From: a virus
IMG/VR virus record: IMGVR_UViG_3300034198_008248
Span: 1-64,000 of that record
DNA length: 64,000 nucleotides
Reading direction: 5' to 3' (one strand)
The translations under genes and the position numbers were made by a program. Below, piece by piece: positions 1-64,000 of the stretch. Every line of letters begins with the position of its first letter. Position 1 is the first letter of the stretch. Under the pieces are notes generated by a model. The model was not told where the DNA came from. It did not search any database and saw only the letters and a list, made by a program, of their open reading frames with translations.

Positions 1-171
1 ATCAAAACCAAACCAGAAAACTTTACAAAGGATGAATTGTCTGGTTTGGTTGATGAAGAATTTAAAAAATTAGAGAAAATCATGGATGAATCTATCATCA
101 ATTTCAAATTTGATGTTGACTTGGCTTCCGACATTGTTCTAGATGCGAGATATGGCTACAAAGATTACTAA
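1..171 (+). CDS. 3' end of a hypothetical protein (cut by window edge)
   Basis: Frame 1 is open from the first base to TAA at 169-171 and gives 56 residues, acidic and helix-rich, ending YGYKDY. The start lies outside the window. The next gene begins inside its last codons (ATG at 152), the overlap style used throughout this genome. No family is recognised. Confidence 0.75.
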   Translation: MKTKPENFTKDELSGLVDEEFKKLEKIMDESIINFKFDVDLASDIVLDARYGYKDY

Positions 172-310
172 ATTTATAGATAATAAGTATAAGTCAGATA
201 ATCTAACGTATTATACAGACTATCCGACAGAACCTATAACTTGTTTAGGAATAGGACCACACTGGGACTATAAGTTTGAAGGAATAACAAATCACTTACC
301 ATTATTATGA
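152..310 (+). CDS. hypothetical protein, 52 aa
   Basis: Short ORF with ATG at 152 and TGA at 308-310, overlapping the genes on both sides by a few bases (upstream stop 169-171, downstream ATG 307). Such overlaps suggest translational coupling. The protein is tyrosine-rich with no recognised domain. Confidence 0.6.
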   Translation: MATKITKFIDNKYKSDNLTYYTDYPTEPITCLGIGPHWDYKFEGITNHLPLL

Positions 311-573
311 CAGGTAGCGTAAAAAAAATTATAGAATCCACAGGTTTAATGATTTGTCCTGCTTGTGAAGGTGAGGGTGAATTGGATTATTTTTGTGGTC
401 ACGAATCTACTACTGGTTGTTATCATTGTTCTGGGAGAGGTGTTATTAAATCTTTAAATAAAGAGCATCACAGGAAAGTTTGTATCATTTGTAATGGTCG
501 AAGTGGTGGTTGTGGTGGATGCAACTTCGACTCAGAGGGTCTTATTAGATGGGAAAGTTTTGAATTATTATGA
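307..573 (+). CDS. DnaJ-like zinc-finger protein
   Basis: 88 residues with repeated CxxC knuckles: CPACEGEGE near residue 18, CYHCSGRG near 37, CIICNGRSGGCGGC near 58. These CxxCxGxG repeats are the hallmark of the DnaJ central zinc-finger domain, here without J domain or C-terminal domain. Free-standing versions occur in phages and probably bind zinc; the partner is unknown. Its stop overlaps the ATG at 570. Confidence 0.75.
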   Translation: MTGSVKKIIESTGLMICPACEGEGELDYFCGHESTTGCYHCSGRGVIKSLNKEHHRKVCIICNGRSGGCGGCNFDSEGLIRWESFELL

Positions 574-1238
574 AATTGTATTTAGTGCGCCACGGAAGTT
601 CGGAGGGGAACGAGAACCCCTCTGTTTATTTTGAAAAATTGGATTGTGACATATCTATCACACTCAAGGGACAAGCTCAAGCTGTAAAATCTGGTGACAG
701 AATCATGGATTTAAATGATCATATCGTTCATAAAAACGATCCCGATTATCCATACCCTAGCAAGAACCCACCTTATAGGTTCAATATGTTTTATAGCCCA
801 TATAAAAGAGCTAGGCAAACAGCAGACATCATTCATGGACAAATCACCAATTTTGAAGGATATCATATTGAGAATTATCAGGAGATGCCTTTATTGATTG
901 AAAGAAATTGGGGATCTCTGAGAGATATTGTAGAAGCTGGTAAAAAAACAGAGGATCATTTTAATTTCTATTATAGACCAGAAGGTGGTGAGAGTTTCTT
1001 GGATGCATATCAGAGAGTAGTTTTATTTGATATGTGGATGAAGAGTAATACTAATTATGAGAATAATATTGTAGTTGCTCATGGAGAATTCAACAAATTA
1101 TATCTTATGTATATTTTAGGTTGGTCTGTTAAAGAATTCGAAAAATATAAGACTCCGAAAAACGGTGAAGTGTATTTGATTGAAGACGGTAAATTATCAT
1201 CATTAACTCCTTTAACTGAAAAATACATTAAACACTAA
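570..1238 (+). CDS. histidine phosphatase family protein
   Basis: 222 residues starting MKLYLVRHGSSEGNEN; RHG is the phosphohistidine motif of the histidine phosphatase (phosphoglycerate mutase-like) superfamily. A later YSPYKRARQTADII matches the family's SxxxRAxQTA segment, and VVAHGEFN near residue 165 supplies the second catalytic His. Length fits the family. It probably dephosphorylates a small molecule or protein; the substrate cannot be told. The TAA is immediately followed by the next promoter. Confidence 0.88.
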   Translation: MKLYLVRHGSSEGNENPSVYFEKLDCDISITLKGQAQAVKSGDRIMDLNDHIVHKNDPDYPYPSKNPPYRFNMFYSPYKRARQTADIIHGQITNFEGYHIENYQEMPLLIERNWGSLRDIVEAGKKTEDHFNFYYRPEGGESFLDAYQRVVLFDMWMKSNTNYENNIVVAHGEFNKLYLMYILGWSVKEFEKYKTPKNGEVYLIEDGKLSSLTPLTEKYIKH

Positions 1239-1246
1239 GATATCAT
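1230..1246 (+). promoter_or_regulatory. AAACACTA promoter
   Basis: AAACACTA, 3 nt, TATCAT; the ATG at 1253 is 23 nt from the first A. First example in the window of the recurrent promoter. Confidence 0.75.
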
Positions 1247-1252
1247 ACGGTT

Positions 1253-1372
1253 ATGAGTCAAGCTATTCGCGTAGCTAATCACTACAAAATTCCAGTATAC
1301 AATTTGTTTAATATGACAAAAGATGAGGTTTTAAAGGAGATTAATAAATTAGAATTATTATATGAAGCGTAG
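1253..1372 (+). CDS. hypothetical protein, 39 aa
   Basis: Small ORF placed at the expected 6 nt from the -10 box of the promoter at 1230. It starts MSQAIRVANHYKIPVYNLFN and ends in a charged helix. Its stop (1370-1372) overlaps the next ATG at 1362. The promoter position makes it likely to be translated. Function unknown. Confidence 0.65.
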   Translation: MSQAIRVANHYKIPVYNLFNMTKDEVLKEINKLELLYEA

Positions 1373-1910
1373 AACTATTACAAATAGCTATTGGTGGAAA
1401 GAACAATTTTATAATATTCGAGATTGGTTTAATCCAAGACAAAAATGGTTAATCAAAAAAATCCCAAATCATTTTTGTGATAAGGTAGAGCTTATTCCCA
1501 TTATTCTTTTTGAAATACTTGTGAATTTCGTGGAAGATGAAGAAGGATTGGAGTCGATTTGGGGTGAGAGATATACAGGAGAATCTGAAGATTGGAGACT
1601 TATCAGAGAACCAATCAGAAAGGAACTAGAGGAGATTTATGACTACATTAAAAACATTAGACCACAACTCCAAAAAGAGTTGGATGTGTCATATCCTAAA
1701 CCTCTTGATGGTGGTAATTTCTTTGATCATATTGATGAAATTGATAAAGATGGGAATAAAGTATATCAAATGAGAACATGTGAACAAATTTATGGTAAAT
1801 CTTACAAGGATGCATATGCCGAAGTTCATCGTTTGGAGGCTTTGATTGAAGAGAAAGATACATGGGCTATGATGGGTATCGTTAGACTTAGACAATCACT
1901 TTGGACTTGA
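1362..1910 (+). CDS. conserved phage hypothetical protein
   Basis: 182 residues, basic N-terminus (MKRRTITNSYWW) followed by an RPRQKWL-like stretch (NPRQKWLIKKIPNHFCDKVE) and acidic, tryptophan-rich helices. I recognise the pattern as a hypothetical family common in large phages, but no function is known to me. It follows the 39-aa gene with an 11-nt overlap. Confidence 0.8.
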   Translation: MKRRTITNSYWWKEQFYNIRDWFNPRQKWLIKKIPNHFCDKVELIPIILFEILVNFVEDEEGLESIWGERYTGESEDWRLIREPIRKELEEIYDYIKNIRPQLQKELDVSYPKPLDGGNFFDHIDEIDKDGNKVYQMRTCEQIYGKSYKDAYAEVHRLEALIEEKDTWAMMGIVRLRQSLWT

Positions 1911-1912
1911 TT

Positions 1913-1929
1913 AAACACTAGATTACAAT
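1913..1929 (+). promoter_or_regulatory. AAACACTA promoter
   Basis: AAACACTA, 3 nt, TACAAT; ATG at 1936 exactly 23 nt from the first A. Confidence 0.75.
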
Positions 1930-1935
1930 TTAGAC

Positions 1936-2397
1936 ATGTTAAAGGCGTCTGGAGTTATAAATGTTCAACCACACAAAGGTCGTATGGTTCTTGATGTTTC
2001 TCAAGATCTTGTTGAGCTTTATTATTGGTTTATTCAGCGTAAGTATTGGATCAGAATGAACAGACCAATGCACGGGGCTCATATCACTTTATATTCTCAA
2101 AAATTTAACAAGAAAATCAACTGGGAGAAAGCTATGTATTATCGTGGTAAAACTATCGAGTTTGATTATGATGAGAACATTGTTGAAGGTGGTTATACCA
2201 AGGGATTCTTAATGTATTACCTTAGAGTGTATTCGCAAGAACTAGATAAGATCAAGAAGAAGGTTGAAGTTGTAGATGGTGAAAGATTTAAAGGAATTCA
2301 TTTGACTATAGCGAATGGAAAATTTAATTCAGCTTATCCCAGTTGGCCAAAAACTATCGAAATTAGAGAAAAAAATGCTACCACAATGACTAAATAG
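1936..2397 (+). CDS. 2H phosphoesterase-like protein (altered C-terminus)
   Basis: 153 residues with two HxT/S motifs, HGAHITLYS near residue 48 and GIHLTIANGK near 119, the signature of the 2H (LigT-like) phosphoesterase superfamily, which acts on 2',3'-cyclic phosphates and related RNA ends. The last 15 residues follow the WPKTIEIR segment and run to the TAG just before a GIY-YIG homing endonuclease. A second version of the WPKTIE.R tail lies downstream of the endonuclease at 3381-3425, so the original 3' end was displaced by insertion. RNA-end processing fits the RNA ligase and kinase genes nearby. Confidence 0.65.
   Translation: MLKASGVINVQPHKGRMVLDVSQDLVELYYWFIQRKYWIRMNRPMHGAHITLYSQKFNKKINWEKAMYYRGKTIEFDYDENIVEGGYTKGFLMYYLRVYSQELDKIKKKVEVVDGERFKGIHLTIANGKFNSAYPSWPKTIEIREKNATTMTK
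2389..2396 (+). promoter_or_regulatory. T4-late-like octamer ACTAAATA
   Basis: ACTAAATA followed by 5 nt and the GTG at 2402. The spacing is identical at other late-type starts here and supports GTG as the start of the endonuclease. Confidence 0.6.
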
Positions 2398-2401
2398 TAT
2401 T

Positions 2402-3379
2402 GTGGTATACACATTACAAGATAGGAAAAGTTGGCCAGTTACTACAGGCGTATATAAATTAACATTTATTAATTCAACATCTAATAAAGTTTATATAGGA
2501 AGTTCTGCGAGTATTCGGAAAGGTAGTTATTACGGAATTAGAACTAGATGGGGTAAACACGCTGATTTACTTAAATTGGGAATACATTATTCGAAAAAAT
2601 TACAATATGCTTATAATAAGTATGGCGGAGAAAATCTTACATTCGAAATCATAGATTCTTGCGATGGTGGGAATATAATAGAGATGGAGACGTTTTATAT
2701 TACCAAATACGATAGTTGTAATAATGGTTACAATTCTAGACCCACCGCAGAAAGTAATGTCGGTTATAAAGTCTCCAAGTCTATCATAGAAAAGACAAAT
2801 ATAACAAAAAGAAAGAAAAGGGAACCTTACGAAATCGATGTTCTTAAGCTTTATAAAGAAACCAAAAATGCTTTGGGTGTTTCGAGGGAATTGGGATTGA
2901 GTCATAGTGTAGTTTTAAAAATTTTAAAAGACTACAATATAATTCCAAAAAATGGAGATTATAGGCGGAAAAATGTATACGCATACATGTTGGATGGGTG
3001 TTTTGTGGGAATATGGAAAGATGCTAGGAGTTGTGCTGATGCACTAAATCTTAAAAGTATTTGTAGTATATCTCATGTTGCTATGGGTAAGAATATTTCA
3101 TATAAAGGATATTTCTTTTCATATGAAAAGAAAACCAAAAGAGAGATAGTTGATTATATAAAAACTAGAATATGTGAAAGTAGACAAAAAATGAGCAATC
3201 CAGATAAGTTGATACTTCGCAACATTGGTCAATATGATATGTCAGGGAACTTGATAAAGGTTTGGGAAACTTCAACAGAAATTAAAAAATATTTTAATAT
3301 GTTCAATTTTTCTCCAATATCAGCGGTTTTTGCTGGAACAAAAAAACATTACAAAGGTTTCCTTTGGAAAAAAGAATAA
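2402..3379 (+). CDS. GIY-YIG homing endonuclease
   Basis: 325 residues from a GTG start. An N-terminal GIY-YIG nuclease domain shows GVYKLTF (near 17), KVYIGSS (near 29), an Arg near 42 and the ENLTFEII strand near 76. A helix-turn-helix module follows (ALGVSRELGLSHSVVLK, near 160), then two NUMOD-type DNA-binding repeats (YAYMLDGCFVGIWKDA; QYDMSGNLIKVWETS). This is a standard free-standing phage homing endonuclease. It sits between two versions of the 3' end of the 2H phosphoesterase gene, which marks its insertion site. Confidence 0.93.
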   Translation: MVYTLQDRKSWPVTTGVYKLTFINSTSNKVYIGSSASIRKGSYYGIRTRWGKHADLLKLGIHYSKKLQYAYNKYGGENLTFEIIDSCDGGNIIEMETFYITKYDSCNNGYNSRPTAESNVGYKVSKSIIEKTNITKRKKREPYEIDVLKLYKETKNALGVSRELGLSHSVVLKILKDYNIIPKNGDYRRKNVYAYMLDGCFVGIWKDARSCADALNLKSICSISHVAMGKNISYKGYFFSYEKKTKREIVDYIKTRICESRQKMSNPDKLILRNIGQYDMSGNLIKVWETSTEIKKYFNMFNFSPISAVFAGTKKHYKGFLWKKE

Positions 3380-3380
3380 C

Positions 3381-3425
3381 GGATCAGTATTTCCAGATTG
3401 GCCAAAAACCATAGAATTGCGATAA
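3381..3425 (+). pseudogene. displaced 3' end of the 2H phosphoesterase gene
   Basis: Frame at 3381 encodes GSVFPDWPKTIELR and a stop. This matches the C-terminal AYPSWPKTIEIR of the gene at 1936 but lacks a start. It is best read as the native 3' end left behind when the endonuclease arrived with a diverged flank. Confidence 0.65.
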
Positions 3426-3426
3426 T

Positions 3427-3600
3427 ATGACAGATAAAAAGACTTTACCAGATTTTTCTGAAATAGCGAAAGATATCAGATATTTAGAAGCTGAATCCTT
3501 TTGGATAGCATATTATCAACCTTTAGGTATATCTGTTATAGGTAAAACCAAAGAAGACTCAACGAACGGTTTAGAAAAGGCATATAATTCACATAAATGA
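3427..3600 (+). CDS. hypothetical protein, 57 aa
   Basis: ATG at 3427, two bases after the displaced gene end; TGA overlaps the next ATG at 3597. Starts MTDKKTLPDFSEIAKDI. No domain recognised. Probably co-transcribed with the upstream genes. Confidence 0.6.
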   Translation: MTDKKTLPDFSEIAKDIRYLEAESFWIAYYQPLGISVIGKTKEDSTNGLEKAYNSHK

Positions 3601-3902
3601 AAATAATCAAGACTAAGGTAACTACAATTGAATTCGACCCCGAAGAGGAGAGAAATAGAATCCGTAGAATCTTTAAGAAAAAGAAGTATCGGGATGCGTT
3701 GATTAAAGTCATCGATGTCTTTGAAAAGGATGGATTAGATGCCGCATACGAAGCTTATGATGAGCTTCCATACAATGAAGAAGACGAATACCCTCTTCAA
3801 GAATCTATGGGTATCTGGTGGTTCAATATACATGGTGATTTGTTGTATAATAAAAAGGCTAAAGTGACCGAGGAAACTAAAATAGAAATTATTAAACACT
3901 AG
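3597..3902 (+). CDS. hypothetical protein, 101 aa
   Basis: Highly charged (lysine and glutamate rich) protein with a basic stretch IRRIFKKKKYRDAL near residue 25. Coupled by a 4-nt overlap to the preceding gene. Its TAG is supplied by the promoter at 3894. Function unknown. Confidence 0.75.
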   Translation: MKIIKTKVTTIEFDPEEERNRIRRIFKKKKYRDALIKVIDVFEKDGLDAAYEAYDELPYNEEDEYPLQESMGIWWFNIHGDLLYNKKAKVTEETKIEIIKH

Positions 3903-3910
3903 AGTATAAT
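3894..3910 (+). promoter_or_regulatory. AAACACTA promoter
   Basis: AAACACTA, 3 nt, TATAAT; ATG at 3917 at 23 nt. Confidence 0.75.
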
Positions 3911-3916
3911 AAAATT

Positions 3917-4204
3917 ATGTCAAAAAGAGAATGTTGGAATGAGTATCCTATAGAAGAGATTGAAAAATGGAATACAAGAGAATTGATGTCTTATTTTGAG
4001 ACTATCCGTGCCTATAAAACAAAGGCGGAAGGTGTTGCAGAGGATAGACGATATCTTTTAGAAGAAGCAGAAATTTCTTTACAACTCTATAGTAATTATT
4101 TTGATAGATTGAAAGAAGTCTTATCAACCAGAGAACATATTCCAAATAAGCAAGAAGCTAAGTTGATTAGGCAAGAGAAAGCAAAAGCTAAAAGGAATCG
4201 ATAA
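3917..4204 (+). CDS. hypothetical helical protein, 95 aa
   Basis: Charged, alpha-helical protein ending in a strongly basic tail (KAKAKRNR), starting at the promoter-defined ATG. It precedes the P-loop kinase gene by one base. No family recognised. Confidence 0.75.
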   Translation: MSKRECWNEYPIEEIEKWNTRELMSYFETIRAYKTKAEGVAEDRRYLLEEAEISLQLYSNYFDRLKEVLSTREHIPNKQEAKLIRQEKAKAKRNR

Positions 4205-4205
4205 T

Positions 4206-4607
4206 ATGAAACAAAGAAATTTAATTGTACTTCGGGGTGTATCTGGAGCGGGTAAGACTACTTTTTGTAATCTTTTTCCTGATGCCTTAGTATGCTGTGC
4301 TGATGATTACTTCACTGATAAGGGAGGTAATTATAAGTGGTATCCCGAGGGTCTTGGGAAAGCTCATGGATATTGTTGGAACAAATTTGTTGATGCTTTG
4401 GGAACCGATAAGGATATCATCATCGCTAATGTAAATGCTAAACCCTCTGATTGGAACAAGTATGTGAAACAAGCTGAAGATCTTGGGTTCATTGTGACCT
4501 TTATTGTGCTTGAAAATAGGCACGGTGGTAGGGATGTACACTCGGTACCAGAGGAAACTCTGAAACGCCAAGAGAAAACCATTAGAGAAAATCTTAAACT
4601 ACGATAA
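4206..4607 (+). CDS. P-loop kinase (polynucleotide kinase-like)
   Basis: 133 residues with a Walker A motif GVSGAGKTT at residues 11-19 after a hydrophobic strand (NLIVLR), then CADDYF near 31 and a lid-like Arg/Gly-rich region NRHGGRDVHSVPEETLKRQ near 103. The layout fits small AAA_33/T4 Pnkp-type 5' kinases that phosphorylate nucleic-acid ends or nucleotides. Proximity to RNA ligase 1 (5731) and to 2H and metallophosphoesterases makes RNA 5'-end phosphorylation plausible, but the substrate is inferred. Confidence 0.8.
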   Translation: MKQRNLIVLRGVSGAGKTTFCNLFPDALVCCADDYFTDKGGNYKWYPEGLGKAHGYCWNKFVDALGTDKDIIIANVNAKPSDWNKYVKQAEDLGFIVTFIVLENRHGGRDVHSVPEETLKRQEKTIRENLKLR

Positions 4608-4609
4608 GT

Positions 4610-5041
4610 ATGGCTAAATCTAAATATCCAAAGTGGTTTCGTGCTACTTGGCCGCCTAAATTACTCACACAAAAACCGAATAAAACTATCCCAGCATATA
4701 GTGAATTATCTAAGGTTAGAGTGAGTGATGGAGACGAATTGATCTTTGAAGAAGGTAGACGATATAAACTGTCTTTAGATCACGATTATGGGTGTTGTTA
4801 TTATCCATCAGATATTCCATCTATCGAAGCATATTTGATCGAATTTTCAGAAGAGGATATCGAGAATCCAAACTATAAATCTGAATTAAGAAAATATAAT
4901 AAAGATAAGAAAAAACATTCCGAAGAGTTGAAAGAGTGGAAGAAATGGAAAGATATCTGGGATAAAGAAGAAGCGGCTGCACAAGAAGCAGCAGAACGTA
5001 AAAAATTAGAAGAATTGAAGGCTAAGTATGAAAAACAATAA
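4610..5041 (+). CDS. hypothetical protein, charged C-terminal coiled coil
   Basis: 143 residues. The first 80 look globular (PKWFRATWPPKLL; YGCCYYPSDIPS) and the last 55 form a Lys/Glu coiled coil with AAAQEAAERKK. The end overlaps the next gene (ATG 5028) by 14 nt. Function unknown. Confidence 0.75.
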   Translation: MAKSKYPKWFRATWPPKLLTQKPNKTIPAYSELSKVRVSDGDELIFEEGRRYKLSLDHDYGCCYYPSDIPSIEAYLIEFSEEDIENPNYKSELRKYNKDKKKHSEELKEWKKWKDIWDKEEAAAQEAAERKKLEELKAKYEKQ

Positions 5042-5750
5042 ACTCGGGAACTATATTCAACTAACAAATTATCCTCTGGAATATTTTCAACCACTCTTCT
5101 CTGAAGAGAGATGGGAAGAGATTCTTAAAGTCGTTAATAATTGGATTAATCCAGAGTTGAAGGATGGGGTAAAGTATAAAAATATCGCATTCAATCCTGA
5201 AACACAATCATCTTTTATTGCACAAGATGGTATTGATAAAGTTCCCAAATATACAATGGAATATTGGCAAAAACAAGTTCTTGAGAAATATCTATCACAA
5301 GAAGAGGTTAAAATGTGTAATTCCAAGGCTATGAATGCCTATTGTGAGGCTAGGGATAAGAGAATCTATGATAGTGCTATAAAGGTAGATGAAGCCGATT
5401 ATTGGCAACCTGTCTTTGATGGGGACACTTTCTATTATGGTGGTGTAGATGATCTTAGAGATTGTTGGGATTATGATTATCCTCTTCCAGAGTATGTAAT
5501 GGGATCTACTAAACATTACACTATCAATGGTTGTGATTTAGATGAAATGATTTCAAGGCATTTTGAGAATATCGGTGAAATTGGCGAAGATTACCCAAAA
5601 ATTCCCAATACACCAGATTATTTACAAGAAGCATGGAACAGATTTGTTGACGAAAATGCTCAAGAGTATTATTGGGTAGATAATAAAACGGTGGTGTTAC
5701 TTGATAAAACACTAAACCATAATGCTGAGTATGAAGCTACCAACGACTGA
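5028..5750 (+). CDS. hypothetical protein, 240 aa
   Basis: Acidic, aromatic-rich protein (YWQPVFDGDTFYYGG near residue 125) with no recognised motif. Its 3' end contains the promoter at 5707, and its stop overlaps the start of RNA ligase 1. Confidence 0.8.
   Translation: MKNNKLGNYIQLTNYPLEYFQPLFSEERWEEILKVVNNWINPELKDGVKYKNIAFNPETQSSFIAQDGIDKVPKYTMEYWQKQVLEKYLSQEEVKMCNSKAMNAYCEARDKRIYDSAIKVDEADYWQPVFDGDTFYYGGVDDLRDCWDYDYPLPEYVMGSTKHYTINGCDLDEMISRHFENIGEIGEDYPKIPNTPDYLQEAWNRFVDENAQEYYWVDNKTVVLLDKTLNHNAEYEATND
5707..5723 (+). promoter_or_regulatory. AAACACTA promoter inside upstream gene
   Basis: AAACACTA, 3 nt, CATAAT, then 7 nt to the ATG at 5731. It lies within the coding end of the gene at 5028 and decides the start of RNA ligase 1 (5731, not 5722). 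Confidence 0.65.
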
Positions 5751-6801
5751 AGAATTCACTTACAAAGACTGTGTTATCGCAGGAGATGATTGCTGGCTTA
5801 TCACCCCGAACCATATTGGTTGTAAGTGGACTGATGAAAATGCACGATTTCGTTCATGCATCGTTCGTAAGTCAGATAATAAGGTTCTTTCTCAATCGTT
5901 GCCTAAATTTAAAAATTGGCATGAAGATCCTGAATTTCAATCATGGGATCATTCTTGGCCCGTTCAAGCATTGCATAAGATTGATGGATCGACAATTATA
6001 TTTTCATGTCACAATAATCAAATGATTTTGAGAACAAGAGGAGTTGAATCGGTTTTTACTCAAGAAACGGGTCCAGAAGTCCATAAGTTGATCGAATTTT
6101 ATCCAGATATTAAGAACTTCGTTAGAGATGGTAAACATTCTGTAATCTTTGAACACACTGGACCAAGTAGGATTATTGTTTTGAGAGAACACAATATACC
6201 AACATTAACATTACTAGCAATCGTAGATAATGAGACTGCTATAATGTTTCCACAGGACGAGGTTGATTCATATGCTCAGAAATGGAATATATCTCGACCA
6301 AAAAGATATCACTACAAAACAGTGGAAGAGTGTATTATGGATATTAAAGTGTGGGAACACGCGGAGGGTGTAGTTTTATATTCACCAGATGGAAATACAC
6401 TTAAGAAGATTAAAGCGGACTTATATTTATCTCTACATTCACTCGCTACTGGTATCAAGAATATTAACCAAGTTCTCGATTTGTTTATGACTACTGAGAA
6501 GTTTACAAAATATGAGGATTTTTATAATTTTGTAAAATTCACTATGGATTTTGAGATAGCTGAGAAAATCAAAGATGATATGTTCAAGATCGTTACTGCT
6601 TACAATAAAGTCTTAGAAAAGATGAAGAAGGTTGATCATGTCATCGATGGTATCAGAGGTGATTCATTCACTCGAAAGGATCAAGCTATGTGTATCATGC
6701 AACACTGGCAAGATTGGCGGGAATCCTACGGGTTCGTTACCCTAGACAACAAGGTAGTGGAAGATAAGCTTATCAAATCTGCAATAGAATCAGAATTATA
6801 A
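5731..6801 (+). CDS. rnlA: RNA ligase 1 (T4 Rnl1 family)
   Basis: 356 residues with the covalent nucleotidyltransferase motifs in order: the Rnl1-type SLPKFKNWHE segment (near 58), motif I HKIDGST (near 80; Lys is the AMP-acceptor), motif III/IIIa region around KHSVIFEHTGP, motif IV HAEGVVLY (near 210) and motif V LKKIKADLYL (near 225). Length matches T4 Rnl1 (about 370). The family seals tRNA anticodon-loop breaks made by host defence nucleases. The neighbouring P-loop kinase could provide the end-healing step. Confidence 0.92.
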   Translation: MKLPTTEEFTYKDCVIAGDDCWLITPNHIGCKWTDENARFRSCIVRKSDNKVLSQSLPKFKNWHEDPEFQSWDHSWPVQALHKIDGSTIIFSCHNNQMILRTRGVESVFTQETGPEVHKLIEFYPDIKNFVRDGKHSVIFEHTGPSRIIVLREHNIPTLTLLAIVDNETAIMFPQDEVDSYAQKWNISRPKRYHYKTVEECIMDIKVWEHAEGVVLYSPDGNTLKKIKADLYLSLHSLATGIKNINQVLDLFMTTEKFTKYEDFYNFVKFTMDFEIAEKIKDDMFKIVTAYNKVLEKMKKVDHVIDGIRGDSFTRKDQAMCIMQHWQDWRESYGFVTLDNKVVEDKLIKSAIESEL

Positions 6802-6817
6802 AACACTAAGATATAAT
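6801..6817 (+). promoter_or_regulatory. AAACACTA promoter
   Basis: AAACACTA, 3 nt, TATAAT; ATG at 6824 at 23 nt. Confidence 0.75.
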
Positions 6818-6823
6818 ACGAGT

Positions 6824-7060
6824 ATGTTCATACAAGATTTAGAAGATTTGAGAGATGTTGTTGATAGTATATCCAATAATTACAATTATATTGAAACATC
6901 TGGTATGTGGGATTTAACAAATACTTGTATATTTTGTCGAAATCGTAGTATGAATTCTATTAGTGATATTAAACATGATGAGAATTGTGTAAGCAAAAGA
7001 CTTATTCATTTATATGATAGTTTGTCGGATGAAATTTATAAAATGGAGGGAGAAAATTGA
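6824..7060 (+). CDS. hypothetical protein, 78 aa
   Basis: Acidic small protein with a CIFCRN pair and a later Cys (possible metal site) near residues 37-58. Starts at a promoter-defined ATG. Function unknown. Confidence 0.75.
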   Translation: MFIQDLEDLRDVVDSISNNYNYIETSGMWDLTNTCIFCRNRSMNSISDIKHDENCVSKRLIHLYDSLSDEIYKMEGEN

Positions 7061-7062
7061 TT

Positions 7063-7206
7063 ATGATGGTTAAGAACACAATCCTAGAATTAGGAGCAAC
7101 TTCTAAGAAGGATATGGGTAAAGTAATCAAACGAGTGCAGGAGTTGTCCGAAGGTCGCGTGGACAATAAGACTATCTCAAGCACAGTGGGTTTATTTTTA
7201 CCTTGA
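7063..7206 (+). CDS. YqeY/GatB C-terminal-like small protein
   Basis: 47 residues: after MMVKNTILE it reads LGATSKKDMGKVIKRVQELS and then GRVDNKTISSTV. This resembles the C-terminal half of the GatB/YqeY domain (S.KDMGKVM...GR.D...S..V), which binds tRNA in amidotransferases. Only a fragment-sized domain is present. Given the tRNA-centred gene content, tRNA binding is possible but inferred. Confidence 0.6.
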   Translation: MMVKNTILELGATSKKDMGKVIKRVQELSEGRVDNKTISSTVGLFLP

Positions 7207-7238
7207 CTTCACCTTTGGGTGTGTTACCATTTGTGGGT

Positions 7239-7475
7239 ATGAAAAAAAATACCTTATGTATATCTCCCTCATGTGGACCATGTTCGATGCTTAAATCTAA
7301 GCTATCCAAACTTGGTCTAGAGGTAGAGGTGAAGGATTATAGCTTGGCTGGGGACAGGGATTTTTTCACTAAACATGAAATTAGATCTGTCCCTCGCTTA
7401 GTTGTTGAGGATGGAGAAAACGTTACAATCATTCAAGGGATTGACGAAATCATTAAAGAAATAGAGAATGTATAA
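7239..7475 (+). CDS. thioredoxin/glutaredoxin-like protein
   Basis: 78 residues from ATG 7239 (a TTG at 7203 is also open but would add an unrelated tail). Redox motif SPSCGPCSMLK with CGPC near residue 11, followed by a VPRLVVEDG segment near 54 containing the cis-Pro. Length fits phage glutaredoxin-like proteins that reduce ribonucleotide reductase or other partners. Its end overlaps the next ATG by 8 nt. Confidence 0.85.
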   Translation: MKKNTLCISPSCGPCSMLKSKLSKLGLEVEVKDYSLAGDRDFFTKHEIRSVPRLVVEDGENVTIIQGIDEIIKEIENV

Positions 7476-8127
7476 GATACTAAAATACAAATACGAAAAT
7501 CGAAACGATCATTTCTGGTCTACAGATTTTCATAATTATCATGATCCAAGTTGGCCAGTTCCTATTTGGAAGATGAGGGGTTACAACTCACCAGAAGAAT
7601 CTTATAATGATGTCAGAGAGAAGATCAATGCTAAGGTTGGAGAGAATCAAATCTTATGGATTCTTGGAGATAGCTTTCTGTCGGCTACCGATGGAGAAGT
7701 GATTGGTTGGTTGAATAGCATCAAGTGTCAAAATATCATGATGCTTTTCGGTAATCATGAATCACAAATGTATCGTCTCTATAAGCAAGAAATGATCAAA
7801 CAATTCGGAAGAGATGATATTGAAATTTATCCTCTTCGCATGAATAATGTAGTATTTCTTGGTAATCATCAAGAAATCTGGATTGGTAAACAGCAGATTA
7901 TCATGAATCATTTTCCATTGAGGATATGGGTAGGAGACGCTAGAGGCTCATGGATGCTGTCTGGTCATTCTCATATGCAAGATAAAGGACGTAGACCAGA
8001 ATCAGCAGATCAAAAAGGATTGGATCTTGGTTGGGATTATAAGAATGATGTTTGGACGTATTCAGAGATTGAAGATGTGATGTCTACAAAATCGATACGC
8101 ATCCTTGACCACAATAGGACACACTAA
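7468..8127 (+). CDS. calcineurin-like metallophosphoesterase
   Basis: 219 residues carrying the metal-binding motifs in order: STDFHNYHD (DxH, near 19), LGDSF (GD, near 67), FGNHES (GNHE, near 93), MNHFPL (H, near 147) and LSGHSHMQ (GHxH, near 166). This is a Mn/Fe-dependent phosphoesterase fold; substrate unknown. It is unrelated in sequence detail to the second one at 59539-60201. Confidence 0.88.
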   Translation: MYKILKYKYENRNDHFWSTDFHNYHDPSWPVPIWKMRGYNSPEESYNDVREKINAKVGENQILWILGDSFLSATDGEVIGWLNSIKCQNIMMLFGNHESQMYRLYKQEMIKQFGRDDIEIYPLRMNNVVFLGNHQEIWIGKQQIIMNHFPLRIWVGDARGSWMLSGHSHMQDKGRRPESADQKGLDLGWDYKNDVWTYSEIEDVMSTKSIRILDHNRTH

Positions 8128-8384
8128 TGCTTCAAGAAGATTACGAGCAGAAATATAAAGAACTTCTCAAAAAGAAGCTCGATATAGAAAAAAGTATCGA
8201 CTCCTTTGAGTTAGTTTATCCTCCAATAGACTATAAAAAGGAAGTAGACAATCTAATTGAAGAAATAGAAGATCTACAGGATGAGATAGCTATTGATGAA
8301 TTTTTGGAATCCCCACAAAAATCATTCTGGGTTATTGACTCCAGCGGAAGGCGTGTTAGAATCAGGTCTTCTGAGAATTTATGA
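8127..8384 (+). CDS. hypothetical coiled-coil protein, 85 aa
   Basis: Mostly charged heptads (KYKELLKKKLDIEKSIDSF) and an acidic C-terminal half. Shares a DEFLESPQKSFW segment with the VEDFLENGPG of the next gene, hinting at a local duplication. Overlaps both neighbours by a few bases. Confidence 0.7.
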   Translation: MLQEDYEQKYKELLKKKLDIEKSIDSFELVYPPIDYKKEVDNLIEEIEDLQDEIAIDEFLESPQKSFWVIDSSGRRVRIRSSENL

Positions 8385-8605
8385 AAGAAGTAGCGGAAAA
8401 AGCGGAAATGTTGTTCAATAAAATTGATAAACATGTAGATGAAGTGAATAAAGTAAAAGACCAAAACCCGGATCAGGTGGTCTTGGATGAGTTATTGAAA
8501 GAAAATCATAAACTAAAACAAAAATTATCTGATTTAGATGATATGGTTGCTGTCGAAGATTTTCTTGAAAATGGTCCGGGAAGAACAAGAGACGTAGAAT
8601 TATGA
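8381..8605 (+). CDS. hypothetical coiled-coil protein, 74 aa
   Basis: Helical, charged protein (LLKENHKLKQKLSDLDDMV near residue 39) similar in style to the preceding gene. Coupled by 4-nt overlaps on both sides. Confidence 0.7.
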   Translation: MKEVAEKAEMLFNKIDKHVDEVNKVKDQNPDQVVLDELLKENHKLKQKLSDLDDMVAVEDFLENGPGRTRDVEL

Positions 8606-8865
8606 AAAGACAAACAATAAAGACAAATAATACAATGAAAAGAAGCAACCGTAAGGATAAGGTTTGGATGCGAAATCCAGATCAACTCAAGACACGTAAA
8701 CTGTATAATATTACAGTGGAACGAAACCCAGACTCAAGTTTTCGATTGGTTGGTGGTATGAATAGAGTTCTAATCCGTAAGAATCAGCATTTGGCTGAGT
8801 GGGTTAATGTAGATACTCGTGATCTATGTATTGAGCTTAGGAATTCTAAGTTTCATAGTTTCTAA
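8602..8865 (+). CDS. hypothetical basic protein, 87 aa
   Basis: Strongly basic N-terminus (MKRQTIKTNNTMKRSNRKDK) and a compact second half. Last gene of the run and followed directly by a perfect hairpin. Possibly nucleic-acid binding, from charge alone. Confidence 0.7.
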   Translation: MKRQTIKTNNTMKRSNRKDKVWMRNPDQLKTRKLYNITVERNPDSSFRLVGGMNRVLIRKNQHLAEWVNVDTRDLCIELRNSKFHSF

Positions 8866-8873
8866 TTTTAGGA

Positions 8874-8904
8874 GGGGTGAATCTATAATCAATAGATTCA
8901 CCCC
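8874..8904 (+). terminator. perfect 12-bp hairpin
   Basis: GGGGTGAATCTA pairs with TAGATTCACCCC around a 7-nt loop. No long T run follows on the plus strand, so it may be a terminator or an mRNA stability element. Confidence 0.6.
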
Positions 8905-8916
8905 ATATACCCATCC

Positions 8917-9246
8917 ATGAAAAACTTTGATATTTTAAATGTTAAGAAATCTCATTTTATTGATGGGTGGGCTAATTTTGATGCTGTCGATTATTATCAT
9001 TTAAGTGAATCGTGTGGAGAAGGATGTAACCTTCAACTAGAACCAAATACCAGTAAAATAACGGTGATGTTATATGAACATCCTGAATTAATGTGCTTCG
9101 GTAAAGTATCAGAAAACGGTGAGATTGTTCTTCAAGGTATAACAGGATTCCCTAATGATAATGTATGTGTGAAGTATCTAAGAGATATATCAGAAACAGC
9201 AAAGAAGAGGAAAATAACAAACAATTACGCTTACATAGAATTTTGA
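8917..9246 (+). CDS. hypothetical protein, 109 aa
   Basis: No AAACACTA promoter precedes it; it follows the hairpin by 12 nt. Contains a CGEGCNLQLEP segment near residue 31. No recognised domain. The next promoter begins inside its stop region. Confidence 0.75.
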   Translation: MKNFDILNVKKSHFIDGWANFDAVDYYHLSESCGEGCNLQLEPNTSKITVMLYEHPELMCFGKVSENGEIVLQGITGFPNDNVCVKYLRDISETAKKRKITNNYAYIEF

Positions 9247-9248
9247 TA

Positions 9249-9265
9249 AAACACTAAGCTATAAT
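9249..9265 (+). promoter_or_regulatory. AAACACTA promoter
   Basis: AAACACTA, 3 nt, TATAAT; ATG at 9272 at 23 nt. Confidence 0.75.
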
Positions 9266-9271
9266 ATCAAT

Positions 9272-9964
9272 ATGCGCCCCGATAAACATAAGAAGAAAGA
9301 CTTTTTGAAAGGTGATCAATCGCGCTATGATTTCGATATGATCAAAAAGAATCCTAAAATTCATCAGATCAAAGATGAAGACCGATTGGATGAACTTCCA
9401 TCTAAAGGAAAGAGTAACTTGGTTTATCGGGGTAAATATTTTTCTAATGCATTTGATCGATTTCTTCGAATGAATCTTGGAAAAAAATGGGATGATGTCT
9501 ATTCCGAAATTGTTAAGAAGGTTGGACATGAGGAGAGTATGAAGTGGAAGGTTGAACTCCATACTTTCGAACAGGATGGTAAGATTTATTCTAATGGTTT
9601 TTGGGGGGCTCAAGAAGTGAGTGGATTTTATGTTCATAATGGTATTCTTTGTGAGCGTAGTAAATCTAGATGGTTTTCGGGTAGAATCAGAGATCCAAAG
9701 ACTCGCGTGACTTTCAATGAGGGATTTGTTGTCTTCAAAGATAAAGGATTATTTTTCAAAGCATCAACCGATATGGGTATTGATACTTGGTGGGAACTTG
9801 ATGGAAAATATAGTCCCTTTAAAAGAGGTTATAATTATATCAAGTATACCATTAAAGAGAATAATAAAAATGTGAAGCGTTTCATTGATGCGAAGCATAT
9901 TCGTTCTCTCAATGAAAAGGAACTTAAGAATTGGAAACTACCAGATACAGAAATTAATGATTGA
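9272..9964 (+). CDS. hypothetical protein, 230 aa
   Basis: Basic N-terminus (MRPDKHKKKDFLKGDQSRYD) and an aromatic, beta-rich middle (GFYVHNGILCERSKSRWFSG near 125). Probably a phage-conserved protein of unknown role. Overlaps the following gene by 8 nt. Confidence 0.8.
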   Translation: MRPDKHKKKDFLKGDQSRYDFDMIKKNPKIHQIKDEDRLDELPSKGKSNLVYRGKYFSNAFDRFLRMNLGKKWDDVYSEIVKKVGHEESMKWKVELHTFEQDGKIYSNGFWGAQEVSGFYVHNGILCERSKSRWFSGRIRDPKTRVTFNEGFVVFKDKGLFFKASTDMGIDTWWELDGKYSPFKRGYNYIKYTIKENNKNVKRFIDAKHIRSLNEKELKNWKLPDTEIND

Positions 9965-10160
9965 TATACGAACCAAATTATTACCAATAGATGTAGATTG
10001 GACAATGGATATGGTTGATGATATATCAGGTGTGATATTAAGAAACAAAAAACAAGTTACAGATATCGGAGTCACACCATTAGCAATCGAAGTAGTTTCT
10101 ATTGTTCAAAAACATTTAGATAAAAATGATTATGAGCTTAGGATAAAAGCTGATGATTAA
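9957..10160 (+). CDS. hypothetical protein, 67 aa
   Basis: ATG at 9957 overlaps the preceding stop; an upstream in-frame ATG at 9885 would overlap far more and is not favoured. Its TAA is part of the promoter at 10159. No domain recognised. Confidence 0.65.
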   Translation: MIDIRTKLLPIDVDWTMDMVDDISGVILRNKKQVTDIGVTPLAIEVVSIVQKHLDKNDYELRIKADD

Positions 10161-10175
10161 ACACTAAAATATTAT
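10159..10175 (+). promoter_or_regulatory. AAACACTA promoter
   Basis: AAACACTA, 3 nt, TATTAT; ATG at 10182 at 23 nt. TAA of the preceding gene lies in the motif. Confidence 0.75.
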
Positions 10176-10181
10176 ATTGTC

Positions 10182-10400
10182 ATGGAAACGATGAGAACAC
10201 CAGATGGGGAATACAAACCAATATTTCAAGCATTGAATGAGTGGTATGCTTTATTTGAGCCTATGGAATCTTTAGGGTTTGTAGTCCATGCTTATGATCC
10301 CGGTGTATCATTTCATTCGAAAGAATGCAAAGGTAATCTCTCAACATTTTGTATTTCAGTATCAGATTTGAAAATCATCAACGAAGCTATTAAACGATAA
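10182..10400 (+). CDS. hypothetical protein, 72 aa
   Basis: Starts METMRTPDGEYKPIFQALNE; promoter-defined start. No recognised family. Followed after one base by the gene at 10402. Confidence 0.75.
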   Translation: METMRTPDGEYKPIFQALNEWYALFEPMESLGFVVHAYDPGVSFHSKECKGNLSTFCISVSDLKIINEAIKR

Positions 10401-10401
10401 T

Positions 10402-10743
10402 ATGAAACTAGAATTTAAATCGACAAAACAAAGTCTCCCAAAAGATGGAGAGTATATTCTTTGTATCAAAACAGATAGAAGTCTATTCTACGAAGACAGT
10501 CCTCTTCCAGAATTTTATCAATGTGAGTGGTCGTGGTCCGATGGTGAAGGTTGTCAATTATGTCATTCTGAAGAATATTCTTTAGAAAATCCTCCAGAAG
10601 GTTATCCATATCTGTTAATCTTAAATGGTGATGGATATTCTATTTGGACAAACGAAACCAATCCGGGTAATCCAGAAATTGAACATATTTGGTGGATGAG
10701 TCAAAAAGAATTTGATACTGTTTGGAAGAATAGTAAACATTAA
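10402..10743 (+). CDS. DUF551-like protein
   Basis: 113 residues with the pattern of DUF551-type phage proteins: SLPKDGEYILCI near residue 11, a central aromatic section and a terminal HIWWMSQKEF. These proteins are widespread in phages and have no known function. Confidence 0.6.
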   Translation: MKLEFKSTKQSLPKDGEYILCIKTDRSLFYEDSPLPEFYQCEWSWSDGEGCQLCHSEEYSLENPPEGYPYLLILNGDGYSIWTNETNPGNPEIEHIWWMSQKEFDTVWKNSKH

Positions 10744-10758
10744 ACACTAAAGAATAAT
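10742..10758 (+). promoter_or_regulatory. AAACACTA promoter
   Basis: AAACACTA, 3 nt, AATAAT; ATG at 10765 at 23 nt. Confidence 0.72.
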
Positions 10759-10764
10759 ACACAC

Positions 10765-11136
10765 ATGAGAGAATTTAAAGTTAGGGTTTATGATTTAGAT
10801 AATGAAAAATTCATGTATTACGATCACGATGCTGGATTCGATAATTATAAATTTTGGGACATCATCAATGATGTTGAACACGGTAACATTCAACAATACA
10901 CTGGTCTAAAGGATAAGAATGGTAAAGAGATTTATGAAGGTGATGTTGTGTCGAGCATCGATCTAAATTATGGTCCAAGTGTGGGAGTTGTTGGATTTGA
11001 TACTTTTGGTATTTATTATGTGAGTCCTTTAGAATACGATAACGAAGATGCTAAATGGATATCTATGGCTCAAGAACACAATGTTGTGATTGGAAATATA
11101 CACGAACATTCAGAACTATTATATACTAAAGAATAA
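10765..11136 (+). CDS. YopX-family protein
   Basis: 123 residues with the YopX hallmark QYTGLKDKNGKEIYEGDVV near residue 45 and the closing VVIGNIHEHSELL. The family is common in phages of many hosts and its function is not established. A second, diverged copy is on the minus strand at 51396-51809. Confidence 0.9.
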   Translation: MREFKVRVYDLDNEKFMYYDHDAGFDNYKFWDIINDVEHGNIQQYTGLKDKNGKEIYEGDVVSSIDLNYGPSVGVVGFDTFGIYYVSPLEYDNEDAKWISMAQEHNVVIGNIHEHSELLYTKE

Positions 11137-11143
11137 TTTATTC

Positions 11144-11608
11144 ATGAATTTGTTTATTTTAGATGATTGTTTAGAAAAATCAGCATCTTATCATGTGGAT
11201 AGACACATGAAAATGTTATTAGAGGCGACACAATTGATATGCACAACTTTTCACCTACAAGGTGTAAAAGCACCATACGCTTGCACTCATCAAAATCATC
11301 CTTGTGCCATTTTTACAAGAACATCAAAAGATAACTTTCAATATGTTATCGACTATATAATGGCTTTAAGTGTAGAAAATATCATTCGATACGATAAGGT
11401 TCATAAAAGTTCTCTTCTGCTCAAATGGGTTGAAGAAAATAGACACCTATTATCTTTTCCTAAAGTTGGAATGACGCCTTTTGCTTTGGCTATGCCGGAC
11501 CAATATAAAACAGAAGATCCTGTAACGAGTTACAGGTCGTATTATTTGAATGAAAAAAAACATTTGTTTAAATGGACAAACCGAGAAAAACCAGACTGGA
11601 TTTTATAA
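11144..11608 (+). CDS. conserved phage protein (MNLFILDD family)
   Basis: 154 residues from ATG 11144. Segments such as MNLFILDDCLEKSASYHVD, HQNHPCAIFTR, GMTPFALAMPDQYK and a final KWTNREKPDW match a conserved family of large-phage proteins rich in His and Cys. I am not certain of any published function. The PEP-CTERM gene follows by 8 nt with its own late-type promoter. Confidence 0.8.
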   Translation: MNLFILDDCLEKSASYHVDRHMKMLLEATQLICTTFHLQGVKAPYACTHQNHPCAIFTRTSKDNFQYVIDYIMALSVENIIRYDKVHKSSLLLKWVEENRHLLSFPKVGMTPFALAMPDQYKTEDPVTSYRSYYLNEKKHLFKWTNREKPDWIL

Positions 11609-11611
11609 ATA
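11604..11611 (+). promoter_or_regulatory. T4-late-like octamer TATAAATA
   Basis: Perfect TATAAATA, then 5 nt, then ATG 11617. Overlaps the stop region of the upstream gene. Predicts late, leaderless expression of the PEP-CTERM protein. Confidence 0.65.
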
Positions 11612-11616
11612 ACAAT

Positions 11617-12051
11617 ATGAAGATACTATTAGCAATAATGATGATTAGCTTGGCTCAAGCTCAATCTTATATCACTTCCACAGTTGGATTTGATGGTTCG
11701 AAATACCATTACGAATATATCGTAGATGCATCGATTGATAAGAGGGATATTGACACAATTACTTTAGACCTATGTGATTCATGTGATCTATATGATCTAT
11801 ATACAAATTACCGATACGAATTAGAATACGGTAAAGATTACATAGAATTTGATGATATCAAGTATAAGAAAGAGGAGTATCTGATATTTGGCTTTTATTC
11901 AGATAATGCACCAGAAATGCAAAAGGTTGAAATAGATAATGGTAAGAAGGTATTCAAAGATTCGGTATGGAGTCCATCTTGTGTTCCAGAACCTACTACC
12001 TTTTTATGTGGTGTATTAGGAACTCTATTGTTACTCAAACGTAGAAAATGA
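11617..12051 (+). CDS. secreted protein with PEP-CTERM sorting signal
   Basis: 144 residues from ATG 11617. N-terminal signal peptide MKILLAIMMISLAQAQ with a plausible AQA cleavage site, then an acidic, tyrosine-rich body with a CDSCDLYDLY segment. The C-terminus has CVPEPTTFLCGVLGTLLLL followed by KRRK: the VPEP motif, a hydrophobic helix and a basic tail that define PEP-CTERM signals processed by exosortase. In bacteria these proteins go to the cell surface or extracellular matrix. In a phage it implies surface display on the infected host through the host exosortase. No relative of the body is recognised. Confidence 0.85.
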   Translation: MKILLAIMMISLAQAQSYITSTVGFDGSKYHYEYIVDASIDKRDIDTITLDLCDSCDLYDLYTNYRYELEYGKDYIEFDDIKYKKEEYLIFGFYSDNAPEMQKVEIDNGKKVFKDSVWSPSCVPEPTTFLCGVLGTLLLLKRRK

Positions 12052-12302
12052 AGAGTTTAATTATCTTTAGGTTACTAATGTTTTTATCTTCTTCTAATTT
12101 GAAAGAAGACATATACTCGTCTAAAGATATTATAGACTCAGCTAAAGAAGTCGTATCGAAGAAACATTCACTCGAAGAATGTTCCCCATACGAAGATACA
12201 AATAGAGACTCTAACCCTTTAGATAAAGCTATAGAGATGCCCATTTGGATACCATTTTATCCAATTGTTAATCCACCTCTAGTAACGGATGCCAATCTGT
12301 GA
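12048..12302 (+). CDS. hypothetical secreted protein, 84 aa
   Basis: Begins MKSLIIFRLLMFLSSSNLKE, a short signal-like helix, then a charged body with one Cys and a proline-rich end (FYPIVNPPL). Its ATG overlaps the stop of the PEP-CTERM gene, so the two are probably co-translated and both exported. Confidence 0.65.
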   Translation: MKSLIIFRLLMFLSSSNLKEDIYSSKDIIDSAKEVVSKKHSLEECSPYEDTNRDSNPLDKAIEMPIWIPFYPIVNPPLVTDANL

Positions 12303-12314
12303 GACTTAGTTATT

Positions 12315-12331
12315 AAACACTAGCGTATATT
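12315..12331 (+). promoter_or_regulatory. AAACACTA promoter
   Basis: AAACACTA, 3 nt, TATATT, then 8 nt to the ATG at 12340. Confidence 0.65.
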
Positions 12332-12339
12332 ACTTTCAT

Positions 12340-12420
12340 ATGAAAGTAGTAAGAAAAATTAAATACGCTGTTTATGGTGTATGGTATGTTTTTAAGGAAT
12401 CGATTTTATCTTTTTTTTAG
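12340..12420 (+). CDS. hypothetical peptide, 26 aa
   Basis: Tiny ORF downstream of a promoter: MKVVRKIKYAVYGVWYVFKE and a hydrophobic end ILSFF, so a basic amphipathic or membrane peptide. The next gene begins 3 nt after its stop. Translation is inferred only from promoter position. Confidence 0.5.
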   Translation: MKVVRKIKYAVYGVWYVFKESILSFF

Positions 12421-12423
12421 GAA

Positions 12424-12726
12424 ATGAGTGATTACTGGACTGAAAATGGTCTAATTAAACCCGATCCTTGGATTGTTTGTGCTGCAAATAAAAACAAGAA
12501 AACTGGTAGAATTATATGTGGACCTAGACATTGGGATGATGTAATGCGTTCTCAGAGATTGGAATCAGAAAGATTTCGAGATTTTGATCAGGGTTTTATA
12601 ACTCAACTAAGAGAATGGGTTTCTCGTGAAGAAGCTTATATTATTGCAGAAAAAAATGGACAAATGAGATTTCCCGATCATGGAAGCGGAGATGGGTATA
12701 CACTTTATTCGGAAATGTTATACTGA
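12424..12726 (+). CDS. conserved phage protein, 100 aa
   Basis: Contains PDPWIVCAANKN near residue 13, GPRHWDDVM near 33 and GFITQLREWVSREEAYIIAE near 56, then GYTLYSEMLY at the end. I recognise this as a hypothetical family common in diverse phages; function unknown. Confidence 0.85.
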   Translation: MSDYWTENGLIKPDPWIVCAANKNKKTGRIICGPRHWDDVMRSQRLESERFRDFDQGFITQLREWVSREEAYIIAEKNGQMRFPDHGSGDGYTLYSEMLY

Positions 12727-12729
12727 GTC

Positions 12730-12921
12730 ATGAATCTTAAAAATATTAGAAAAGAAGTAATCTATCACCTTACGATAGATGATATGGAAGTCCATAGATA
12801 CGATGAAAACCATTGGACTTATACAATATACTATGATATACATTCTGAAGAGATGAATATCGATGATCCCCTGAGAAGCGAACTAGAGAAATTATTTCAA
12901 GAACATAAAGATTTAATATAA
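12730..12921 (+). CDS. hypothetical protein, 63 aa
   Basis: Acidic protein starting MNLKNIRKEVIYHLTIDDME. The stop shares a base with the next ATG at 12921. No domain recognised. Confidence 0.7.
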   Translation: MNLKNIRKEVIYHLTIDDMEVHRYDENHWTYTIYYDIHSEEMNIDDPLRSELEKLFQEHKDLI

Positions 12922-13238
12922 TGAATAAAATAGAATTAAATATGTGGTTGAAAGATCACCCAGAGATTGATCACTCTGACATAGAATACGATGGTTCTGG
13001 CAATGAATGGCACACATCATATCATAAAGTAGGAAACGATTACTATGCTGTAAATTGGTTAAATAATCGACTATTAGAAGATTGTCACAAAGGTAAGGGT
13101 TATCAAAAAGATTCCTATACACCAAGACCAGTGAAGAAAGTAACCAAGGTTACTACAGTGACTTCATACGAACCAATTTATCCTCCTGAAGAGGATATTG
13201 ATCTGGACTCTATTAATTGGGATGATTTCGAACAATGA
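12921..13238 (+). CDS. hypothetical protein, 105 aa
   Basis: Globular N-terminus rich in Trp, Asp and His (IEYDGSGNEWHTSYHKVGND) and an acidic tail with PPEEDIDLDSINWDDFEQ. Overlaps both neighbours. Function unknown. Confidence 0.75.
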   Translation: MNKIELNMWLKDHPEIDHSDIEYDGSGNEWHTSYHKVGNDYYAVNWLNNRLLEDCHKGKGYQKDSYTPRPVKKVTKVTTVTSYEPIYPPEEDIDLDSINWDDFEQ

Positions 13239-13501
13239 AAAGACTCAAATATACAACACTATTCGATTACGCTGTTAAAGAATGGCGTCTTTCATGGAGC
13301 GAATGTCATCGAATTTTCTTCAAGACTAATGCCATCAATTTTAATGGAACAAGTGATGATTTTTACCATGAGGATTTGGTAGATGAAATTGATAATATAT
13401 GCTTTCCTCCTATGTGGGGAAAGGATTATGGAAAAGCTATGGATATCATTAGATCTTTCATGGTGAAAAATGGTTACATGGGCGTTAAATTTTATAGTTA
13501 A
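13235..13501 (+). CDS. hypothetical protein, 88 aa
   Basis: Starts MKRLKYTTLFDYAVKEWRLS; contains two Cys (WSECHR, DNICFPP). Last gene of a four-gene run; its TAA lies just before the promoter at 13501. No family recognised. Confidence 0.72.
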   Translation: MKRLKYTTLFDYAVKEWRLSWSECHRIFFKTNAINFNGTSDDFYHEDLVDEIDNICFPPMWGKDYGKAMDIIRSFMVKNGYMGVKFYS

Positions 13502-13517
13502 AACACTAAGATATAAT
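13501..13517 (+). promoter_or_regulatory. AAACACTA promoter of the truncated rIIA copy
   Basis: AAACACTA, 3 nt, TATAAT, then 12 nt to ATG 13530. It now drives only a 32-codon fragment and would also run antisense into the HNH gene. Confidence 0.65.
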
Positions 13518-13529
13518 TACATCACAATA

Positions 13530-13628
13530 TGAAACTTCAATTCAAAAATTCACCAACTATTGCATCTGAAGATATGTCTGTATCTAAGATGGGAGTAGCT
13601 GCTGGGGCAGGTGATATGGAGAAGTGAT
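13530..13628 (+). pseudogene. truncated second copy of the rIIA 5' end
   Basis: ATG 13530 encodes MKLQFKNSPTIASEDMSVSK followed by MGVAAGAGDMEK and a stop. It matches the first 30 residues of RIIA at 14577 (MKLNFKNSPTIASEDMNVSK) with mainly synonymous base changes. The HNH gene lies between the two copies on the opposite strand. The amount of silent divergence suggests the fragment came with the endonuclease from a related phage. Confidence 0.8.
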
Positions 13629-14517
13629 CGGATATCTGGATTAGGATGTTTTTATTTATGTATGGTTTATATATTTCAAAATCTTCGATACACAAACTAG
13701 TATAATCGTATTTGTCCCTATTGATGTTTTCTGATGCTGGTATCGGTCTTAGATTTTTGTGGTTGTGTATTATCTTAGAAACATTCTCTGGGTCTTTTTC
13801 TAGAGCGTCTGTGAACCAATGAACTTGCCATATATGATCTATCTGATACTTATCAGAAATCCAATTCGGATTGTTACACTTAGAATTCATGATATTTAAA
13901 AACTCTTCTGGTGTATTCACCCCGACATAGTAAACAGATTTGCATTTTCTGCCTTTGATTGTTCTTATAATCATTGCTCGTATTTTACACAAAAGATTGA
14001 AGTTATTATCTGAATGATATCTTCTACTTTTCCTAACGTTCGCCTTTTTAGACATCGTTTCTTTATTTCTTTGATAATGATCCTTCACTCTTTTTTTGAT
14101 GGCTGTTGAATTTTTTTTATAATATACATCATAAGCTTCCCTGTAACGATCTGTGTGTTTAACCCTTTTGTAGTATTCTTTATTCTGTTTATTTATATAT
14201 TCTCTATTATCGATTCTTTCATTTTTTTTACAGGCTTTACATCTAGAAGATTTTCCATCTTTTGCTGAATTATTAACTACAAAAAAACTGTATAATTTGA
14301 ATTCTTTACATTTGGAACAGTTTTTACCTATCTTTGGTGCTGGTGGATTATGTTTGAGTTCCTCCTCCTTTTTTAATTTTTTTAATATTGTAGCTTCTTT
14401 AGCTAACTTTCTCCTACATGGATTACATGATGGATATAACCCACTCTTTACTAGTTTACAAATACCGAATTCAGAAACATCCTTAACTATTTTACATTTA
14501 CTACATTCTTTTGTCAT
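13537..14517 (-). CDS. HNH homing endonuclease
   Basis: 326 residues with paired zinc knuckles (CSKCKIV and CNPC; CSKCKEF and CKACKK) in the first 100 and an HNH core near residue 220: DKYQIDHIWQVHWF, then IIHNHKNLRPIPASENINRD. The C-terminal 26 residues are read antisense through the truncated rIIA fragment, so the original stop was probably lost at the insertion junction. Start ATG 14517 sits 5 nt from a late-type octamer. Confidence 0.88.
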   Translation of the reverse strand: MTKECSKCKIVKDVSEFGICKLVKSGLYPSCNPCRRKLAKEATILKKLKKEEELKHNPPAPKIGKNCSKCKEFKLYSFFVVNNSAKDGKSSRCKACKKNERIDNREYINKQNKEYYKRVKHTDRYREAYDVYYKKNSTAIKKRVKDHYQRNKETMSKKANVRKSRRYHSDNNFNLLCKIRAMIIRTIKGRKCKSVYYVGVNTPEEFLNIMNSKCNNPNWISDKYQIDHIWQVHWFTDALEKDPENVSKIIHNHKNLRPIPASENINRDKYDYTSLCIEDFEIYKPYINKNILIQISDHFSISPAPAATPILDTDISSDAIVGEFLN

Positions 14518-14522
14518 ATTAT

Positions 14523-14530
14523 TATTTATC
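14523..14530 (-). promoter_or_regulatory. T4-late-like octamer GATAAATA
   Basis: GATAAATA on the minus strand, 5 nt before ATG 14517 of the HNH endonuclease. Confidence 0.55.
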
Positions 14531-14553
14531 TCTTAAGAAGAATTTTTTTGATT

Positions 14554-14570
14554 AAACACTAAACTACACT
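14554..14570 (+). promoter_or_regulatory. AAACACTA promoter
   Basis: AAACACTA, 3 nt, TACACT; ATG of rIIA at 14577 at 23 nt. Confidence 0.75.
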
Positions 14571-14576
14571 GCTGAT

Positions 14577-16442
14577 ATGAAATTAAACTTTAAGAATTCA
14601 CCCACCATAGCATCGGAAGACATGAACGTTTCAAAAATGGGAGTAGCTTCGGGTGCTGAAGATATGATCGCTGGATTTTTACGCGATAAGATTTACTCCA
14701 ATAAAACCCTCGCATGTATCCGTGAGACTATCACAAACTCTCAGGATGAACATATCAAGTATGGTATCGACAAAGCTGTAGAGGTTAAGCTTGAGAATGT
14801 CAATGGTCAATATGTGTGGAGTTCTAGGGACTTCGCTAAGGGACTTAGTGAGGAGTCTATCAGAACCATTTATGGTATGTATGGTGGATCTGATAAGAGA
14901 AACAATAATAACCAAGTCGGTGGATTTGGTGTAGGTGCATTGTCACCATTTGCTGTCTCGGATTCATTCTACATCACCTCATATCATGAAGGATTAAAAA
15001 CTCAATACGCTTGTATTCTCGGTGCTGGTGACAATGGTTTATCTGTAGGAGAAATCTATCGTGTATCAGATCCAGAACCGACAACAGAATCGGGTTTGGA
15101 GGTATCACTAGATGTAAACAAAAACTACTACAATTTCTCTACAGAATCAGCATCTTTCGTGGAACGCTTTCTACCGAATGCAAATATTAAATTTACAGAT
15201 CAATATGATGTTGAACATACTCCTATTCAACCTCTCCTAACTAAGGATATCGGGGACTATACCATCAACTTATACCAAAGCACATTTTGGACATCTCCTG
15301 ATTATGTAGCCATTCGTATGGGTGGGATTGTTTACAATATGCGATCCGATATCAAGGTTGTGAACCCTCTGGGTAAGATTGTAGTGGATGTTCCTATCGG
15401 TAAATTGACTGTGCCAATTTCTCGTGAAAGTATTGAAGATACTCCAAACAATAAAAAGGTTCTGGATGAAATCACTGATGCCATAGTTCAACTTAGTGAT
15501 GAAGATCGATCCAAGATTGTTACACCAAAATTTGGGGAAGCGATTTTAGAAAATAAGCATAATTCATACTATGAAGGTGAGTGGTTCAGATACTCATTCT
15601 CTAATACTTTTCCAGATACTTATAAAATTCAAAAATGTCTAGATTATATTCACACTGGGTATGGTCATAATAAAACGACAGGTAAGTATGTGGTGTATCA
15701 GATTCCAGATATCAAGTCATACAAAGGTTGGGTGAAGCGTCTTGATCAATATATTGCTGGGTTGTTTCCAAATACACAAATTGTTTGGATGCTTAATAAA
15801 GGTGATATTTTATCAACCGATACCTTGGATGTTTCTGATGTAACATTTGTAGACGTTAAGAAACTTGGTTTACCCAAACTAGCCAAAGATCCTAATGAGG
15901 TTAGGTATGTTGTGTATTTCAATGGTCACAAGAGAAATTTCACTGCTGAAGAATTGGATGAACATGTAACTGATAAGTCTTTCAACGGTGTTGAAATCGT
16001 AGATGGATGGGAAAAATCTATTGATAGTATCTCATACCTTAGACAGCGCGTTATTGGATTGACTTCTGAGTGTGGTGTTAATAATCCTTATTGGGTTTGT
16101 AATTCTAAGAAGATGAAAGAACAACTTCTCGAACTGGGTTGGTTTGAGCTTAACTCACCAGAATATACAAAACGCTGCGCTGAGCTCAATGTCATTGAGC
16201 AAGCCAAAAGAGATATGGAGAATGCCGAATATCGTGTTAAAAGTGCGATGTTTAGAATCCATCCATCTCAAAGACTGATCAAGGTCATTGGAAAAAATCC
16301 ATCAAAGTTGACTAGATTGAATATGGTCAAGAATAAGATTTTGAAGGAAAATTCTTTCCGAGGTAGGGTTTTGTCTAGTATTGAAACATACAACACAAAA
16401 ATTACACGAGAAGATCTGCGTAAAATCCTTACAACAAAATAA
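14577..16442 (+). CDS. rIIA: RIIA-like protein (GHKL ATPase fold)
   Basis: 621 residues. The N-terminal 200 show the GHKL ATP-binding pattern: N box RETITNSQDEHIKYG (near 47), KGLSEESIRTIYGMYGGSDK (near 88) and the G-rich GGFGVGALSPFAVSD (near 113). This matches T4 rIIA, which has the same N box and glycine loop. T4 rIIA acts at the membrane in lysis inhibition and exclusion resistance. The RIIB-like gene follows at 16851. A truncated copy of the 5' end is at 13530. Confidence 0.85.
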   Translation: MKLNFKNSPTIASEDMNVSKMGVASGAEDMIAGFLRDKIYSNKTLACIRETITNSQDEHIKYGIDKAVEVKLENVNGQYVWSSRDFAKGLSEESIRTIYGMYGGSDKRNNNNQVGGFGVGALSPFAVSDSFYITSYHEGLKTQYACILGAGDNGLSVGEIYRVSDPEPTTESGLEVSLDVNKNYYNFSTESASFVERFLPNANIKFTDQYDVEHTPIQPLLTKDIGDYTINLYQSTFWTSPDYVAIRMGGIVYNMRSDIKVVNPLGKIVVDVPIGKLTVPISRESIEDTPNNKKVLDEITDAIVQLSDEDRSKIVTPKFGEAILENKHNSYYEGEWFRYSFSNTFPDTYKIQKCLDYIHTGYGHNKTTGKYVVYQIPDIKSYKGWVKRLDQYIAGLFPNTQIVWMLNKGDILSTDTLDVSDVTFVDVKKLGLPKLAKDPNEVRYVVYFNGHKRNFTAEELDEHVTDKSFNGVEIVDGWEKSIDSISYLRQRVIGLTSECGVNNPYWVCNSKKMKEQLLELGWFELNSPEYTKRCAELNVIEQAKRDMENAEYRVKSAMFRIHPSQRLIKVIGKNPSKLTRLNMVKNKILKENSFRGRVLSSIETYNTKITREDLRKILTTK

Positions 16443-16448
16443 TTTTGG

Positions 16449-16518
16449 GAATGATGAGAAGCATGGTGACTTCCAAGCCTGATCGGGTTAGTAATTGGTT
16501 CGAATCCAATATCATTAT
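16449..16518 (+). tRNA. tRNA-Ile-like (GAT)
   Basis: Begins 6 nt after the rIIA stop. Acceptor GAATGAT/ATCATTA (first pair mismatched), D arm GAAG-8-CTTC, anticodon loop CTGATCG with U33 and GAT, T arm ATTGG TTCGAAT CCAAT; CCA is not encoded. The anticodon stem is weak (one G-G mismatch, 4 pairs), so it may be degenerate or need modification. Confidence 0.6.
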
Positions 16519-16533
16519 GGGAGGACGCTCCCA
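16518..16533 (+). terminator. short GC hairpin after the tRNA
   Basis: TGGGAG pairs with CTCCCA around GACG, directly after the tRNA-like 3' end. Could terminate the rIIA-tRNA transcript or mark processing; no T run follows. Confidence 0.4.
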
Positions 16534-16549
16534 CCCAATTCAATTTATA

Positions 16550-16566
16550 AAACACTAGAATATAAT
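16550..16566 (+). promoter_or_regulatory. AAACACTA promoter
   Basis: AAACACTA, 3 nt, TATAAT; ATG at 16573 at 23 nt, which decides the start against the upstream in-frame ATG at 16495. Confidence 0.75.
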
Positions 16567-16572
16567 AACAAT

Positions 16573-16815
16573 ATGAAGCAAGTCAAATCATACGAAACTA
16601 AGGACGGTAAACTATTTATGGATCGTCTACAAGCTGAACAACATGAACTGATGCTTAATATCAGAGGATTTCTACAATCATCTGGTAAAGGTCAAGGTTC
16701 TCTATCCGCTACTGATGTAGCGACATTCCTTATGATGAACCAAGATCCACTTTATGATATTCTTGGTAAGTATCGTAGGACTGTTGGTGGAATTAAATCA
16801 AATATGAACCGTTGA
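16573..16815 (+). CDS. hypothetical protein between rIIA and rIIB, 80 aa
   Basis: Starts MKQVKSYETKDGKLFMDRLQ, a pattern like phage proteins that begin with a short strand carrying DGK.F....A..HE. The second half is helical (LSATDVATFLMMNQDPLYDI). It sits between rIIA and rIIB, each with its own promoter. Function unknown. Confidence 0.78.
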   Translation: MKQVKSYETKDGKLFMDRLQAEQHELMLNIRGFLQSSGKGQGSLSATDVATFLMMNQDPLYDILGKYRRTVGGIKSNMNR

Positions 16816-16822
16816 CATTATA

Positions 16823-16839
16823 AAACACTAAGATATACT
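16823..16839 (+). promoter_or_regulatory. AAACACTA promoter
   Basis: AAACACTA, 3 nt, TATACT, then 11 nt to ATG 16851 of rIIB. Confidence 0.68.
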
Positions 16840-16850
16840 AAACATAGATT

Positions 16851-17849
16851 ATGAAATACGCAATTAACACAGAAGCAATTATTCTTTTTATTAACGGAAA
16901 GAATATCCGCGTTGAGAAGACTGATCAACGATATCCAAAAATTATCAAAGTCTTTCAACTACCAAAAGATGAGCAAGAAGCAGAGGTCGAGGCGATCCTT
17001 AATAAGGTCGTCAAGGCTGATAAGGTTATCGAAGAAACTGAAGGATTTGATATCCAAGGTGAAGAAATCTTCTATAAGGGCGAGAAGCTTCCTAAAGCTT
17101 TCTCAGATAAGGTTTTGTCTATCATCGCTGATGGACTCCCATTGGAACACTTTGAGAAGTTCTGGGCTAACCTAGAGCAAAATCCAAGTGCTCAGAGTGT
17201 GAAGGAATTGACAGAATTCCTAGACTATAAGGAACTACCTCTCACAGAAGATGGTTGCTTCCTTGCCTATAAGGGTGTCAATTATAACTATTTTTCGTCA
17301 CATGGAAATTTGAATACTAAGGTTATTCAGGGTTATGTTAATTCTGATGGACAAATTTATAATGGAGTAGGATCTGTTATTGAAGTTCGTCGTCGTGATG
17401 TTGATGATAATCGTGAAAAGCATTGTTCATTCGGTCTTCATGCTGGATCTCTTGATTATGCTAGGGGATTTGCCTCTAAACTAATTGTAGTTAAGATCAA
17501 TCCTGCTGATGTTGTATCAGTTCCATCTGATTGTAATTGTCAAAAGGTTCGTGTGTGTAAATATGAAGTTATGTCAGACTTTGTAGAAGAAATTACAGCA
17601 CCCGTTGTTGATGAGGATGGAGAAAATACAATTGTTCCCGATCTTGTTAAGGAATTAGATGCCTTTGTAACAAAGGTTGATAATTATCTCACTAAGAAGA
17701 GGGATGAAGGTTACACAGAAGTAACTATTCGACAAATCCAAAATATTTTCTCTCCTAATTGGGCGACCAAGGAACAAGTATTGAATGCACTTCAACAACT
17801 TGGAGAATATTGGACAACTACTGATGGACTTACAACTGTTCATCTGTGA
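16851..17849 (+). CDS. rIIB: RIIB-like protein
   Basis: 332 residues. The middle matches T4 rIIB: LDYKELPLTEDGCFLAYKGV (near 124), VRRRDVDDNREKHCSFGLH (near 179), then KLIVVKINPADVVSVPSDC (near 208). C-terminal about 80 residues look like a separate helical module (RQIQNIFSPNWATKEQVLNA). In T4, RIIA and RIIB act together at the membrane; the pair is conserved here. Confidence 0.85.
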   Translation: MKYAINTEAIILFINGKNIRVEKTDQRYPKIIKVFQLPKDEQEAEVEAILNKVVKADKVIEETEGFDIQGEEIFYKGEKLPKAFSDKVLSIIADGLPLEHFEKFWANLEQNPSAQSVKELTEFLDYKELPLTEDGCFLAYKGVNYNYFSSHGNLNTKVIQGYVNSDGQIYNGVGSVIEVRRRDVDDNREKHCSFGLHAGSLDYARGFASKLIVVKINPADVVSVPSDCNCQKVRVCKYEVMSDFVEEITAPVVDEDGENTIVPDLVKELDAFVTKVDNYLTKKRDEGYTEVTIRQIQNIFSPNWATKEQVLNALQQLGEYWTTTDGLTTVHL

Positions 17850-17864
17850 ACACTAAGTTAAAAT
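17848..17864 (+). promoter_or_regulatory. AAACACTA promoter (GAACACTA variant)
   Basis: GAACACTA, 3 nt, TAAAAT; ATG at 17871 at 23 nt. The TGA of rIIB overlaps the motif. Confidence 0.7.
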
Positions 17865-17870
17865 AACGAT

Positions 17871-18203
17871 ATGCAAGACATTATCAAAACATACATTCGC
17901 AACACTGAAACCAACCAACCGAAAGGAATTGCTGTTGCTATCAAACATGAAGGAAAAATCAATTACGGTTTTTCTCTATGTAATACTCGACTAGATAAGT
18001 GGGATAAAAAACATGGTGAAAAGATTGCGATTGCTCGCGCTCTAGCCCCAGCTTATAAACTCCCTGCGGTAAAGGATCGTGAAGCATCTGTCCTTGAAGC
18101 TTTTGAGAACCTTGAAAAGCGTTGTATCAAATACTTCAAGGATCTTCCATATGAAGATGTTGCCCTCAAGGGTCATCTTGGTTGGGAAGATGTGAATGTG
18201 TGA
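17871..18203 (+). CDS. hypothetical protein, 110 aa
   Basis: Contains QPKGIAVAIKHEGKINYGFS near residue 18 and an ARALAPAYKLP segment near 60, a pattern found in phage proteins that I cannot name. It heads a transcript that continues into the structured RNAs at 18211-18608. Confidence 0.78.
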   Translation: MQDIIKTYIRNTETNQPKGIAVAIKHEGKINYGFSLCNTRLDKWDKKHGEKIAIARALAPAYKLPAVKDREASVLEAFENLEKRCIKYFKDLPYEDVALKGHLGWEDVNV

Positions 18204-18210
18204 AATAATT

Positions 18211-18360
18211 TGAGTGTAATCCTCTGTGGATACGAGGTTGGAGTAATTCGAAAACTCTGAGAGGGAATAATATATAAGGTATTCGGGAACGTTGAGAATG
18301 CCTTATATACCCAAAATGGTCTATAGCTGTTAATCGTGGATTCGAATTCCACACACTCAA
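18211..18360 (+). tRNA. tRNA-like gene with a 14-bp inserted hairpin
   Basis: Acceptor TGAGTGT/ACACTCA (7 bp, then A), D arm CCTC-9-GAGG (18221-18237) and T arm GTGGA TTCGAAT TCCAC (18336-18352) are canonical. Between D and T arms lie 98 nt instead of about 22-45, including a 14-bp hairpin (18271-18284 with 18296-18309, one G-U). A possible anticodon loop ATTCGAA would read TCG (Arg), with a mismatched stem. CCA not encoded. Amino-acid identity uncertain. Confidence 0.6.
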
Positions 18361-18363
18361 TCA

Positions 18364-18479
18364 TTTAAGTATGCTCTTCGGAGTGTTTATCATCGACATC
18401 AATACCGAAGTATCTATGGCCATAGCTCTACTAGGAGAGTCTCCTGATACATATGAGAGAGGAATTTGATATACTTAAA
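18364..18479 (+). ncRNA. structured RNA unit A
   Basis: Closed by a 9-bp helix TTTAAGTAT/ATACTTAAA at its ends. Inside are CTTCGG/CCGAAG (18376-18381 with 18405-18410), the palindrome CTATGGCCATAG (18414-18425) and AGGAG/CTCCT (18433-18445): a multibranch fold. No T arm is seen. It starts 3 nt after the tRNA-like gene, so may be cut from the same transcript. Confidence 0.5.
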
Positions 18480-18488
18480 ATTTTTTAA

Positions 18489-18608
18489 TGGGTGGCATAT
18501 GAAGTATATATCCAGTTTTCAAGTTTTTGTCAAAAACGTAAAGACAGACGCCTTGATGTTATGGAGTGACCCTAGCTGGAATATACCAATTATGAGTTAA
18601 CCCACCCA
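18489..18608 (+). ncRNA. structured RNA unit B
   Basis: Closed by a 7-bp helix TGGGTGG/CCACCCA, with an inner helix TATAT(a)TCCAG/CTGGAATATA (18505-18515 with 18576-18585) and the hairpin GTTTTTG/CAAAAAC (18523-18537). Nine nt after unit A and 7 nt before the next ATG. Function unknown. Confidence 0.5.
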
Positions 18609-18615
18609 CCTCTTT

Positions 18616-18801
18616 ATGAATAAAAAAGATTGGTCAAATTATCAAGTAGATAATCCCAAATATGGTGTTAAGTTAGTATCCGAACTAACAGAAGCACAAG
18701 CAAAGACAGAACTATGCATAGCTATTGAACTAATAGAAAGACTATTGGCGTGTAGTTCTCGGGCAATTGAGATAGCACAAAAGAAGAATTACATTGTATG
18801 A
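18616..18801 (+). CDS. hypothetical protein, 61 aa
   Basis: Starts MNKKDWSNYQVDNPKYGVKL; helical second half with LIERLLACSSRAIEIAQKK. No promoter of its own is seen, so it probably depends on read-through from 17848. Overlaps the next ATG by 4 nt. Confidence 0.65.
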   Translation: MNKKDWSNYQVDNPKYGVKLVSELTEAQAKTELCIAIELIERLLACSSRAIEIAQKKNYIV

Positions 18802-18953
18802 AAAAACCGACATTACCATCTAAGCAACACCCAGATCAAAAAATTCAAGAAGAATGGATGAAGTGGTTGAAAAGAGAGAAGTATACATACGTAAAATATC
18901 TTGAGTTTATGTTGTGGCGAGATGCTTATCTAAAACTGAATCCTCTCGATTAA
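18798..18953 (+). CDS. hypothetical protein, 51 aa
   Basis: Starts MKKPTLPSKQHPDQKIQEEW, basic and Trp-rich. Its TAA is the first part of the promoter at 18952. No family recognised. Confidence 0.6.
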   Translation: MKKPTLPSKQHPDQKIQEEWMKWLKREKYTYVKYLEFMLWRDAYLKLNPLD

Positions 18954-18968
18954 ACACTAGAATATACT
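18952..18968 (+). promoter_or_regulatory. AAACACTA promoter
   Basis: AAACACTA, 3 nt, TATACT; ATG of the Thg1-like gene at 18975 at 23 nt. Confidence 0.75.
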
Positions 18969-18974
18969 ATTTAT

Positions 18975-19775
18975 ATGAAAGACAATTTGGGCGACCGCTG
19001 CAAAAATTACGAAAGTATTTACGAACACTACTTTCTACCAAAGACTCCAATTATTGTGAGACTTGACGGGAAAAGTTTTCATACATGGACTAAGGGTTGT
19101 CAAAGACCATTCGATCAAACATTGATCACTTGTATGTTTGACTCTGCTAAAGAAGTAGCACAACAAATGCAAGGATGTAAAGCTCTGTATGCTCAGAGTG
19201 ATGAAGTAACATTTGTATTAACTGATGATGCTACTATTGACACTCAACAATGGTTTGGTGGTAGACAGAATAAGATTGAAAGTGTTACGGCTGCAATGAT
19301 GACAGCATACTTTAATAAAAATTGGTTGCTTAAAGATCATAGTAATCATGAACATTTTAATCAGTGGGATTATATGGATTCCACACCTGCTGTATTTTAT
19401 GCCCGTGCATTTCAATGTCCTAAAGATGATGTCGCTAATGTCTTCCTATGGAGAGTAAAGAATTGGGAACGTAATAGTCTTAATATGTTCTGTGAGCAGT
19501 TCTTCTCTCATAAGGACCTAGAAGGTAAATGTCGTGTGGAAAGACATGAAATGCTTTATAGAATTGATCACAATTGGGCTATTGAATGCACCGATCAACA
19601 AAAAAATGGTTCATGGTGGGCTTGTGATAAGGTTGATAACTTCAATCTAACTAACTATAATGATATTGATAACTACATCTTCCAAGATGGAATTGCTTAT
19701 GTGATTTCAAAGAAACTACAGGCTGGAGAAGATCTGTTTCCCGGACATAATAACGATCCTTGCCAAGATTATTGA
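18975..19775 (+). CDS. thg1: Thg1-like tRNA 5'-nucleotidyltransferase
   Basis: 266 residues. The N-terminal palm domain shows LPKTPIIVRLDGKSFHTWTK (near 23), whose metal-binding Asp is in RLDG, then LYAQSDEVTFVL (near 70; second Asp/Glu pair) and WFGGRQNKIESV (near 92). These are the diagnostic motifs of Thg1/TLP enzymes, which add nucleotides 3'-5' to tRNA 5' ends: G-1 on tRNA-His in eukaryotes, templated 5' repair in bacterial and mitochondrial relatives. The phage His tRNA at 60213-60287 lacks an encoded G-1, making it a natural substrate. Confidence 0.88.
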   Translation: MKDNLGDRCKNYESIYEHYFLPKTPIIVRLDGKSFHTWTKGCQRPFDQTLITCMFDSAKEVAQQMQGCKALYAQSDEVTFVLTDDATIDTQQWFGGRQNKIESVTAAMMTAYFNKNWLLKDHSNHEHFNQWDYMDSTPAVFYARAFQCPKDDVANVFLWRVKNWERNSLNMFCEQFFSHKDLEGKCRVERHEMLYRIDHNWAIECTDQQKNGSWWACDKVDNFNLTNYNDIDNYIFQDGIAYVISKKLQAGEDLFPGHNNDPCQDY

Positions 19776-19777
19776 TT

Positions 19778-19794
19778 AAACACTATACTATACT
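19778..19794 (+). promoter_or_regulatory. AAACACTA promoter
   Basis: AAACACTA, 3 nt, TATACT; ATG at 19801 at 23 nt. Confidence 0.75.
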
Positions 19795-19800
19795 ACTGAC

Positions 19801-20037
19801 ATGAAACAATACACCGTGATTTGGGAAGATCGTTGGATTTCTGGGAGTCATCATCATTGCTTAACTAAGAAAACTTGGATCGAATGCTCAAATATTGAAG
19901 AAATTATGGAATCCCTTTACGGAGACGTTGCTGTATATATCTTCGAAGGATTCCAATGCACTATCGGAGAAGAGTTTGATCCATCTAGGGTTGTTAAATC
20001 AACTGACGAAAACTTTTTCAATTATAAATTAAATTAA
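19801..20037 (+). CDS. hypothetical protein, 78 aa
   Basis: Starts MKQYTVIWEDRWISGSHHHC, resembling small phage proteins with a KxYxVxWEDxW.SG.H.H opening and a later NIEEIMESLYGD helix. Function unknown. Confidence 0.78.
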   Translation: MKQYTVIWEDRWISGSHHHCLTKKTWIECSNIEEIMESLYGDVAVYIFEGFQCTIGEEFDPSRVVKSTDENFFNYKLN

Positions 20038-20049
20038 CTTGACTTCGTA

Positions 20050-20066
20050 AAACACTAAGTTAAACT
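20050..20066 (+). promoter_or_regulatory. AAACACTA promoter
   Basis: AAACACTA, 3 nt, TAAACT; ATG at 20073 at 23 nt. Also upstream of the rearranged tRNA region. Confidence 0.72.
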
Positions 20067-20072
20067 AACAAC

Positions 20073-20153
20073 ATGTTCGAAACAAAACTTAAAGCAACTC
20101 CCGTTAACACTGCCATCGCTTTCTATGAAAGATGGTATCGTCTAATTGGCTAG
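20073..20153 (+). CDS. short ORF, 26 aa (possible gene remnant)
   Basis: MFETKLKATPVNTAIAFYER then WYRLIG, with ATG at the promoter-defined position. Its 3' end runs into a tRNA-like D arm (20140-20156), so it may be the 5' stub of a gene broken by the rearrangement. Confidence 0.4.
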   Translation: MFETKLKATPVNTAIAFYERWYRLIG

Positions 20154-20290
20154 GACACGTAGCAAAAAATGTAACTTGATAAGAAAACATACAGCAAATA
20201 CTAAGGAATGAATCCCTCGTGTCGGATGTTCGAATCATCCTGCCTCCACATATATAAAACGGAGGTATAGCTCAGATGGCAGAGCAGAGT
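20140..20290 (+). tRNA. rearranged tRNA: 3' half precedes 5' half
   Basis: A complete 3' half, T arm GGATG TTCGAAT CATCC plus acceptor strand TGCCTCC and A (20224-20248), lies 12 nt upstream of a complete 5' half, acceptor GGAGGTA, TA, D arm GCTC-8-GAGC and GAG (20261-20289). The acceptor strands pair over 7 bp (one G-U) and CTC (20216-20218 region) could pair with GAG in the anticodon stem, as in circularly permuted tRNA genes. A second D-arm-like hairpin (20140-20156) lies upstream. No anticodon can be assigned. Confidence 0.5.
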
Positions 20291-20355
20291 ATAAACGTTT
20301 TCTGATAATAATTTTTGATAATATGGATAATAAAGTAGAATTAATAGGTTGATAG

Positions 20356-20363
20356 ATTAAATA
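20356..20363 (+). promoter_or_regulatory. T4-late-like octamer ATTAAATA
   Basis: ATTAAATA, 5 nt, ATG 20369 of the GIY-YIG endonuclease. Confidence 0.55.
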
Positions 20364-20368
20364 ATGAT

Positions 20369-21064
20369 ATGGAAATCATATCAGGTATTTACATCATCAC
20401 AAGTCCTTCTAATAAAATTTATATAGGGCTATCTGCAAATATTCATAAAAGGTGGATGCATTATAGATTTTTAAGTAATACAAGAAATCAACCATATCTA
20501 CACAATTCATTTAAAAAATATGGGGTATCTAATCATAAATTTGAAGTGTTGGAGAAAGTATCAGAAGAAGATTTATCTGAACGCGAAATTTATTGGATAA
20601 ATGAGAAAAACAGCACGGATGCAAGTATTGGAATGAATATAGCTTCTGGTGGAAATATACCACCGAAACAGAACAAACCCAAATCCGAAGAACATAAAAA
20701 AAAGATTGGGGATGCTAATCGAGGACGTATACATTCAGAATCCACAAAGGAAAAGATAAGACAGAAAAGAAAATTACAGGTTTTTACACCAGAACAAATA
20801 GAAAAAAGATCTTCTAAATTGAGAGGGGTTCCCAGCAAACTTAAAGGAACTAAACGCCCAAATATAAGTAAAAAATTGAAAGGTAGGTTAACACCCATAT
20901 CTATAAAATGTAAATTAATCAACATTATAGACTCTACCGAAATTGAAGCTGGTTCAATACAAGAATTGAGTAGATTGAGTGGGGTCAGTGTAACATCGCT
21001 TTTAAACATTCGAAAAGGTAATCCACCAAATAAATATAAACATTTTAAATATGAACAATACTAA
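20369..21064 (+). CDS. GIY-YIG homing endonuclease
   Basis: 231 residues. GIYIITSPSNKIYIGLSANI opens the GIY-YIG domain, followed by RWMHYR and the conserved Glu in YWINEKNS near residue 73. NUMOD3 repeats follow (KPKSEEHKKKIGDANRGRIH near 102) and a C-terminal HTH (IQELSRLSGVSVTSLLNIRKG). It lies between the rearranged tRNA and thyX and overlaps thyX by 14 nt, so it may have altered the thyX 5' end. Confidence 0.93.
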   Translation: MEIISGIYIITSPSNKIYIGLSANIHKRWMHYRFLSNTRNQPYLHNSFKKYGVSNHKFEVLEKVSEEDLSEREIYWINEKNSTDASIGMNIASGGNIPPKQNKPKSEEHKKKIGDANRGRIHSESTKEKIRQKRKLQVFTPEQIEKRSSKLRGVPSKLKGTKRPNISKKLKGRLTPISIKCKLINIIDSTEIEAGSIQELSRLSGVSVTSLLNIRKGNPPNKYKHFKYEQY

Positions 21065-21728
21065 TAACAATTCCAACACCGTTTCGTTAATTGGATACTA
21101 TGGGTCAGATAAAATCATCGCATGTTCAGCGTGGACTAGCACAAGCAGAAATTTATCACCTGATAAAGAAGAACGTATTCCCAAGTTGATTAAAGATCTA
21201 TGGGATAATGGACACGAAACACCTTTTGAAAAAGGCATGGTTCATTTTTTGGTCGATACAGATATTGCTTCACATATTCATTTATTGAAACATAGGATTT
21301 CTAGTATGAATGCTGAATCCGCAAGATATAAGGAACTTAAAGAAGATAAGTATTATATCCCGCAAGATTGGGAAAACATAAAAGCTGACGCTCAAGAACT
21401 AGACTACTATCTTGGAGATAATTGGAGTGAAATTCTACAGAGATACACAGAAATGGGGAATCAGCTATATCATCAATGTTTAAAAGACCTTGAGCCTACT
21501 CTTGGCCGCAAAAGAGCAAAAGAATCTGCCCGATTCTTCAAAACATACAATTCTCAGATCCAAGCAGATATTAGTTTCAATATGAGAAGCTTTGCAAATT
21601 TGTTGAAACTAAGATACTCGGATCATGCACAAAAGGAAATCAATGATATTGCCAAGGAAATGCTTGATCTTGTTATGGGTATTAAAGGTAAACCATTTAA
21701 ACATACGCTAGAAGCGTGGGGATATTAA
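21051..21728 (+). CDS. thyX: flavin-dependent thymidylate synthase ThyX
   Basis: 225 residues with the ThyX signature KHRISSMNAESARY near residue 80 (consensus RHRxxSxNxxSxRY; the first Arg is Lys) and a C-terminal RSFANLLKLRYSDHAQKEI with the substrate-binding Arg. It makes dTMP from dUMP using FAD and methylenetetrahydrofolate; dUTPase (55951) and a deaminase (24633) could feed it dUMP. The Asn-rich start NNTNNNSN overlaps the endonuclease gene and may not be the ancestral N-terminus. Confidence 0.93.
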   Translation: MNNTNNNSNTVSLIGYYGSDKIIACSAWTSTSRNLSPDKEERIPKLIKDLWDNGHETPFEKGMVHFLVDTDIASHIHLLKHRISSMNAESARYKELKEDKYYIPQDWENIKADAQELDYYLGDNWSEILQRYTEMGNQLYHQCLKDLEPTLGRKRAKESARFFKTYNSQIQADISFNMRSFANLLKLRYSDHAQKEINDIAKEMLDLVMGIKGKPFKHTLEAWGY

Positions 21729-21733
21729 TTATA

Positions 21734-21750
21734 AAACACTAGAATAAAAT
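21734..21750 (+). promoter_or_regulatory. AAACACTA promoter
   Basis: AAACACTA, 3 nt, TAAAAT; ATG at 21757 at 23 nt. Confidence 0.75.
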
Positions 21751-21756
21751 AACACT

Positions 21757-22302
21757 ATGAAAACAGATTTCAATTGGGGTGACGATATCATCGATTCCCG
21801 CGACATCATTACTCGCCATGAAGAATTACAAGACGAGTATAATTCTTTAGTGGAAGCACTGGAAGAAGCTAAGGGAGATCTTGATGATTTTCTTCGAGAA
21901 AATGATACTGATCCAGACAGTAAGGATGAGGATGATGATTCGGTTGCGTTTATTAGACGTAGACTTAATGAACTTCATGAAGTTGTCGAAGAAGCACAAG
22001 AAGCTCTAGATCAATTCAATCAGTCCTTTGATAAGGATGAACTTGATCTACTCACTGAAGTAATCTCTCAAGGTGAGGATTCACCTGATTGGTCTTATGG
22101 AGAAGGGTTGATCCACGAATCATACTTTACAGAATATGCAGAACAATTAGCCAATGATGTATGTGAATTTCCTAAAGAATTCCAATCAGGTCAATGGCCA
22201 TTCAATCATATGAAAATTGATTGGGAGTCTGCTGCTCAAGAACTTCAGTCAGATTACTTTGATATTTCTGCGGGTGGCGAAACCTATTGGATAAGGGTAT
22301 GA
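21757..22302 (+). CDS. acidic coiled-coil protein, 181 aa
   Basis: Very acidic (NDTDPDSKDEDDDSVAF near residue 50) with a long helix around EELQDEYNSLVEALEEAKGD. The C-terminal part (GEGLIHESYFTEYAEQLAND) resembles antirestriction-type acidic phage proteins of unknown role. No firm family. Stop overlaps the next ATG. Confidence 0.78.
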   Translation: MKTDFNWGDDIIDSRDIITRHEELQDEYNSLVEALEEAKGDLDDFLRENDTDPDSKDEDDDSVAFIRRRLNELHEVVEEAQEALDQFNQSFDKDELDLLTEVISQGEDSPDWSYGEGLIHESYFTEYAEQLANDVCEFPKEFQSGQWPFNHMKIDWESAAQELQSDYFDISAGGETYWIRV

Positions 22303-22502
22303 GTAAATATACAAACACTATAGTCTCTATAAAAAACAACAAAATGTTAACATTCAATAAAACGGGTGTTGTAAGTGGTTGGGATTCTAAAATTAGAAAA
22401 TATATTGTAGAATTTGATGAAAGTTGGATTGGATGGTATAGTAAAAAGGATTTGAATTTTATTAAAAATGACATACAAAGAACTACCAATCGAAGACCTT
22501 AA
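22299..22502 (+). CDS. hypothetical protein, 67 aa
   Basis: ATG 22299 overlaps the preceding TGA. Reads like a small beta-barrel (VVSGWDSKIRKYIVEFDESW). Overlaps the following gene by 35 nt. Function unknown. Confidence 0.62.
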   Translation: MSKYTNTIVSIKNNKMLTFNKTGVVSGWDSKIRKYIVEFDESWIGWYSKKDLNFIKNDIQRTTNRRP

Positions 22503-22785
22503 GAGTCTGTATTCGGATCGTCCGGGATTTATATTAGCTAGTCAACAACCATCTTCTAAGGAGAGTTGTGAGAAGCTATATAAACAAATTAAGGACGCTA
22601 AGATTTGTGAATACGAACCAGATTTCATTAACGTATCTCATGAGGGTCGTCTGTATGCTTTTGTATACCCCGCTGATGTAGCATTTAAGTCTGCTGATTT
22701 TTACGCTTTTTCTAAGCAAGCGGAAGGTATGTTCTTTGGTATGTTTCAAGTTGATATTTTAAGCGCATTTTTGAAAGAAAACTAA
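22468..22785 (+). CDS. hypothetical protein, 105 aa
   Basis: Starts MTYKELPIEDLKSLYSDRPG. Moderately charged, with no recognised motif. One base separates it from the gene at 22787. Confidence 0.72.
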   Translation: MTYKELPIEDLKSLYSDRPGFILASQQPSSKESCEKLYKQIKDAKICEYEPDFINVSHEGRLYAFVYPADVAFKSADFYAFSKQAEGMFFGMFQVDILSAFLKEN

Positions 22786-22786
22786 T

Positions 22787-23167
22787 ATGGATGAAGATAG
22801 AATGAGTTATGTTGTAGGGTCTATATATGACATGGTGGAAGCATGCAATCTTTCTGATGATATGGAAGAATACGTAGACAAATATAAGGTAGCTGAAATC
22901 TTTTACAAAAGCGGATTATTGAGGGATGATGAATACGATTCAATTTGTGATTACTTCAAAGAAAACGATAGAGTCTTTGAAAGCATCGTAAACAAAACAG
23001 CAGACTTGGATAAAATGTATCAGGATAGACTTGATGCAATCGAATCTTTTTTATTTGGTGGAACTAGTAATGAAGCCATAAGCGGTATCATACAATGGAT
23101 TGAATCACCAGACTGTGATAAAGGAGATTTAATTCGTCTAAAAGAAGCTATTGAAAAATATGTGTAA
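22787..23167 (+). CDS. hypothetical protein, 126 aa
   Basis: Acidic helical protein (MDEDRMSYVVGSIYDMVEAC). No domain recognised. Last gene of the operon from 21734. Confidence 0.75.
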   Translation: MDEDRMSYVVGSIYDMVEACNLSDDMEEYVDKYKVAEIFYKSGLLRDDEYDSICDYFKENDRVFESIVNKTADLDKMYQDRLDAIESFLFGGTSNEAISGIIQWIESPDCDKGDLIRLKEAIEKYV

Positions 23168-23178
23168 CATAAATGATT

Positions 23179-23195
23179 AAACACTAGAATATAAT
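23179..23195 (+). promoter_or_regulatory. AAACACTA promoter with a 40-nt leader
   Basis: AAACACTA, 3 nt, TATAAT, but the ATG (23236) is 40 nt after the -10 box; the leader holds the 34-nt element also found at 42153. Confidence 0.7.
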
Positions 23196-23201
23196 AACTT
23201 C

Positions 23202-23235
23202 ATCGATTTAATAAATTAACTAATCTGACAAACTT
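23202..23235 (+). repeat. 34-nt leader element, copy 1
   Basis: Matches 42153-42186 at 29 of 34 positions and ends in ATCTGACAAACTT immediately before ATG 23236. One of very few real 5' leaders in this window, so a regulatory role is possible. Confidence 0.55.
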
Positions 23236-23685
23236 ATGGAATCACCAAAATACATTTACAATCTCATCGCCTTCTCAGACTCTCATATTAAGGCATGGGA
23301 AGCTCGTAGAGAGAAAGAAAAGGAGTATACAAATCTGATCAATGGTATGACTCAAGATGAAAAGATGGAGTTTGGTAAACGTTGGTGGATTGAAAATAAA
23401 CCAGATCCAACTGATACATATTTCGGTAAAGCTTATCGTGGTTCATTCACCGACTTAGATCTATTGATCAAATGTGTGGAGGATCAAAATGATTGTTATG
23501 GTATCTGTGAATGTTACTATACATATCTTCTGATTGAGAAACACTATCTTAATTGTATTGATGGTATTTGTTGGGGAGACGAGTATCCCGAAGATGGGGA
23601 GATTTGGTATAAGATGGATGAAAACTATCAATACAAAAGAATTCCTAAACCAGACTGTTTCAAACAAACCGTTAGTTTTACATGA
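23236..23685 (+). CDS. hypothetical protein, 149 aa
   Basis: Starts MESPKYIYNLIAFSDSHIKA; Cys-rich acidic middle (CVEDQNDCYGICECYYTYLL near residue 76). One of few genes with a real leader. No family recognised; its stop overlaps ATG 23682. Confidence 0.78.
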   Translation: MESPKYIYNLIAFSDSHIKAWEARREKEKEYTNLINGMTQDEKMEFGKRWWIENKPDPTDTYFGKAYRGSFTDLDLLIKCVEDQNDCYGICECYYTYLLIEKHYLNCIDGICWGDEYPEDGEIWYKMDENYQYKRIPKPDCFKQTVSFT

Positions 23686-23900
23686 AATCCAAATTTTATA
23701 TTCCACCTGATCCTGTGATTTGTATGTATAGTGTGATGAATAAACCACACCTGTTTGCATGTATAATGTATTATTGTGGTCGGAAAGGTTACAAGTATTA
23801 TATCGAAGAAGATAATTTTGGACGTATGCCTAGAATAAACATTAAAATTATTTTAGATACAAAAAGACAATACACATATTTTAAGAAAAGATTTGGTTAA
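23682..23900 (+). CDS. hypothetical protein, 72 aa
   Basis: Basic, Tyr/Cys-containing protein (CIMYYCGRKGYKYYIEEDNF near residue 26). Coupled to the preceding gene; TAA forms part of the next promoter. Function unknown. Confidence 0.7.
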   Translation: MKSKFYIPPDPVICMYSVMNKPHLFACIMYYCGRKGYKYYIEEDNFGRMPRINIKIILDTKRQYTYFKKRFG

Positions 23901-23915
23901 ACACTAAGGTATAAT
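23899..23915 (+). promoter_or_regulatory. AAACACTA promoter
   Basis: AAACACTA, 3 nt, TATAAT; ATG at 23922 at 23 nt. Confidence 0.75.
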
Positions 23916-23921
23916 TTAGAC

Positions 23922-24611
23922 ATGCTTCTCACCACAAACACAAAATTAAAAAAGTCTCTTGATCTTGGATATCTCACATTTGGTATCCATCTTGCTCCTG
24001 AAAAATTATCAGGTTTTAATGTCTGTAAGAATTCCAGTGCTGGTTGTCGTGCTGCGTGTTTGAATACGGCTGGAATGGGTGCTTATTCATCTGTTCAATT
24101 AGCCCGTATCAATAAGACAAAATACTTCTTCACTAATAAGAATGGGTTCATGGAACAACTTATTAAGGAAATTTCTTCAGCTATCAAGAAGTCTTTGAAG
24201 AAGGGTCTTACTCCTTGTTTTAGATTGAATCTCACGAGTGATCTACCTTGGCATAAGATTAAGCATAACGGCATGACTCTTATGGAGATGTTTGATGATG
24301 TTCAATTTTATGATTACACTCCAGATTTTGATCGTATGGTAGAATTCTTGGAGAAGAAGCTTCCTAAAAATTATCATCTAACCTTTTCTAGAAAGGAAGA
24401 TAATGACCTCAAGTGTCAAGCTATTCTTGGAAGTAAGGGAAATGTTGCTATCGTTTTTAATGGTGAACAACCTAAGAAATTTAATGGTAAGCGCATTGTA
24501 AGTGGTGATGATCATGATCTTAGGTTTCTTGATCCGAAGGGTTGCATCGTTGCCTTGAAAGGTAAGCGTCATGCTAAGATTGATAAGACTGGGTTTGCTT
24601 TGACTGTGTAA
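23922..24611 (+). CDS. GP88-like phage protein
   Basis: 229 residues matching the phage GP88 family: TKLKKSLDLGYLTFGIHLAP, SGFNVCKNSSAGCRAACLNT (near 31), RINKTKYFF, FRLNLTSDLPW and VQFYDYTPD. The conserved Cys cluster suggests a metal or redox role, but the family has no established function. The closing RFLDPKGCIVALKGKRHAK segment is also typical. Confidence 0.85.
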   Translation: MLLTTNTKLKKSLDLGYLTFGIHLAPEKLSGFNVCKNSSAGCRAACLNTAGMGAYSSVQLARINKTKYFFTNKNGFMEQLIKEISSAIKKSLKKGLTPCFRLNLTSDLPWHKIKHNGMTLMEMFDDVQFYDYTPDFDRMVEFLEKKLPKNYHLTFSRKEDNDLKCQAILGSKGNVAIVFNGEQPKKFNGKRIVSGDDHDLRFLDPKGCIVALKGKRHAKIDKTGFALTV

Positions 24612-24626
24612 ACACTAAAGTAAGAT
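24610..24626 (+). promoter_or_regulatory. AAACACTA promoter
   Basis: AAACACTA, 3 nt, TAAGAT; ATG at 24633 at 23 nt. Confidence 0.75.
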
Positions 24627-24632
24627 ACACTC

Positions 24633-25037
24633 ATGGCAATTAACTTCTCCCGTTTAGAAGATATTACTAGGGCGATGAAGCCTTTGTATCAATCGGGTAA
24701 GAGTTTCCATACAACTTTCGTATATCATGGATCTAAATTGATTACCATTGGTAATAATTCATATGATAAGCAAAACTTATACTATAAGTTTGGTCAATAC
24801 AAATCCAATAGAACACAAGGAAATTATAAGGCTGGATTGCATTCAGAAATTTCATCCTTGATTCGACTTGGATTGGAGGATTGTTTCCATCTAACCTTTG
24901 TGAATGTGAGACTCAATAATCTAGGAGAAACCGCTATATCAAAACCATGCTCGAATTGCCTAAGAAATTTAAGGGCCGTTGGGTATAAGAATTTGTGGTA
25001 TTATGATGGAGAAAAATACATAAAGGAAAAATACTAA
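24633..25037 (+). CDS. cytidine/deoxycytidylate deaminase-fold protein
   Basis: 134 residues with the zinc-dependent deaminase motifs: GLHSEISSLIRLG (HxE, near 70) and KPCSNCLRNL (PCxxC, near 108). Shorter than typical dCMP deaminases. It could deaminate dCMP to dUMP for ThyX or act on a modified base; the substrate is not decided by sequence. Confidence 0.82.
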   Translation: MAINFSRLEDITRAMKPLYQSGKSFHTTFVYHGSKLITIGNNSYDKQNLYYKFGQYKSNRTQGNYKAGLHSEISSLIRLGLEDCFHLTFVNVRLNNLGETAISKPCSNCLRNLRAVGYKNLWYYDGEKYIKEKY

Positions 25038-25038
25038 C

Positions 25039-25293
25039 ATGAATATTCATAGATACTTTGAGATGTATGATACTGTAGGTTTTCTACATGATGTTTTCTA
25101 TGAGGTAGAATCAGGTAAGATCATACCCAAAGGTTTGGCTACATATAGTGTGATCGATGGTAAAGTTGTAGATCCTATCATCAAACCAAGTGATCCTCTT
25201 AATGAAATAACCTTTACAGCTATCGTTAGTATTATGATAGCGGATGGTGTGATGGATATGGAATCTAATTATCTATTAAACACTAACGAATAA
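25039..25293 (+). CDS. hypothetical protein, 84 aa
   Basis: Starts MNIHRYFEMYDTVGFLHDVF; ends with residues encoded across the next promoter (LLNTNE), so the promoter at 25278 lies inside the gene. Function unknown. Confidence 0.68.
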   Translation: MNIHRYFEMYDTVGFLHDVFYEVESGKIIPKGLATYSVIDGKVVDPIIKPSDPLNEITFTAIVSIMIADGVMDMESNYLLNTNE

Positions 25294-25294
25294 T
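25278..25294 (+). promoter_or_regulatory. AAACACTA promoter inside upstream gene
   Basis: AAACACTA, 3 nt, AATAAT; ATG at 25301 at 23 nt. Confidence 0.72.
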
Positions 25295-25300
25295 GAGAGT

Positions 25301-25615
25301 ATGAAACCACCCGATTGGTATATCAAATTAGTTGATAAAACAAGACCAGCTTTACAGGCATTTAGATTAGATGGAGATCATGTTTATGATATGCCATCAT
25401 GTTTTTTATATATGAGTGATGGGGATGATTGGTACGATTGGGATGATGGTGTGTGTAATATCCCAGTCTATAATGTATCATGGACCTGTCATGTGTTGGT
25501 TGCACAAGACGAAGATTGTAAACTATTTCCAATCTGGAAAGGTGAAATGACACCCAAAAGAGAAAGCATGTTGAGAGAATTCCAACTACGGTTTTCTGAA
25601 AGTGGAGATTTTTAA
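25301..25615 (+). CDS. hypothetical protein, 104 aa
   Basis: Acidic, Trp-rich protein (MSDGDDWYDWDDGVCNIPVY near residue 38). No recognised domain. One base from the next gene. Confidence 0.73.
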   Translation: MKPPDWYIKLVDKTRPALQAFRLDGDHVYDMPSCFLYMSDGDDWYDWDDGVCNIPVYNVSWTCHVLVAQDEDCKLFPIWKGEMTPKRESMLREFQLRFSESGDF

Positions 25616-25616
25616 T

Positions 25617-25829
25617 ATGAAAAAACTAATCAATCTATTCTATAAACTAACCACAAAGGATTTCGATCAGAAGATTCAATCTGCTCGTAAAACTACTAAT
25701 ATGATCATCTCTTCAACCAATGGATCTATCTCTCATTTCTATAATGAGCAAGGTCAAAAGATTCGTGGTTGGGAAGGTAAAACATATAAGTTTACTAATC
25801 AACATCCACTAATTACAAAGTATCAATAA
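25617..25829 (+). CDS. hypothetical protein, 70 aa
   Basis: ATG 25617; the open frame upstream to 25602 adds only MEIFN. Lysine-rich (MKKLINLFYKLTTKDFDQKI). Function unknown. Confidence 0.68.
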   Translation: MKKLINLFYKLTTKDFDQKIQSARKTTNMIISSTNGSISHFYNEQGQKIRGWEGKTYKFTNQHPLITKYQ

Positions 25830-25845
25830 AACACTAAGATATACT
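25829..25845 (+). promoter_or_regulatory. AAACACTA promoter
   Basis: AAACACTA, 3 nt, TATACT; ATG at 25852 at 23 nt. Confidence 0.75.
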
Positions 25846-25851
25846 AACGAT

Positions 25852-26385
25852 ATGACAACGACAACTAATCCCCTAAGTGCTGAAGCTATTCGCAACAAAA
25901 TCCTTTCTTGTAAGGGTCAATTTGTAAAAGCATCATGGAAAAGCAATCCTACACCTGCTGCTTCTTTTAAGAAAGAAGGTGTTATCCTTGAGAAACACAC
26001 AGTTGCCGTGGTGCAAGCTGGTGTAAATTATGCTAATCTTTCTGCTGTGAAGGAAGGAATTGCATCTGGTGAACGTGGTGAAGTTGGTGAACTACCATGG
26101 GGGTCGTGGTATGTGGACAAATTGACAAAGAAATCATGGTTTCCTCATGTCATCGAACATAAGGATAATCTTTATCTTCGTCTTTATCCATCCCAAGCTA
26201 ATAATCATATTCCAAAGTCTGTGTATTATGTAAACGGTGAGATTGTTGATAAGGCTAAGTTTGCTGAGTATCTTCCCCCATCAGAAGCTAAGAAACTTCT
26301 TAGTCCTACTGATGAAGATCGTCCTCTATGCTTCACCATCAAGGCTGATAATATCCTTGATATACCGGAAGACGTTGAAGGATGA
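25852..26385 (+). CDS. conserved phage hypothetical protein, 177 aa
   Basis: N-terminal section LSCKGQFVKASWKSNPTPAA near residue 17, then GELPWGSWYVDK and YLRLYPSQANNHIPKSVYYV, ending in a PLCFTIKADNIL strand. The pattern recalls a conserved large-phage family, but I cannot assign a function. Confidence 0.78.
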   Translation: MTTTTNPLSAEAIRNKILSCKGQFVKASWKSNPTPAASFKKEGVILEKHTVAVVQAGVNYANLSAVKEGIASGERGEVGELPWGSWYVDKLTKKSWFPHVIEHKDNLYLRLYPSQANNHIPKSVYYVNGEIVDKAKFAEYLPPSEAKKLLSPTDEDRPLCFTIKADNILDIPEDVEG

Positions 26386-26401
26386 AACACTAACATAAAC
26401 T
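26385..26401 (+). promoter_or_regulatory. AAACACTA promoter
   Basis: AAACACTA, 3 nt, TAAACT; ATG at 26408 at 23 nt. TGA of the previous gene overlaps the motif. Confidence 0.75.
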
Positions 26402-26407
26402 CACACC

Positions 26408-26926
26408 ATGATCGAGTTCAAAGTTGAGACTATCCTAGAAGATGATTGTAGTTGGGAAAACCTTCTAGTAAAAACACCTGATAAAGATTGGCATGATGCT
26501 GAACTTACTTATGGTGTGGGAACTGAATCAGAAGTTCGAAACATCCTTCGTAATATCTCGTATTGTGAAAGTGTTCGTAAATCATTCAACGGATTTCTGA
26601 AATCTATTAATGAGAAATTTGGTCAATTCGAAAGGGTTGAGAATTCTTTTATGTCTTATGACACTCCCTATGGTCTATCTTTGGATGGTGTGATTGTAAT
26701 CGCATCAGAAAACTTCTTAAAGTTCGAAGTTGGTTACGAAACGTATGAATCTTATGGTTATTGGGAACCACCATCTTCTGATTTTAAAGAATATTCCAAA
26801 CACAATGGATTTATCCCTGCTCTTAGGGATGCTCTTGGTCTTTATATGATGGATTGGTTTACTAAGAAACAAGAGTCTGATATGGAACAAGCTTATAAGG
26901 ATAATCCTGAAGAATATATTGATTAA
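26408..26926 (+). CDS. hypothetical protein, 172 aa
   Basis: Acidic globular protein with FEVGYETYESYGYWEPPSSD near residue 105. No family recognised. Confidence 0.78.
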   Translation: MIEFKVETILEDDCSWENLLVKTPDKDWHDAELTYGVGTESEVRNILRNISYCESVRKSFNGFLKSINEKFGQFERVENSFMSYDTPYGLSLDGVIVIASENFLKFEVGYETYESYGYWEPPSSDFKEYSKHNGFIPALRDALGLYMMDWFTKKQESDMEQAYKDNPEEYID

Positions 26927-26941
26927 ACACTAGAATAAAAT
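26925..26941 (+). promoter_or_regulatory. AAACACTA promoter
   Basis: AAACACTA, 3 nt, TAAAAT; ATG at 26948 at 23 nt. Confidence 0.75.
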
Positions 26942-26947
26942 AACAAT

Positions 26948-27145
26948 ATGAGTAATAATACTACAACATCATCTGGAGGCATTGGATTTGTAGGTCTTTT
27001 GACTGTGCTTTTCATTGGCCTAAAACTTACGGGATATATTGCATGGTCATGGTGGTGGGTTCTATCCCCCATTTGGATTAGCTTTGCTTTGGTTCTGTTG
27101 ATCATTGCGATTGCTCTAATCATTGCTTTCACGGTAGGAAAATAA
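26948..27145 (+). CDS. small membrane protein, 65 aa
   Basis: Two hydrophobic helices: IGFVGLLTVLFIGLKLTGYI and ISFALVLLIIAIALIIAF. Short Ser/Thr/Asn-rich N-terminus. Membrane location is clear; role unknown. Confidence 0.78.
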   Translation: MSNNTTTSSGGIGFVGLLTVLFIGLKLTGYIAWSWWWVLSPIWISFALVLLIIAIALIIAFTVGK

Positions 27146-27151
27146 ACGATT

Positions 27152-27168
27152 AAACACTAAACTAAAAT
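27152..27168 (+). promoter_or_regulatory. AAACACTA promoter
   Basis: AAACACTA, 3 nt, TAAAAT; ATG at 27175 at 23 nt. Confidence 0.75.
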
Positions 27169-27174
27169 AACGGT

Positions 27175-27591
27175 ATGGAAACTGAAACAGAAAAGAAGTC
27201 GGTCGCTAAACAAGTCGTAGTGAATGTTAGCGAAGAACAAAAGGCAACACTTCAAAAGTTGAAGGAAGATTATAACCTTACTGATAAAGGTGTAATCACT
27301 CTTCTCCTAGAAGTAGCATTCAACAATCAAGTAGGGCTTATGCCTGATGATAATGGTGATCCACAAGAAGTGGATACCTTTGCCATCGTGGTAGATGGTC
27401 TTAATCTTGCTAAGAAGGTTAAGGTTGAGAAGGTGGTTCTTACAGAAGAAGAAAAGGCTGCTGCTAAGGAAGCTAAGAAGCAAGAGCGTCTTCGTAAGAA
27501 GTTGGCTGAACTTACTGCACAACTTAAGGCAGAAGTATCAGGAAGTTCTGATGATTCAGATGTCGAGACTGTGGTGGAAATCGGCGTCTAA
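27175..27591 (+). CDS. hypothetical protein with Lys/Glu-rich C-terminus
   Basis: 138 residues. An N-terminal VVNVSEEQKATLQKLKEDYN helix resembles small DNA-binding folds, followed by a long Lys/Glu/Ala coiled coil (EEEKAAAKEAKKQERLRKKL). Terminated by a strong hairpin. Function unknown. Confidence 0.78.
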   Translation: METETEKKSVAKQVVVNVSEEQKATLQKLKEDYNLTDKGVITLLLEVAFNNQVGLMPDDNGDPQEVDTFAIVVDGLNLAKKVKVEKVVLTEEEKAAAKEAKKQERLRKKLAELTAQLKAEVSGSSDDSDVETVVEIGV

Positions 27592-27601
27592 AGGTGGGAT
27601 G

Positions 27602-27638
27602 GAGGGGTTTAGTAGGTTCTATCCCTACTAAACCCCTC
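27602..27638 (+). terminator. 15-bp hairpin
   Basis: GAGGGGTTTAGTAGG pairs perfectly with CCTACTAAACCCCTC around 7 nt, just after the stop at 27591. Strong terminator candidate, though followed by GGGGTT rather than T. Confidence 0.65.
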
Positions 27639-27652
27639 GGGGTTGTATAATT

Positions 27653-27994
27653 ATGAATTCAATAATAAATATTTTAGGTGGATTTCGAATCATTATTGGA
27701 TTACTATTTTTGGCTTTTGGGTGTTTCTTGGATTTTAGTCTGGGAGGCTTTGGTACATGCCTAAGATTCATTAGTGGTCTTGGTGGTGCTTATTTAATCC
27801 TTGGACATACTAGAAACGGTCTAGGATATGTCTTAGGTATGATTGTTGGTCTTATTGGATACTCATGGGCTATCAGGTCTGGTAGTCTATCTGTATTTGA
27901 TATGTTTTATGTGGAAGGATTCGCTAAATTCGCCACTCGAATCGTGTGCGCTTTTATGTTTATTCTTGGATTGAAAGACGTTAAAGAAAACTGA
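27653..27994 (+). CDS. polytopic membrane protein, 113 aa
   Basis: Three to four hydrophobic helices, for example FRIIIGLLFLAFGCFLDFSL and VLGMIVGLIGYSWAI. Short charged C-terminus. No AAACACTA promoter upstream; lies 14 nt after the hairpin. Role unknown. Confidence 0.75.
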   Translation: MNSIINILGGFRIIIGLLFLAFGCFLDFSLGGFGTCLRFISGLGGAYLILGHTRNGLGYVLGMIVGLIGYSWAIRSGSLSVFDMFYVEGFAKFATRIVCAFMFILGLKDVKEN

Positions 27995-27996
27995 TG

Positions 27997-28013
27997 AAAC
28001 ACTAACTCACAAT
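27997..28013 (+). promoter_or_regulatory. AAACACTA promoter
   Basis: AAACACTA, 3 nt, CACAAT; ATG at 28020 at 23 nt. Confidence 0.75.
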
Positions 28014-28019
28014 CCTAAT

Positions 28020-28343
28020 ATGGCTGCTACTTATTGCACTATTACAGAATTGGAAATGGATGCTCTTCTAAAGCATGATAAAGGCTGGAGCAAAACCATT
28101 AAGGGTAATGAATATGTATACGCTTATCAAACTAAAAAGAATCCAAATATCAGTCTATTTGTTTACTCTTCAATTTCTCCTAATGGTGTATCGAAGAAGT
28201 GCGGTACTGATGCTGTCAGGATATGTGCGGTTAATACAGTAACAAACAAAGGTATCCTTAAAACAAAAAGAATCAATAGAGTTCCCGGTTGGGATGTTAG
28301 GCTCAAGGAAAGAGTTATGGATATGTTGAACCAAATCTTTTGA
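28020..28343 (+). CDS. hypothetical protein, 107 aa
   Basis: Contains YVYAYQTKKNPNISLFVYSS near residue 35 and CGTDAVRICAVNT near 62. The C-DAIRV-like segment recalls a conserved phage family of unknown function. One base from the next gene. Confidence 0.75.
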   Translation: MAATYCTITELEMDALLKHDKGWSKTIKGNEYVYAYQTKKNPNISLFVYSSISPNGVSKKCGTDAVRICAVNTVTNKGILKTKRINRVPGWDVRLKERVMDMLNQIF

Positions 28344-28344
28344 T

Positions 28345-28716
28345 ATGAACTTCAGAACAATATCTGATTTCCCTCAATGGGTTCATGATTATAATCATTA
28401 TCAATCACGTAAAGGTTGGCCTAAAGAATATCAACCTATCGCTGATGAGATCTATAAGAAAGCAGATGAAATAGCTGAAAGGATTAAATCATCCAAACCA
28501 TCATCTCCATACTCTCTAGGAGAGATCAATAATAAGATGGGAGCTAGAGAGGACTATTACGAATCATATCCAGTCTTCGCTTGTTGTGAAGGTTATAGAC
28601 CAGATGATTGGGATTATGTATATGATTCCCAAATTGGATATGAATTTTCTAGGGGTGGATTGAGAGAAGCTAAGATCGGAAATTGGTATTTTCTTCTTGG
28701 ATTCGATTTTGATTGA
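28345..28716 (+). CDS. hypothetical protein, 123 aa
   Basis: Starts MNFRTISDFPQWVHDYNHYQ; aromatic, acidic C-terminus. No family recognised. Confidence 0.75.
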   Translation: MNFRTISDFPQWVHDYNHYQSRKGWPKEYQPIADEIYKKADEIAERIKSSKPSSPYSLGEINNKMGAREDYYESYPVFACCEGYRPDDWDYVYDSQIGYEFSRGGLREAKIGNWYFLLGFDFD

Positions 28717-28718
28717 TG

Positions 28719-28735
28719 AAACACTAAAGTAAACT
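28719..28735 (+). promoter_or_regulatory. AAACACTA promoter
   Basis: AAACACTA, 3 nt, TAAACT; ATG at 28742 at 23 nt. Confidence 0.75.
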
Positions 28736-28741
28736 ACTGAC

Positions 28742-28909
28742 ATGAAGCAATACATCGTAACAATGAAATTTAATGTCTTTATCAATGCTGAAGATGAAGA
28801 TGATCTCAATGATAAGATCATGGATATGGAATGTGTATTCAATGAAGAGGATGGATCAGTTTACGACAATGAATTGATTGATATTGACACTGAAGAATAT
28901 GTAGGATAA
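28742..28909 (+). CDS. hypothetical acidic protein, 55 aa
   Basis: Promoter-defined ATG; MKQYIVTMKFNVFINAEDED, then strongly acidic. No domain recognised. Confidence 0.68.
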   Translation: MKQYIVTMKFNVFINAEDEDDLNDKIMDMECVFNEEDGSVYDNELIDIDTEEYVG

Positions 28910-28921
28910 CTAAAAATCAAT

Positions 28922-29040
28922 GGCCGTATGATGAAAAGGTAAACATCGCAGACTTTCTAATAGGGTATAAGTGAAATATATTATACCTTGTCGAAAATCT
29001 GCCGCCGAAAGGCTTCCCGGTTCGAGTCCGGGTGCGGTCA
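28922..29040 (+). tRNA. class II tRNA interrupted in the anticodon loop
   Basis: Acceptor GGCCGTA/TGCGGTC (two G-U) then A, D arm ATG-10-CAT, anticodon stem GCAGA/TCTGC (28948-28952 with 28998-29002), a long variable arm with GCC GAAA GGC and T arm CCCGG TTCGAGT CCGGG. The anticodon loop is 45 nt instead of 7 and contains a 10-bp hairpin (28961-28970 with 28981-28990). The class II arm suggests Ser or Leu. An octamer-like ACTAAAAA at 28909 puts position 1 at +1. Confidence 0.7.
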
Positions 29041-29051
29041 GAAACAGGAAA

Positions 29052-29711
29052 TCACACTACTTCCACGTAGTCTGTTTTGGATGACTCTAATTTAGAGTTA
29101 ACTAAATGTGTGATAATATCAAGATATTTTTGTGAAGTAGAAGGCTTAACGTATTTGTGTTGAGAAGTATCGATAATACATAATTCGATACCTTTCTCTA
29201 AACAAGCCTGAAATTTTCTATTATCATTGTTTTGGATTTGATTTAGCTTATCTTCACCATATATTGGTTCATAATGGAATATTCCATTAAGTTCAAAGGC
29301 TAATTTTAGGGATGGTATATAAATATCAAGCTCAGAATTAATGGTGGTTTTGTTCGAATATAGAATTTCTAGTTCTAGATATAACACAGTTAATTGTTCT
29401 TCTAACCATTTTTCTAACTTACTTCTGCGATTACCCTTTGTTTTGTGAGTGTTGTTATATGTAGCAGAGCAAGATCTAGAACAAAAATTTTTAGGGGTTC
29501 TCGTAACCTCGCTATAATGTTTCATAAAAAAACAACCACAACTTTCACACGAAACTTCTATTCTTGGGCTTTTTCCTTGTCCCAATAATCTGCATTCCAG
29601 CGAACAATAATTATTCCTATTATGGATTTTCTTTTTACTCCTCCGATTCTTCCATTGGTCATATGAAACTTCGAATTCTTCATTACACCTATCACAATTA
29701 AGCATCTTCAT
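29052..29711 (-). CDS. homing endonuclease-like protein (Vsr/PD-(D/E)XK type)
   Basis: 219 residues. Two zinc knuckle pairs (CDRCNEEF with CSLEC; CESCGCFF with CSRSC) precede a nuclease domain: KLEKWLEEQLTVLYLELEIL, then SELDIYIPSLKLAFELNGIF (acidic active-site residues) and HYEPIYGEDK. This resembles the Vsr-like nuclease type of free-standing homing endonucleases. It abuts the interrupted tRNA, and T-arm sequence is duplicated on its far side at 29737. Confidence 0.78.
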   Translation of the reverse strand: MKMLNCDRCNEEFEVSYDQWKNRRSKKKIHNRNNYCSLECRLLGQGKSPRIEVSCESCGCFFMKHYSEVTRTPKNFCSRSCSATYNNTHKTKGNRRSKLEKWLEEQLTVLYLELEILYSNKTTINSELDIYIPSLKLAFELNGIFHYEPIYGEDKLNQIQNNDNRKFQACLEKGIELCIIDTSQHKYVKPSTSQKYLDIITHLVNSKLESSKTDYVEVV

Positions 29712-29716
29712 AATAC

Positions 29717-29724
29717 TATTTAGT
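29717..29724 (-). promoter_or_regulatory. T4-late-like octamer ACTAAATA
   Basis: ACTAAATA on the minus strand, 5 nt before ATG 29711. Confidence 0.55.
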
Positions 29725-29736
29725 CTAAAAGTGTAT

Positions 29737-29754
29737 TTTCGAGTCCGGGTGCGG
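29737..29754 (+). repeat. duplicated tRNA T-arm end
   Basis: TTTCGAGTCCGGGTGCGG repeats the 3' part of the tRNA ending at 29040 (TTCGAGTCCGGGTGCGG). It marks the insertion point of the endonuclease between them. Confidence 0.75.
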
Positions 29755-29769
29755 CTATCTCATACAATA

Positions 29770-30381
29770 ATGATTCATATCAATAGAAAAATCATTCCTG
29801 AGCAATTTTCGGTTGCTATCTCTGGTGGAGTTGATAGTTTAGCATGCTCTCATCTTCTTTTAACATTAGGTTATAATTTCAAAGCTATCCACTTCAATCA
29901 TAATCAAAGAGAACAGAATCTAAAGATGGTTGATGTTTGTCGAAAGTTTTGTGATGACTACAAAATTCATTTGACAATTGGTGAATGTCGCGTAAAATAC
30001 ACTAAGAACATTGAAGATAATTTGAGACAAGAGAGATTAAGTTTCTTCGATGAGATTGGTGAATCAATTATAGTCTGTCATCATCTAGGTGATTGTGTTG
30101 AACAGTATATTATGAATTGTCTAAAAGGTTGTCCAGAATATAAACCGATTCAACAAATTAGTGAGTTTGATAATTTTACTTTGCTGCGACCTTTTATTAA
30201 AAACAGTAAATCTAATTTAGAGGATTGGGTTGATAAAAGAGGATTATCTGGATATGTAGTAGTTGATGAAACCAATTCAGATAGTAAATATGAAAGAAAC
30301 TGGATTAGAAATGAAATCCTTCCTAAAATCGAAGAACGAAGAGGGTTGGAGAAAGTCGTATTAAAGAAATTTTATTTGTAA
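29770..30381 (+). CDS. tilS: tRNA(Ile)-lysidine synthase TilS
   Basis: 203 residues from ATG 29770 (upstream codons to 29731 are read through the duplicated tRNA fragment). N-type ATP-pyrophosphatase P-loop SGGVDSLACS near residue 19, IHFNHNQRE near 43 and the TilS motif RNWIRNEILPKIEE near 178. TilS converts C34 of the CAU anticodon of tRNA-Ile2 to lysidine. The CAU tRNA at 30387 begins 6 nt after this gene. C-terminal domains of bacterial TilS are absent, as in minimal versions. Confidence 0.9.
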   Translation: MIHINRKIIPEQFSVAISGGVDSLACSHLLLTLGYNFKAIHFNHNQREQNLKMVDVCRKFCDDYKIHLTIGECRVKYTKNIEDNLRQERLSFFDEIGESIIVCHHLGDCVEQYIMNCLKGCPEYKPIQQISEFDNFTLLRPFIKNSKSNLEDWVDKRGLSGYVVVDETNSDSKYERNWIRNEILPKIEERRGLEKVVLKKFYL

Positions 30382-30386
30382 TATAT

Positions 30387-30462
30387 CCTCCTATAACTCA
30401 ACGGTCAGAGTAGCGGTTTCATAAACCGTTAGTTACCAGTTCGAATCTGGTTAGGAGGACCA
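30387..30462 (+). tRNA. tRNA with CAT anticodon (probably Ile2, TilS substrate)
   Basis: Complete cloverleaf: acceptor CCTCCTA/TAGGAGG with A73 and encoded CCA, D arm ACTC-8-GAGT, anticodon arm GCGGT TTCATAA ACCGT, T arm ACCAG TTCGAAT CTGGT. It directly follows tilS, which favours Ile(k2C-AU) over elongator Met. It is the most canonical tRNA in the window. Confidence 0.9.
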
Positions 30463-30469
30463 TTTTATT

Positions 30470-30634
30470 GTGAGTGTTGTCATCAAAGGTTTAGTATTCC
30501 ATGAATCCTTTGTCAATTCATACAAAGGTTTGGATACAATTCAAACTAGACGAAAACTGAAAAGATATTACACAAAGTCAGACCAAGATGCTATCATTAG
30601 ATATCTGAAAGAGAATGGTCACATAAAACACTAA
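30470..30634 (+). CDS. hypothetical basic protein, 54 aa
   Basis: GTG start at 30470; reads VSVVIKGLVFHESFVNSYKG, then a basic stretch TRRKLKRYYTK. The TAA lies inside the next promoter. No ATG is available, so the call rests on coding-like composition and fit between neighbours. Confidence 0.5.
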   Translation: MSVVIKGLVFHESFVNSYKGLDTIQTRRKLKRYYTKSDQDAIIRYLKENGHIKH

Positions 30635-30642
30635 AGTATAAT
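30626..30642 (+). promoter_or_regulatory. AAACACTA promoter
   Basis: AAACACTA, 3 nt, TATAAT; ATG at 30649 at 23 nt. Confidence 0.75.
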
Positions 30643-30648
30643 AAGACT

Positions 30649-30885
30649 ATGTTGAAACAACAAAACATGACTCAACAAGAGATTGTTGAATGGATCTTAT
30701 CTGGAAGAGATAATGATATTGATATTGATAAGAGCGTATCTGAAGGATGTCGATATTCTAGAGAACAACTAGAAGCAGTCAATGATTATATTGATTATAT
30801 CGTTGGAGAACTAACAGATCCAAATTTAGCATATAATACTGAAACTGGATTTTTTGATTATGTTGGTCCTGAGTTGCCACCATAA
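30649..30885 (+). CDS. hypothetical protein, 78 aa
   Basis: Starts MLKQQNMTQQEIVEWILSGR; acidic. No recognised domain. Confidence 0.72.
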   Translation: MLKQQNMTQQEIVEWILSGRDNDIDIDKSVSEGCRYSREQLEAVNDYIDYIVGELTDPNLAYNTETGFFDYVGPELPP

Positions 30886-30888
30886 ATA
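30881..30888 (+). promoter_or_regulatory. T4-late-like octamer CATAAATA
   Basis: CATAAATA overlapping the stop of the gene at 30649. Predicted +1 at 30894, 10 nt before the tRNA-Arg-like gene. Confidence 0.45.
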
Positions 30889-30903
30889 GTAATAGATTTT
30901 AAT

Positions 30904-30978
30904 GGGAGTGTATCGGAACGGAATTCTACTCCGTAGTACCGTAATGGATCGATGCAGGTTCGAATCCTGTCTCTCTCA
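30904..30978 (+). tRNA. tRNA-Arg-like (TCT) without a D arm
   Basis: Acceptor GGGAGTG/CTCTCTC (one mismatch, one G-U) with A73 and CA, anticodon arm ACGGA ATTCTAC TCCGT (30918-30934) reading TCT with U33, T arm GCAGG TTCGAAT CCTGT. Only 7 nt separate acceptor and anticodon stem, so there is no D arm; the variable region is 19 nt. Overall length is near normal. Confidence 0.6.
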
Positions 30979-31018
30979 CATTTTAAACATCCACGTTATT
31001 TAATCAATAACTAGTAGG

Positions 31019-31140
31019 GGTTGATATAAGCCTATGATGAAGTCGGGTGATTCTGATAAAGCAATGTGGGTAAATCCTCGTGATAATGGTAACGTTATCT
31101 GATGAGTCGCGGATGCTAATAAGCATTTGAAGTGACTCAA
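31019..31140 (+). ncRNA. structured non-coding segment
   Basis: Two clear elements: hairpin GATAATG GTAA CGTTATC (31082-31099, GNRA-type loop) and a 7-bp helix GAGTCGC/GTGACTC (31104-31110 with 31132-31138) enclosing ATGCT AATA AGCAT. No coding frame fits. Together with the preceding tRNA it may be one processed transcript. Confidence 0.45.
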
Positions 31141-31182
31141 CGAATTTCGATTCGGTCAGAACATTCCTTTCCTATAAATAAT

Positions 31183-31452
31183 ATGAATCAAAAACTATAC
31201 GCATTCTGGTCTTATGATAAATTCCCATATTGTTTATGGGGTGAAGTTGAGAAGTTTAAAGGTAATAAAGTATATATTGAATCTTATCAAGGTTGGTTTG
31301 AACCTTTCAAAATCATCGAAGGGGAAGCAGGGGTGAAGTTGATTGAATCATTGGTAAATATCGGAGGTAATAAAACTGTAGAAACCAAAGAATTGAATTC
31401 AAAATACGATAATCAATTGAAAGCTATTCTACCCGAAGTCTTTAAACACTAA
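31183..31452 (+). CDS. hypothetical protein, 89 aa
   Basis: ATG 31183 just after the structured segment; a TATAAATA lies 2 nt upstream, closer than at other late-type starts. Starts MNQKLYAFWSYDKFPYCLWG, a pattern seen in small phage proteins that begin with ...FWSYD.FPY.L.G. Function unknown. Confidence 0.75.
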   Translation: MNQKLYAFWSYDKFPYCLWGEVEKFKGNKVYIESYQGWFEPFKIIEGEAGVKLIESLVNIGGNKTVETKELNSKYDNQLKAILPEVFKH

Positions 31453-31460
31453 ACCATAAT
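31444..31460 (+). promoter_or_regulatory. AAACACTA promoter
   Basis: AAACACTA, 3 nt, CATAAT; ATG at 31467 at 23 nt. Confidence 0.75.
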
Positions 31461-31466
31461 AGTCTC

Positions 31467-31862
31467 ATGGAAAAAATTTCTTTAACTAAACATTCTCCAG
31501 TATCTATCATCTTAGCAAATGCTTTTGCAGAGGTTTCTGTGGGTAGTGGATTTGATAAGATTTATAAAAACGTTTATGATGATGGACATGAAGGAATTGA
31601 TTGTGAATTGAAAATTGGTGGACATGTCATTCCTATTGCTTATTTCTTCAATAATTTATGTGATAGTTATAACAAAGACGTTGAGAAAAAAGCCGCTTTG
31701 ATGTTGAGAGAATTGATTCACGGTAAACCGATATTGGAAAAGTTGGAAGATATGAGAGAAAGAGTTTCTAATATGCTTTCAGAAATTAGTCACGACATAG
31801 AACAATACGCCACAGACGAATTGGGTGTGAAGTTTGACTCTGATGGTTATCGTCATTATTAA
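31467..31862 (+). CDS. hypothetical protein, 131 aa
   Basis: Mixed alpha/beta protein with VIPIAYFFNNLCDSYNKDVE near residue 55 and a long C-terminal helix. No recognised family. Confidence 0.76.
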   Translation: MEKISLTKHSPVSIILANAFAEVSVGSGFDKIYKNVYDDGHEGIDCELKIGGHVIPIAYFFNNLCDSYNKDVEKKAALMLRELIHGKPILEKLEDMRERVSNMLSEISHDIEQYATDELGVKFDSDGYRHY

Positions 31863-31877
31863 ACACTAAACCATAAT
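31861..31877 (+). promoter_or_regulatory. AAACACTA promoter
   Basis: AAACACTA, 3 nt, CATAAT; ATG at 31884 at 23 nt. Confidence 0.75.
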
Positions 31878-31883
31878 ACTGAT

Positions 31884-31979
31884 ATGAGCAAGATGATCAA
31901 ACTTCCTGATGGTGATTATGTAAGGGCATCCGATATTCTTAAAGTATCTAAACCTTACTATGATGAAACAGAAGAATAA
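31884..31979 (+). CDS. hypothetical peptide, 31 aa
   Basis: Promoter-defined ATG. MSKMIKLPDGDYVRASDILK recalls the KLPDG.Y....DI opening of small phage proteins. TAA at 31977-31979. Confidence 0.6.
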   Translation: MSKMIKLPDGDYVRASDILKVSKPYYDETEE

Positions 31980-31982
31980 TGG

Positions 31983-32126
31983 ATGTCTTCTATTGCCTAT
32001 ATCAATAGGCTATATCCTGATACTGTTTCCTTTCATGTTTTCAAGATGAATAAAACATTTTGTAGAACAGAAGAAAAGGCTGATGAACATCTCGAAAAAT
32101 TTATTAATTATATTAACAGACATTGA
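31983..32126 (+). CDS. hypothetical protein, 47 aa
   Basis: ATG 31983, 3 nt after the previous stop; MSSIAYINRLYPDTVSFHVF. Basic and helical C-terminus. No domain recognised. Confidence 0.55.
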   Translation: MSSIAYINRLYPDTVSFHVFKMNKTFCRTEEKADEHLEKFINYINRH

Positions 32127-32128
32127 TT

Positions 32129-32284
32129 ATGGAATACATCAAATTAGTAGATGATATTCTACGGAAAGCTTATGATGTTATCGATTTTAATTATCTACCG
32201 GATGATCAGATCGATATGTTTAAGGATTATCTGAAGAAGAGAATAGATAATCTGATTGCAGAGATTGAAGAAAATGACGAGTAA
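32129..32284 (+). CDS. hypothetical protein, 51 aa
   Basis: ATG 32129, 2 nt after the previous stop; helical, acidic (MEYIKLVDDILRKAYDVIDF). Overlaps the gene at 32274. No domain recognised. Confidence 0.58.
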   Translation: MEYIKLVDDILRKAYDVIDFNYLPDDQIDMFKDYLKKRIDNLIAEIEENDE

Positions 32285-32543
32285 AGATTTATCTCCGGGA
32301 GACTGGATCTCAGTTGATTGGATACCATATAAACTTTATGTTGTAGAAAACAACGATGAGACATTGAAGGTTAAATCTCCTGCTTGGTCTAATGGAGACT
32401 CTATGATGTTTAGACACTGGAGATTTAATTATAGAAATGGTAAATGTTGGAGTCTATTAGGAAAGTCGAAAGAGAATCCTTTCTATAATAATATAACTAA
32501 ACTTACAGGATTTGTTCATCCTGTTGTAATGATCAAACACTAG
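32274..32543 (+). CDS. hypothetical protein, 89 aa
   Basis: ATG 32274 (MTSKDLSPGDWISVDWIPYK). KDL.PGDW....G/IPYKV is the pattern of a small beta-barrel domain common in phage and gut-bacterial genes. Function unknown. Its stop is in the next promoter. Confidence 0.72.
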   Translation: MTSKDLSPGDWISVDWIPYKLYVVENNDETLKVKSPAWSNGDSMMFRHWRFNYRNGKCWSLLGKSKENPFYNNITKLTGFVHPVVMIKH

Positions 32544-32551
32544 AATAAACT
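32535..32551 (+). promoter_or_regulatory. AAACACTA promoter
   Basis: AAACACTA, 3 nt, TAAACT; ATG at 32558 at 23 nt. Confidence 0.75.
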
Positions 32552-32557
32552 AAGGGT

Positions 32558-32851
32558 ATGAGAAAGATTACTGAAGATGCTGTTAATGCATTTATGTTCA
32601 ACCATTCATTTGATAGGTCCAATACTTCAGTGGAATTTGGTCCAGATCAAATGGAAATGTTTCTTCATGGTAATCTGATTGCTATAAAGAATCATAAAAC
32701 TTTAGTCATCGAGGTATCTCTATCTGGCTGGAATACTAGAGTCACCCGTGAAAGACTTAATGGAATTCCCGGTGTAAGTATTTCTACAAGTAAGGGTCAG
32801 GCTTATCTTAATGGTAATCCTATTGATAATAACAAATTTTACACAATTTAA
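32558..32851 (+). CDS. conserved phage hypothetical protein, 97 aa
   Basis: FGPDQMEMFLHGNLIAIKNH near residue 27, then VSLSGWNTRVTRERLNGIPG near 51. The SL-GW-T-TT-ERLN pattern is a recurrent phage family with no known function. Confidence 0.8.
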   Translation: MRKITEDAVNAFMFNHSFDRSNTSVEFGPDQMEMFLHGNLIAIKNHKTLVIEVSLSGWNTRVTRERLNGIPGVSISTSKGQAYLNGNPIDNNKFYTI

Positions 32852-32853
32852 CT

Positions 32854-33000
32854 ATGCTACTTATAATTACTGCATTCTTTATCGGATGGACCTGTGTAGG
32901 TGTATTATTTGATGACTCCTCTTACACAATAGATAAAATTTTCTCTGTTATAACCATAATCTTGTGGTTTTTGGTTAATCACACGTATAAATTTCCATGA
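32854..33000 (+). CDS. small membrane protein, 48 aa
   Basis: Two hydrophobic segments, MLLIITAFFIGWTCVGVLF and IFSVITIILWFLV. The TGA overlaps the next ATG (32997). Role unknown. Confidence 0.62.
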   Translation: MLLIITAFFIGWTCVGVLFDDSSYTIDKIFSVITIILWFLVNHTYKFP

Positions 33001-33266
33001 AAAAGGTTATCTATAAGGATGATGTTTACTTTTACGAGATAACTAAAATGGTTAGCTGGGAGAGTAGCCTTCACATCTATAAAGAAAGAGTGGGTTTCTG
33101 GTCTTTCTTTAACAAATATAAAAGAATCATATATTTTGAATATACTGATTCTTTTTATGAAACAGACGAATTCGTAATAAAAAGGGCATTTGAATTATAT
33201 GAAGAGAAAAATAAAGTTCTTCTAATCGATTGTTCTCCTGAAGTTGAAGACCTATTCAATCGTTGA
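32997..33266 (+). CDS. hypothetical protein, 89 aa
   Basis: Aromatic and charged (YKERVGFWSFFNKYKRIIYF near residue 29). Translationally coupled to the membrane protein upstream. Function unknown. Confidence 0.7.
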   Translation: MKKVIYKDDVYFYEITKMVSWESSLHIYKERVGFWSFFNKYKRIIYFEYTDSFYETDEFVIKRAFELYEEKNKVLLIDCSPEVEDLFNR

Positions 33267-33282
33267 AACACTAGAGTAAACT
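33266..33282 (+). promoter_or_regulatory. AAACACTA promoter
   Basis: AAACACTA, 3 nt, TAAACT; ATG at 33289 at 23 nt. Confidence 0.75.
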
Positions 33283-33288
33283 AAGGAC

Positions 33289-33606
33289 ATGAAAAACAAC
33301 TGGACTCCTGTTATTGAAGATATCATTAAGTGCCTACTTAATAAAGGATTGACTCTACATTCTGTAGATAATGGCGATGGTGGAGTATTTGTGGATAATA
33401 CTGAAGAAGCTGTGGGTGAAATCGAAGCTACTGATGAATCTCATCTTTATGTTAAGAATCCTGATGGTAAAACACTCTGGGTCCATATTGTTCTCGGAAA
33501 TCAACCAGAAGAAACTATCTGTGATTATACAGTAGATCCTCTTATTGATGAAGCTTTTGGAGACTTTACTAAGATCTGGGAAGGTCGTGATGTTCCTAAA
33601 AAATAA
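33289..33606 (+). CDS. hypothetical protein, 105 aa
   Basis: Acidic protein with IIKCLLNKGLTLHSVDNGDG near residue 12 and a central TDESHLYVKNPDGKTLWVHI. This pattern is frequent in phage genomes, function unknown. Confidence 0.76.
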   Translation: MKNNWTPVIEDIIKCLLNKGLTLHSVDNGDGGVFVDNTEEAVGEIEATDESHLYVKNPDGKTLWVHIVLGNQPEETICDYTVDPLIDEAFGDFTKIWEGRDVPKK

Positions 33607-33611
33607 GTTAT

Positions 33612-33836
33612 ATGAGAAATTTAGCACTCTTTAATGCGATCAAGGTTCGTATGATTAACATCCACGAATCCTTTGAACTTGCTGAACTTAAAACAGAAGA
33701 GTATTGGAATAAGTTCAATGAACTCGATAAGTATGATCAAATGATGATCGACTATTGTTATTCCATGGATGGTATTGAGACAGCAATGAGTAATATCGAT
33801 TATGTTTGGAGCAACACTACAAAACAACTTCAGTAG
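33612..33836 (+). CDS. hypothetical protein, 74 aa
   Basis: Helical protein (MRNLALFNAIKVRMINIHES). Overlaps the next candidate gene by 35 nt. No domain. Confidence 0.68.
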   Translation: MRNLALFNAIKVRMINIHESFELAELKTEEYWNKFNELDKYDQMMIDYCYSMDGIETAMSNIDYVWSNTTKQLQ

Positions 33837-34002
33837 ATCTTATCAAGATTTCGATCTATCAGATGATACCTTTCAATATTCGAGATCAGATTGGAGAAAT
33901 TATGTTCCTCAAGAGATTCAAAAGAATTGGAAAGTATTAAATTCTGATGAGAGATTTTTGGTGGCTTTAACTGCTGAAGTTGCTTGCGATCTTGATGAAT
34001 GA
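33802..34002 (+). CDS. hypothetical protein, 66 aa
   Basis: Only ATG available is 33802, inside the previous gene. DWRNYVPQEIQKNWKVLNSD near residue 30 looks like real coding sequence. Its stop is shared with the next promoter. Confidence 0.58.
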   Translation: MFGATLQNNFSRSYQDFDLSDDTFQYSRSDWRNYVPQEIQKNWKVLNSDERFLVALTAEVACDLDE

Positions 34003-34018
34003 AACACTACGATAGTAT
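34002..34018 (+). promoter_or_regulatory. AAACACTA promoter
   Basis: AAACACTA, 3 nt, TAGTAT; ATG at 34025 at 23 nt. Confidence 0.72.
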
Positions 34019-34024
34019 TAGGAC

Positions 34025-34243
34025 ATGCAAACGGTCAATCAATACACTCCGATGAAGTCCGGTGATCAATTCCTTTATAAAAAAGATACACCCGTATGCT
34101 GTCTTTACACCCTTCAAAAATTACCAGATTTTCCTCTTTGGGTTCTTATCTCTGAACATAATCAACCTTGGATGGCTCCTATGGATACTTCTTTCGGTGC
34201 ATTTGGTCATTGGGAATCTGCATTTGTGAAAGTTGAACAATGA
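34025..34243 (+). CDS. hypothetical protein, 72 aa
   Basis: YTPMKSGDQFLYKKDTPVCC near residue 7, later WVLISEHNQPWMAPMDTSFG. Beta-rich small protein; function unknown. Confidence 0.72.
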   Translation: MQTVNQYTPMKSGDQFLYKKDTPVCCLYTLQKLPDFPLWVLISEHNQPWMAPMDTSFGAFGHWESAFVKVEQ

Positions 34244-34254
34244 AATAAATCAAT

Positions 34255-34470
34255 ATGCGTAAGAAAATAACTATCGAAGTATCTATGTATTGTGGAGATG
34301 TTTCTGAAAGTGTGGTGGAAGAAGCTATAGATAAAATCTTGAATAGAATTGATCGACAAAGTATAGGTATTATGTGGGATGGATATTCTTCCGAACTTCA
34401 TGATTACCTTTCATCTGATCCATATAGAGGACATAAAGCTGAATTAATTATCTCATGTGAAAGGAATTGA
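34255..34470 (+). CDS. hypothetical protein, 71 aa
   Basis: MRKKITIEVSMYCGDVSESV; ends with SDPYRGHKAELIIS. No family recognised. Follows the previous gene by 11 nt. Confidence 0.68.
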   Translation: MRKKITIEVSMYCGDVSESVVEEAIDKILNRIDRQSIGIMWDGYSSELHDYLSSDPYRGHKAELIISCERN

Positions 34471-34475
34471 ATCTT

Positions 34476-34652
34476 ATGAATAAAGACAAACATATTGGTA
34501 AGTATCAGATTATGGTTTGGTCTTGGAAAACTGGTGAACCCGTGCTTCATAAGAAACATTTTATTAAGGATATTGATAAAGCTAATAAGAAGCGTTTGAA
34601 ATATCAATTAGCAGGATTTGATGTTCTTATGTGGCAAGTTGGAAAGTATTAA
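34476..34652 (+). CDS. hypothetical protein, 58 aa
   Basis: ATG 34476 preferred over the TTG at 34467. Lysine-rich (MNKDKHIGKYQIMVWSWKTG). TAA lies in the next promoter. Confidence 0.65.
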   Translation: MNKDKHIGKYQIMVWSWKTGEPVLHKKHFIKDIDKANKKRLKYQLAGFDVLMWQVGKY

Positions 34653-34667
34653 ACACTAAACCACAAT
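34651..34667 (+). promoter_or_regulatory. AAACACTA promoter
   Basis: AAACACTA, 3 nt, CACAAT; ATG at 34674 at 23 nt. Confidence 0.75.
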
Positions 34668-34673
34668 AGTAAC

Positions 34674-34964
34674 ATGATCAAAAGCATTCTAGTATGGCCA
34701 AGAGAAATTCGATTAGGTTGGAGTGAATCATCTGAAAATAAATCAGAAGATACTCACCATTCTGAGTATGCGGCTAAATGTGTCTATCAAAGTTTAATCC
34801 ATGAAGGTTTTGGATGTGATCGAAAGGATTTTCCTGTCGAAGCTAGGGTTGAAGTTGATGGGGTTGTTAAGTTTAGATATACAGAAGAAGACGGTTATTT
34901 GATTGATGAAATTAAACTCATCGAGCGTTATCCTCGCGGATGGCATCCTGATCGGTGTTATTGA
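34674..34964 (+). CDS. hypothetical protein, 96 aa
   Basis: YAAKCVYQSLIHEGFGCDRK near residue 31 and VEARVEVDGVVKFRYTEEDG near 53. No assigned function. Confidence 0.75.
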   Translation: MIKSILVWPREIRLGWSESSENKSEDTHHSEYAAKCVYQSLIHEGFGCDRKDFPVEARVEVDGVVKFRYTEEDGYLIDEIKLIERYPRGWHPDRCY

Positions 34965-34979
34965 ACACTAAACCATAAT
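34963..34979 (+). promoter_or_regulatory. AAACACTA promoter (GAACACTA variant)
   Basis: GAACACTA, 3 nt, CATAAT; ATG at 34986 at 23 nt. Confidence 0.7.
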
Positions 34980-34985
34980 ACTCTC

Positions 34986-35198
34986 ATGCTTCGAGACTAT
35001 CAAATTGATCCTAATGATTCTGGTTTCTTTGTAGAAGATTGGAAACTTCGTGATTTCGATCATTCCACCGAGAATGGTATTATGTCTCTTGATCATCCTA
35101 AAGATTATCCTGATTACAAATACTTTGTAAGAGTTGGTGGAGGATGGAGAGGATTTAATAAGAAAGTTAATGCTAGGAGATATTACAAACAAGACTAA
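34986..35198 (+). CDS. hypothetical protein, 70 aa
   Basis: MLRDYQIDPNDSGFFVEDWK; ends with a basic VNARRYYKQD. Function unknown. Confidence 0.7.
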   Translation: MLRDYQIDPNDSGFFVEDWKLRDFDHSTENGIMSLDHPKDYPDYKYFVRVGGGWRGFNKKVNARRYYKQD

Positions 35199-35199
35199 T

Positions 35200-35403
35200 A
35201 TGAAACATTGGGAATTTGATTGTAATATGGAAGTGAATGGAATCATGCGCCAAGTTTGGACTTGTCCATCTGATTTATTCAAAGATGAAACCTTCTATGC
35301 AATAACTTTTGATATTGGAAAAGAACTTCCACCATCAAAAGGATCAGGTTATTGGACACATTATAAAGCATTCAAAGAACAATTTCCTCAATACGAAAGA
35401 TGA
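35200..35403 (+). CDS. hypothetical protein, 67 aa
   Basis: ATG 35200, one base after the previous stop. MKHWEFDCNMEVNGIMRQVW, Trp-rich. No family recognised. Confidence 0.68.
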   Translation: MKHWEFDCNMEVNGIMRQVWTCPSDLFKDETFYAITFDIGKELPPSKGSGYWTHYKAFKEQFPQYER

Positions 35404-35648
35404 AACTTTATACATTACTTGCTGGTAAATCCAAGAAAAAGATGGTCAGGTTGGAAACGAATGCAAAGCATAAGTGTGAAAACTATATGAATGCTTTGAA
35501 AAAATCTAATCTTAAACAATATAAATGGTTTGAAATCAGGGAAGCATTACCCGATGAAGAACTAAAGGTTCATAAATCTCAGAATGCTTGGACCGGATAC
35601 AATGAAGGTGGTCCGAAGATTACCAAAGGTAAAACAAGAACACAATAA
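35400..35648 (+). CDS. hypothetical protein, 82 aa
   Basis: Basic protein (LLAGKSKKKMVRLETNAKHK near residue 6). Overlaps the previous stop by 4 nt. Function unknown. Confidence 0.7.
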   Translation: MKLYTLLAGKSKKKMVRLETNAKHKCENYMNALKKSNLKQYKWFEIREALPDEELKVHKSQNAWTGYNEGGPKITKGKTRTQ

Positions 35649-35649
35649 T

Positions 35650-35838
35650 ATGGGCGCACACTCAACACTAAGATTTACAAGAGAAAATGCTCTTGAATAT
35701 ATCAAGACAAAGTTGGAAGAACCTCATTTGTCTAATAATAAGATCGAACTTATTATGGATGTTTTCTTAGATGAACAACTTTATAATTGTGTCATTTCGG
35801 ATTTTCCTGATGATACTGATCGCTACTTGTATCGTTGA
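35650..35838 (+). CDS. hypothetical protein, 62 aa
   Basis: ATG 35650 right after the previous stop; MGAHSTLRFTRENALEYIKT. The MG.H..LRF.R..A......R pattern with a short helical body is a familiar phage hypothetical. TGA overlaps the next promoter. Confidence 0.7.
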   Translation: MGAHSTLRFTRENALEYIKTKLEEPHLSNNKIELIMDVFLDEQLYNCVISDFPDDTDRYLYR

Positions 35839-35854
35839 AACACTATCCTAAACT
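35838..35854 (+). promoter_or_regulatory. AAACACTA promoter
   Basis: AAACACTA, 3 nt, TAAACT, then 9 nt to ATG 35864. Confidence 0.68.
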
Positions 35855-35863
35855 GAGGACGTT

Positions 35864-36133
35864 ATGATAAACATCACACAAGCCGAAGCACTTAAACTTA
35901 TTCAAGATTGTTCTGCCTGCGTTATCGATGATAATGTTCTGGTTTATCCATCATGGGAAGATTCTAATGATGAAGATTGGTGGTTGGAATTTGATTGGGA
36001 AGACGATAATAATTCATTCAGTCTGGTCTTTATGAAGGATTGTGGAGATATCGCATTCGATGGAACCAATCTCTATGTTAAGGATGAAGATGGGGATGAG
36101 CAAATGATTACTCTTCTTGTCCCTATGAAGTGA
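35864..36133 (+). CDS. hypothetical protein, 89 aa
   Basis: Very acidic, Trp-rich (WLEFDWEDDNNSFSLVFMKD near residue 44). No domain. It is followed by a tRNA-like region of about 200 nt. Confidence 0.72.
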   Translation: MINITQAEALKLIQDCSACVIDDNVLVYPSWEDSNDEDWWLEFDWEDDNNSFSLVFMKDCGDIAFDGTNLYVKDEDGDEQMITLLVPMK

Positions 36134-36207
36134 ATAAGTCTAAGAATCTGGCTGTATCCACCCCCGAATATGATGGTGTAGCGTTACTATCAAATTTTCT
36201 GATAATT

Positions 36208-36320
36208 TTAAGTGTGGCAGACACACTGGTAAGTGAGTAATAGGATAAGCGTAAAATAGCACTGTCCCGAGCGCATCGTCACAACCGGCATTATTATAGG
36301 TTCGAGTCCTATCACTTGAT
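36208..36320 (+). tRNA. tRNA-like gene with insert, anticodon unassigned
   Basis: Acceptor TTAAGTG/CACTTGA (one G-U), D-loop-like segment with GG and CAC/GTG pairing (36224-36235), T arm ATAGG TTCGAGT CCTAT. At 113 nt it is about 25-40 nt too long between D and T arms, and no normal anticodon arm is visible. The preceding 36134-36207 shows no gene and no clear structure. Confidence 0.55.
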
Positions 36321-36342
36321 TTCAAAATAATAAATCACCACA

Positions 36343-36525
36343 ATGGAAAATACATACACAGAACAAGAAGTAAAATTTCTAGTTGATAAAGCTCTCAATA
36401 TGGGGATGAGTATTCGACAAAATCAACTTCAGGGTTATGGTGGAAAATCTGGTAAAGATCAACTGGATGAATGGTTTCAAGTCATCATGAATCGTAAGAA
36501 GTCTAAGTTGGATATTACAGTATGA
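36343..36525 (+). CDS. hypothetical protein, 60 aa
   Basis: MENTYTEQEVKFLVDKALNM, then a QGYGGKSGKDQLDEW segment. Starts 23 nt after the tRNA-like gene without its own promoter. Function unknown. Confidence 0.66.
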   Translation: MENTYTEQEVKFLVDKALNMGMSIRQNQLQGYGGKSGKDQLDEWFQVIMNRKKSKLDITV

Positions 36526-36541
36526 AACACTAGATTAAGAT
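36525..36541 (+). promoter_or_regulatory. AAACACTA promoter
   Basis: AAACACTA, 3 nt, TAAGAT; ATG at 36548 at 23 nt. Preceded by TG (TGAAACACTA), giving the upstream stop. Confidence 0.75.
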
Positions 36542-36547
36542 TAGGTC

Positions 36548-36823
36548 ATGCACAACTCACCAGATACTTATCATGTTGAATTGGTTTGGGATTATTACAC
36601 CGACACTGAAGAAAGATCTAACGATAAACGATTCTATCTAATTGCTAAGAATAATGAAAAAACTCAATGGATTAAGACTTTTAATAGAACCATCACAGCA
36701 AACAATCTAGCTTTGCGCGGTATTCCTTACGATGATTGTGAAAAAATCATTGAAAATGTGAAGAATCTACCGATGAAGAAGAGAAAAATTGTCACTGATG
36801 TAATTTGGTCCGTAGTTGACTGA
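36548..36823 (+). CDS. hypothetical protein, 91 aa
   Basis: MHNSPDTYHVELVWDYYTDT; ends with a basic-hydrophobic strand (KRKIVTDVIWSVV). No family recognised. Confidence 0.73.
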   Translation: MHNSPDTYHVELVWDYYTDTEERSNDKRFYLIAKNNEKTQWIKTFNRTITANNLALRGIPYDDCEKIIENVKNLPMKKRKIVTDVIWSVVD

Positions 36824-36825
36824 TG

Positions 36826-36842
36826 AAACACTAGCCTAGAAT
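36826..36842 (+). promoter_or_regulatory. AAACACTA promoter
   Basis: AAACACTA, 3 nt, TAGAAT; ATG at 36849 at 23 nt. From here rightwards the -10 box is usually TAGAAT or CAGAAT. Confidence 0.75.
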
Positions 36843-36848
36843 ACTAAC

Positions 36849-37049
36849 ATGTTTACACACTATCTAGTAATTATCACTGAAAATAATAAGGTATCTGAAC
36901 TACATTATCTTGATTCTATTTCGGATCAAGAGGATAAATTTGGTGAAGTGTTGGAAGAATATGGAATCATTCCTCTTGATCTTCATTATGAGAATAGAAT
37001 TTTTGAAGGGGAAGGTTTCACTGTTCAGATGTTTGACACTGAAGGTTAA
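36849..37049 (+). CDS. hypothetical protein, 66 aa
   Basis: MFTHYLVIITENNKVSELHY, acidic. Function unknown. Confidence 0.7.
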   Translation: MFTHYLVIITENNKVSELHYLDSISDQEDKFGEVLEEYGIIPLDLHYENRIFEGEGFTVQMFDTEG

Positions 37050-37055
37050 TTGATG

Positions 37056-37072
37056 AAACACTAGCCTAGAAT
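37056..37072 (+). promoter_or_regulatory. AAACACTA promoter with 26-nt leader
   Basis: AAACACTA, 3 nt, TAGAAT; the helicase ATG (37099) is 26 nt after the -10 box, longer than usual. Confidence 0.7.
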
Positions 37073-37098
37073 AGGGACGTAACGAGAAACCACCACTT

Positions 37099-38628
37099 AT
37101 GCAACTATCTCAACAACAACTTGATGTCGAATCTTGGGTTCGTAATCCTAACCCTAATAAGAGAAACCTTATCATTCCAGCCCGTGCTGGTTCCGGTAAA
37201 ACTTTTCTTGTGACGCATTGCGCACAATTCATGAAAGGTGATGTTATCATGTTGGCTTTTGGTGCTAAAGCTGCATGGCAACTTAAAGAGAAACTTTCTC
37301 GTATGGGCGTTCCTAATGCTATTTCTGGAACATTTCATGCAACGGGTAAGGGTATGCTCTATAAAGCTAAAGGTTGGCATAATGTTCCAAAGAATGGTAA
37401 AGTTTATTGGATCACTGAAAAGTATTGCCAACGTCAAGATCTTCAATATACTCGCAACTTTATTACTAAACTTGTAGGTTTCGCTAAACAAAATGCGTTT
37501 GGTGTTAAGGGTCAAACTTCTATCGATGATACTCAAGCATGGATGGAAATCATCACTCATCATGATATCGATACAGACTTTGATGCTGATCTTGGTGAAG
37601 TTATTGAAATTGCCAAGCAAGTTCTTAGGGACTCCAATCTTGATTTTCGTTCAATTGATTTTGATGATATGCAGTATCTTCCCCTGATCTATGATATCAA
37701 GGGTCAACAATATGATTGGGTTGTCGTTGATGAAGCTCAAGATACAAATGTTTGTCGTAAACTTCTTGCTGCTAAACTTGTCAAACCAGATGGTCGTTGT
37801 ATCTTTATTGGTGATGAAGGACAAGCAATTATGGGATTCACTGGTGCTGAGAATGATTCAATGAATCTCATTCGTGAGCGTTTTGAATGTGAAGAGCTTC
37901 CACTTTCCATCTGCTACCGCTGTGGAAAGAATATCATTAAGACTGCTCAAGAGTTCTTTCCTGATATCATGGCCTATGAAGGAAACTGTGAGGGTTCTGT
38001 CACTTCTATGAAGTATCAAGAGTTTGTCGATCAAGCTATGAATATCAAGCTTGATCGTAATGTTGGGATTCTTTGCCGAAACAATGCTCCTAATGTTGCC
38101 CTTGCTTTCGCTCTTATTCGTCAAGGTATCGGTTGCCGTATCGAAGGAAAAGATATTGGTAAGGATCTTATCAAACTGGTGAATAAGTGGAAAAAGGTTA
38201 AGACTCTCTCCGACTTCATCATCAAACTTAATGAATTCTTCAATAAGGAGTTCGAGAAAGCTTCTTATGCTAAGATGCAACAATTGGAAGATAAGTTGGA
38301 TACCATGATCATTCTGATTGAACGTGTCCAATCTCTCGGAAAGGATGATCTTTATTCTCTGGAGAAACTTATCGCTGATATGTTCACTGATTCTAAGGAT
38401 GGGAATCTTCCGAATATCGTGACCTTCAGTTCTATTCATAAGGCTAAGGGTCTTGAATGGAAAACTGTTTACTGGTTGGGTGATGCGCAATTTTCTCCAT
38501 CCAAATACGCAGTTCTTCCATGGATGCAACAGCAAGAAAAACATCTTCGTTATGTTGCAGCGACTCGTGCGATGGAAAGTCTTATTCATCTTACAGATGC
38601 TCCATCACGCCGCAATCGGGAAGAATAA
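37099..38628 (+). CDS. UvrD/PcrA-like superfamily 1 helicase
   Basis: 509 residues. Motif I ARAGSGKT near 28, motif II WVVVDEAQD near 209, motif III region FIGDEGQAIMGFTGA near 235 and the C-terminal TFSSIHKAKGLEWKTVY near 440 plus YVAATRAMESL near 482. This is the RecQ-less SF1A arrangement of UvrD/PcrA and phage helicases such as Dda, moving 3'-5' or 5'-3' on ssDNA. Likely used in replication or recombination. Confidence 0.92.
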   Translation: MQLSQQQLDVESWVRNPNPNKRNLIIPARAGSGKTFLVTHCAQFMKGDVIMLAFGAKAAWQLKEKLSRMGVPNAISGTFHATGKGMLYKAKGWHNVPKNGKVYWITEKYCQRQDLQYTRNFITKLVGFAKQNAFGVKGQTSIDDTQAWMEIITHHDIDTDFDADLGEVIEIAKQVLRDSNLDFRSIDFDDMQYLPLIYDIKGQQYDWVVVDEAQDTNVCRKLLAAKLVKPDGRCIFIGDEGQAIMGFTGAENDSMNLIRERFECEELPLSICYRCGKNIIKTAQEFFPDIMAYEGNCEGSVTSMKYQEFVDQAMNIKLDRNVGILCRNNAPNVALAFALIRQGIGCRIEGKDIGKDLIKLVNKWKKVKTLSDFIIKLNEFFNKEFEKASYAKMQQLEDKLDTMIILIERVQSLGKDDLYSLEKLIADMFTDSKDGNLPNIVTFSSIHKAKGLEWKTVYWLGDAQFSPSKYAVLPWMQQQEKHLRYVAATRAMESLIHLTDAPSRRNREE

Positions 38629-38681
38629 TCAAAACAATGAGCTAGGGTATCTCATTAAACTACCCTGAGTTGGGATAGATG

Positions 38682-38698
38682 AAACACTAAAGTAGAAT
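38682..38698 (+). promoter_or_regulatory. AAACACTA promoter
   Basis: AAACACTA, 3 nt, TAGAAT; ATG at 38705 at 23 nt. Confidence 0.75.
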
Positions 38699-38704
38699 AC
38701 TGAC

Positions 38705-38863
38705 ATGCAAGTTCGAAATTATTATAGTCGTTCTCATATTCACTCTGGGAAAAAAGATTACGATGATTGTTTCGATGTTGGTAGTAATGCTACCAAAAAG
38801 CGCACGATGCGTAGGGAAAAGAAAAAGTATCGTAGGATGATTGATAAATTCTCTCAAGAATAA
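38705..38863 (+). CDS. hypothetical basic protein, 52 aa
   Basis: MQVRNYYSRSHIHSGKKDYD and a very basic helix TKKRTMRREKKKYRRMI near residue 30, suggesting nucleic-acid binding. Promoter-defined start. Confidence 0.65.
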   Translation: MQVRNYYSRSHIHSGKKDYDDCFDVGSNATKKRTMRREKKKYRRMIDKFSQE

Positions 38864-38888
38864 TGAAAAATAGAGTTAAGTATTCATG

Positions 38889-38905
38889 AAACACTAGCCT
38901 AAGAT
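38889..38905 (+). promoter_or_regulatory. AAACACTA promoter
   Basis: AAACACTA, 3 nt, TAAGAT; ATG at 38912 at 23 nt. Confidence 0.75.
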
Positions 38906-38911
38906 ATAAAC

Positions 38912-39214
38912 ATGATCACCCCACAAGACTTCAAATCAGAATGTGAAAAGTATGGATGGAATATCAATATCAAGAATGATAGGGTGATATCTATTCATAA
39001 GTCATTTACTCCAAACGATATGGATAAGTTAGTGGAGTGTGATGGGGAATACTATCACTTGCTTTCAATGGTTCCTTTGAAGGGTGGAAGTATCTGGGGA
39101 ACTGATTGTGGCGGAATTGGTGCAATCGCAGCCCTAAATTCTGGTTTATTTATTATGAATAAATCTGGTAATTCAGGAAAGAGATTCCTCAGTGCTCTCA
39201 AGAAAATCCTCTGA
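38912..39214 (+). CDS. hypothetical protein, 100 aa
   Basis: Compact protein with PLKGGSIWGTDCGGIGAIAA near residue 55, resembling a small conserved phage family (SIWGTDGGSVGG). Function unknown. Confidence 0.76.
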   Translation: MITPQDFKSECEKYGWNINIKNDRVISIHKSFTPNDMDKLVECDGEYYHLLSMVPLKGGSIWGTDCGGIGAIAALNSGLFIMNKSGNSGKRFLSALKKIL

Positions 39215-39216
39215 TG

Positions 39217-39233
39217 AAACACTAAAGCAGAAT
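39217..39233 (+). promoter_or_regulatory. AAACACTA promoter
   Basis: AAACACTA, 3 nt, CAGAAT; ATG at 39240 at 23 nt. Confidence 0.75.
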
Positions 39234-39239
39234 ACTGAC

Positions 39240-39566
39240 ATGAAGTTCATCAATCTTACACCTCACACGATCAATATCATCTCAAAAGATTTCAAGATGT
39301 CGATTGATCCTGATAAGTCTTATCCGGTTCCAAGAGTTAATATGCAAAGACACGAACTTTGCAGTATCATGAATATTCCTATCTATAAGAATACAGTGGG
39401 AGATGTCATGGATCTACCGGATCAAGTCGATGATACTTATTATATCGTATCAACCTTGGTAAAGATGGCAGCACCAGCAAGAAAAGATCTATTGTCTCCC
39501 GGTAATCTTATCAGAGATGATAAGGGTAATGTTATCGGATGCGATGGATTCGATGCAAATCTTTAA
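39240..39566 (+). CDS. conserved phage protein, 108 aa
   Basis: MKFINLTPHTINIISKDFKM, later VGDVMDLPDQVDDTYYIVST and RKDLLSPGNLIRDDKGNVIG. The NLTPH.I.I...LP....YIVS..V..A...R.DL..PG..VRD..G..IGC layout is a very widespread phage family of unknown function. Confidence 0.87.
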   Translation: MKFINLTPHTINIISKDFKMSIDPDKSYPVPRVNMQRHELCSIMNIPIYKNTVGDVMDLPDQVDDTYYIVSTLVKMAAPARKDLLSPGNLIRDDKGNVIGCDGFDANL

Positions 39567-39571
39567 TAATC

Positions 39572-39588
39572 AAACACTAACCTAGAAT
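39572..39588 (+). promoter_or_regulatory. AAACACTA promoter
   Basis: AAACACTA, 3 nt, TAGAAT; ATG at 39595 at 23 nt. Confidence 0.75.
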
Positions 39589-39594
39589 CAGAGC

Positions 39595-39786
39595 ATGTCC
39601 AGCAACAATAACAAATCAGACTTCCGCGCCCCACAAAAGATGCTTCGTACATCATGGGTTCAAATGGTATATTCTAAGCCTAAGAAAGGTGCCATTTCTA
39701 TCAAGCGTTCCCTTAGCTCAAGATCAACTCCTATCTTTAAGACTAATGGAGTGACTACTTCCCTCTCACAAAACTTCTCATACTAA
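39595..39786 (+). CDS. hypothetical basic protein, 63 aa
   Basis: Ser/Lys-rich with few acidic residues (VYSKPKKGAISIKRSLSSRS near residue 26). Possibly nucleic-acid binding. No family recognised. Confidence 0.68.
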   Translation: MSSNNNKSDFRAPQKMLRTSWVQMVYSKPKKGAISIKRSLSSRSTPIFKTNGVTTSLSQNFSY

Positions 39787-39793
39787 TCAACAT

Positions 39794-40321
39794 ATGAAAA
39801 ATATAAAGAAAGGTGATAAGATTCGTTGTATCAACCCCAACTTCGCATTGGTTGCTGATAAAATTTATACATTTGATCGTTATGATGATGAAGACGATGA
39901 ACTTCTTTTTGTAGAAGGAACCGATGAATCATTCTTCACTGTTAGATTTGAAGTTGTTGATAAGCCCGAAACTATGAAAGAATTAGTAAATAAGGCTTAT
40001 GACATTCTTCAATCTGGTAAGATTGTTACTATGTTTATTGATACATACACTCCAGAAAGTATCGAAATCTTTACCAAACCTACTAATAGATCATCCGCTT
40101 TAGTCACTGATGATATTAAAAGGAATGGCTTTTCTGTAGCCCTCAGAATGACCAATGATTTAGTCATCCCAGTAAACCAACTAACTATTGTATCAAACAT
40201 TGTTAAGGATGTGGGAGATTATGAAGCTATTGTGGAGAAAGATTTCATTAAAGTAGGATGCCAATTCATCCCTTGGTCCAAGGTAGAAGAAATTGTAGAA
40301 TTACATAAGAAATTGTCATAA
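39794..40321 (+). CDS. hypothetical protein, paralogue of 40326
   Basis: 175 residues. N-terminal small barrel KKGDKIRCINPNFALVADKI and a C-terminal VEKDFIKVGCQFIPWSKVEE followed by a helix. The second half matches the next gene (EDKVVVGCQTIPLDTVKELI), so the two are tandem paralogues. Function unknown. Confidence 0.75.
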   Translation: MKNIKKGDKIRCINPNFALVADKIYTFDRYDDEDDELLFVEGTDESFFTVRFEVVDKPETMKELVNKAYDILQSGKIVTMFIDTYTPESIEIFTKPTNRSSALVTDDIKRNGFSVALRMTNDLVIPVNQLTIVSNIVKDVGDYEAIVEKDFIKVGCQFIPWSKVEEIVELHKKLS

Positions 40322-40325
40322 AACT

Positions 40326-40913
40326 ATGAATATCATCACAATGAAAGAAAAAACAACAACACCAGCAGGCTTGAAAATCGGATACAAAGTAAAACTACTC
40401 CCTAAGCATTATGGATCATTCGATTATGATGTAAGTGAAACATATACAATCAATGAAATCGGTAGTAATGGAAGAGACATCCATATTGTCGATTCTAAGG
40501 GTAATGATCGTTCTTGGTGGGATGATGATAAGTTTGAACTGGTAAGTTCTGAACCAGACTATATGAAACAATTCAAAGCAGCCACCAAACTTATTGGTAA
40601 AAAGGTATCCTATGTTAATGGTTCATTTGCCCATATAAAGGTTAAGAATGTTGTTTTGGTATCCAAGGAATCAACAAGCAATAAATCTGATTTAGTTCAT
40701 GATTATCTTAAAACCCATGAGTTCTGTGTAGTTTGTACTGATAGTGGTGTATGTGTACCATTCGAGAGTGTCACCCCACTCGGAGAATATAAGGAACTGA
40801 AGATCTCCGATGAGTATACAGCCAAGGTTTATGAGGATAAGGTTGTGGTAGGATGCCAAACTATTCCTCTGGATACGGTAAAAGAACTCATTAAGTTGGC
40901 TGAGAATATCTAA
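40326..40913 (+). CDS. hypothetical protein, paralogue of 39794
   Basis: 195 residues with a GLKIGYKVKLLPKHYGSFDY barrel start near residue 15 and the same VGCQ.IP..VKELI ending as its neighbour. Four nt separate the genes. Function unknown. Confidence 0.75.
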   Translation: MNIITMKEKTTTPAGLKIGYKVKLLPKHYGSFDYDVSETYTINEIGSNGRDIHIVDSKGNDRSWWDDDKFELVSSEPDYMKQFKAATKLIGKKVSYVNGSFAHIKVKNVVLVSKESTSNKSDLVHDYLKTHEFCVVCTDSGVCVPFESVTPLGEYKELKISDEYTAKVYEDKVVVGCQTIPLDTVKELIKLAENI

Positions 40914-40952
40914 ATCCAACGAAACAAAGAAATTCAAAGAATACAAGAATAT

Positions 40953-41246
40953 ATGAAAGAAGTGATCAATACAAGTCGGGATACAGTAAATGTATCAGAA
41001 GTGAATTCGTATAAATTTTATGGGTTTGTTCAGAATCATACAAATTCAAAAGGATTTATTTCAAGAGTGAGTTATGGTGGTGGAAATTATCAAATGAAAG
41101 CCATTACAGAATTGACTGAAGGAAATTCATGGCCTTCACATTCACGAAGTAATCTTCAAGGTACAATCGAAAATCTTTTGAATAAAAACTTCACAGTATA
41201 TCAATTCGATACTTCTAAAGAATTGTTTACTTGGTTGGCTGAATAA
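40953..41246 (+). CDS. hypothetical protein, paralogue of 41367
   Basis: 97 residues: VSEVNSYKFYGFVQNHTNSK near residue 13, ITELTEGNSWPSHSRSNLQG near 50, ending YQFDTSKELFTWL. The gene at 41367 has the same order of motifs. Function unknown. Confidence 0.75.
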   Translation: MKEVINTSRDTVNVSEVNSYKFYGFVQNHTNSKGFISRVSYGGGNYQMKAITELTEGNSWPSHSRSNLQGTIENLLNKNFTVYQFDTSKELFTWLAE

Positions 41247-41267
41247 AGTTTGCATCATGGTGGTGTA

Positions 41268-41336
41268 AAACCCTCTCTGAGTATATTAACAAATGCCGTT
41301 TGTTTTTCATCATGACTCAGAGAGGGTTTCTTTTTC
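41268..41336 (+). terminator. 15-bp terminator hairpin with structured loop
   Basis: AAACCCTCTCTGAGT (41268-41282) pairs perfectly with ACTCAGAGAGGGTTT (41315-41329), followed by CTTTTTCTT. The 32-nt loop contains a second stem AACAAA/TTTGTT. Confidence 0.8.
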
Positions 41337-41341
41337 TTATA

Positions 41342-41358
41342 GAACACTAGAATAGAAT
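41342..41358 (+). promoter_or_regulatory. AAACACTA promoter (GAACACTA variant)
   Basis: GAACACTA, 3 nt, TAGAAT, then 8 nt to ATG 41367. Confidence 0.68.
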
Positions 41359-41366
41359 AAACGTAT

Positions 41367-41669
41367 ATGAAGACTGTAATTTTTGAGGAGCAAAGTAAGT
41401 CCGTTGTAGATATTAAAGAGGTGAATTCCATGAAGTATTATGGATTCATTTCATCTGATAACTATCCGGGATATATTGCATCTGATGATATGGGTAAACT
41501 ATCATTCAAACCCAAATTCTTTTTCTCTATGACTGAGGGTAATAACTGGTATTCTGAAGGAACTGAGACTCTTCAAGAATGTATGAAGATGCTCAATGAT
41601 GAAGGTAATGTTAAGATTTACGAGTTTGAAACCTATCAGGAACTCTTGGCATGGGGTTCTAAGCAATAA
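41367..41669 (+). CDS. hypothetical protein, paralogue of 40953
   Basis: 100 residues: IKEVNSMKYYGFISSDNYPG near residue 16, FSMTEGNNWYSEGTETLQEC near 52, ending IYEFETYQELLAWG. Tandem duplicate of the gene before the terminator. Function unknown. Confidence 0.75.
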   Translation: MKTVIFEEQSKSVVDIKEVNSMKYYGFISSDNYPGYIASDDMGKLSFKPKFFFSMTEGNNWYSEGTETLQECMKMLNDEGNVKIYEFETYQELLAWGSKQ

Positions 41670-41684
41670 ACACTAACCTAGAAT
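41668..41684 (+). promoter_or_regulatory. AAACACTA promoter
   Basis: AAACACTA, 3 nt, TAGAAT; ATG at 41691 at 23 nt. Confidence 0.75.
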
Positions 41685-41690
41685 AACACT

Positions 41691-41918
41691 ATGAAAATTA
41701 CTAATATTACTCCTCCATCTGAGCGTATTTTTACCCTTGAACTTACTGAGAATGAACTGAAGTATCTCGGTTTGATTGTAGGTAATACTAGTTCTGTTAC
41801 TATAGAAAATCTTATCGAGGAAAAATCATGGAAGATATGTAATCTTCCGGGTATCAAATCTGATGAGGAATTCGCCTGTAAGTTCTACAATATGATCGTA
41901 GATACCTTTGAATCATAA
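41691..41918 (+). CDS. hypothetical protein, 75 aa
   Basis: MKITNITPPSERIFTLELTE; acidic with two Cys. TPP.R.F.LELT.EE...L..L... recalls a recurrent phage family of unknown function. Confidence 0.72.
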   Translation: MKITNITPPSERIFTLELTENELKYLGLIVGNTSSVTIENLIEEKSWKICNLPGIKSDEEFACKFYNMIVDTFES

Positions 41919-41927
41919 CTATTATTA

Positions 41928-41986
41928 CTTTGATCTGACAATTAAATCAATCTAATAAAAAAGTTGATTTGACAGATTGATCAAAG
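41928..41986 (+). ncRNA. nested stem-loop in non-coding gap
   Basis: Outer helix CTTTGATC/GATCAAAG and inner helix AAATCAA/TTGATTT (41944-41950 with 41964-41970), with ATCTGACA and TGACAGAT in the arms. Related in wording to the 34-nt leader element. Could be a 3' end structure of the gene at 41691. Confidence 0.45.
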
Positions 41987-42020
41987 TGTGGTAGAAAACT
42001 TGCACTGGAATATATCAATA

Positions 42021-42037
42021 GAACACTAGCGTAGACT
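42021..42037 (+). promoter_or_regulatory. AAACACTA promoter (GAACACTA variant)
   Basis: GAACACTA, 3 nt, TAGACT; ATG at 42044 at 23 nt. Confidence 0.7.
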
Positions 42038-42043
42038 AAGGAC

Positions 42044-42145
42044 ATGCGACTGAAAGAATGGTTGAGGATAAGATTGGATAGAGAATTGTATATCGATGAA
42101 TGGCATCGAGAAGAGTTATACAATCTCTATAGGAGTTTGTCATGA
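42044..42145 (+). CDS. hypothetical peptide, 33 aa
   Basis: MRLKEWLRIRLDRELYIDEW, amphipathic helix with balanced charge. Promoter-defined start, no homologue recognised. Confidence 0.58.
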   Translation: MRLKEWLRIRLDRELYIDEWHREELYNLYRSLS

Positions 42146-42152
42146 TAACTTT

Positions 42153-42186
42153 ATCAATTTAATAACTTTATTGATCTGACAAACTT
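42153..42186 (+). repeat. 34-nt leader element, copy 2
   Basis: Matches 23202-23235 at 29 of 34 positions, ending ATCTGACAAACTT. Here no ATG follows; a strong hairpin lies 40 nt downstream. Confidence 0.55.
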
Positions 42187-42224
42187 GCCATGATCTAATA
42201 AAACATTTACTGTGGTGGTAAACA

Positions 42225-42268
42225 GTCCCCCTCCCGATGAATATGTGGTGATGGAACGGGAGGGGGAC
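42225..42268 (+). terminator. 12-bp GC-rich terminator hairpin
   Basis: GTCCCCCTCCCG pairs perfectly with CGGGAGGGGGAC around 20 nt, followed by ACACTTTCTTAT. Confidence 0.7.
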
Positions 42269-42301
42269 ACACTTTCTTATATATAAAAATACGATCACCA
42301 G

Positions 42302-42309
42302 ACTAAATA
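42302..42309 (+). promoter_or_regulatory. T4-late-like octamer ACTAAATA without an ORF
   Basis: ACTAAATA, 5 nt, then G 42315. At every other perfect octamer this position is a start codon, so an RNA gene starting here is suggested. Confidence 0.4.
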
Positions 42310-42314
42310 ATATT

Positions 42315-42567
42315 GTCTTAAAAGATCCTCTTACTATAAGCGGGGATAAGGTTCACTGAACTGCCTCCATGATAATGATTCCTGATAAGATAGAGAAGGG
42401 AGACTGCTATAACATTCCCAAGCAGAAAGTTACTGTAACAAACTAGATAAATGAAATGATACTAATAAAGGTTCGATGCCTTTTCAACAATCTCGGGTCT
42501 TTCAACCATACTGATAAAAAAACATATCCTAAAGAACGCAAGCGGAAAATTATCATGATTTCTTCCG
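42315..42567 (+). ncRNA. putative non-coding RNA with T-arm-like hairpin
   Basis: No ORF fits. Helices: ATCCTC/GGGGAT (42325-42347 region), CTGCT/AGCAG (42403-42424 region), GTTAC/GTAAC (42429-42439 region), a tRNA T-arm-like AAAGG TTCGATG CCTTT (42467-42483) and a closing hairpin GCGGAA/TTCCGC (42542-42568 region). No matching acceptor 5' strand was found, so it is not called a tRNA. Confidence 0.42.
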
Positions 42568-42582
42568 CTAAAATTGTTTATA

Positions 42583-42599
42583 AAACACTAGGGTAGAAT
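42583..42599 (+). promoter_or_regulatory. AAACACTA promoter
   Basis: AAACACTA, 3 nt, TAGAAT, then 9 nt to ATG 42609. Confidence 0.68.
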
Positions 42600-42608
42600 T
42601 AGTTTACC

Positions 42609-42776
42609 ATGAAACCCATCAACTATACAGATAAGATCTCTGGTAGGTACTATGATACTTTGACTCCAGTAAATAAGACTGTGAGAGTATTGAATAAGAC
42701 CAGAATTGCTAAGATTAAGAAGTGGATTCACTTTTGGAGTCTTATGATTGGTTTTTCGGACTTCAAGAAACGATAA
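42609..42776 (+). CDS. hypothetical basic protein, 55 aa
   Basis: MKPINYTDKISGRYYDTLTP, then a basic helix KTRIAKIKKWIHFWSLM. No family recognised. Its TAA overlaps the next promoter. Confidence 0.62.
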   Translation: MKPINYTDKISGRYYDTLTPVNKTVRVLNKTRIAKIKKWIHFWSLMIGFSDFKKR

Positions 42777-42792
42777 AACACTAGGATAGAAT
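42776..42792 (+). promoter_or_regulatory. AAACACTA promoter
   Basis: AAACACTA, 3 nt, TAGAAT, then 7 nt to ATG 42800. Confidence 0.68.
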
Positions 42793-42799
42793 AGAGGGG

Positions 42800-42943
42800 A
42801 TGAAATATCTTTCCGCCATAATTCTCCTGATTTGTTTCGCCGTATATTTAGAAAACGCCCCCGATTCCCATCCTATACATAAGGGAATGAAAAAAGCGGG
42901 TGAGTGGGTCGTTGAAACACTAGAGCAGAATGAAGGGGCATGA
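42800..42943 (+). CDS. small exported or membrane protein, 47 aa
   Basis: MKYLSAIILLICFAVYLENA is a signal peptide or membrane anchor; the rest is short and charged. The next promoter (42915) is embedded in its 3' end, encoding the residues ETLEQN. GC content rises from here to 44.4 kb. Confidence 0.6.
   Translation: MKYLSAIILLICFAVYLENAPDSHPIHKGMKKAGEWVVETLEQNEGA
42915..42931 (+). promoter_or_regulatory. AAACACTA promoter inside upstream ORF
   Basis: AAACACTA, 3 nt, CAGAAT, then 8 nt to ATG 42940. Confidence 0.65.
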
Positions 42944-43020
42944 TCATCATGATTCCCACCGACTCCACCGAAAAGAACGATGCCCTATTGGATGCCTACC
43001 TCGAAAGCAAAGAGCATTAA
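42940..43020 (+). CDS. hypothetical peptide, 26 aa
   Basis: MIIMIPTDSTEKNDALLDAY then LESKEH. ATG overlaps the preceding stop and is placed just after a promoter; TAA is the start of the next promoter. Confidence 0.5.
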   Translation: MIIMIPTDSTEKNDALLDAYLESKEH

Positions 43021-43035
43021 ACACTAGGACAGAAT
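43019..43035 (+). promoter_or_regulatory. AAACACTA promoter
   Basis: AAACACTA, 3 nt, CAGAAT, then 11 nt to ATG 43047. Confidence 0.62.
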
Positions 43036-43046
43036 GAAAGCACGAA

Positions 43047-43103
43047 ATGGTTCATCCTACCAGAAAGGATGCGGGAAGCTCTCGAAAGAAGCAAGTCGAA
43101 TAA
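43047..43103 (+). CDS. hypothetical peptide, 18 aa
   Basis: MVHPTRKDAGSSRKKQVE, between two promoters. Very short and basic; translation is only suggested by the promoter. The TAA overlaps the next promoter. Confidence 0.35.
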   Translation: MVHPTRKDAGSSRKKQVE

Positions 43104-43119
43104 AACACTAAGATAGAAT
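43103..43119 (+). promoter_or_regulatory. AAACACTA promoter
   Basis: AAACACTA, 3 nt, TAGAAT, then 9 nt to ATG 43129. Confidence 0.7.
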
Positions 43120-43128
43120 ATAGACGTT

Positions 43129-43629
43129 ATGCAAACCACCACTACTACCCCTATCGCCGCCCCAACCGCAACTGCTAAGAAGCCCGTTCAATTCACGTTC
43201 GGAATCACAGAAAACCTCAAAAATGAGGCCACTGAACTCCGCAAGGGCTTCACCCGCCCCGCTGCCGTTGCCAAGGCCCCTCCCATCCCTATGTCTGAAA
43301 AAGAGTGCTTTGAGGTGCTTTACAAGGTCGCAACGGATCGCCGCTTCAAAACCGTGCCAGTGATGGAATCGGTCGAAGTCGATGGGGAAGCTGTTGAGGT
43401 GCAAGCCTTGGATGAGGACGGCAACCCTGTTTTCGAAACCAAGGATTTGATCGGGGAGGCATGGGAAGCGATTAAGGTTCGCGACTATTCTGAAACCGTT
43501 AGCAAGACGCCGACCATCGATGGGTTGGTTGCTCAAATTCGTAAGTATGGCGCGGCCCTTGGATTGTCTGAAGATGCGATTGCCGCAATGGTGGCGACTG
43601 CAACCGCCCCCGCAACCGCAGCGGAATAA
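43129..43629 (+). CDS. Ala/Thr-rich protein with unusual base composition
   Basis: 166 residues. Ala/Pro/Thr-rich ends (MQTTTTTPIAAPTATAKKPV and ATATAPATAAE) around a charged core with EKECFEVLYKVATDRRFKTV. Codons favour G and C unlike surrounding genes. A 13-bp hairpin follows. No family recognised; possibly acquired recently or highly expressed. Confidence 0.75.
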   Translation: MQTTTTTPIAAPTATAKKPVQFTFGITENLKNEATELRKGFTRPAAVAKAPPIPMSEKECFEVLYKVATDRRFKTVPVMESVEVDGEAVEVQALDEDGNPVFETKDLIGEAWEAIKVRDYSETVSKTPTIDGLVAQIRKYGAALGLSEDAIAAMVATATAPATAAE

Positions 43630-43644
43630 CCCTCCAAGCCCTTC

Positions 43645-43677
43645 CCGCCCCTTGTCCCTAACCCGGACAAGGGGCGG
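43645..43677 (+). terminator. 13-bp GC-rich hairpin
   Basis: CCGCCCCTTGTCC pairs perfectly with GGACAAGGGGCGG around CTAACCC. Follows the gene at 43129. Confidence 0.7.
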
Positions 43678-43722
43678 CACTTTCGAGAGCTTGGAAGCGA
43701 TTCTAAGAGCTTTCGAAAGTGC
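43677..43722 (+). repeat. inverted repeat GCACTTTCGA...TCGAAAGTGC
   Basis: Perfect 10-bp arms (43677-43686 with 43713-43722) around a 26-nt loop that itself contains AGCTT/AAGAGCT pairing. Directly after the terminator hairpin and before the next promoter. Confidence 0.55.
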
Positions 43723-43733
43723 TTCAGAGGATG

Positions 43734-43750
43734 AAACACTAGAGCAGAAT
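43734..43750 (+). promoter_or_regulatory. AAACACTA promoter driving an RNA
   Basis: AAACACTA, 3 nt, CAGAAT; predicted +1 at 43757 is the first base before a 12-bp closing helix, not an ATG. Confidence 0.6.
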
Positions 43751-43756
43751 GATGAT

Positions 43757-43842
43757 GCCGCTGGGTGGCGATAGTTCACCCGTTCCTTTTTACTCCACTT
43801 GCTAGTCATTGCCAAGGAGAGTGACGAAGCCACCCAGCGGAT
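43757..43842 (+). ncRNA. promoter-driven structured RNA 1
   Basis: Closed by a perfect 12-bp helix CCGCTGGGTGGC (43758-43769) with GCCACCCAGCGG (43829-43840). Inside are CTCC/GGAG and GTCA/TGAC pairings. It starts one base after the predicted transcription start, so a small discrete RNA of about 85 nt is likely. Function unknown. Confidence 0.62.
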
Positions 43843-43843
43843 G

Positions 43844-43860
43844 AAACACTAAGATAGGAT
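43844..43860 (+). promoter_or_regulatory. AAACACTA promoter driving an RNA
   Basis: AAACACTA, 3 nt, TAGGAT; predicted +1 at 43867, no ORF follows. Confidence 0.58.
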
Positions 43861-43866
43861 GTAAGT

Positions 43867-44029
43867 AGCTTAAATGCCTTTTCCGCTCGGTGCGGGTAGC
43901 CCTTGAAGAGGGCTAGGAAAAACATAATCAACCGCCAGCGATTGCAAGCGTGAGGTGGAGATGGGGAATAGCTACCCCCGGACAGATTATGAGGGTTCGA
44001 TTCCCCGCGAGGCCACCCCTTTCCGTTTG
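43867..44029 (+). ncRNA. promoter-driven structured RNA 2 with tRNA-like 3' end
   Basis: TTTTCC/GGAAAA (43879-43884 with 43916-43921) encloses TAGCCC TTGAAGA GGGCTA (43897-43915) and CCGC/GCGG. CCGCC/GGTGG and GGGG/CCCC stems follow, then GGGTTCGATTCCCCG and GAGGCCACC, which resembles a T arm and acceptor end. No ORF. It is neither a standard tRNA nor a recognisable tmRNA. Confidence 0.52.
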
Positions 44030-44046
44030 AAACACTAGAATAGAAT
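44030..44046 (+). promoter_or_regulatory. AAACACTA promoter
   Basis: AAACACTA, 3 nt, TAGAAT; ATG at 44053 at 23 nt. Confidence 0.75.
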
Positions 44047-44052
44047 TCAATC

Positions 44053-44274
44053 ATGTCCACCACATTAACGCCTGATACCGCCGCCTATGTCATCACCAAA
44101 CGCTCCGCGTATCTCAAACGCCAGTGCCTACTAGGGCATGGTGACAGTGAAGAGGAGGCTTTCCATGATGCCTTCGGCCCTAAGCCTTGGAGCCCGCAAC
44201 AAAGGAGGTCCGCCGCTGCCTGCAACGTGCGCAAGGTTGACCAGTTCGAACTCAACGAACTCCTCTGGAGTTGA
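44053..44274 (+). CDS. hypothetical protein, 73 aa
   Basis: MSTTLTPDTAAYVITKRSAY, later GDSEEEAFHDAFGPKPWSPQ and a basic helix. Promoter-defined start. Higher GC than most genes here. No family recognised; last plus-strand gene of the left block. Confidence 0.72.
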   Translation: MSTTLTPDTAAYVITKRSAYLKRQCLLGHGDSEEEAFHDAFGPKPWSPQQRRSAAACNVRKVDQFELNELLWS

Positions 44275-44285
44275 AACACTAGGAA

Positions 44286-44314
44286 GGGGCATCGGTTGTA
44301 ATGATCGATGCCCC
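44286..44314 (+). terminator. 9-bp GC hairpin
   Basis: GGGGCATCG pairs with CGATGCCCC around 11 nt, immediately after a -10-less copy of AAACACTA at 44274. Confidence 0.6.
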
Positions 44315-44315
44315 T

Positions 44316-44347
44316 GCATACTCTAGTGATGAAACACTAGAGTATGC
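44316..44347 (+). repeat. 13-bp inverted repeat containing the promoter core
   Basis: GCATACTCTAGTG pairs perfectly with CACTAGAGTATGC around ATGAAA, so the arm includes AAACACTAGAGTATGC (a promoter-like core with TATGCT). A minus-strand AAACACTA with TACCTA lies at 44365-44381. No gene is read from either. Confidence 0.65.
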
Positions 44348-44400
44348 TTGCGTTAGGAATTGGATAGGTATGCTAGTGTTTTATGGATGGGGAGGGGGCC

Positions 44401-44486
44401 ATAGAAAAATATATTTTTTAATAAATTTTCTCAATTTTCCTGTATAGAAAAATATATTTTTTAATAAATTTTCTCAATTTTCCTGT
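44401..44486 (+). repeat. tandem duplication of a 43-bp AT-rich unit
   Basis: Two perfect consecutive 43-bp copies, 44401-44443 and 44444-44486, each starting ATAGAAAAATATATTTTT. They are followed by A/T runs to about 44540 and lie between the plus-strand block and convergent gene 44576-45226. Confidence 0.92.
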
Positions 44487-44575
44487 ATAGCTTAAAAAAT
44501 TTTTTTGTATTTTTTTTTTCATTTTATATAGGATTTTTTTATTATCCATGATATCGCCACAGCAACGCATTACAT

Positions 44576-45226
44576 TTATTCCAATTCAGTGTTTTTTGAA
44601 GGTGGGGTGTTTTTAAATTCGGTCATATAGCTATCATCTGTGAATTGATGTCGTTTGTTTTCTACGCTATATACGGTTAGATCAATTTTGTAATTGGGAT
44701 TTTTATCGAGTGGAGTATCGACCCATGCATCATCATGCCATATAATTCTATTATTTGGGTAGATATAAAAATTACCATTATCCATTTTAAATAAGTGTCC
44801 ACACTTATGTTCTGGAGTTTCGCTAAAATTCGTATCAATCATTGCTTTATTTTCCCACCCCCAATCGAGAGTCATCATATATTCTCCCCATTTTTTCTCA
44901 TTACTTGGGGTGATAAGTTTCGCTCTTAGGTTTTTCATTCTTGCTCTCACGTTTACATCTATATATGGGCTGAAACAATCCCAATACATTGCTTCCTCTA
45001 AGTTGACAGGTTCACATTCTTTCCAACAAAAAGCGGTAATTGGTCTTCTAGTCCAGTTCACACCATTTGTTAAAAATGCTTCGAATAGGGGAACTCTTTT
45101 TTCCATAGAGGCAACACTATGCACATCACACAGCGAGTATTCACCATGGCCGCTTTCATGATTAAAAAGATATTGATTGCGAATCAGGCAGGTGATTGTT
45201 GGAACGTTGTGATTTAAATAAGGCAT
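44576..45226 (-). CDS. conserved phage hypothetical protein, 216 aa
   Basis: MPYLNHNVPTITCLIRNQYL, HGEYSLCDVHSVASMEKRVP (near 29), NWTRRPITAFCWKECEPVNL (near 55). I recognise this as a conserved protein of large phages, without assigned function. Upstream is a canonical sigma70-like promoter (TTGACT, 16 nt, TATAAT) with ATG 6 nt after the -10 box. Confidence 0.82.
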   Translation of the reverse strand: MPYLNHNVPTITCLIRNQYLFNHESGHGEYSLCDVHSVASMEKRVPLFEAFLTNGVNWTRRPITAFCWKECEPVNLEEAMYWDCFSPYIDVNVRARMKNLRAKLITPSNEKKWGEYMMTLDWGWENKAMIDTNFSETPEHKCGHLFKMDNGNFYIYPNNRIIWHDDAWVDTPLDKNPNYKIDLTVYSVENKRHQFTDDSYMTEFKNTPPSKNTELE

Positions 45227-45232
45227 GAGTAT

Positions 45233-45260
45233 ATTATACCATCGATTTTGCTTAAGTCAA
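45233..45260 (-). promoter_or_regulatory. sigma70-like promoter
   Basis: On the minus strand TTGACT, 16 nt, TATAAT, then 6 nt to ATG 45226. It lacks AAACACTA and differs from the other promoters. Confidence 0.55.
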
Positions 45261-45261
45261 G

Positions 45262-45269
45262 CATAAATA
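45262..45269 (+). promoter_or_regulatory. T4-late-like octamer CATAAATA
   Basis: CATAAATA, 5 nt, ATG 45275. Decides the start against the TTG at 45248. Confidence 0.55.
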
Positions 45270-45274
45270 CTATT

Positions 45275-46999
45275 ATGCATTTATCCTTGTGTGAATTATC
45301 CGACATTTATTCGACTTTATTAGAAGAAGGCGTGGAAGAAAAAATACCAAAGCTCTTATCCTTGGTTCCTTTATCAAACAATATAGGTGGTTTTAAGATT
45401 GAAAACGATGACAATAAAGCCGACTTTATTCGGTGGGTTTCCGAGATGTTTGATCCATCCCCTAATGGAATGTACCTGAATTGGATTCTTAAGATGTTTA
45501 AGAACGGTATTTTGAGAGGGGAAGAAGATTCGGATAAAGTAAACAACACTCTAAAACTATTCACCACTCTTAAAATAAAACCTCAATTTCCAGCAGAGTA
45601 TAGGGACATAAATCGTTTTAAATCTTATGGAGACTTAGCTGAAGTGGTTGATAAGTTTTCGGGTATTAAGACCAAGGGTGAGATGGTAAGGGAGAAGGAG
45701 AAAGGTATTACTCTAATGGAGGAGTATGATGAATATAAATTGTATGTAGTTACCGAATCTGAAGCTGGTGCTAAACATTTTCGTAATACGAAGTGGTGTG
45801 TCAAAGATCCTCGATACTTTGATAATTATGGTGCTCCGTATTATTATTTCACAGAAAATGATGAACCATATACTTTACTTCATTTGGACTCTAATCAATG
45901 CATGGATGTTCAAGACCGCGATACATCTCTGAATCAGAATCAGATTGACATGATGGAGACTGAAAAGATGACCAAATATGTAGTGGCTAATGATAATTCT
46001 GAGGACGCTTTAGTTAGTTATAATGAACGGGTCGGTGAGGGATACGATGGAATTATCGCTGAGTATGTTGAAAAACAATTGAATGATTTAGTTTCTCAAT
46101 ACGATTTTAAACATTATCATTTGAATACAGATGATATATCTGATGAGTATTATAATGCTATTGGATTTATCACTTATAATTTTGAAGGACTGGAAGATTA
46201 TTTTGATGATAGAGATTTTATAGAGATAGTAAAAAATGCTCTGAATGATATTAATATATATCCAGATTATTTGTATTCCGATAATTTTTCAGAAGATGGG
46301 GTAAATGTTACTATCGAGTATGATAGCCAATCAGATTATCGATCTAAAACCAGAATGGATAAACTAAGGTCTTTTTTAGATGACTTGAGGAATTACGATG
46401 ATAGTTATGAAAGTGATATAGAAAAATTCGAAGAGCGTTTAAATGAAAATCTATTAGAGAAAGGCTATATCTCATCTTCATGGAAAACCTTTAAAAATAA
46501 AGTTTTGGATAATATTGTTTCAGATAAATACCGAAACACCTTCGAAAAGACAGAGAGAAAAAGATCAAATTTTTTCGTGTTGACATTCGACAATCCAGTG
46601 AAAACATATCCAGAAGACAGAAATATGAGAATTAAACAAGCAGCCTTGGAAGAGAAATTTTTCTCACCCATTAGAAAAAACGTTAATCATATATATGTGG
46701 AAGAAGAACGAGGGAAAATAGTTATTTCATATATTCCTTCATTTGATGAAGATATGTCTCTTGATAATTATTTGAGAGATTTTAAAATATTCAAATCTTT
46801 AAATATTCATTTTGACGATTATCAAAATCAAATAAACAATTTCTATAATTACTTACATTCTGGTGCTGTTCAAACTGGTCGAGAAGAAATTCCAGTTCTC
46901 ACATTACGCTCTAGAAAATCTCCCCCAGAACAAGGATACTTCCAATTTAAAGAAAGCAAAATAAAAACCTTTTCTCAATTATTGAGTAGAATTAAATAA
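45275..46999 (+). CDS. hypothetical protein, 574 aa
   Basis: Long acidic protein. Residues about 150-210 hold a module seen in other large-phage proteins: GAKHFRNTKWCVKDPRYFDN, PYYYFTENDEPYTLLHLDSN, CMDVQDRD (a W-C...Y...LL pattern). The rest is helical with many Asp and Asn. Late-type promoter suggests a virion or late role; function not known. Confidence 0.78.
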   Translation: MHLSLCELSDIYSTLLEEGVEEKIPKLLSLVPLSNNIGGFKIENDDNKADFIRWVSEMFDPSPNGMYLNWILKMFKNGILRGEEDSDKVNNTLKLFTTLKIKPQFPAEYRDINRFKSYGDLAEVVDKFSGIKTKGEMVREKEKGITLMEEYDEYKLYVVTESEAGAKHFRNTKWCVKDPRYFDNYGAPYYYFTENDEPYTLLHLDSNQCMDVQDRDTSLNQNQIDMMETEKMTKYVVANDNSEDALVSYNERVGEGYDGIIAEYVEKQLNDLVSQYDFKHYHLNTDDISDEYYNAIGFITYNFEGLEDYFDDRDFIEIVKNALNDINIYPDYLYSDNFSEDGVNVTIEYDSQSDYRSKTRMDKLRSFLDDLRNYDDSYESDIEKFEERLNENLLEKGYISSSWKTFKNKVLDNIVSDKYRNTFEKTERKRSNFFVLTFDNPVKTYPEDRNMRIKQAALEEKFFSPIRKNVNHIYVEEERGKIVISYIPSFDEDMSLDNYLRDFKIFKSLNIHFDDYQNQINNFYNYLHSGAVQTGREEIPVLTLRSRKSPPEQGYFQFKESKIKTFSQLLSRIK

Positions 47000-47004
47000 C
47001 TGAT

Positions 47005-47841
47005 ATGATCACCTTCAAAAAATATTTTACACTCTTACAAGAACAAAATTATGAAGTTAATACACCAAGTATAAAATCTTTATCAAAAATCCCAAAATCT
47101 CCACCGTATGGTTTTTGGATGGATAGGCATGGAAATCTTGAAACTGTATGGAAATGGGCAGAACATGAGAATGCAGCTAGGCGATTAGTTAGGCATGGTA
47201 AAATATTATCTGAGTATGATGAAGATAATATGAGTAAAATTCTACTACAAAAAGGTTGGGCTAGGATTGTTGTAGAACCTACAAATCAAATACATTGTGA
47301 AACGATTAATAATGATATGTCAACTGGGCAAAGAAAAACGTTAAAGTATTTGAAGGAATTGTATCCTGAATTGCCTAGTATGTATACTTCCCGAAATTGG
47401 ATGATGGACGAGGATGAAAATCCATATATGTATAGTTCGGATGACGAGGACGAAGAATTCACTAAATCACCATTTGCTGTATTCGTGGTTTATCAGTTTC
47501 CCGATGGGAAGATAGCCGCGACTACCAGACCATCGGATAGAAAATCTGATGATGATGGTAACGGAAAATATGGTTTACCGGGAGGTAAGGTTGATCCGGG
47601 TGAAGATCCTATGGAAGCTGCTATTAGAGAATCTATGGAAGAAGGCTGGATCGTAGAAAATTTAGAACTAAAACATTCTGATATAGTTCAAGGAAAATTA
47701 GTATGGTGGTATAAAGCAAATTACGCAAAACCTCTTAAGGAATATAAGGAAAAATATAGAGGTATTATTCCATGTAAAGTAGATATGAATAAATTACAAG
47801 GATTTGGTAATGATATTGCTATTCCAAAATCTATTAAATAA
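47005..47841 (+). CDS. Nudix hydrolase with N-terminal leader
   Basis: 278 residues. The Nudix box GKVDPGEDPMEAAIRESMEE is at about residue 195 (GX5EX7REXXEE). It hydrolyses a nucleoside-diphosphate-linked compound, substrate unknown. The N-terminus MITFKKYFTLLQEQ resembles capsid-targeting leaders of T4-type phages and the starts at 47847, 50095 and 52006. An ATTAAATA lies 6 nt upstream of the ATG. Confidence 0.88.
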   Translation: MITFKKYFTLLQEQNYEVNTPSIKSLSKIPKSPPYGFWMDRHGNLETVWKWAEHENAARRLVRHGKILSEYDEDNMSKILLQKGWARIVVEPTNQIHCETINNDMSTGQRKTLKYLKELYPELPSMYTSRNWMMDEDENPYMYSSDDEDEEFTKSPFAVFVVYQFPDGKIAATTRPSDRKSDDDGNGKYGLPGGKVDPGEDPMEAAIRESMEEGWIVENLELKHSDIVQGKLVWWYKANYAKPLKEYKEKYRGIIPCKVDMNKLQGFGNDIAIPKSIK

Positions 47842-47846
47842 CCGAT

Positions 47847-49376
47847 ATGATCCCATTCAAAAAATTCTTCTTCGAATCAGTCAATAATAATCTAGATGAC
47901 TTTTCAGAGAAATGGAATAAGGCTATCTCATCTTCTGAAGAACTCCGAGTAGCCTTGAATCTGATGAACAAGATTGTTGATCTGTTTCCTTCTGGAGAGA
48001 TTTATATTGTTGGTGGTGTTCCTCGTGACCTTATTATGGGTAACGAGATCGATGATGTTGATATGGCAACTAATATCCCCTTCGAGGATTTGTCTCAACA
48101 TTTTGAGTTGCGTAATATATCAAAGAATGATTCTCAACCAGTTTATACTATCCTATATAACAACTATGCTTATGACTTAGCTAAATTTAGGGAAGATTCT
48201 CAAACTGAAATGGGAAGACAGAGTAATGTTTCTGTAGAGGTTGATAGTTTTGAAACGGATACCAAACGTAGGGATATTACTATCAATAGTTTTGGTCTTG
48301 ATCATCGTGGTAGGATTGTAGATTATCAGGGTGGTTTACAGGATCTTCAGAATAAATTAATTCGTGCAGTTGGTAATCCTAGAGAGAGGTTTAAGGAGGA
48401 TGCTACCCGTTTGCTTCGTGTCTTCAGATTCGCAGCTAAGATGGACTTTGATATTGAGCCAGAGACTCTACAAGCTGCTAAAGAATTGAAGCACTTGTTA
48501 CAAGATTCTTCTCTGATTTCTATGGAGAGTATTTCTCAAGAAATGTTTAAAGCAGCCAAATCAGGAAGAACTCTATCAAACTTTTTAAGTAAGCTTACTG
48601 AAGCTGGAATATTACAAGATATTCTTCCAGAGTTTCATGCGATGGATGGAATGATGCATAATCCGAAATATCATCCAGAAGGGGAGAGTAAAGTTCTTGG
48701 TCACATTCACGAATGCTTAAAAGTTTCACCTTATAGTGATCCTGTGATTAACTTAGCTGTTCTTTTCCACGACTTTGGAAAAGCTACAACTAGAGGTGAA
48801 AAGAATGGACATTCTACATATTATGGTCATGAAGCTGCTGGTGTTCCTATTGTTGAGGGAATCTTCAAAAGAATGAGATTCGCTAAACTAGGACCGAATG
48901 ATAAAAAGAACATTCTTGATGCTGTAGCTAAACATATGATGGTTCATAATCTAGATACACTCAATATAAAGACTCTCAGAAAATTGATTCATGATCCTTC
49001 ATGGGAGACTGTTAAGGCTGTGGCATATTGTGATGAAGCTTCTCGTGGTCCCGGTCTATTTGATAAACAAGAGTTTATGGATAAGATTGAGAGAGCAGAA
49101 GCTAAACTAAACACAGTTCCGGGAGGTGCTGATGCTCTGAAAAAACAAATAGCTCAGTATGCTAATGGTAATAAAATGATGCAATGGTTTCCACAATTCA
49201 AAACAAACCCCAAACAGATCGGTATGTATTTACCCAAATTACAAGATTGGGTGGCTGAGATGTTATTAAGTGGTAGAGAAATCTCAGAGCAGGATGTTCT
49301 CAAGAAGGCTAAACAAATGATTCCTTCCAATCATCTCATTAACCCTATTAGTTTTTTTACTCGATCACTAACATAA
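47847..49376 (+). CDS. cca: CCA-adding enzyme / poly(A) polymerase family
   Basis: 509 residues. Class II nucleotidyltransferase head IYIVGGVPRDLIMGNEIDDV (near 52) with the DVDM metal-binding Asp pair, then TKRRDITINSFGLDHRGRIV (near 138) and ERFKEDATRLLRVFRFAAKM (near 180). An HD domain follows (LFHDFGKATTRGEKNGHSTY near 310, GHEAAG). The family rebuilds the CCA end of tRNAs. Many tRNAs in this window lack encoded CCA, so a phage tRNA-maturation role is likely. The leader MIPFKKFFFESVNN resembles capsid-targeting peptides. Confidence 0.9.
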   Translation: MIPFKKFFFESVNNNLDDFSEKWNKAISSSEELRVALNLMNKIVDLFPSGEIYIVGGVPRDLIMGNEIDDVDMATNIPFEDLSQHFELRNISKNDSQPVYTILYNNYAYDLAKFREDSQTEMGRQSNVSVEVDSFETDTKRRDITINSFGLDHRGRIVDYQGGLQDLQNKLIRAVGNPRERFKEDATRLLRVFRFAAKMDFDIEPETLQAAKELKHLLQDSSLISMESISQEMFKAAKSGRTLSNFLSKLTEAGILQDILPEFHAMDGMMHNPKYHPEGESKVLGHIHECLKVSPYSDPVINLAVLFHDFGKATTRGEKNGHSTYYGHEAAGVPIVEGIFKRMRFAKLGPNDKKNILDAVAKHMMVHNLDTLNIKTLRKLIHDPSWETVKAVAYCDEASRGPGLFDKQEFMDKIERAEAKLNTVPGGADALKKQIAQYANGNKMMQWFPQFKTNPKQIGMYLPKLQDWVAEMLLSGREISEQDVLKKAKQMIPSNHLINPISFFTRSLT

Positions 49377-50095
49377 GGTGTGAAATCTTTAGGAGATCTG
49401 AATCCCGCTCTTAAATCCAGAGTTTCCTTAGACACTTTCATTCTTTTCAATTTAGAATAAAGAGAACCTGTATTGTGTTCGAGATCCATGAATTTGTCGA
49501 AGGTATGCATTAACGCTAGGGTATTATCCCTTCTAATCGCATTATCTAACTCCTTGGTGACTTGGGTTATAACACTCCATTTCTTACCCCCATACAAATC
49601 AGCATATTCTTCCCAAAATGGTGCAGATAAAATATGTATGGTTTCTCCATAATCAAATACATTAAACCATACATCTCCAGATCCATCATTATAAGCTTTA
49701 GCTAATTTCGGAAGAAGTGCATTACTCTTGAACCATTTAACAACTTCAGTAGATGGTATCAAATATTCATCGAATATGTTTTCTGCTTCATCTGCAATTG
49801 CGTCTTTGGTTTCGTCCAGAAGAACATTAGAAATTACTGCCAGAGCTTCCTCAAAATATCTATTGATTCTCTCCCGAACTTTATGTGGTCTTATATTAGT
49901 TTCGGCTTGATCGTATGCTGTTTTACCACCCCCAAGTTCCCACCACAAAGCATATAAAGCGTATAGATCCATAATGGCTTTATCTCCAGATGATGGATAT
50001 ACATACTGAGATTCGATTAATAATTTTCTTCTTTTATTTATTGGTGATAATTCTCCCCTAGAAAACTTTTCATAAAATTCTTGAAATTTTGTCAT
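49331..50095 (-). CDS. hypothetical protein with leader-like N-terminus
   Basis: 254 residues from ATG 50095, chosen because a perfect TATAAATA lies 5 nt upstream. MTKFQEFYEKFSRGELSPIN opens like T4 capsid-targeting leaders. The rest is helical (YALYALWWELGGGKTAYDQA near 45). Its 3' end overlaps the end of the convergent CCA gene by 46 nt. Possibly a virion protein. Confidence 0.75.
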   Translation of the reverse strand: MTKFQEFYEKFSRGELSPINKRRKLLIESQYVYPSSGDKAIMDLYALYALWWELGGGKTAYDQAETNIRPHKVRERINRYFEEALAVISNVLLDETKDAIADEAENIFDEYLIPSTEVVKWFKSNALLPKLAKAYNDGSGDVWFNVFDYGETIHILSAPFWEEYADLYGGKKWSVITQVTKELDNAIRRDNTLALMHTFDKFMDLEHNTGSLYSKLKRMKVSKETLDLRAGFRSPKDFTPYVSDRVKKLIGLMR

Positions 50096-50100
50096 ATAGT

Positions 50101-50108
50101 TATTTATA
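50101..50108 (-). promoter_or_regulatory. T4-late-like octamer TATAAATA
   Basis: Perfect TATAAATA on the minus strand, 5 nt before ATG 50095. Confidence 0.65.
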
Positions 50109-50167
50109 TTTTTGAGATGTGTCAAAAAGACTTAACTACAATATATCCTAGTTTTTTATAAAGTCAA

Positions 50168-50344
50168 TCAACCAAAATACTTCTTAATCTCAAAATCTGT
50201 AAGTGATAGACCCAGACTATCATACATCTCCTTACAAGAATCACAGACCTCGATCTGTTGCAATTCTAACATATTATTCTCCCCATATTCGGAGATATAT
50301 ATTATATGATTTTTAGGGGTGTCACATCTACATTCAGTCTTCAT
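50168..50344 (-). CDS. hypothetical Cys-rich protein, 58 aa
   Basis: MKTECRCDTPKNHIIYISEY then EVCDSCKEMYDSLGLSL: a CxC and a CxxC pair that could bind zinc. Overlaps the end of the gene at 50334 by 11 nt. No family recognised. Confidence 0.62.
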   Translation of the reverse strand: MKTECRCDTPKNHIIYISEYGENNMLELQQIEVCDSCKEMYDSLGLSLTDFEIKKYFG

Positions 50345-50624
50345 CTGGGTATAGATATTTCCAAATTACCATCATTATATGATCACCGAACCAGCATATG
50401 CAGGAGGAGTAGAAGGCTAATACCAAGGAACATAAAACTGAACCTGTCAACAATAGCCCATAAAAGAGTCCTATCCAAAATCCTAAACATTGTGCGCATT
50501 CGATTAATTCTTTAAAAAAATTGTTTTTCTTTATAATGTTGCGTGGATAATTTAGGATTGTGCTATATTTGATTATCAAACACAGTCCAATCATGGACCC
50601 ACTAATTAAAATTAAATCAGCCAA
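50334..50624 (-). CDS. DUF1360-like membrane protein
   Basis: 96 residues from TTG 50624, which overlaps the stop of the upstream gene; an ATG at 50594 is the alternative. Two hydrophobic segments (LILISGSMIGLCLIIKY; FYGLLLTGSVLCSLVLAFY) with ELIECAQCLGFWIG between them, the CxxCxGFW feature of DUF1360 proteins. Function unknown. Confidence 0.68.
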   Translation of the reverse strand: MADLILISGSMIGLCLIIKYSTILNYPRNIIKKNNFFKELIECAQCLGFWIGLFYGLLLTGSVLCSLVLAFYSSCICWFGDHIMMVIWKYLYPDED

Positions 50625-50817
50625 GCAAAAGTTTTTCTCCGTTTAATGTTTTAACACCATCTGATAAGAGTAGAGCTTCCTCTTTTTTGACAATTATTTT
50701 ATTACCATAATCGTCTGTAATTTCTACCTTACCATCACCAATATCAGTCACAATTGGGCAGTTTCGTTTATTACAACACAATTTAACACTTTTTTCACTT
50801 AATCTAATTATATTCAT
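50617..50817 (-). CDS. hypothetical protein, 66 aa
   Basis: MNIIRLSEKSVKLCCNKRNC, then a beta-rich GDGKVEITDDYGNKIIVKKE and a helical end. The pattern is common in phage genomes, without assigned function. Probably follows the HNH gene in one transcript. Confidence 0.7.
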   Translation of the reverse strand: MNIIRLSEKSVKLCCNKRNCPIVTDIGDGKVEITDDYGNKIIVKKEEALLLSDGVKTLNGEKLLLG

Positions 50818-50820
50818 ATT

Positions 50821-51387
50821 TTAATTATTTAAAAATTTCCATTTAAATCCACCACACGTTTTTCTAATAACGCTCCCATTACAACATTGCGAAATACTCG
50901 AATGATATATCCCCAACGACTTACTGGCGTCTGTTATAGAATCCCATTCTTTCAAAATTTCTCCATTCGTTGACAATTGTTGAACACCTTTTATAGGACC
51001 AATTCTTCTCCCCAATACATCAACAGCGTGTCTAATGTTTTGTTTATATGTCACCCACTCTAAATTAGATAATCTATTATCGTCTTTAATTCCGTTTTTG
51101 TGATTGATTATAAGAGAATTATCGTTGGTTGGTTCGAAACTTTCCAACACTATTCTATGAACACTTTTGGTGCATGATGTATTATTTTTAGATAGTTTAA
51201 TTCGATGATATTTTTTTAAAGTGGGGGAAGATGACATGATATTAGAATATCCACCCTTTTTATAATTGAGGGATTTTATTCTTCCGAGATTAGAAACCAT
51301 ATAAAGACCCTCATATCCAGAGACATCAATCCAGCATTCCTCTATGGAAAAATCTTGATCTGAGACTCGGATAATTTCATTACTCAT
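50821..51387 (-). CDS. NUMOD4/HNH homing endonuclease
   Basis: 188 residues. NUMOD4 segment CWIDVSGYEGLYMVSNLGRI near 18, HNH core SVHRIVLESFEP and INHKNGIKDDNRLSNLEWVT near 94, and a C-terminal NUMOD1-like SITDASKSLGIYHSSISQCC near 149. Standard free-standing phage homing endonuclease. It separates the YopX gene from the genes downstream. An ATTAAATA lies 9 nt before the ATG. Confidence 0.93.
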   Translation of the reverse strand: MSNEIIRVSDQDFSIEECWIDVSGYEGLYMVSNLGRIKSLNYKKGGYSNIMSSSPTLKKYHRIKLSKNNTSCTKSVHRIVLESFEPTNDNSLIINHKNGIKDDNRLSNLEWVTYKQNIRHAVDVLGRRIGPIKGVQQLSTNGEILKEWDSITDASKSLGIYHSSISQCCNGSVIRKTCGGFKWKFLNN

Positions 51388-51395
51388 AAGTATTA

Positions 51396-51809
51396 CTATT
51401 TAATCGTTTGGATTAATTTATTCAATAGATCCGCATTTTTATTATATACAGATCCTACTTTAATAACTTTACATACATCACCGTATTTTTTGGTATTATC
51501 TAGGTATAGATCAGATAAACAATCCCAATCATCAAGTAACCATCGGCCACATCCATATTTTATTTCGTATTGATTAGTTACAATACTTTCATGATGATAA
51601 TATAATTTTACTATATCACCTTCATAAATCTCTTCCCCATTTAGGTCATGTAAGCCAGTATATCTTAATATTTTATAAGAATCCTCCGCTGCCTTTACCA
51701 ATTCCCCATTCATAAAATCCTCAAAGAAGAGTTCACCACTTGGGTTTATATACCATTCACACCCATCTAGGAATCTATCAAGGGTATTTAACCATATTTT
51801 AAATTTCAT
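51396..51809 (-). CDS. YopX-family protein, second copy
   Basis: 137 residues with LRYTGLHDLNGEEIYEGDIV near residue 48 and VIKVGSVYNKNADLL at the end. Same family as 10765-11136 but clearly diverged. Overlaps the start of its upstream neighbour by 4 nt. Confidence 0.85.
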   Translation of the reverse strand: MKFKIWLNTLDRFLDGCEWYINPSGELFFEDFMNGELVKAAEDSYKILRYTGLHDLNGEEIYEGDIVKLYYHHESIVTNQYEIKYGCGRWLLDDWDCLSDLYLDNTKKYGDVCKVIKVGSVYNKNADLLNKLIQTIK

Positions 51810-52006
51810 TTATCAAATCCTTTCTCCATTTTTTTAAGTTTGGTGTAATACTCTGGATCTTCCTCTAGATGCTGTTTAGCAATCGTTTCCGCTACTTCTT
51901 TATTATCCGTATGCTCCATCTCAACGTCCACACCCATCTTTAATTGCTGTGGATTATACTCGATATCAGAATTAACTCCTTTAAAAAATTTTTCAAATGT
52001 TTTCAT
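51806..52006 (-). CDS. DUF5661-like protein with leader-like start
   Basis: 66 residues. MKTFEKFFKGVNSD is a capsid-targeting-like opening, followed by QLKMGVDVEMEHTDNKEVAE and HLEEDPEYYTKLKKMEKGF. The GxxVEMEHT...A..IA..HL.E.P.YY..L..ME pattern matches DUF5661 proteins of phages and gut viruses. Function unknown. Confidence 0.78.
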   Translation of the reverse strand: MKTFEKFFKGVNSDIEYNPQQLKMGVDVEMEHTDNKEVAETIAKQHLEEDPEYYTKLKKMEKGFDK

Positions 52007-52026
52007 AATTGTTTATATATCGGTCA

Positions 52027-52051
52027 ATAGATCAAATAAAACTTGATCTAT
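52027..52051 (-). terminator. 9-bp AT-rich hairpin
   Basis: ATAGATCAA pairs with TTGATCTAT around 7 nt between two minus-strand genes. May terminate the RlpA transcript. Confidence 0.45.
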
Positions 52052-52057
52052 CGGACA

Positions 52058-52420
52058 TTATTTAATCTTTGTTTTACCAACTACCTCGATTTTAACTGAT
52101 GTAATACCAGATTTAATAAAGTCTAATTTTTTAGCCACTCCAATCGTTACATCGATAATACGACCACGGATAAATGGTCCTCTATTGGTGATTTTAACAA
52201 TTTCGCTTTTATTATTTCTAGTATTCGTTACCTTCACTAAAGTTCCGAACGGTAAAGTTCTGTGCGCTGCTGTCATAGAGCTATCCACCAATCGAACACC
52301 ACTCGCTGTATGCGTTCCACCGTTGCACTTGACAGAGTAGAATGATGCCTTCCCCTGCTCAACCTGAGCCCCAATTAAGGTGGAGCACATCAAAATCAGT
52401 GTGAGTATTGTCTTTTTCAT
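52058..52420 (-). CDS. rlpA: RlpA-like double-psi beta-barrel protein
   Basis: 120 residues. Signal peptide MKKTILTLILMCSTLIGAQV, then GKASFYSVKCNGGTHTASGV, SSMTAAHRTLPFGTLVKVTN and ITNRGPFIRGRIIDVTIGVA. This is the RlpA core, which in bacteria cleaves denuded peptidoglycan. Two positions usually acidic in active RlpA differ (SGV for SGE, TNRGPF for NDRGPF), so activity is doubtful. It borders the lysis cassette. Confidence 0.85.
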   Translation of the reverse strand: MKKTILTLILMCSTLIGAQVEQGKASFYSVKCNGGTHTASGVRLVDSSMTAAHRTLPFGTLVKVTNTRNNKSEIVKITNRGPFIRGRIIDVTIGVAKKLDFIKSGITSVKIEVVGKTKIK

Positions 52421-52437
52421 AAGTCGATTACTATTTA

Positions 52438-52454
52438 AGCATGGTTTAGTGTTT
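52438..52454 (-). promoter_or_regulatory. AAACACTA promoter on minus strand
   Basis: AAACACTA, 3 nt, CATGCT, with 17 nt to ATG 52420 of the RlpA gene. Weaker -10 and longer leader than usual. Confidence 0.5.
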
Positions 52455-52490
52455 AATCAAGTCATTTTGAATAAATAATCATATACAGTC

Positions 52491-52823
52491 ATGCCTCCAC
52501 AAAGTAAACACGATACAACTGTCAACTGGGTCCTTAAAATAGGGGGATTTATTATGTCTATAGCGATTATGGTTTCATCTTGGTTCTTAAACCAAGCAAT
52601 GGAGCGAATAACTAATATAGAAAAATCTATAAAGGAATTGGAATTATCTGCTGCTATCGTATCTGGTAGTAAATTCACTGCCTCCGATTGGTCAACAGCC
52701 AAAACCGTTCTAGATGCTGACAGAAATGCTATAGATAGGCGTATTGTTCGCTTAGAAGAAAATTCTGTAGTTATTAAAGATTCTTTAGCTGAGATCAAAC
52801 AAATACTTAAAGAAACAAGATGA
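52491..52823 (+). CDS. membrane protein of the lysis cassette
   Basis: 110 residues: one transmembrane helix (VLKIGGFIMSIAIMVSSWFL) near residue 15, then a soluble coiled coil to the end. A single N-terminal TM followed by coiled coil resembles an inner-membrane spanin subunit or an accessory holin. Its stop overlaps the next gene by 4 nt. Confidence 0.68.
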   Translation: MPPQSKHDTTVNWVLKIGGFIMSIAIMVSSWFLNQAMERITNIEKSIKELELSAAIVSGSKFTASDWSTAKTVLDADRNAIDRRIVRLEENSVVIKDSLAEIKQILKETR

Positions 52824-53509
52824 AAAAAATTCTAATATTATTATCAGCATTAGTGGTCATTGGATGTAATCCCAAAGAATTACCTAATCCTATTATACCC
52901 CCACCTCCTAAACAAACAGAGAGTGTAATTCCTACAGTTAAGCAAGCTAAGGTTGATGTTGATGAAACTATTATTAATAATGTTAAGATAGGTGATAAAT
53001 TAGGGGAAAATAAACAAACGGTATCAGATCAGAAATTATCTATAATTGAAGCATTGACCCAAGCTGAGAAAATGAAAGAAAAGGCTTTAGCCAAGGTTGC
53101 AATTTCTGAATTAGAGGTTTTGAATCTTATTTCTGAATTGAAAAAAGTCGAAGCTAGGAATATGTTTTTAGAAAAACAAAACGATGAATTATCTAAACTA
53201 TCCAAGGATCAAGAAAAAATTCTAAAGATAATCAAGGATACTTTAGATAAAACAGAGAAATTAGCTTATAATAAAGAGGAGGAAGCTTATACTTTAAGGG
53301 AACAAAATGTATATCTATCAAAAAATTTAACAGATAAAAGTCAAGAGTCAGAGTCTCTAAAAAAACAATTAACGAAAGAAAAAGAAGTTAGTGCATCAGC
53401 TAAAGTTTACAAAAATTGGGTCATAGGTCTAGTATCCGCATTTATTGCTTGGTTGGTGATCAAAAACATTTTAATGATTTATTTTCCCTTAACCAAATTT
53501 AGAATATGA
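52820..53509 (+). CDS. lipoprotein with C-terminal TM, unimolecular spanin candidate
   Basis: 229 residues. Lipobox LVVIGC at residues 16-21 ends a signal peptide; a Pro-rich stretch PNPIIPPPPKQ follows, then about 130 residues of coiled coil (KVEARNMFLEKQNDELSKLS) and a C-terminal TM helix WVIGLVSAFIAWLVI. Outer-membrane lipid anchor plus inner-membrane TM is the plan of phage T1-type u-spanins, which fuse the membranes in the last step of lysis. It is longer than typical u-spanins. Confidence 0.7.
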   Translation: MKKILILLSALVVIGCNPKELPNPIIPPPPKQTESVIPTVKQAKVDVDETIINNVKIGDKLGENKQTVSDQKLSIIEALTQAEKMKEKALAKVAISELEVLNLISELKKVEARNMFLEKQNDELSKLSKDQEKILKIIKDTLDKTEKLAYNKEEEAYTLREQNVYLSKNLTDKSQESESLKKQLTKEKEVSASAKVYKNWVIGLVSAFIAWLVIKNILMIYFPLTKFRI

Positions 53510-53898
53510 AAAGAGATCCCCTAGATAAAACAGAATTTATGAAGTCAGTTCGTCAAATATGGAGTGCCATCTTTATTGGTTGCGCATTTACTGTATTATT
53601 TGTAAACTTATACATGGGTGCTCAATTCGACCCAACTCCGTATATGCAGTTTTTCTTAGCAATTGGATCACTCTTTATTCTAGGAGCATCTGGTGATTCT
53701 TGGGTTAAGGCTTATAGTGTGAAATCTATTAGAGAAACAGAAGTTCAAGAAGAGACTAAAAGACTCACATCAGTTACAATAGACGAAACAATAGTAAATA
53801 AAGATATCGTATTGGAGTATGTAAATAAATATTCAAATGATCCAAGTTATGCTCCTTTATCTTGGGTAGAGAAAACAGAACAACCAGAATTCAGATGA
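53506..53898 (+). CDS. holin-like membrane protein
   Basis: 130 residues with two TM helices (IWSAIFIGCAFTVLFVNLYM and MQFFLAIGSLFILGASG) and a charged soluble tail. Location directly before the endolysin, with a 4-nt overlap, supports a holin role, but no sequence family is recognised. Confidence 0.6.
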   Translation: MKRDPLDKTEFMKSVRQIWSAIFIGCAFTVLFVNLYMGAQFDPTPYMQFFLAIGSLFILGASGDSWVKAYSVKSIRETEVQEETKRLTSVTIDETIVNKDIVLEYVNKYSNDPSYAPLSWVEKTEQPEFR

Positions 53899-55799
53899 AA
53901 GAAAAATTAGCACAAAAGATATTAAAAGACTCTGGTTTCTACACCGAAACTATTGATGGTGATTTTGGTAAAAAAAGTAAAGAAGCTGCTTTCAAATATT
54001 ACAATTTTCCAACTACTTGGAATGGTGAAAAATTAGTTACTGGTGTAATTCAAGTAGCTGCTGTGAGATCTAATATAAACATTGGAAATATTGATGGTCT
54101 TTGGGGTAACATGACTCAATCAGCTTATGAACAATTGCTTAAAAAAGATAGCCTACATGTTAAGAAACCTGATGTATCTCAATCTGTAGATGTAAAAAAA
54201 CATTATAATGATTGGCCTAAGCAAGATTATAATAGTATGGTGAAGTTTTATGGTGCTGTCGGGACAAACCAAACAACTTTACAATTACCATATGAAATGC
54301 TTTTAGCTTGGGATTTAGATTCTAAGGTTTCTAAAATCACTTGTCATGAAAAGGTTCATGATTCTCTACAAAGAATATTCAAAAATACTTTAGATCACTA
54401 TGGTATTGATGCAATAAAAGAACTAAGACTTAATCGATTCGGTGGTGTGTTGAATGTGAGAAAAATGCGCGGTGGATCTTCATGGAGTAAGCATTGTTTA
54501 CCGAAAGGTTCTCCGGTGTGGACACCAAAAGGTATTGTTCCTATCGAAAATATATCCATCGGTGATTATGTTTATTCATTCGAATCTGGAAATTTGGTCA
54601 CAAAAAAGGTTAAAAATTTCTTCGAGAATGGGAAAAAACCGCTAGTAAAAGTCGTGGTTTGTGGTGGAGATATTGACTGTTCGCCGGAACATAAAATTTT
54701 AGTTTTGAAAAAGAAGACATTAGAACCGACAGAATATATACAACACAAAAACAAAAACGGTCAAATAAGAGCCAAATATTGGACAGAGATGGTGGAAGCT
54801 AAAGATATAATTAAGGGGGATAAAATAGTTTTCCTTAAAAAATCAATAGTTGATGGAGATATTAACTGGGATTCTTGGTATGAAATTCTAGGCATGTTTA
54901 TAGGTGATGGGTGTATTCATCATCGAAAAGGATCGCCATCATACATGTCTATACAGATTCCAAAAAGTGATAGAATCAGAAAACACGCGGAAAAATTATT
55001 TGATAATTATTTTGGTTCTGAGAACATTAAAAAGAATGAAAAACAGTTCATTATAAACAAAAGAGATATATGGGAAAGGTTTTTACCATATAATAAAAAA
55101 TCTTTCGATAAAGATATTCCCACCGAAGTTTGGTCATCAACTATCGATCAGCAACGATCATTTATTAGAGGTTATTTATACACGGATGGGTGTATAATAA
55201 AATCGAGTAGGGCGGTTAAACATTCTTTCAAATGTGCCTCGTATAATTTAATGCTAAATCTTCGACTTTTGCTATCTCTCCATGGATTCAGAAATTCGAA
55301 ATTGGATAAGAGGAACGGTGGGGAGACTGAAATATGTGGAGTTAAGTGTAATAGGCGAGACGGGTGGATGTTTACTTCGGTCGATACTAATAATATATTT
55401 ACATGTGTTGAGGACATAATGTATTTCGATAGGGTGAAAGATTCTAAACATAATAAGGGAACATCTCACTGTATGGGATATGAGGAATTATTTCCAGATT
55501 TTATCTACAAAAGTGTCAAAGATGTGAAATATCTCGAAAAAGGACTTGTGGACGTTTTTGATATCGAAGTCGAAGATACCCATAATTTTATTGTGGATGG
55601 TATGGTTGTATCAAACTCCTGGGGTGCTGCTGTGGATATTGATCCAGATAGAAATCAATTGAAATGGGGTAAAGATAAAGCATTTTTAGCTAGACCTGAA
55701 TACGAACCATTTTGGAAGATTGTCGAAGCAGAGGGTTGGACTAGCTTAGGTAAAGCTAGGAATATAGACTTTATGCATTTTCAAGCCGCTAACCTTTAA
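53895..55799 (+). CDS. M15 peptidase endolysin interrupted by an intein
   Basis: 634 residues from ATG 53895. Residues 1-90 form a peptidoglycan-binding-like region (LKDSGFYTETIDGDFGKKSK). The host domain resumes as a D-Ala-D-Ala carboxypeptidase/M15 fold: SWSKH before and SWGAAVDIDPD after an insert, together SKH-SWGAAVDID with the zinc ligands His and Asp. The insert (about residues 201-574) begins CLPKGSPVWTPKGIVPI and ends HNFIVDGMVVSN, with LAGLIDADG-type blocks LGMFIGDGCI and RGYLYTDGCI. Splicing should restore an active lysin; +1 residue is Ser. Confidence 0.93.
   Translation: MKEKLAQKILKDSGFYTETIDGDFGKKSKEAAFKYYNFPTTWNGEKLVTGVIQVAAVRSNINIGNIDGLWGNMTQSAYEQLLKKDSLHVKKPDVSQSVDVKKHYNDWPKQDYNSMVKFYGAVGTNQTTLQLPYEMLLAWDLDSKVSKITCHEKVHDSLQRIFKNTLDHYGIDAIKELRLNRFGGVLNVRKMRGGSSWSKHCLPKGSPVWTPKGIVPIENISIGDYVYSFESGNLVTKKVKNFFENGKKPLVKVVVCGGDIDCSPEHKILVLKKKTLEPTEYIQHKNKNGQIRAKYWTEMVEAKDIIKGDKIVFLKKSIVDGDINWDSWYEILGMFIGDGCIHHRKGSPSYMSIQIPKSDRIRKHAEKLFDNYFGSENIKKNEKQFIINKRDIWERFLPYNKKSFDKDIPTEVWSSTIDQQRSFIRGYLYTDGCIIKSSRAVKHSFKCASYNLMLNLRLLLSLHGFRNSKLDKRNGGETEICGVKCNRRDGWMFTSVDTNNIFTCVEDIMYFDRVKDSKHNKGTSHCMGYEELFPDFIYKSVKDVKYLEKGLVDVFDIEVEDTHNFIVDGMVVSNSWGAAVDIDPDRNQLKWGKDKAFLARPEYEPFWKIVEAEGWTSLGKARNIDFMHFQAANL
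54496..55616 (+). mobile_element. intein with LAGLIDADG endonuclease
   Basis: Covers Cys1 (after SWSKH) to the terminal Asn (VVSN). Block A CLPKGSPVWTP, block B-like GGDIDCSPEHKILVL, blocks C/E LGMFIGDGCI and RGYLYTDGCI, blocks F/G DVFDIEVEDTHNFIVDG and VVSN. It sits in the active site of the lysin, the conserved position typical of inteins. Confidence 0.88.
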
Positions 55800-55812
55800 T
55801 AATCAATCACTT

Positions 55813-55950
55813 ATGAAGATTTTATCGATCATTTCATCTCTCTTGATATTATCTTGTGCTCCCCTTCCCCAGAGAGTATCTACAGAATTTAAAACCGGAG
55901 AAGATGGACAATATCAAGGAACTGATGTAGCTTTGAGTTGGGATCTTTAG
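55813..55950 (+). CDS. small lipoprotein, 45 aa
   Basis: MKILSIISSLLILSCAPLPQ has a lipobox-like LILSC with Cys at residue 15, then a short polar body. Ends against the convergent dUTPase. It could be a small outer-membrane lipoprotein of the lysis region; role inferred from position. Confidence 0.6.
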   Translation: MKILSIISSLLILSCAPLPQRVSTEFKTGEDGQYQGTDVALSWDL

Positions 55951-56376
55951 TTACTTCCCAGTGCTACCGTATCCACCAGTTCCTCTAACCGAATCTGATA
56001 AATTGTCTACAACTTCAAAATCCACATCTTCTCTGGAGCGAATTTGCATTTGTAAAATTCTATCACCGACTTCGTAAGGTGGTAATGAAGGAATTACATG
56101 ATAAAAAACAGCACCGATTTCTCCACGATAACCTTCATCAATAGTTCCGATTGAGTTGGATAGAATCAATCCAGTCTTATGTATTGAACTTCTGGGTCTG
56201 AAGTCGGCTTGTGTATTCTCTGGAATCTCCAGAGCAAATCCTAGACCGTATTGAATACGTCCATCTCCTAGATCTTTCTTAGATGTTGCGACTACATCAT
56301 AACAAGCGTCATTCTCCAAAGCTCTCTTTGGAACTTGCGCATATTCATTTAATAGTTTAATTTTCACTTTTAACAT
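55951..56376 (-). CDS. dut: dUTPase
   Basis: 141 residues with the five trimeric dUTPase motifs: ENDACYDV (near 21), FRPRSSIHKTG (near 60), GTIDEGYRGEI (near 77), RILQMQI (near 105) and RGTGGYGSTGK at the C-terminus. Converts dUTP to dUMP and PPi, supplying ThyX and keeping U out of DNA. Confidence 0.96.
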   Translation of the reverse strand: MLKVKIKLLNEYAQVPKRALENDACYDVVATSKKDLGDGRIQYGLGFALEIPENTQADFRPRSSIHKTGLILSNSIGTIDEGYRGEIGAVFYHVIPSLPPYEVGDRILQMQIRSREDVDFEVVDNLSDSVRGTGGYGSTGK

Positions 56377-56675
56377 AATCCTAAAATTTCTTTATCTTCC
56401 TGAGTTAGTTTATCTAAAACTAGTTTTCGTTTATCGTCAATAGACATATTATTCATAAGCTCTATCGTTTCGATATCTTCTTCCATTTTTTGCTTTTTTA
56501 GAAAATTATATTGTTCTATGATTTCCTTTTTTAATATTTGTTGGAATTCGTCGGAAGCATAACTCATACAACCTTCATATATGTCTATCAAAGTATAACA
56601 TAGATCACCAGTCTCACATCCTTCCCATGACGCTAGTTCATATAGTTCTTTTATAATTTCTTGTGTAATATTCAT
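56370..56675 (-). CDS. hypothetical protein, 101 aa
   Basis: Acidic helical protein with LYELASWEGCETGDLCYTLI near residue 11. It overlaps the start of dUTPase by 7 nt, so is probably co-transcribed. No family recognised. Confidence 0.72.
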   Translation of the reverse strand: MNITQEIIKELYELASWEGCETGDLCYTLIDIYEGCMSYASDEFQQILKKEIIEQYNFLKKQKMEEDIETIELMNNMSIDDKRKLVLDKLTQEDKEILGLC

Positions 56676-56848
56676 TTGGATAATTCCTTTTCTTTCTTTT
56701 TGATTTTTTCTTTCAAAGCTTCTATCTCACGTTCCTTTTTCCAGATATTATATAAATTTAAAATTTCCTCATATTTCTTTAATTTATACGAATATGTATT
56801 AAATCTATTCTCGAAAGCCTTTAATTCTTTTTCGTATTCTGGATTCAC
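56672..56848 (-). CDS. hypothetical coiled-coil protein, 58 aa
   Basis: GTG start at 56848 (no ATG in frame). Reads MNPEYEKELKAFENRFNTYS and then KKYEEILNLYNIWKKEREIE, a Lys/Glu coiled coil. TGA overlaps the next ATG by 4 nt, which supports translation. Confidence 0.55.
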   Translation of the reverse strand: MNPEYEKELKAFENRFNTYSYKLKKYEEILNLYNIWKKEREIEALKEKIKKKEKELSK

Positions 56849-56866
56849 ATCACTCCAAGAAACTAA

Positions 56867-57043
56867 TCATCCTTCTAAATATCCAGAATAGTGTGTAACT
56901 GCACTCAAATCATAATCTTCACCAATCAAATCCGCTAACCTTTTTAATTGGTAAAATGAGATTGATTTTTCGTCATAAGAATCATCCCCACGATAATCCT
57001 CCAACCCACCGTATTCATTTTCTAGAGTTTTGTCCTTTATCAC
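56867..57043 (-). CDS. hypothetical protein, 58 aa (GTG start or frameshifted gene)
   Basis: Open from a GTG at 57043: IKDKTLENEYGGLEDYRGDD, later SISFYQLKRLADLIGEDYDL. A short ATG ORF (57089-57015, MEEYYTMSSEMFIKFGDK...) overlaps it in another frame. The pair may be one gene with a frameshift or programmed slip. Confidence 0.5.
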   Translation of the reverse strand: MIKDKTLENEYGGLEDYRGDDSYDEKSISFYQLKRLADLIGEDYDLSAVTHYSGYLEG

Positions 57044-57089
57044 CGAATTTAATAAACATTTCAGATGACATTGTATAATACTCTTCCAT
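57015..57089 (-). CDS. short ORF, possible 5' part of the gene at 56867
   Basis: ATG 57089, 24 residues (MEEYYTMSSEMFIKFGDKGQ then NSRK), overlapping the next ORF by 29 nt in a different frame. Confidence 0.35.
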   Translation of the reverse strand: MEEYYTMSSEMFIKFGDKGQNSRK

Positions 57090-57090
57090 A

Positions 57091-57336
57091 TTAAATCTTC
57101 ACGAATGTTCCTTCATCCAAAGCTTTTCTAATATACCTCATAAACATGATAGCTTTATCAGAAGCTTTGAATGTAGCGTCTCCACAATCTTCTAATGGAA
57201 CTGGGAATGTGTATAAACCAGCATCCTCTATAGACACATCATTCATAATTACAATCTGATAATATAAAATACCTTTTCTGTATTCTCTAAATTTTACACT
57301 ATTATCTTTGATAATATCTTTAATTGTCAAATTCAT
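57091..57336 (-). CDS. conserved phage hypothetical protein, 81 aa
   Basis: GILYYQIVIMNDVSIEDAGL near residue 22, then TFPVPLEDCGDATFKASDKA and FMRYIRKALDEG. The FPVPL.D.GDA.F...DKA..FMRYIRK pattern is a recognised phage family of unknown function. Confidence 0.82.
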   Translation of the reverse strand: MNLTIKDIIKDNSVKFREYRKGILYYQIVIMNDVSIEDAGLYTFPVPLEDCGDATFKASDKAIMFMRYIRKALDEGTFVKI

Positions 57337-57575
57337 ATATCTGAAGCTTTTCTTGTTTTCTTGTAAAGTTGTGATTGTTGATCAGCATCCTTAGCTGTAA
57401 GAATTCTTCGTTCTCCATCACCAGTGACTTTCCATCCATCATCCCAAGATCCATCATCCTTTTTAATTTTAATATAATTTCCAATAACAGCAAACCTTTC
57501 TGGAATCCATGCCATGTGGTGGATATTCTCATTTTTTAAAAGTGAGCATTGTATGTAGTTTGTTTTCTTTTTCAT
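57333..57575 (-). CDS. conserved phage hypothetical protein, 80 aa
   Basis: MKKKTNYIQCSLLKNENIHH, MAWIPERFAVIGNYIKIKKD and GWKVTGDGERR. The Y.QC.L......WIPE..A..G..IK....DGW.V pattern is a common phage family without known function. Preferred over the overlapping frame at 57320-57532. Confidence 0.8.
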   Translation of the reverse strand: MKKKTNYIQCSLLKNENIHHMAWIPERFAVIGNYIKIKKDDGSWDDGWKVTGDGERRILTAKDADQQSQLYKKTRKASDI

Positions 57576-57581
57576 AATTTA

Positions 57582-57767
57582 TCAATCTTCTTTTTCAAAT
57601 TTATCCATATCTTCCCAATCAAAGATTTCTCCACACTCTTCACATCTCCAATAATAATCAGCATACCCACAAGCACAATCGGGTTCGTAGCAGGAGTAAT
57701 CCCAAAATAGAATTTCTCCCCCACAATTCACTTCTTCATTTTTATGTATGTTAAGTGGATACCACAT
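57582..57767 (-). CDS. zinc-ribbon-like protein, 61 aa
   Basis: Six Cys, including CYEPDCACGY near residue 27 and WRCEECGEIF near 41, suggesting a small metal site. Start is defined by the promoter at 57774. Function unknown. Confidence 0.75.
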   Translation of the reverse strand: MWYPLNIHKNEEVNCGGEILFWDYSCYEPDCACGYADYYWRCEECGEIFDWEDMDKFEKED

Positions 57768-57773
57768 GTCAGT

Positions 57774-57790
57774 ATTATATTCTAGTGTTT
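57774..57790 (-). promoter_or_regulatory. AAACACTA promoter on minus strand
   Basis: AAACACTA, 3 nt, TATAAT; ATG 57767 at exactly 23 nt, as on the plus strand. Confidence 0.75.
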
Positions 57791-57794
57791 AATG

Positions 57795-57865
57795 CAGAGG
57801 ATAAAGGAATCGAACCTTTATAGCCCGAGTCAAAGTCGGGAGCATTGCCATTATGCTAATCCTCA
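57795..57865 (-). tRNA. tRNA-Gln (TTG)
   Basis: Acceptor TGAGGAT/ATCCTCT with G73 (first pair T-T, the rest paired), D arm GCAT-7-ATGC, anticodon arm CCCGA CTTTGAC TCGGG, T arm AAAGG TTCGATT CCTTT. G73 and a weak first pair are usual for tRNA-Gln. Followed by CA only, so CCA must be completed. Confidence 0.88.
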
Positions 57866-58137
57866 ATTGTTTTTTCTAAAATTACATGATTAGTTTTTAA
57901 CTTCAATTCAAAATCATCTATAGCCTTTTCACAACATTTACAAGAATGAAAATTTGAGGTGAGATAGTGATCCCATGGCTTCTTCCAAAATAAGAGCCAT
58001 CGTTGTTGAATTATGTAATAATAATCCACACCGTTATGTTTCTGCACTATTCTAAATTTCATAATATGTCCTTTATCGTATATAGGTTCTCCAATGAATA
58101 AAAGTATTATACACGCTGTTATGATGAAGTCAATCAT
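57856..58137 (-). CDS. hypothetical protein with N-terminal TM, 93 aa
   Basis: MIDFIITACIILLFIGEPIY is a membrane helix, then FRIVQKHNGVDYYYIIQQRW and a KCC motif. An ATG at 58062 would give the soluble part only. Its end overlaps tRNA-Gln by 10 nt. Confidence 0.65.
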   Translation of the reverse strand: MIDFIITACIILLFIGEPIYDKGHIMKFRIVQKHNGVDYYYIIQQRWLLFWKKPWDHYLTSNFHSCKCCEKAIDDFELKLKTNHVILEKTIED

Positions 58138-58144
58138 TAATGCC

Positions 58145-58196
58145 GCTCAGTGTTGGTATCGCGCCAACCTTTCAGGATTACTTCAATCCACTGAAC
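58145..58196 (-). ncRNA. 52-nt tRNA-like minihelix
   Basis: Closed by 7 bp GTTCAGT/ACTGAGC (one G-U); inside are a 5-bp hairpin GGATT/AATCC (5-nt loop) and GTTGG CGCGATA CCAAC, a T-arm-sized hairpin. It looks like a tRNA reduced to acceptor, one arm and a T-like arm. Confidence 0.4.
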
Positions 58197-58281
58197 AATT
58201 TTTATATGTTTCTATATTGTGACAATTCGGACACAAATATTCTAAATTATCCATGTTATTATTTTTACAGTTACACCACAT
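58183..58281 (-). pseudogene. HNH endonuclease remnant
   Basis: 32-residue ORF MWCNCKNNNMDNLEYLCPNC then HNIETYKNCS. NLEYLCPNCH is typical of the end of an HNH nuclease domain, but the catalytic part is missing, so this looks like a decayed homing endonuclease. Confidence 0.55.
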
Positions 58282-58285
58282 TTTA

Positions 58286-58603
58286 CTACACCCCCAATAC
58301 CCTTCTTTCATCCACACTAAGTTTAGCTAATGCAGAAGCTTTGATCTTTTCTCTCGCTGCTTTGGCTTCTTCACTACTAACATCCAATTCTACAGGCGTT
58401 GGAGACTCAAGTAAATAAACAACACCATCAACAATTATAACATTTTTAGCTATTACTGATCCTATACCATCCCACCACCCTATTCCAATAGCTTCTTTAT
58501 CTGCCCCACTTCTAGATGTGAATATTCCTCTACAACTTCCGAGACGACCATAGTCATCTACTGTCTCATAAGCAGCATAAACTTCTTTAATTTCTACATT
58601 CAT
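58286..58603 (-). CDS. conserved phage hypothetical protein, 105 aa
   Basis: YGRLGSCRGIFTSRSGADKE near residue 18, GWWDGIGSVIAKNVIIVDGV near 42, then an Ala/Lys helix LSVDERRVLGV. The KG...S...A...A.G.GW.GG.G...... pattern is common in phages; function unknown. Confidence 0.8.
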   Translation of the reverse strand: MNVEIKEVYAAYETVDDYGRLGSCRGIFTSRSGADKEAIGIGWWDGIGSVIAKNVIIVDGVVYLLESPTPVELDVSSEEAKAAREKIKASALAKLSVDERRVLGV

Positions 58604-58604
58604 A

Positions 58605-58811
58605 TTATTTTATGTAATCATCATATTCGCATAATAGCTGATCTAGTGCTTGTTCACTATGAACCAATCTCAAATTACAACCATGGTGATATTTCAACCA
58701 AATAGCCAAATTTTTATTTGAATCTTCTAAAGAACAATCATGATTTTCTATCATTAAAGCTTTACACATATGTTTATGTTCGTCACAAACTACTCTATAA
58801 AAAGTTTTCAT
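58605..58811 (-). CDS. hypothetical protein, 68 aa
   Basis: ATG 58811 (upstream in-frame codons run into tRNA-Thr). MKTFYRVVCDEHKHMCKALM, with several His and Cys. Starts 6 nt after the tRNA 3' end. Function unknown. Confidence 0.7.
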   Translation of the reverse strand: MKTFYRVVCDEHKHMCKALMIENHDCSLEDSNKNLAIWLKYHHGCNLRLVHSEQALDQLLCEYDDYIK

Positions 58812-58816
58812 AAATG

Positions 58817-58888
58817 ATCTCCCTGTGAGACTTGCGCTCACCTATCTGGGTTACAAAGCCAGAGCATCGCTATCTATGCTTAGAGAGA
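58817..58888 (-). tRNA. tRNA-Thr (TGT) with non-canonical T loop
   Basis: Acceptor TCTCTCT/AGGGAGA (one G-U), T73, D arm GCAT-8-ATGC, anticodon arm CTGGC TTTGTAA CCCAG (31-39 C-C mismatch), T stem GTGAG/CTCAC but loop CGCAAGT instead of TTCRANN. CCA not fully encoded. Confidence 0.7.
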
Positions 58889-58890
58889 AT

Positions 58891-58965
58891 TGGTGCGCCA
58901 ATAGGAACTCGAATCCTAAAGAATAGAGTGGAAGTCTATTATGTTACCAATTACATCATTGGCGC
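58891..58965 (-). tRNA. tRNA-Gly (TCC)
   Basis: Acceptor GCGCCAA/TTGGCGC with A73 and encoded CCA, D arm ATGT-8-ACAT, anticodon arm ATAGA CTTCCAC TCTAT, T arm TAGGA TTCGAGT TCCTA. Canonical. Two nt from tRNA-Thr. Confidence 0.92.
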
Positions 58966-59111
58966 AGTTTGTCTCAATCAGTTTGATCAGAACCTTTTAG
59001 CTAGAGACTGAGCCGTTTCGGATTGCCCTTCACATTGGCGCAACAGTAACGGATTTAATGAAGTAATCATACCGTATAGCCTACCACCCGACCAGTAGGA
59101 AGTGAAATTAT
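58966..59111 (-). ncRNA. non-coding spacer with weak hairpins
   Basis: No ORF or complete tRNA. GTCTC/GAGAC (58971-58975 with 59004-59008) and CCTAC/GTAGG (59080-59084 with 59095-59099) can pair, and GCGCCAATG (59034-59042 region) repeats the start of tRNA-Gly. May be a decayed tRNA pair. Confidence 0.3.
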
Positions 59112-59267
59112 TCAATTATTATTTCTAAAATAGTCTGCGTATAAATCAGCACCATCCATAATCAAAGATTGAGCATCTGATTCATCCCAGTTTTCGTCTT
59201 GAGCCATGTCATACATGGATTTTAAGATGCTGATGATTTGTTTCATTAGTTGTTGATCAATTTCCAT
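59112..59267 (-). CDS. hypothetical protein, 51 aa
   Basis: MEIDQQLMKQIISILKSMYD, then an acidic helix DENWDESDAQSLIMDGADLY. ATG 59267 overlaps the end of the upstream gene by 11 nt. No family recognised. Confidence 0.62.
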   Translation of the reverse strand: MEIDQQLMKQIISILKSMYDMAQDENWDESDAQSLIMDGADLYADYFRNNN

Positions 59268-59493
59268 AAATACATTCTAATAGTTGTGGTTTTTTCGCGT
59301 GTCTTTTTATTATCATTCGATCCCTGAGATTATCCTCAACCAACAAAAATAAAAAGGCATAGGCTATTCCGAAATTACCATCAGCTTGATCTAAGAGATC
59401 TTTGAAATCATCAGGGTCTTCTTTTCTACGTCTCTCCATTTCAGTGAAGATTAATCCCATAGCTTCGATGTGTTGGGTCAGTTCAGATGACAT
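59257..59493 (-). CDS. hypothetical protein, 78 aa
   Basis: Helical, charged (MGLIFTEMERRRKEDPDDFK near residue 12). Start is defined by the promoter at 59500. Function unknown. Confidence 0.74.
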   Translation of the reverse strand: MSSELTQHIEAMGLIFTEMERRRKEDPDDFKDLLDQADGNFGIAYAFLFLLVEDNLRDRMIIKRHAKKPQLLECIYGN

Positions 59494-59499
59494 ACGATA

Positions 59500-59516
59500 A
59501 TCATACCTTAGTGTTT
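59500..59516 (-). promoter_or_regulatory. AAACACTA promoter on minus strand
   Basis: AAACACTA, 3 nt, TATGAT; ATG 59493 at 23 nt. Confidence 0.72.
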
Positions 59517-59538
59517 TATAAAGTCAAGTTATTTAATA

Positions 59539-60201
59539 TCACATGAAAATTAATTCAAAGTTTCCATGTTCATAAATTTTAATATACGAACATTTTACTT
59601 CACAGAAAGATCCACTGTTTACATAAACACAGGCACCACAATCAACGATTTCAGCATGGTGTGTGTGACCTGCCATTAAGACATCATATTTTTTACCACG
59701 CTTTTCTACAAACTTAGTTCTAACAATATCCTTAGCTTGAATCCAAGATTTGCTTAATTTTTTTGTCAGTCTGGAAATTCGATGTGATTTATCGATTCTC
59801 TGTAACCAGTAATATATCCCAGTAAAGAACCATGTAATAAATGGTTTATGTTTGATCCAATGATCATATTTATCACCATGTTCCAAAAAGAATTTAGAAT
59901 TGTTGAGTTCAAATTCGTAGTATTCGACAAATTCCATACCCATAATAGCACTCATAAATTCTCCATTCGAATCATGGTTGCCATGGATAAAGATGATATT
60001 ATGTGTTTTACTTAATTTTCTAAGTTTACTTAGAATATCCCAGTCTTTTTTATTAAATCTTTTAAATGAATAATTATCGAATAAATCACCATTTATAATA
60101 AGTCTTTTAAAGTCTAAAGAAAGAACCTTCAACACTTTTTCTCTATTACACACAGGACTACCTAGATGAATATCACTGATTACTACGGTATCGCAAGTCA
60201 T
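59539..60201 (-). CDS. LpxH-like metallophosphoesterase
   Basis: 220 residues with VVISDIHLGS (DxH, near 6), INGDLFDNY (GDxxD, near 35), FIHGNHDSNG (GNHD, near 71), LEHGDKYD (near 107) and MAGHTHHAEI (GHTH, near 178). Close to the UDP-2,3-diacylglucosamine pyrophosphatase-like subgroup. Substrate in the phage is unknown; lipid A modification is one option, nucleic-acid or nucleotide hydrolysis another. Late-type octamer 5 nt before the ATG. Confidence 0.88.
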   Translation of the reverse strand: MTCDTVVISDIHLGSPVCNREKVLKVLSLDFKRLIINGDLFDNYSFKRFNKKDWDILSKLRKLSKTHNIIFIHGNHDSNGEFMSAIMGMEFVEYYEFELNNSKFFLEHGDKYDHWIKHKPFITWFFTGIYYWLQRIDKSHRISRLTKKLSKSWIQAKDIVRTKFVEKRGKKYDVLMAGHTHHAEIVDCGACVYVNSGSFCEVKCSYIKIYEHGNFELIFM

Positions 60202-60206
60202 ATACT

Positions 60207-60214
60207 TATTTATG
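60207..60214 (-). promoter_or_regulatory. T4-late-like octamer CATAAATA
   Basis: CATAAATA, 5 nt, ATG 60201. It overlaps the encoded CCA end of tRNA-His. Confidence 0.55.
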
Positions 60215-60287
60215 GTCCGCGCATCTGGACTTGAACCAGAACAGTCCGATTCACAGTCGGAGGCTTCTACATTAAAGCTATACTCGG
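60213..60287 (-). tRNA. tRNA-His (GTG), no encoded G-1
   Basis: Acceptor CCGAGTA/TGCGCGG (A-G mismatch at pair 4, one G-U) with A73 and encoded CCA, D arm GCTT-8-AAGC, anticodon arm TCCGA CTGTGAA TCGGA, T arm TCTGG TTCAAGT CCAGA. Bacterial His tRNAs normally encode G-1 opposite C73; here position -1 is T and 73 is A, the eukaryote-like state that needs Thg1. Confidence 0.85.
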
Positions 60288-60293
60288 ATAAAT

Positions 60294-60368
60294 TGGTGAG
60301 TGTGACAGGACTCGAACCTGTAGCTTACTCCTTAAAAGGGAGTTATTCTACCATTGAATTACACACCC
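60294..60368 (-). tRNA. tRNA-Lys (TTT)
   Basis: Acceptor GGGTGTG/CACACTC with A73 and encoded CCA, D arm ATTC-7-GAAT, anticodon arm ACTCC CTTTTAA GGAGT, T arm ACAGG TTCGAGT CCTGT. Canonical. Confidence 0.92.
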
Positions 60369-60369
60369 G

Positions 60370-60464
60370 TCTAGGTGGAGGGATTCGAACCCCCGATAGA
60401 CAGACTCTTTCTGCCCACAACCGATTCCAAGTCGGCCCGATTACCAAGCTATCGCAACACCTAG
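60370..60464 (-). tRNA. tRNA with TGG (Pro) anticodon and a long variable arm
   Basis: Acceptor CTAGGTG/CACCTAG (7 perfect bp) with A73, D arm with GG, anticodon arm GCCGA CTTGGAA TCGGT, T loop TTCGAAT. The variable region is about 25 nt and forms GCAGA/TCTGT. Pro tRNAs are class I, so this arm is an insertion or the tRNA derives from a Ser/Leu/Tyr type whose anticodon changed. Confidence 0.75.
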
Positions 60465-60551
60465 TTATTATCCGATCATATCGCCTCGGATCACAGCCAA
60501 TTCAACAGTTTTTTCATACTTCGTCGTCGTTAGAATTATACATCAACCTCG
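60465..60551 (-). ncRNA. non-coding spacer between tRNAs
   Basis: 87 nt with a 6-bp hairpin ATCCGA/TCGGAT near the tRNA-Pro-like gene; otherwise no ORF or tRNA is seen. Confidence 0.3.
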
Positions 60552-60623
60552 CTCCCAAGGTAGGTTCTGCCCCTACAACCTTTCGATTAACAGTCGAACG
60601 CACTGCTGTTGTGCTACATGGGA
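60552..60623 (-). tRNA. tRNA-Asn (GTT) with non-canonical T loop
   Basis: Acceptor TCCCATG/CTTGGGA (T-T at pair 6) with G73, D arm GCAC-7-GTGC, anticodon arm TTCGA CTGTTAA TCGAA, T stem GTAGG/CCTAC but loop GGCAGAA instead of TTCRANN. CCA not encoded. Confidence 0.75.
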
Positions 60624-60705
60624 TTTGTGCGCGTTTTATTTTTGGTTCTCTTTGGACTTATCACGCTTTTGTTATCCAAATCAGTTGGGTGCTATCCAAC
60701 ATCGG
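60624..60705 (-). ncRNA. non-coding spacer with hairpin
   Basis: 82 nt between tRNA-Tyr and tRNA-Asn. GTTGG ATAGCAC CCAAC forms a T-arm-sized hairpin next to the Tyr 3' end. No ORF; may be a decayed tRNA. Confidence 0.3.
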
Positions 60706-60794
60706 TGTGAAGGGTGGAATTCGAATCCACATTGTTTACCCGTAGGGATTGGTTTTACAGACCAATGCAACACCACCATCGTTGCCGCCCGCAC
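60706..60794 (-). tRNA. tRNA-Tyr (GTA)
   Basis: Class II tRNA. Acceptor GTGCGGG/CCTTCAC (one C-T mismatch, one G-U) with A73, D stem GCAAC/GTTGC, anticodon arm TTGGT CTGTAAA ACCAA, variable arm with CCC TAC GGG, T arm GTGGA TTCGAAT TCCAC. Encoded CC only. Confidence 0.85.
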
Positions 60795-60795
60795 A

Positions 60796-60957
60796 TTAGT
60801 CTTCAAACTCAAACACATCATCCACTTTAATTTTTCTATCATTCAATTTAACAGAACCTTGTTCCAGATCTCTTTTAATTTGTGATTTTGATTTCTCTGT
60901 GTTGAATGTATTCTTCCATATCCACTGAATAAAGTCAATAGCTTTGATGTATTTCAT
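60796..60957 (-). CDS. small S4-like RNA-binding protein, 53 aa
   Basis: MKYIKAIDFIQWIWKNTFNT, then SKSQIKRDLEQGSVKLNDRK and IKVDDVFEFED. The S...I.R.L.QG.V..N...I pattern is the S4 domain of RNA-binding proteins such as TyrRS and Hsp15; it lies just upstream of tRNA-Tyr. Its ATG begins at the A of the CCA of the tRNA-like gene upstream, so 3' processing of that tRNA could free the mRNA start. Confidence 0.72.
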   Translation of the reverse strand: MKYIKAIDFIQWIWKNTFNTEKSKSQIKRDLEQGSVKLNDRKIKVDDVFEFED

Positions 60958-61029
60958 GGTGCGGCTGAAGGTAATCGAAACCTTCATGATTCGCATTACG
61001 AGCAAATCATAATCCCATCGTTAACACGC
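60957..61029 (-). tRNA. degenerate tRNA-like gene
   Basis: 73 nt with encoded CCA, A73 and T arm AAGGT TTCGATT ACCTT. An extended hairpin GATTTGC TCGTAAT GCGAATC occupies the anticodon position, but U33 is C. Acceptor GCGTGTT/CAGCCGC pairs at only 4 of 7. Probably decayed or recombined; anticodon not assigned. Confidence 0.5.
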
Positions 61030-61034
61030 ATATG

Positions 61035-61105
61035 TAGGAATAGACAAAATCGAATTGTCGTTCTCGCCGTATGAAAGCGTTGTCTTACCATTAGACGATA
61101 TTCCA
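61035..61105 (-). tRNA. tRNA with CAT anticodon (Met-like)
   Basis: Acceptor TGGAATA/TATTCCT (first pair T-T) with A73, D arm GTC-9-GAC, anticodon hairpin CGCT TTCATAC GGCG, T arm GACAA TTCGATT TTGTC. Followed by CA only. Probably elongator Met; Ile2 cannot be excluded. Confidence 0.8.
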
Positions 61106-61115
61106 GTTTGAATTG

Positions 61116-61212
61116 TGAGCACACGGAGGAGTTGAACCTCTAGCTAATCTTATCGTCACAACCTGTGATACACTTAGCTCTATTTCATTTTCGCGCATTA
61201 GCCTATGTACCC
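61116..61212 (-). tRNA. tRNA-like gene with insert, anticodon unassigned
   Basis: Acceptor GGGTACAT/GTGTGCTC (8 bp with wobble pairs) with A73, T loop TTCAACT flanked by GAGG/CCTC, and a helix AGCTAA/TTAGCT that encloses an elongated hairpin with TATC/GATA where the anticodon loop should be. 97 nt long. Confidence 0.5.
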
Positions 61213-61218
61213 ATTATG

Positions 61219-61291
61219 TTGCGGGTGAGGAAATCGAATCCTCCTCTCCGGGATATGAACCCGGAATGGTCAACCAGACCACCTACCTGCG
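61219..61291 (-). tRNA. initiator-like tRNA-fMet (CAT)
   Basis: Position 1 C opposite A72, and three G-C pairs at the base of the anticodon loop (CCGGG TTCATAT CCCGG): the two hallmarks of bacterial initiator tRNA. T arm GAGGA TTCGATT TCCTC, acceptor 3' ACCCGCA with A73, then CA. Pair 4 (A-C) is mismatched and the D arm is short. First tRNA of the minus-strand cluster. Confidence 0.78.
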
Positions 61292-61385
61292 ATTTAAATT
61301 TTTATTCTTTTTTTCGGATCTATACCAAAACCTAAACATCTTTTTCTAACTGCGTTATCAGATGCCCCTTGCTTAGGAGGTCCAT

Positions 61386-61402
61386 ACTTTATTCTAGTGT
61401 TT
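61386..61402 (-). promoter_or_regulatory. AAACACTA promoter of the tRNA cluster
   Basis: AAACACTA, 3 nt, TAAAGT on the minus strand. No start codon at 23 nt; the first gene downstream is initiator-like tRNA 61291. 61292-61385 holds no clear ORF. Confidence 0.6.
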
Positions 61403-61560
61403 AATCAATAAAGTTCCTCCGTCAACAATCGGCGCGATTGTCTTTCCCTTCAAACATCGGTTGGTAATTGGAGTGCATTTAGTTGTAAAGTTATTTAGTT
61501 TTTTGGTTATTATTTTTCAAGTTATTTTTTAATAATTCGAAAATTTCTTCTCTCGCTGTT

Positions 61561-61902
61561 TCATTTTATTAATTTTTTGAGTTTACCAAGAACCATTACA
61601 GCAGTTCTATCGGTGATCTTAGATGAATCCAAATCCTTTGATAGATGATCAATTATATCAAATACTCTTTGTTTGTCAATAGCTCCAGATTCTTCTTGCT
61701 CATAAGGATTCTGTCCACTAGATTGAGATTGGTTGAATAAACTACCCTGCTCTATACCGATCTTAGAACTAGCACTAGATAGGGTGTTCTTAGCGTCCTG
61801 TGGTGCCTGTGCGCCCCCTTTAATAGGTGGGCGATTCATTGCTAATCCACCCCAAGATTCCTCTAGAATGTTCTCATACGCATCAAATAAACCTTTGTCC
61901 AT
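61561..61902 (-). CDS. hypothetical protein, 113 aa
   Basis: ATG 61902 chosen because a CTTAAATA lies 5 nt upstream; a longer frame to 61953 would overlap the helicase. MDKGLFDAYENILEESWGGL, then a Gly/Ser/Gln-rich linker and a helical end VMVLGKLKKLIK. Late-type promoter suggests a structural role. No family recognised. Confidence 0.7.
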   Translation of the reverse strand: MDKGLFDAYENILEESWGGLAMNRPPIKGGAQAPQDAKNTLSSASSKIGIEQGSLFNQSQSSGQNPYEQEESGAIDKQRVFDIIDHLSKDLDSSKITDRTAVMVLGKLKKLIK

Positions 61903-61906
61903 AATC

Positions 61907-64000
61907 TTATTTAAGTATTCTAATGGATGAGTATATATTGAAGAATTCTTCAAACGATTCAGCTAAATTTCCACTTACGTCACTAGCCGTAATGGAATTG
62001 ATATCATCATCTATCTTTATCAATTCTTTCTGCAAATCAACTATTTTAGAAACCCACTCTGCACCATTTTCTGATTCCAAATAATTCTGTCTATATGTTT
62101 GAATAATTTCAGCTATCTTTTTCTTCAATTCCACTTTTTCAAAAAGTTCTTGATCTTTCCCATCAGCTAACATATACTTGATATTGACATTTTGCACAGT
62201 ATTGATTCTAAAAATTCTACCCTCACTTTGTTCTATCGATTCTGGGGTCCAATCAAAATCATTGATTAACATATTAGCAAAAGTATTCGGAAATGAAATA
62301 CCAGTCCCACCCATTTTCATACTCATTATCAGAACCTTCGAATCCTTATGTTCCATATTTTTCTTAACATTAATTATTTGATCTTTTGGTGTTCCGCTCA
62401 AATATGTGTAAACTTTCCATTTTGGATTTATATTTTGCAATTTTTCCGATAATTGTGTATATAATGACTTCCCTGACTGAGCAAAATTTGTAAATATTAG
62501 AACTTTAGATTTTGCATAGTTGTGTGTTGAATCGTTTTGGTTTTCTGTTATAATTTTGATTGTTTCATTCACGGTATCCTGCACCTTGAGTTGAGCAATA
62601 CTCTCTCTAAATGCTATAAGTTTAGATATTTCCAAATCTTCGTCTTTGTACGATTTTAATTTGTGGTCTACCATGATTTTTAAAAGGTCTTTATTTATAG
62701 GATTTGATTTTTTTTCGATATTGGCATCAGGCATTTTTTCTCCTTTGGCCGCTCTCATATCCTTTTTACTATGTCTGATATAAACACCCGTTAAGGATAA
62801 CCACCGATGTAAATTTTCGGCTGCTTCCAACTGTTGCTCTATGGTTCCGTTCACATACGCCTTTGTCGCGCCACCATAATTTTGTCCGTAATCATTGTCT
62901 AAATCATCCTCGTCGTTATAAACCTTTTTAGATGGTTTTCGTCTTATATCTTTAAGAACCATACCACAAAATTCTTTTTTGAATTTTCCAATCGATATAT
63001 TACCCAATGGATGACCCAATAATCTTAGTTGATTTCTAACATTTATAGGTTCGTTAGATGATAATGTTGCTGTAGCTCCCCACCTTATGGGTATATTTTT
63101 GGATATCTTTTCTATGTTTGCCGATGTTATAACTACTTTACTTCCTCGTTTTTCGTGTTTGACTCTGTGCAATTCGTCTAGAATAAGAACTTTAAATTTT
63201 GTAAATAATAATTTATCTATGACATTTTCTAAATTATTTCCACTTGAAAAATTGGGATATCTAAGAATCGTCCATCGTTTTGGGTTCATTGGATCTGTCG
63301 ATATTTCTGATCTCGCCTCTTCTCCCAAAACATCTATTATTTCTTGCACTATTTGTTTTTGAACAGCTTTCAAAGTGACGATCAATACATTTTCTTTCTT
63401 TTCTCTGGTCAATAAATCAGCAGCATATATAAATTGTATAGTTTTCCCGGCTCCTGTTTCGGAGCCTAGAATAGCATACTTTCTAGATGTTAAAAATTTA
63501 ACACCTTCTTTTTGTAAATCGTATAGTTCAAATTTACTATTGGGATAATTCTCATTTAATTTATTATCTATAATATTTTTAAATTGGGGATTCAATTCTC
63601 CTTCAGCCTTTTCTGAATCATCTATTACACCAATCTTAATCTTTTCCTTTATTATTTTTTCTAATTCCTTTATATCAAATTCAAATCTTTCCATTATATC
63701 TTTAAACATCATTAACTGCTTATAATCCGCTGATACTTCGTATCGATATAATGTAGAATTCCAAGAATAATCATAAAATATATACTGTATTAAATTTTTC
63801 AAAAATTCCTTCGATTCAATTGGTTGATTTCTTACATACGATAATCCAATTTTATCGGACTCTAAATTCGTAAATATTAATCCTTTTTCGGATTCATTTT
63901 TTATCGGTTCTTCAACATCGGAATATAATGAATCTAATTCAGATGTGTTTAAACCGTATTTATCAAATAAAGATTTGAGTATTTTATACTCACTTGGGCT
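61907..64000 (-). CDS. SNF2-type DEAH helicase (5' end outside window)
   Basis: The frame is open to the window edge (at least 697 residues), so the internal TTG at 63802 is not the start. Walker A GSETGAGKT, DEAH-like LILDELHR, motif III GATATLSSN, and C-terminal helicase motifs VLIFTNFAQSGKSLYTQL, LIMSMKMGGTGISFP and SIEQSEGRIFRI place it in the SNF2/Rad54-like SF2 group. Such proteins translocate on dsDNA; phage relatives act in replication, recombination or transcription. Confidence 0.92.
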   Translation of the reverse strand, partial: SPSEYKILKSLFDKYGLNTSELDSLYSDVEEPIKNESEKGLIFTNLESDKIGLSYVRNQPIESKEFLKNLIQYIFYDYSWNSTLYRYEVSADYKQLMMFKDIMERFEFDIKELEKIIKEKIKIGVIDDSEKAEGELNPQFKNIIDNKLNENYPNSKFELYDLQKEGVKFLTSRKYAILGSETGAGKTIQFIYAADLLTREKKENVLIVTLKAVQKQIVQEIIDVLGEEARSEISTDPMNPKRWTILRYPNFSSGNNLENVIDKLLFTKFKVLILDELHRVKHEKRGSKVVITSANIEKISKNIPIRWGATATLSSNEPINVRNQLRLLGHPLGNISIGKFKKEFCGMVLKDIRRKPSKKVYNDEDDLDNDYGQNYGGATKAYVNGTIEQQLEAAENLHRWLSLTGVYIRHSKKDMRAAKGEKMPDANIEKKSNPINKDLLKIMVDHKLKSYKDEDLEISKLIAFRESIAQLKVQDTVNETIKIITENQNDSTHNYAKSKVLIFTNFAQSGKSLYTQLSEKLQNINPKWKVYTYLSGTPKDQIINVKKNMEHKDSKVLIMSMKMGGTGISFPNTFANMLINDFDWTPESIEQSEGRIFRINTVQNVNIKYMLADGKDQELFEKVELKKKIAEIIQTYRQNYLESENGAEWVSKIVDLQKELIKIDDDINSITASDVSGNLAESFEEFFNIYSSIRILK
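61908..61915 (-). promoter_or_regulatory. T4-late-like octamer CTTAAATA
   Basis: CTTAAATA, 5 nt, ATG 61902, overlapping the end of the helicase gene. Confidence 0.5.

Follow-up and report, generated by a model that had tools for sequence, protein, structure and literature searches.

At the end of its early region, a T4-like phage carries two copies of the promoter-like motif that precedes its genes (43734 and 43844), yet no gene follows either. What might they transcribe? The DNA analysed here (hereafter the window) is a 64,000-nucleotide stretch taken from a virus record that spans 124,257 bases at 35% GC. A preliminary description proposed two small RNAs (hereafter RNA1 and RNA2), and this claim divides on analysis: RNA1 holds, its helix being paired in a diverged relative, whereas RNA2 has an ordinary fold and no relative among the loci searched. 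Feature coordinates are collected in Table 1.

Outside the window the record encodes proteins of T4 type: a DNA polymerase (phrog_262, E 6.9e-181), helicases, an SbcC-like subunit and the major head protein (phrog_138). Across the 10,498 bases compared, the window's record has a 100% identical twin in a 202-kb contig (IMGVR_UViG_3300032281_000616), which therefore provides no independent information. L006 is a diverged phage, its helicase being 77% identical to that of the window. The window also encodes a tRNA nucleotidyltransferase-like protein (47847-49376) and a protein with intein splicing and LAGLIDADG domains (53862-55799), and the phage carries several tRNA genes.

A promoter-like motif and its two geneless copies

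Most early genes of the window are preceded by the motif AAACACTA-N3-TAKAAT, for which a pattern scan found 60 sites on both strands together, between 1230 and 44348. Counting ATG, GTG or TTG codons that open a frame of at least 15 codons, the start codon lies exactly 6 nt past the hexamer at 42 of the 60 sites, at another spacing at 10 and is missing at 8; under a stricter count (ATG, at least 30 codons) the 6-nt spacing is found at 41 of the 60. With an ordinary distance from -10 to +1, a 6-nt gap means that messages would begin at the start codon itself. The motif probably acts as a promoter, and the early mRNAs of this phage clade appear to be leaderless. The hexamer is TATAAT-like up to about 36 kb and TAGAAT from 36 to 44 kb.

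The motif is common to one clade of T4-like phages and near relatives lack it. Exact matches number 60 in the record of L006, 44 in that of L008, 50 in that of L154 and 35 in that of L155, and in the sequence pieces examined the exact 6-nt spacing holds at 24/36, 18/22, 21/29 and 14/17 sites, respectively; the records of L007 (one match) and L009 (none) nearly or wholly lack it. A search of six records for the single-subunit phage RNA polymerase (PF00940) gave no match and is uninformative, as control genomes gave none either. Literature searches with the letters of the motif returned unrelated papers only, among the matches listed.

Both copies reported at 43734 and 43844 are present, and the predicted transcription of RNA1 from a gene-type promoter is supported by the position of the motif in the window and in L006. 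The start of RNA1 had been placed exactly at the base of a perfect 12-bp helix. The pairing is indeed perfect, but the predicted +1 falls one base earlier in the window and three bases ahead of the helix in L006 (at 19045), so the placement is close rather than exact; the motif ends 7 nt before the helix in the window and 9 nt in L006. Likewise, the locus had been described as free of open reading frames, and neither motif is followed by an ATG frame of at least 30 codons, although a frame of 16-18 codons overlaps RNA1. The region had also been called GC-richer than the rest, which is correct (RNA1 0.566 and RNA2 0.552 vs. 0.346 for positions 1-42000) but not specific to the RNAs; high GC was rejected as a sign of RNA, as the adjoining protein genes are equally rich (0.547 and 0.563).

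Table 1. Features of the RNA1 and RNA2 locus in the window.
Feature	Position	Strand	Basis or remark
RNA1 motif, AAACACTAGAGCAGAAT (AAACACTA-N3-CAGAAT)	43734..43750	+	Motif scan
RNA1, predicted +1 to end of 12-bp helix	43757..43840	+	Fold, alignment, model R1
12-bp helix, 5' arm, CCGCTGGGTGGC	43758..43769	+	Inverted repeat, covariation
Alternative early hairpin UGGGUG/CACCCG, then T/C-rich tract	43762..43782	+	Excludes 12-bp helix; likewise in L006
Conserved internal loop, 5' side, GAYAGU	43770..43775	+	Alignment with L006
4-bp helix UCAC/GUGA, 5' arm	43776..43779	+	Invariant, hence silent on covariation
Conserved pyrimidine-rich strand CCRUUCCUYUUUA	43780..43792	+	Unpaired in R1 structure; RNAalifold pairs part
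Third helix (4 bp), 5' arm, MUCC	43793..43796	+	One compensatory pair
Third helix, 3' arm	43816..43819	+	Covariation
4-bp helix UCAC/GUGA, 3' arm	43821..43824	+	Invariant
Conserved internal loop, 3' side, CGAR	43825..43828	+	Alignment with L006
12-bp helix, 3' arm, GCCACCCAGCGG	43829..43840	+	Inverted repeat, covariation
Motif ahead of RNA2 stretch, AAACACTAAGATAGGAT	43844..43860	+	Motif scan
RNA2 stretch, noncoding (RNA unsupported)	43867..44029	+	Fold, shuffles, relatives
T-loop-like 13-mer, GGGTTCGATTCCC	43993..44005	+	tmRNA model positions 349-361
Motif of next gene (ORF 44053-44274)	44030..44046	+	Motif scan

Structure and distribution of RNA1

In the window RNA1 folds with a z-score of -4.32, and none of 200 shuffles folds as well. 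Perfect 12-bp inverted repeats (spacer 3-90) occur three times between 42800 and 44400 against a shuffled mean of 0.008, so the 12-bp helix of RNA1 exceeds chance; the other two GC-rich 12-bp repeats of the window are compact hairpins. No Rfam 15 family reaches its gathering cut-off for RNA1, and a terminator scan found no terminator-like site past the 12-bp helix.

RNA1 recurs in L006, where it (19048-19130; fold z -2.71) stands behind the same motif at the same place, downstream of a gene for the same protein (52% identity). The two copies align without gaps over 83 nt each. All 20 pairs of the named structure form in both phages, and 7 of these are changed on both sides (six in the 12-bp helix and one in the third helix) with none broken. 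Sliding the partner strand leaves only 0 or 1 two-sided changes, and 4 of 500 shuffles match the observed covariation value. Unpaired helices in relatives had been named as grounds for abandoning the proposal; in L006 the 12-bp helix is fully paired despite the two-sided changes. The covariation is that of two distinct sequences, the window and L006, and the place of TGGGTG differs by one base from one to the other; this displacement, together with corresponding shifts in the opposite arm, would account for several of the seven changes in fewer steps, so that the independent events number fewer than seven. It is nevertheless highly probable that RNA1 is a real structured RNA.

Within the 12-bp helix lies a 6-by-4 internal loop conserved in both phages, and the innermost part of the molecule is a variable hairpin loop. 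RNAalifold confirms the 12-bp helix and draws the interior partly differently. The interior (alignment columns 13-39 and 64-71) is better conserved than the helix arms, and it includes the conserved GAYAGUUCACCC, whose terminal CACCC has an alternative partner in the GGGUG of the 5' helix arm. When successive prefixes of RNA1 are folded, the early hairpin appears first (-9.5 kcal/mol in the window and -10.0 in L006) and the 12-bp helix forms once its 3' arm is complete, the final folds reaching -37.7 and -36.7. RNA1 may therefore fold in two steps, as modelled by this procedure.

How widespread is RNA1? An RNA model built for the searches (R1) was run on 21 whole virus records and matched three, namely the window's record, its identical twin and the record of L006 (3 of 7 records in one set and 0 of 14 in the other). 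The model found no RNA1 in the other motif-rich records searched, those of L008, L154 and L155, and on three syntenic stretches searched without filters the best match was a compact hairpin of 16.7 bits. L008 lacks the whole stretch corresponding to ~43,680-44,330 of the window, and neither RNA is present there. No further member was found by R1 among 20 loci, among 79 loci plus the window or among 40 loci, nor in 75 loci of another set of 80 (of the other five, L006-L009 are covered among the 20 loci and L005 is the window's twin). Pattern scans of IMG/VR yielded no new RNA1 among 13 stretches (two of them from known phages), at least 120 stretches and 3 stretches (two known), and a scan of one genome per species gave two stretches, neither of which is an RNA1. 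Its absence from the motif-rich relatives L008, L154 and L155 indicates that RNA1 is dispensable in the clade; the locus is variable, and RNA1 is accessory to it.

Three outside candidates were rejected. The best, L158 (22.3 bits; E 0.33, or 0.006 when searched alone), was judged a chance match; it falls inside an ORF on the minus strand (2083-3480) that looks, from its sequence, like a terminase large subunit. L152 (18.3 bits) and L153 match the pattern that picked them.

Possible roles of RNA1

The reading favoured here, to which we give slightly better than an even chance, is that RNA1 is a genuine structured noncoding RNA of ~84 nt, transcribed from a gene-type promoter where the early region ends and acting in trans as an accessory. 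The clade's gene-type promoter would transcribe it; a short hairpin would form ahead of the T/C-rich tract, and would then be dissolved as the 12-bp helix forms, both steps as suggested by prefix folding. The 12-bp helix would protect the ends of the RNA, leaving the internal loop and pyrimidine-rich strand as the putative surface to which a partner, either an RNA or a protein, would bind, and through which RNA1 would work in trans early in infection. Action in trans, again held with only a small balance in its favour, is suggested by what lies downstream: the RNA2 stretch in the window and an ORF in L006, each with its own motif. As the units that follow RNA1 differ between the phages in this way, a free-standing RNA is favoured over a cis-acting leader.

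The principal rival is nonetheless such a leader or attenuator, in which the early hairpin would end some transcripts at ~35 nt and read-through would be regulated. The hairpin and its tract score as terminator-like in both the window and L006, and within the helix arm it is TGGGTG that keeps its letters in spite of its displacement, as would be expected if it also had to pair with the nearby CACCC. Yet a C interrupts the T tract, terminator-like matches arise by chance in the regions scanned (shuffled means of 1.7 for the window region and 0.4 for that of L006), and the downstream units with their own motifs are not the same in the two phages. Moreover, the tract has already been transcribed by the time the 12-bp helix forms, which leaves the helix no usual way to prevent termination there. 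We consider this reading doubtful.

Could the inverted repeat instead be a DNA element, or a passive stabiliser or spacer of mRNA like the stem-loops with promoters reported for T4-type phages, and so lack any function as an RNA in itself? Hairpins are common nearby (43645-43677 and 43677-43722, z -6.4 and -6.1), the region is hypervariable and L008 lacks both RNAs, but the interior of RNA1 is more conserved than its arms, which a bare stem would not need, and this explanation is improbable. Still harder to credit is a specific form of action in trans, in which CCRUUCCUYUUUA, whose complement contains AGGAA, would be exposed after the 12-bp helix has dissolved the early hairpin and would pair with Shine-Dalgarno-like sites of the host and lower host translation while the leaderless-looking phage messages escape. 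Least credible is a tiny leaderless peptide of 16-18 codons starting at an ATG at 43749, 43752 or 43755: ATG codons lie directly past the hexamer and short frames start at other sites of the motif, but these starts are off the usual 6-nt spacing, no reading frame is conserved in RNA1 and in L006 the window's frame has no start and meets a stop at columns 34-36, which makes a peptide unlikely.

Phage-encoded small RNAs are already known as a kind, and RNA1 would add to that kind. For T4-type phages, Arbiol and colleagues reportedly described in 2010 cassettes that combine a stem-loop with an early promoter and lie between small genes where the genome is hypervariable. RNA1 shares with these the combination of hairpins and early promoters among small genes of a hypervariable region, and differs in lying downstream of its promoter, in its length of 83 nt and in its conserved interior. 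It resembles DicF and other regulatory sRNAs of phages and prophages in being short, noncoding and phage-encoded; unlike them, RNA1 is predicted from sequence, and it matches no Rfam family. T4 itself encodes RNAC and RNAD, small RNAs whose role is given as not known in a 2010 T4 review (PMC3014915). The same review notes that functional characterization had not been achieved for any small trans-acting regulatory RNA of T4, and expresses the hope that related genomes would supply candidate RNAs (PMC3014915). RNA1, too, would be a small RNA of a T4-type phage, likened to RNAC and RNAD by their description, but whereas those lie in the T4 tRNA region RNA1 follows a motif of early type and is located where the early genes end. 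No description of RNA1 was found in the literature searched or in Rfam. It is a candidate small trans-acting phage RNA whose promoter, length and structure are defined and which is directly testable, in a clade whose apparent reliance on leaderless early genes provides an unusual setting.

The RNA2 stretch and neighbouring noncoding elements

The second motif copy was thought to drive a multi-stem RNA ending in a tRNA-like 3' segment, again with +1 exactly at its base. The fold does not bear this out: RNA2 has a z-score of -0.59, with 50 of 200 shuffles folding equally well or better, three sub-segments reach only -1.08 to -1.35 and no stable stem begins at 43867. Copies of the same virus aside, no relative was found among 231 loci.

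The tRNA-like segment reduces to the T-loop-like 13-mer. RNA2 gave no match to the tRNA family (RF00005) at E values up to 10 and no default ARAGORN call, and the tmRNA model matches 13 of 374 positions (10.9 bits against a cut-off of 47). Identification as a tRNA, an intron-bearing tRNA or a tmRNA was rejected, since permissive ARAGORN calls overlap and contradict one another and Rfam gives none; a tmRNA would further need two tRNA-like halves and a tag frame, which RNA2 does not display. A group I intron, a split tRNA and a permuted tmRNA, considered by eye, are unsupported.

That RNA2 derives from a tRNA, as a broken or otherwise unusual gene, is possible, if rather less than probable. Eight GGTTCGANTCC sites occur in the window, six within ARAGORN or Rfam tRNA calls, one (36299) in a permissive ARAGORN call only, and the eighth in RNA2 (43994); from these proportions, one may fairly guess that RNA2 holds a fragment derived from a tRNA. 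By eye, RNA2 also contains an anticodon-arm-like hairpin, AGCCC-UUGAAGA-GGGCU. Against this, its T stem is only 3 bp, and inspection by eye found no matching 5' acceptor strand.

Several other noncoding elements lie close by. The two strong hairpins at 43645-43722 follow ORF 43129-43629 and are found at the corresponding place in L006, the first of them also in L008. L006 has a strongly folded noncoding stretch at 19556-19668 (z -3.95) that the window lacks; its fold resembles a four-way junction and is closed by 7 bp. A conserved noncoding element at 44350-44580 of the window contains AT-rich 43-nt direct repeats as well as GTTAGGAATTGG ... GGCCATAGAAAAATA and is present in L006 and L008 and partly in L229 and L230. 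It could be a replication origin; the GC skew has no exact switch there. Finally, a short element at 43018-43100 (AAATGGTTCATCC...GGATGCGGGAAGCTCTCGAAAGAAGCAA) stands behind a motif copy and may be either a tiny ORF or an RNA, and L229 carries a close match to it on the minus strand, near 1694-1610.
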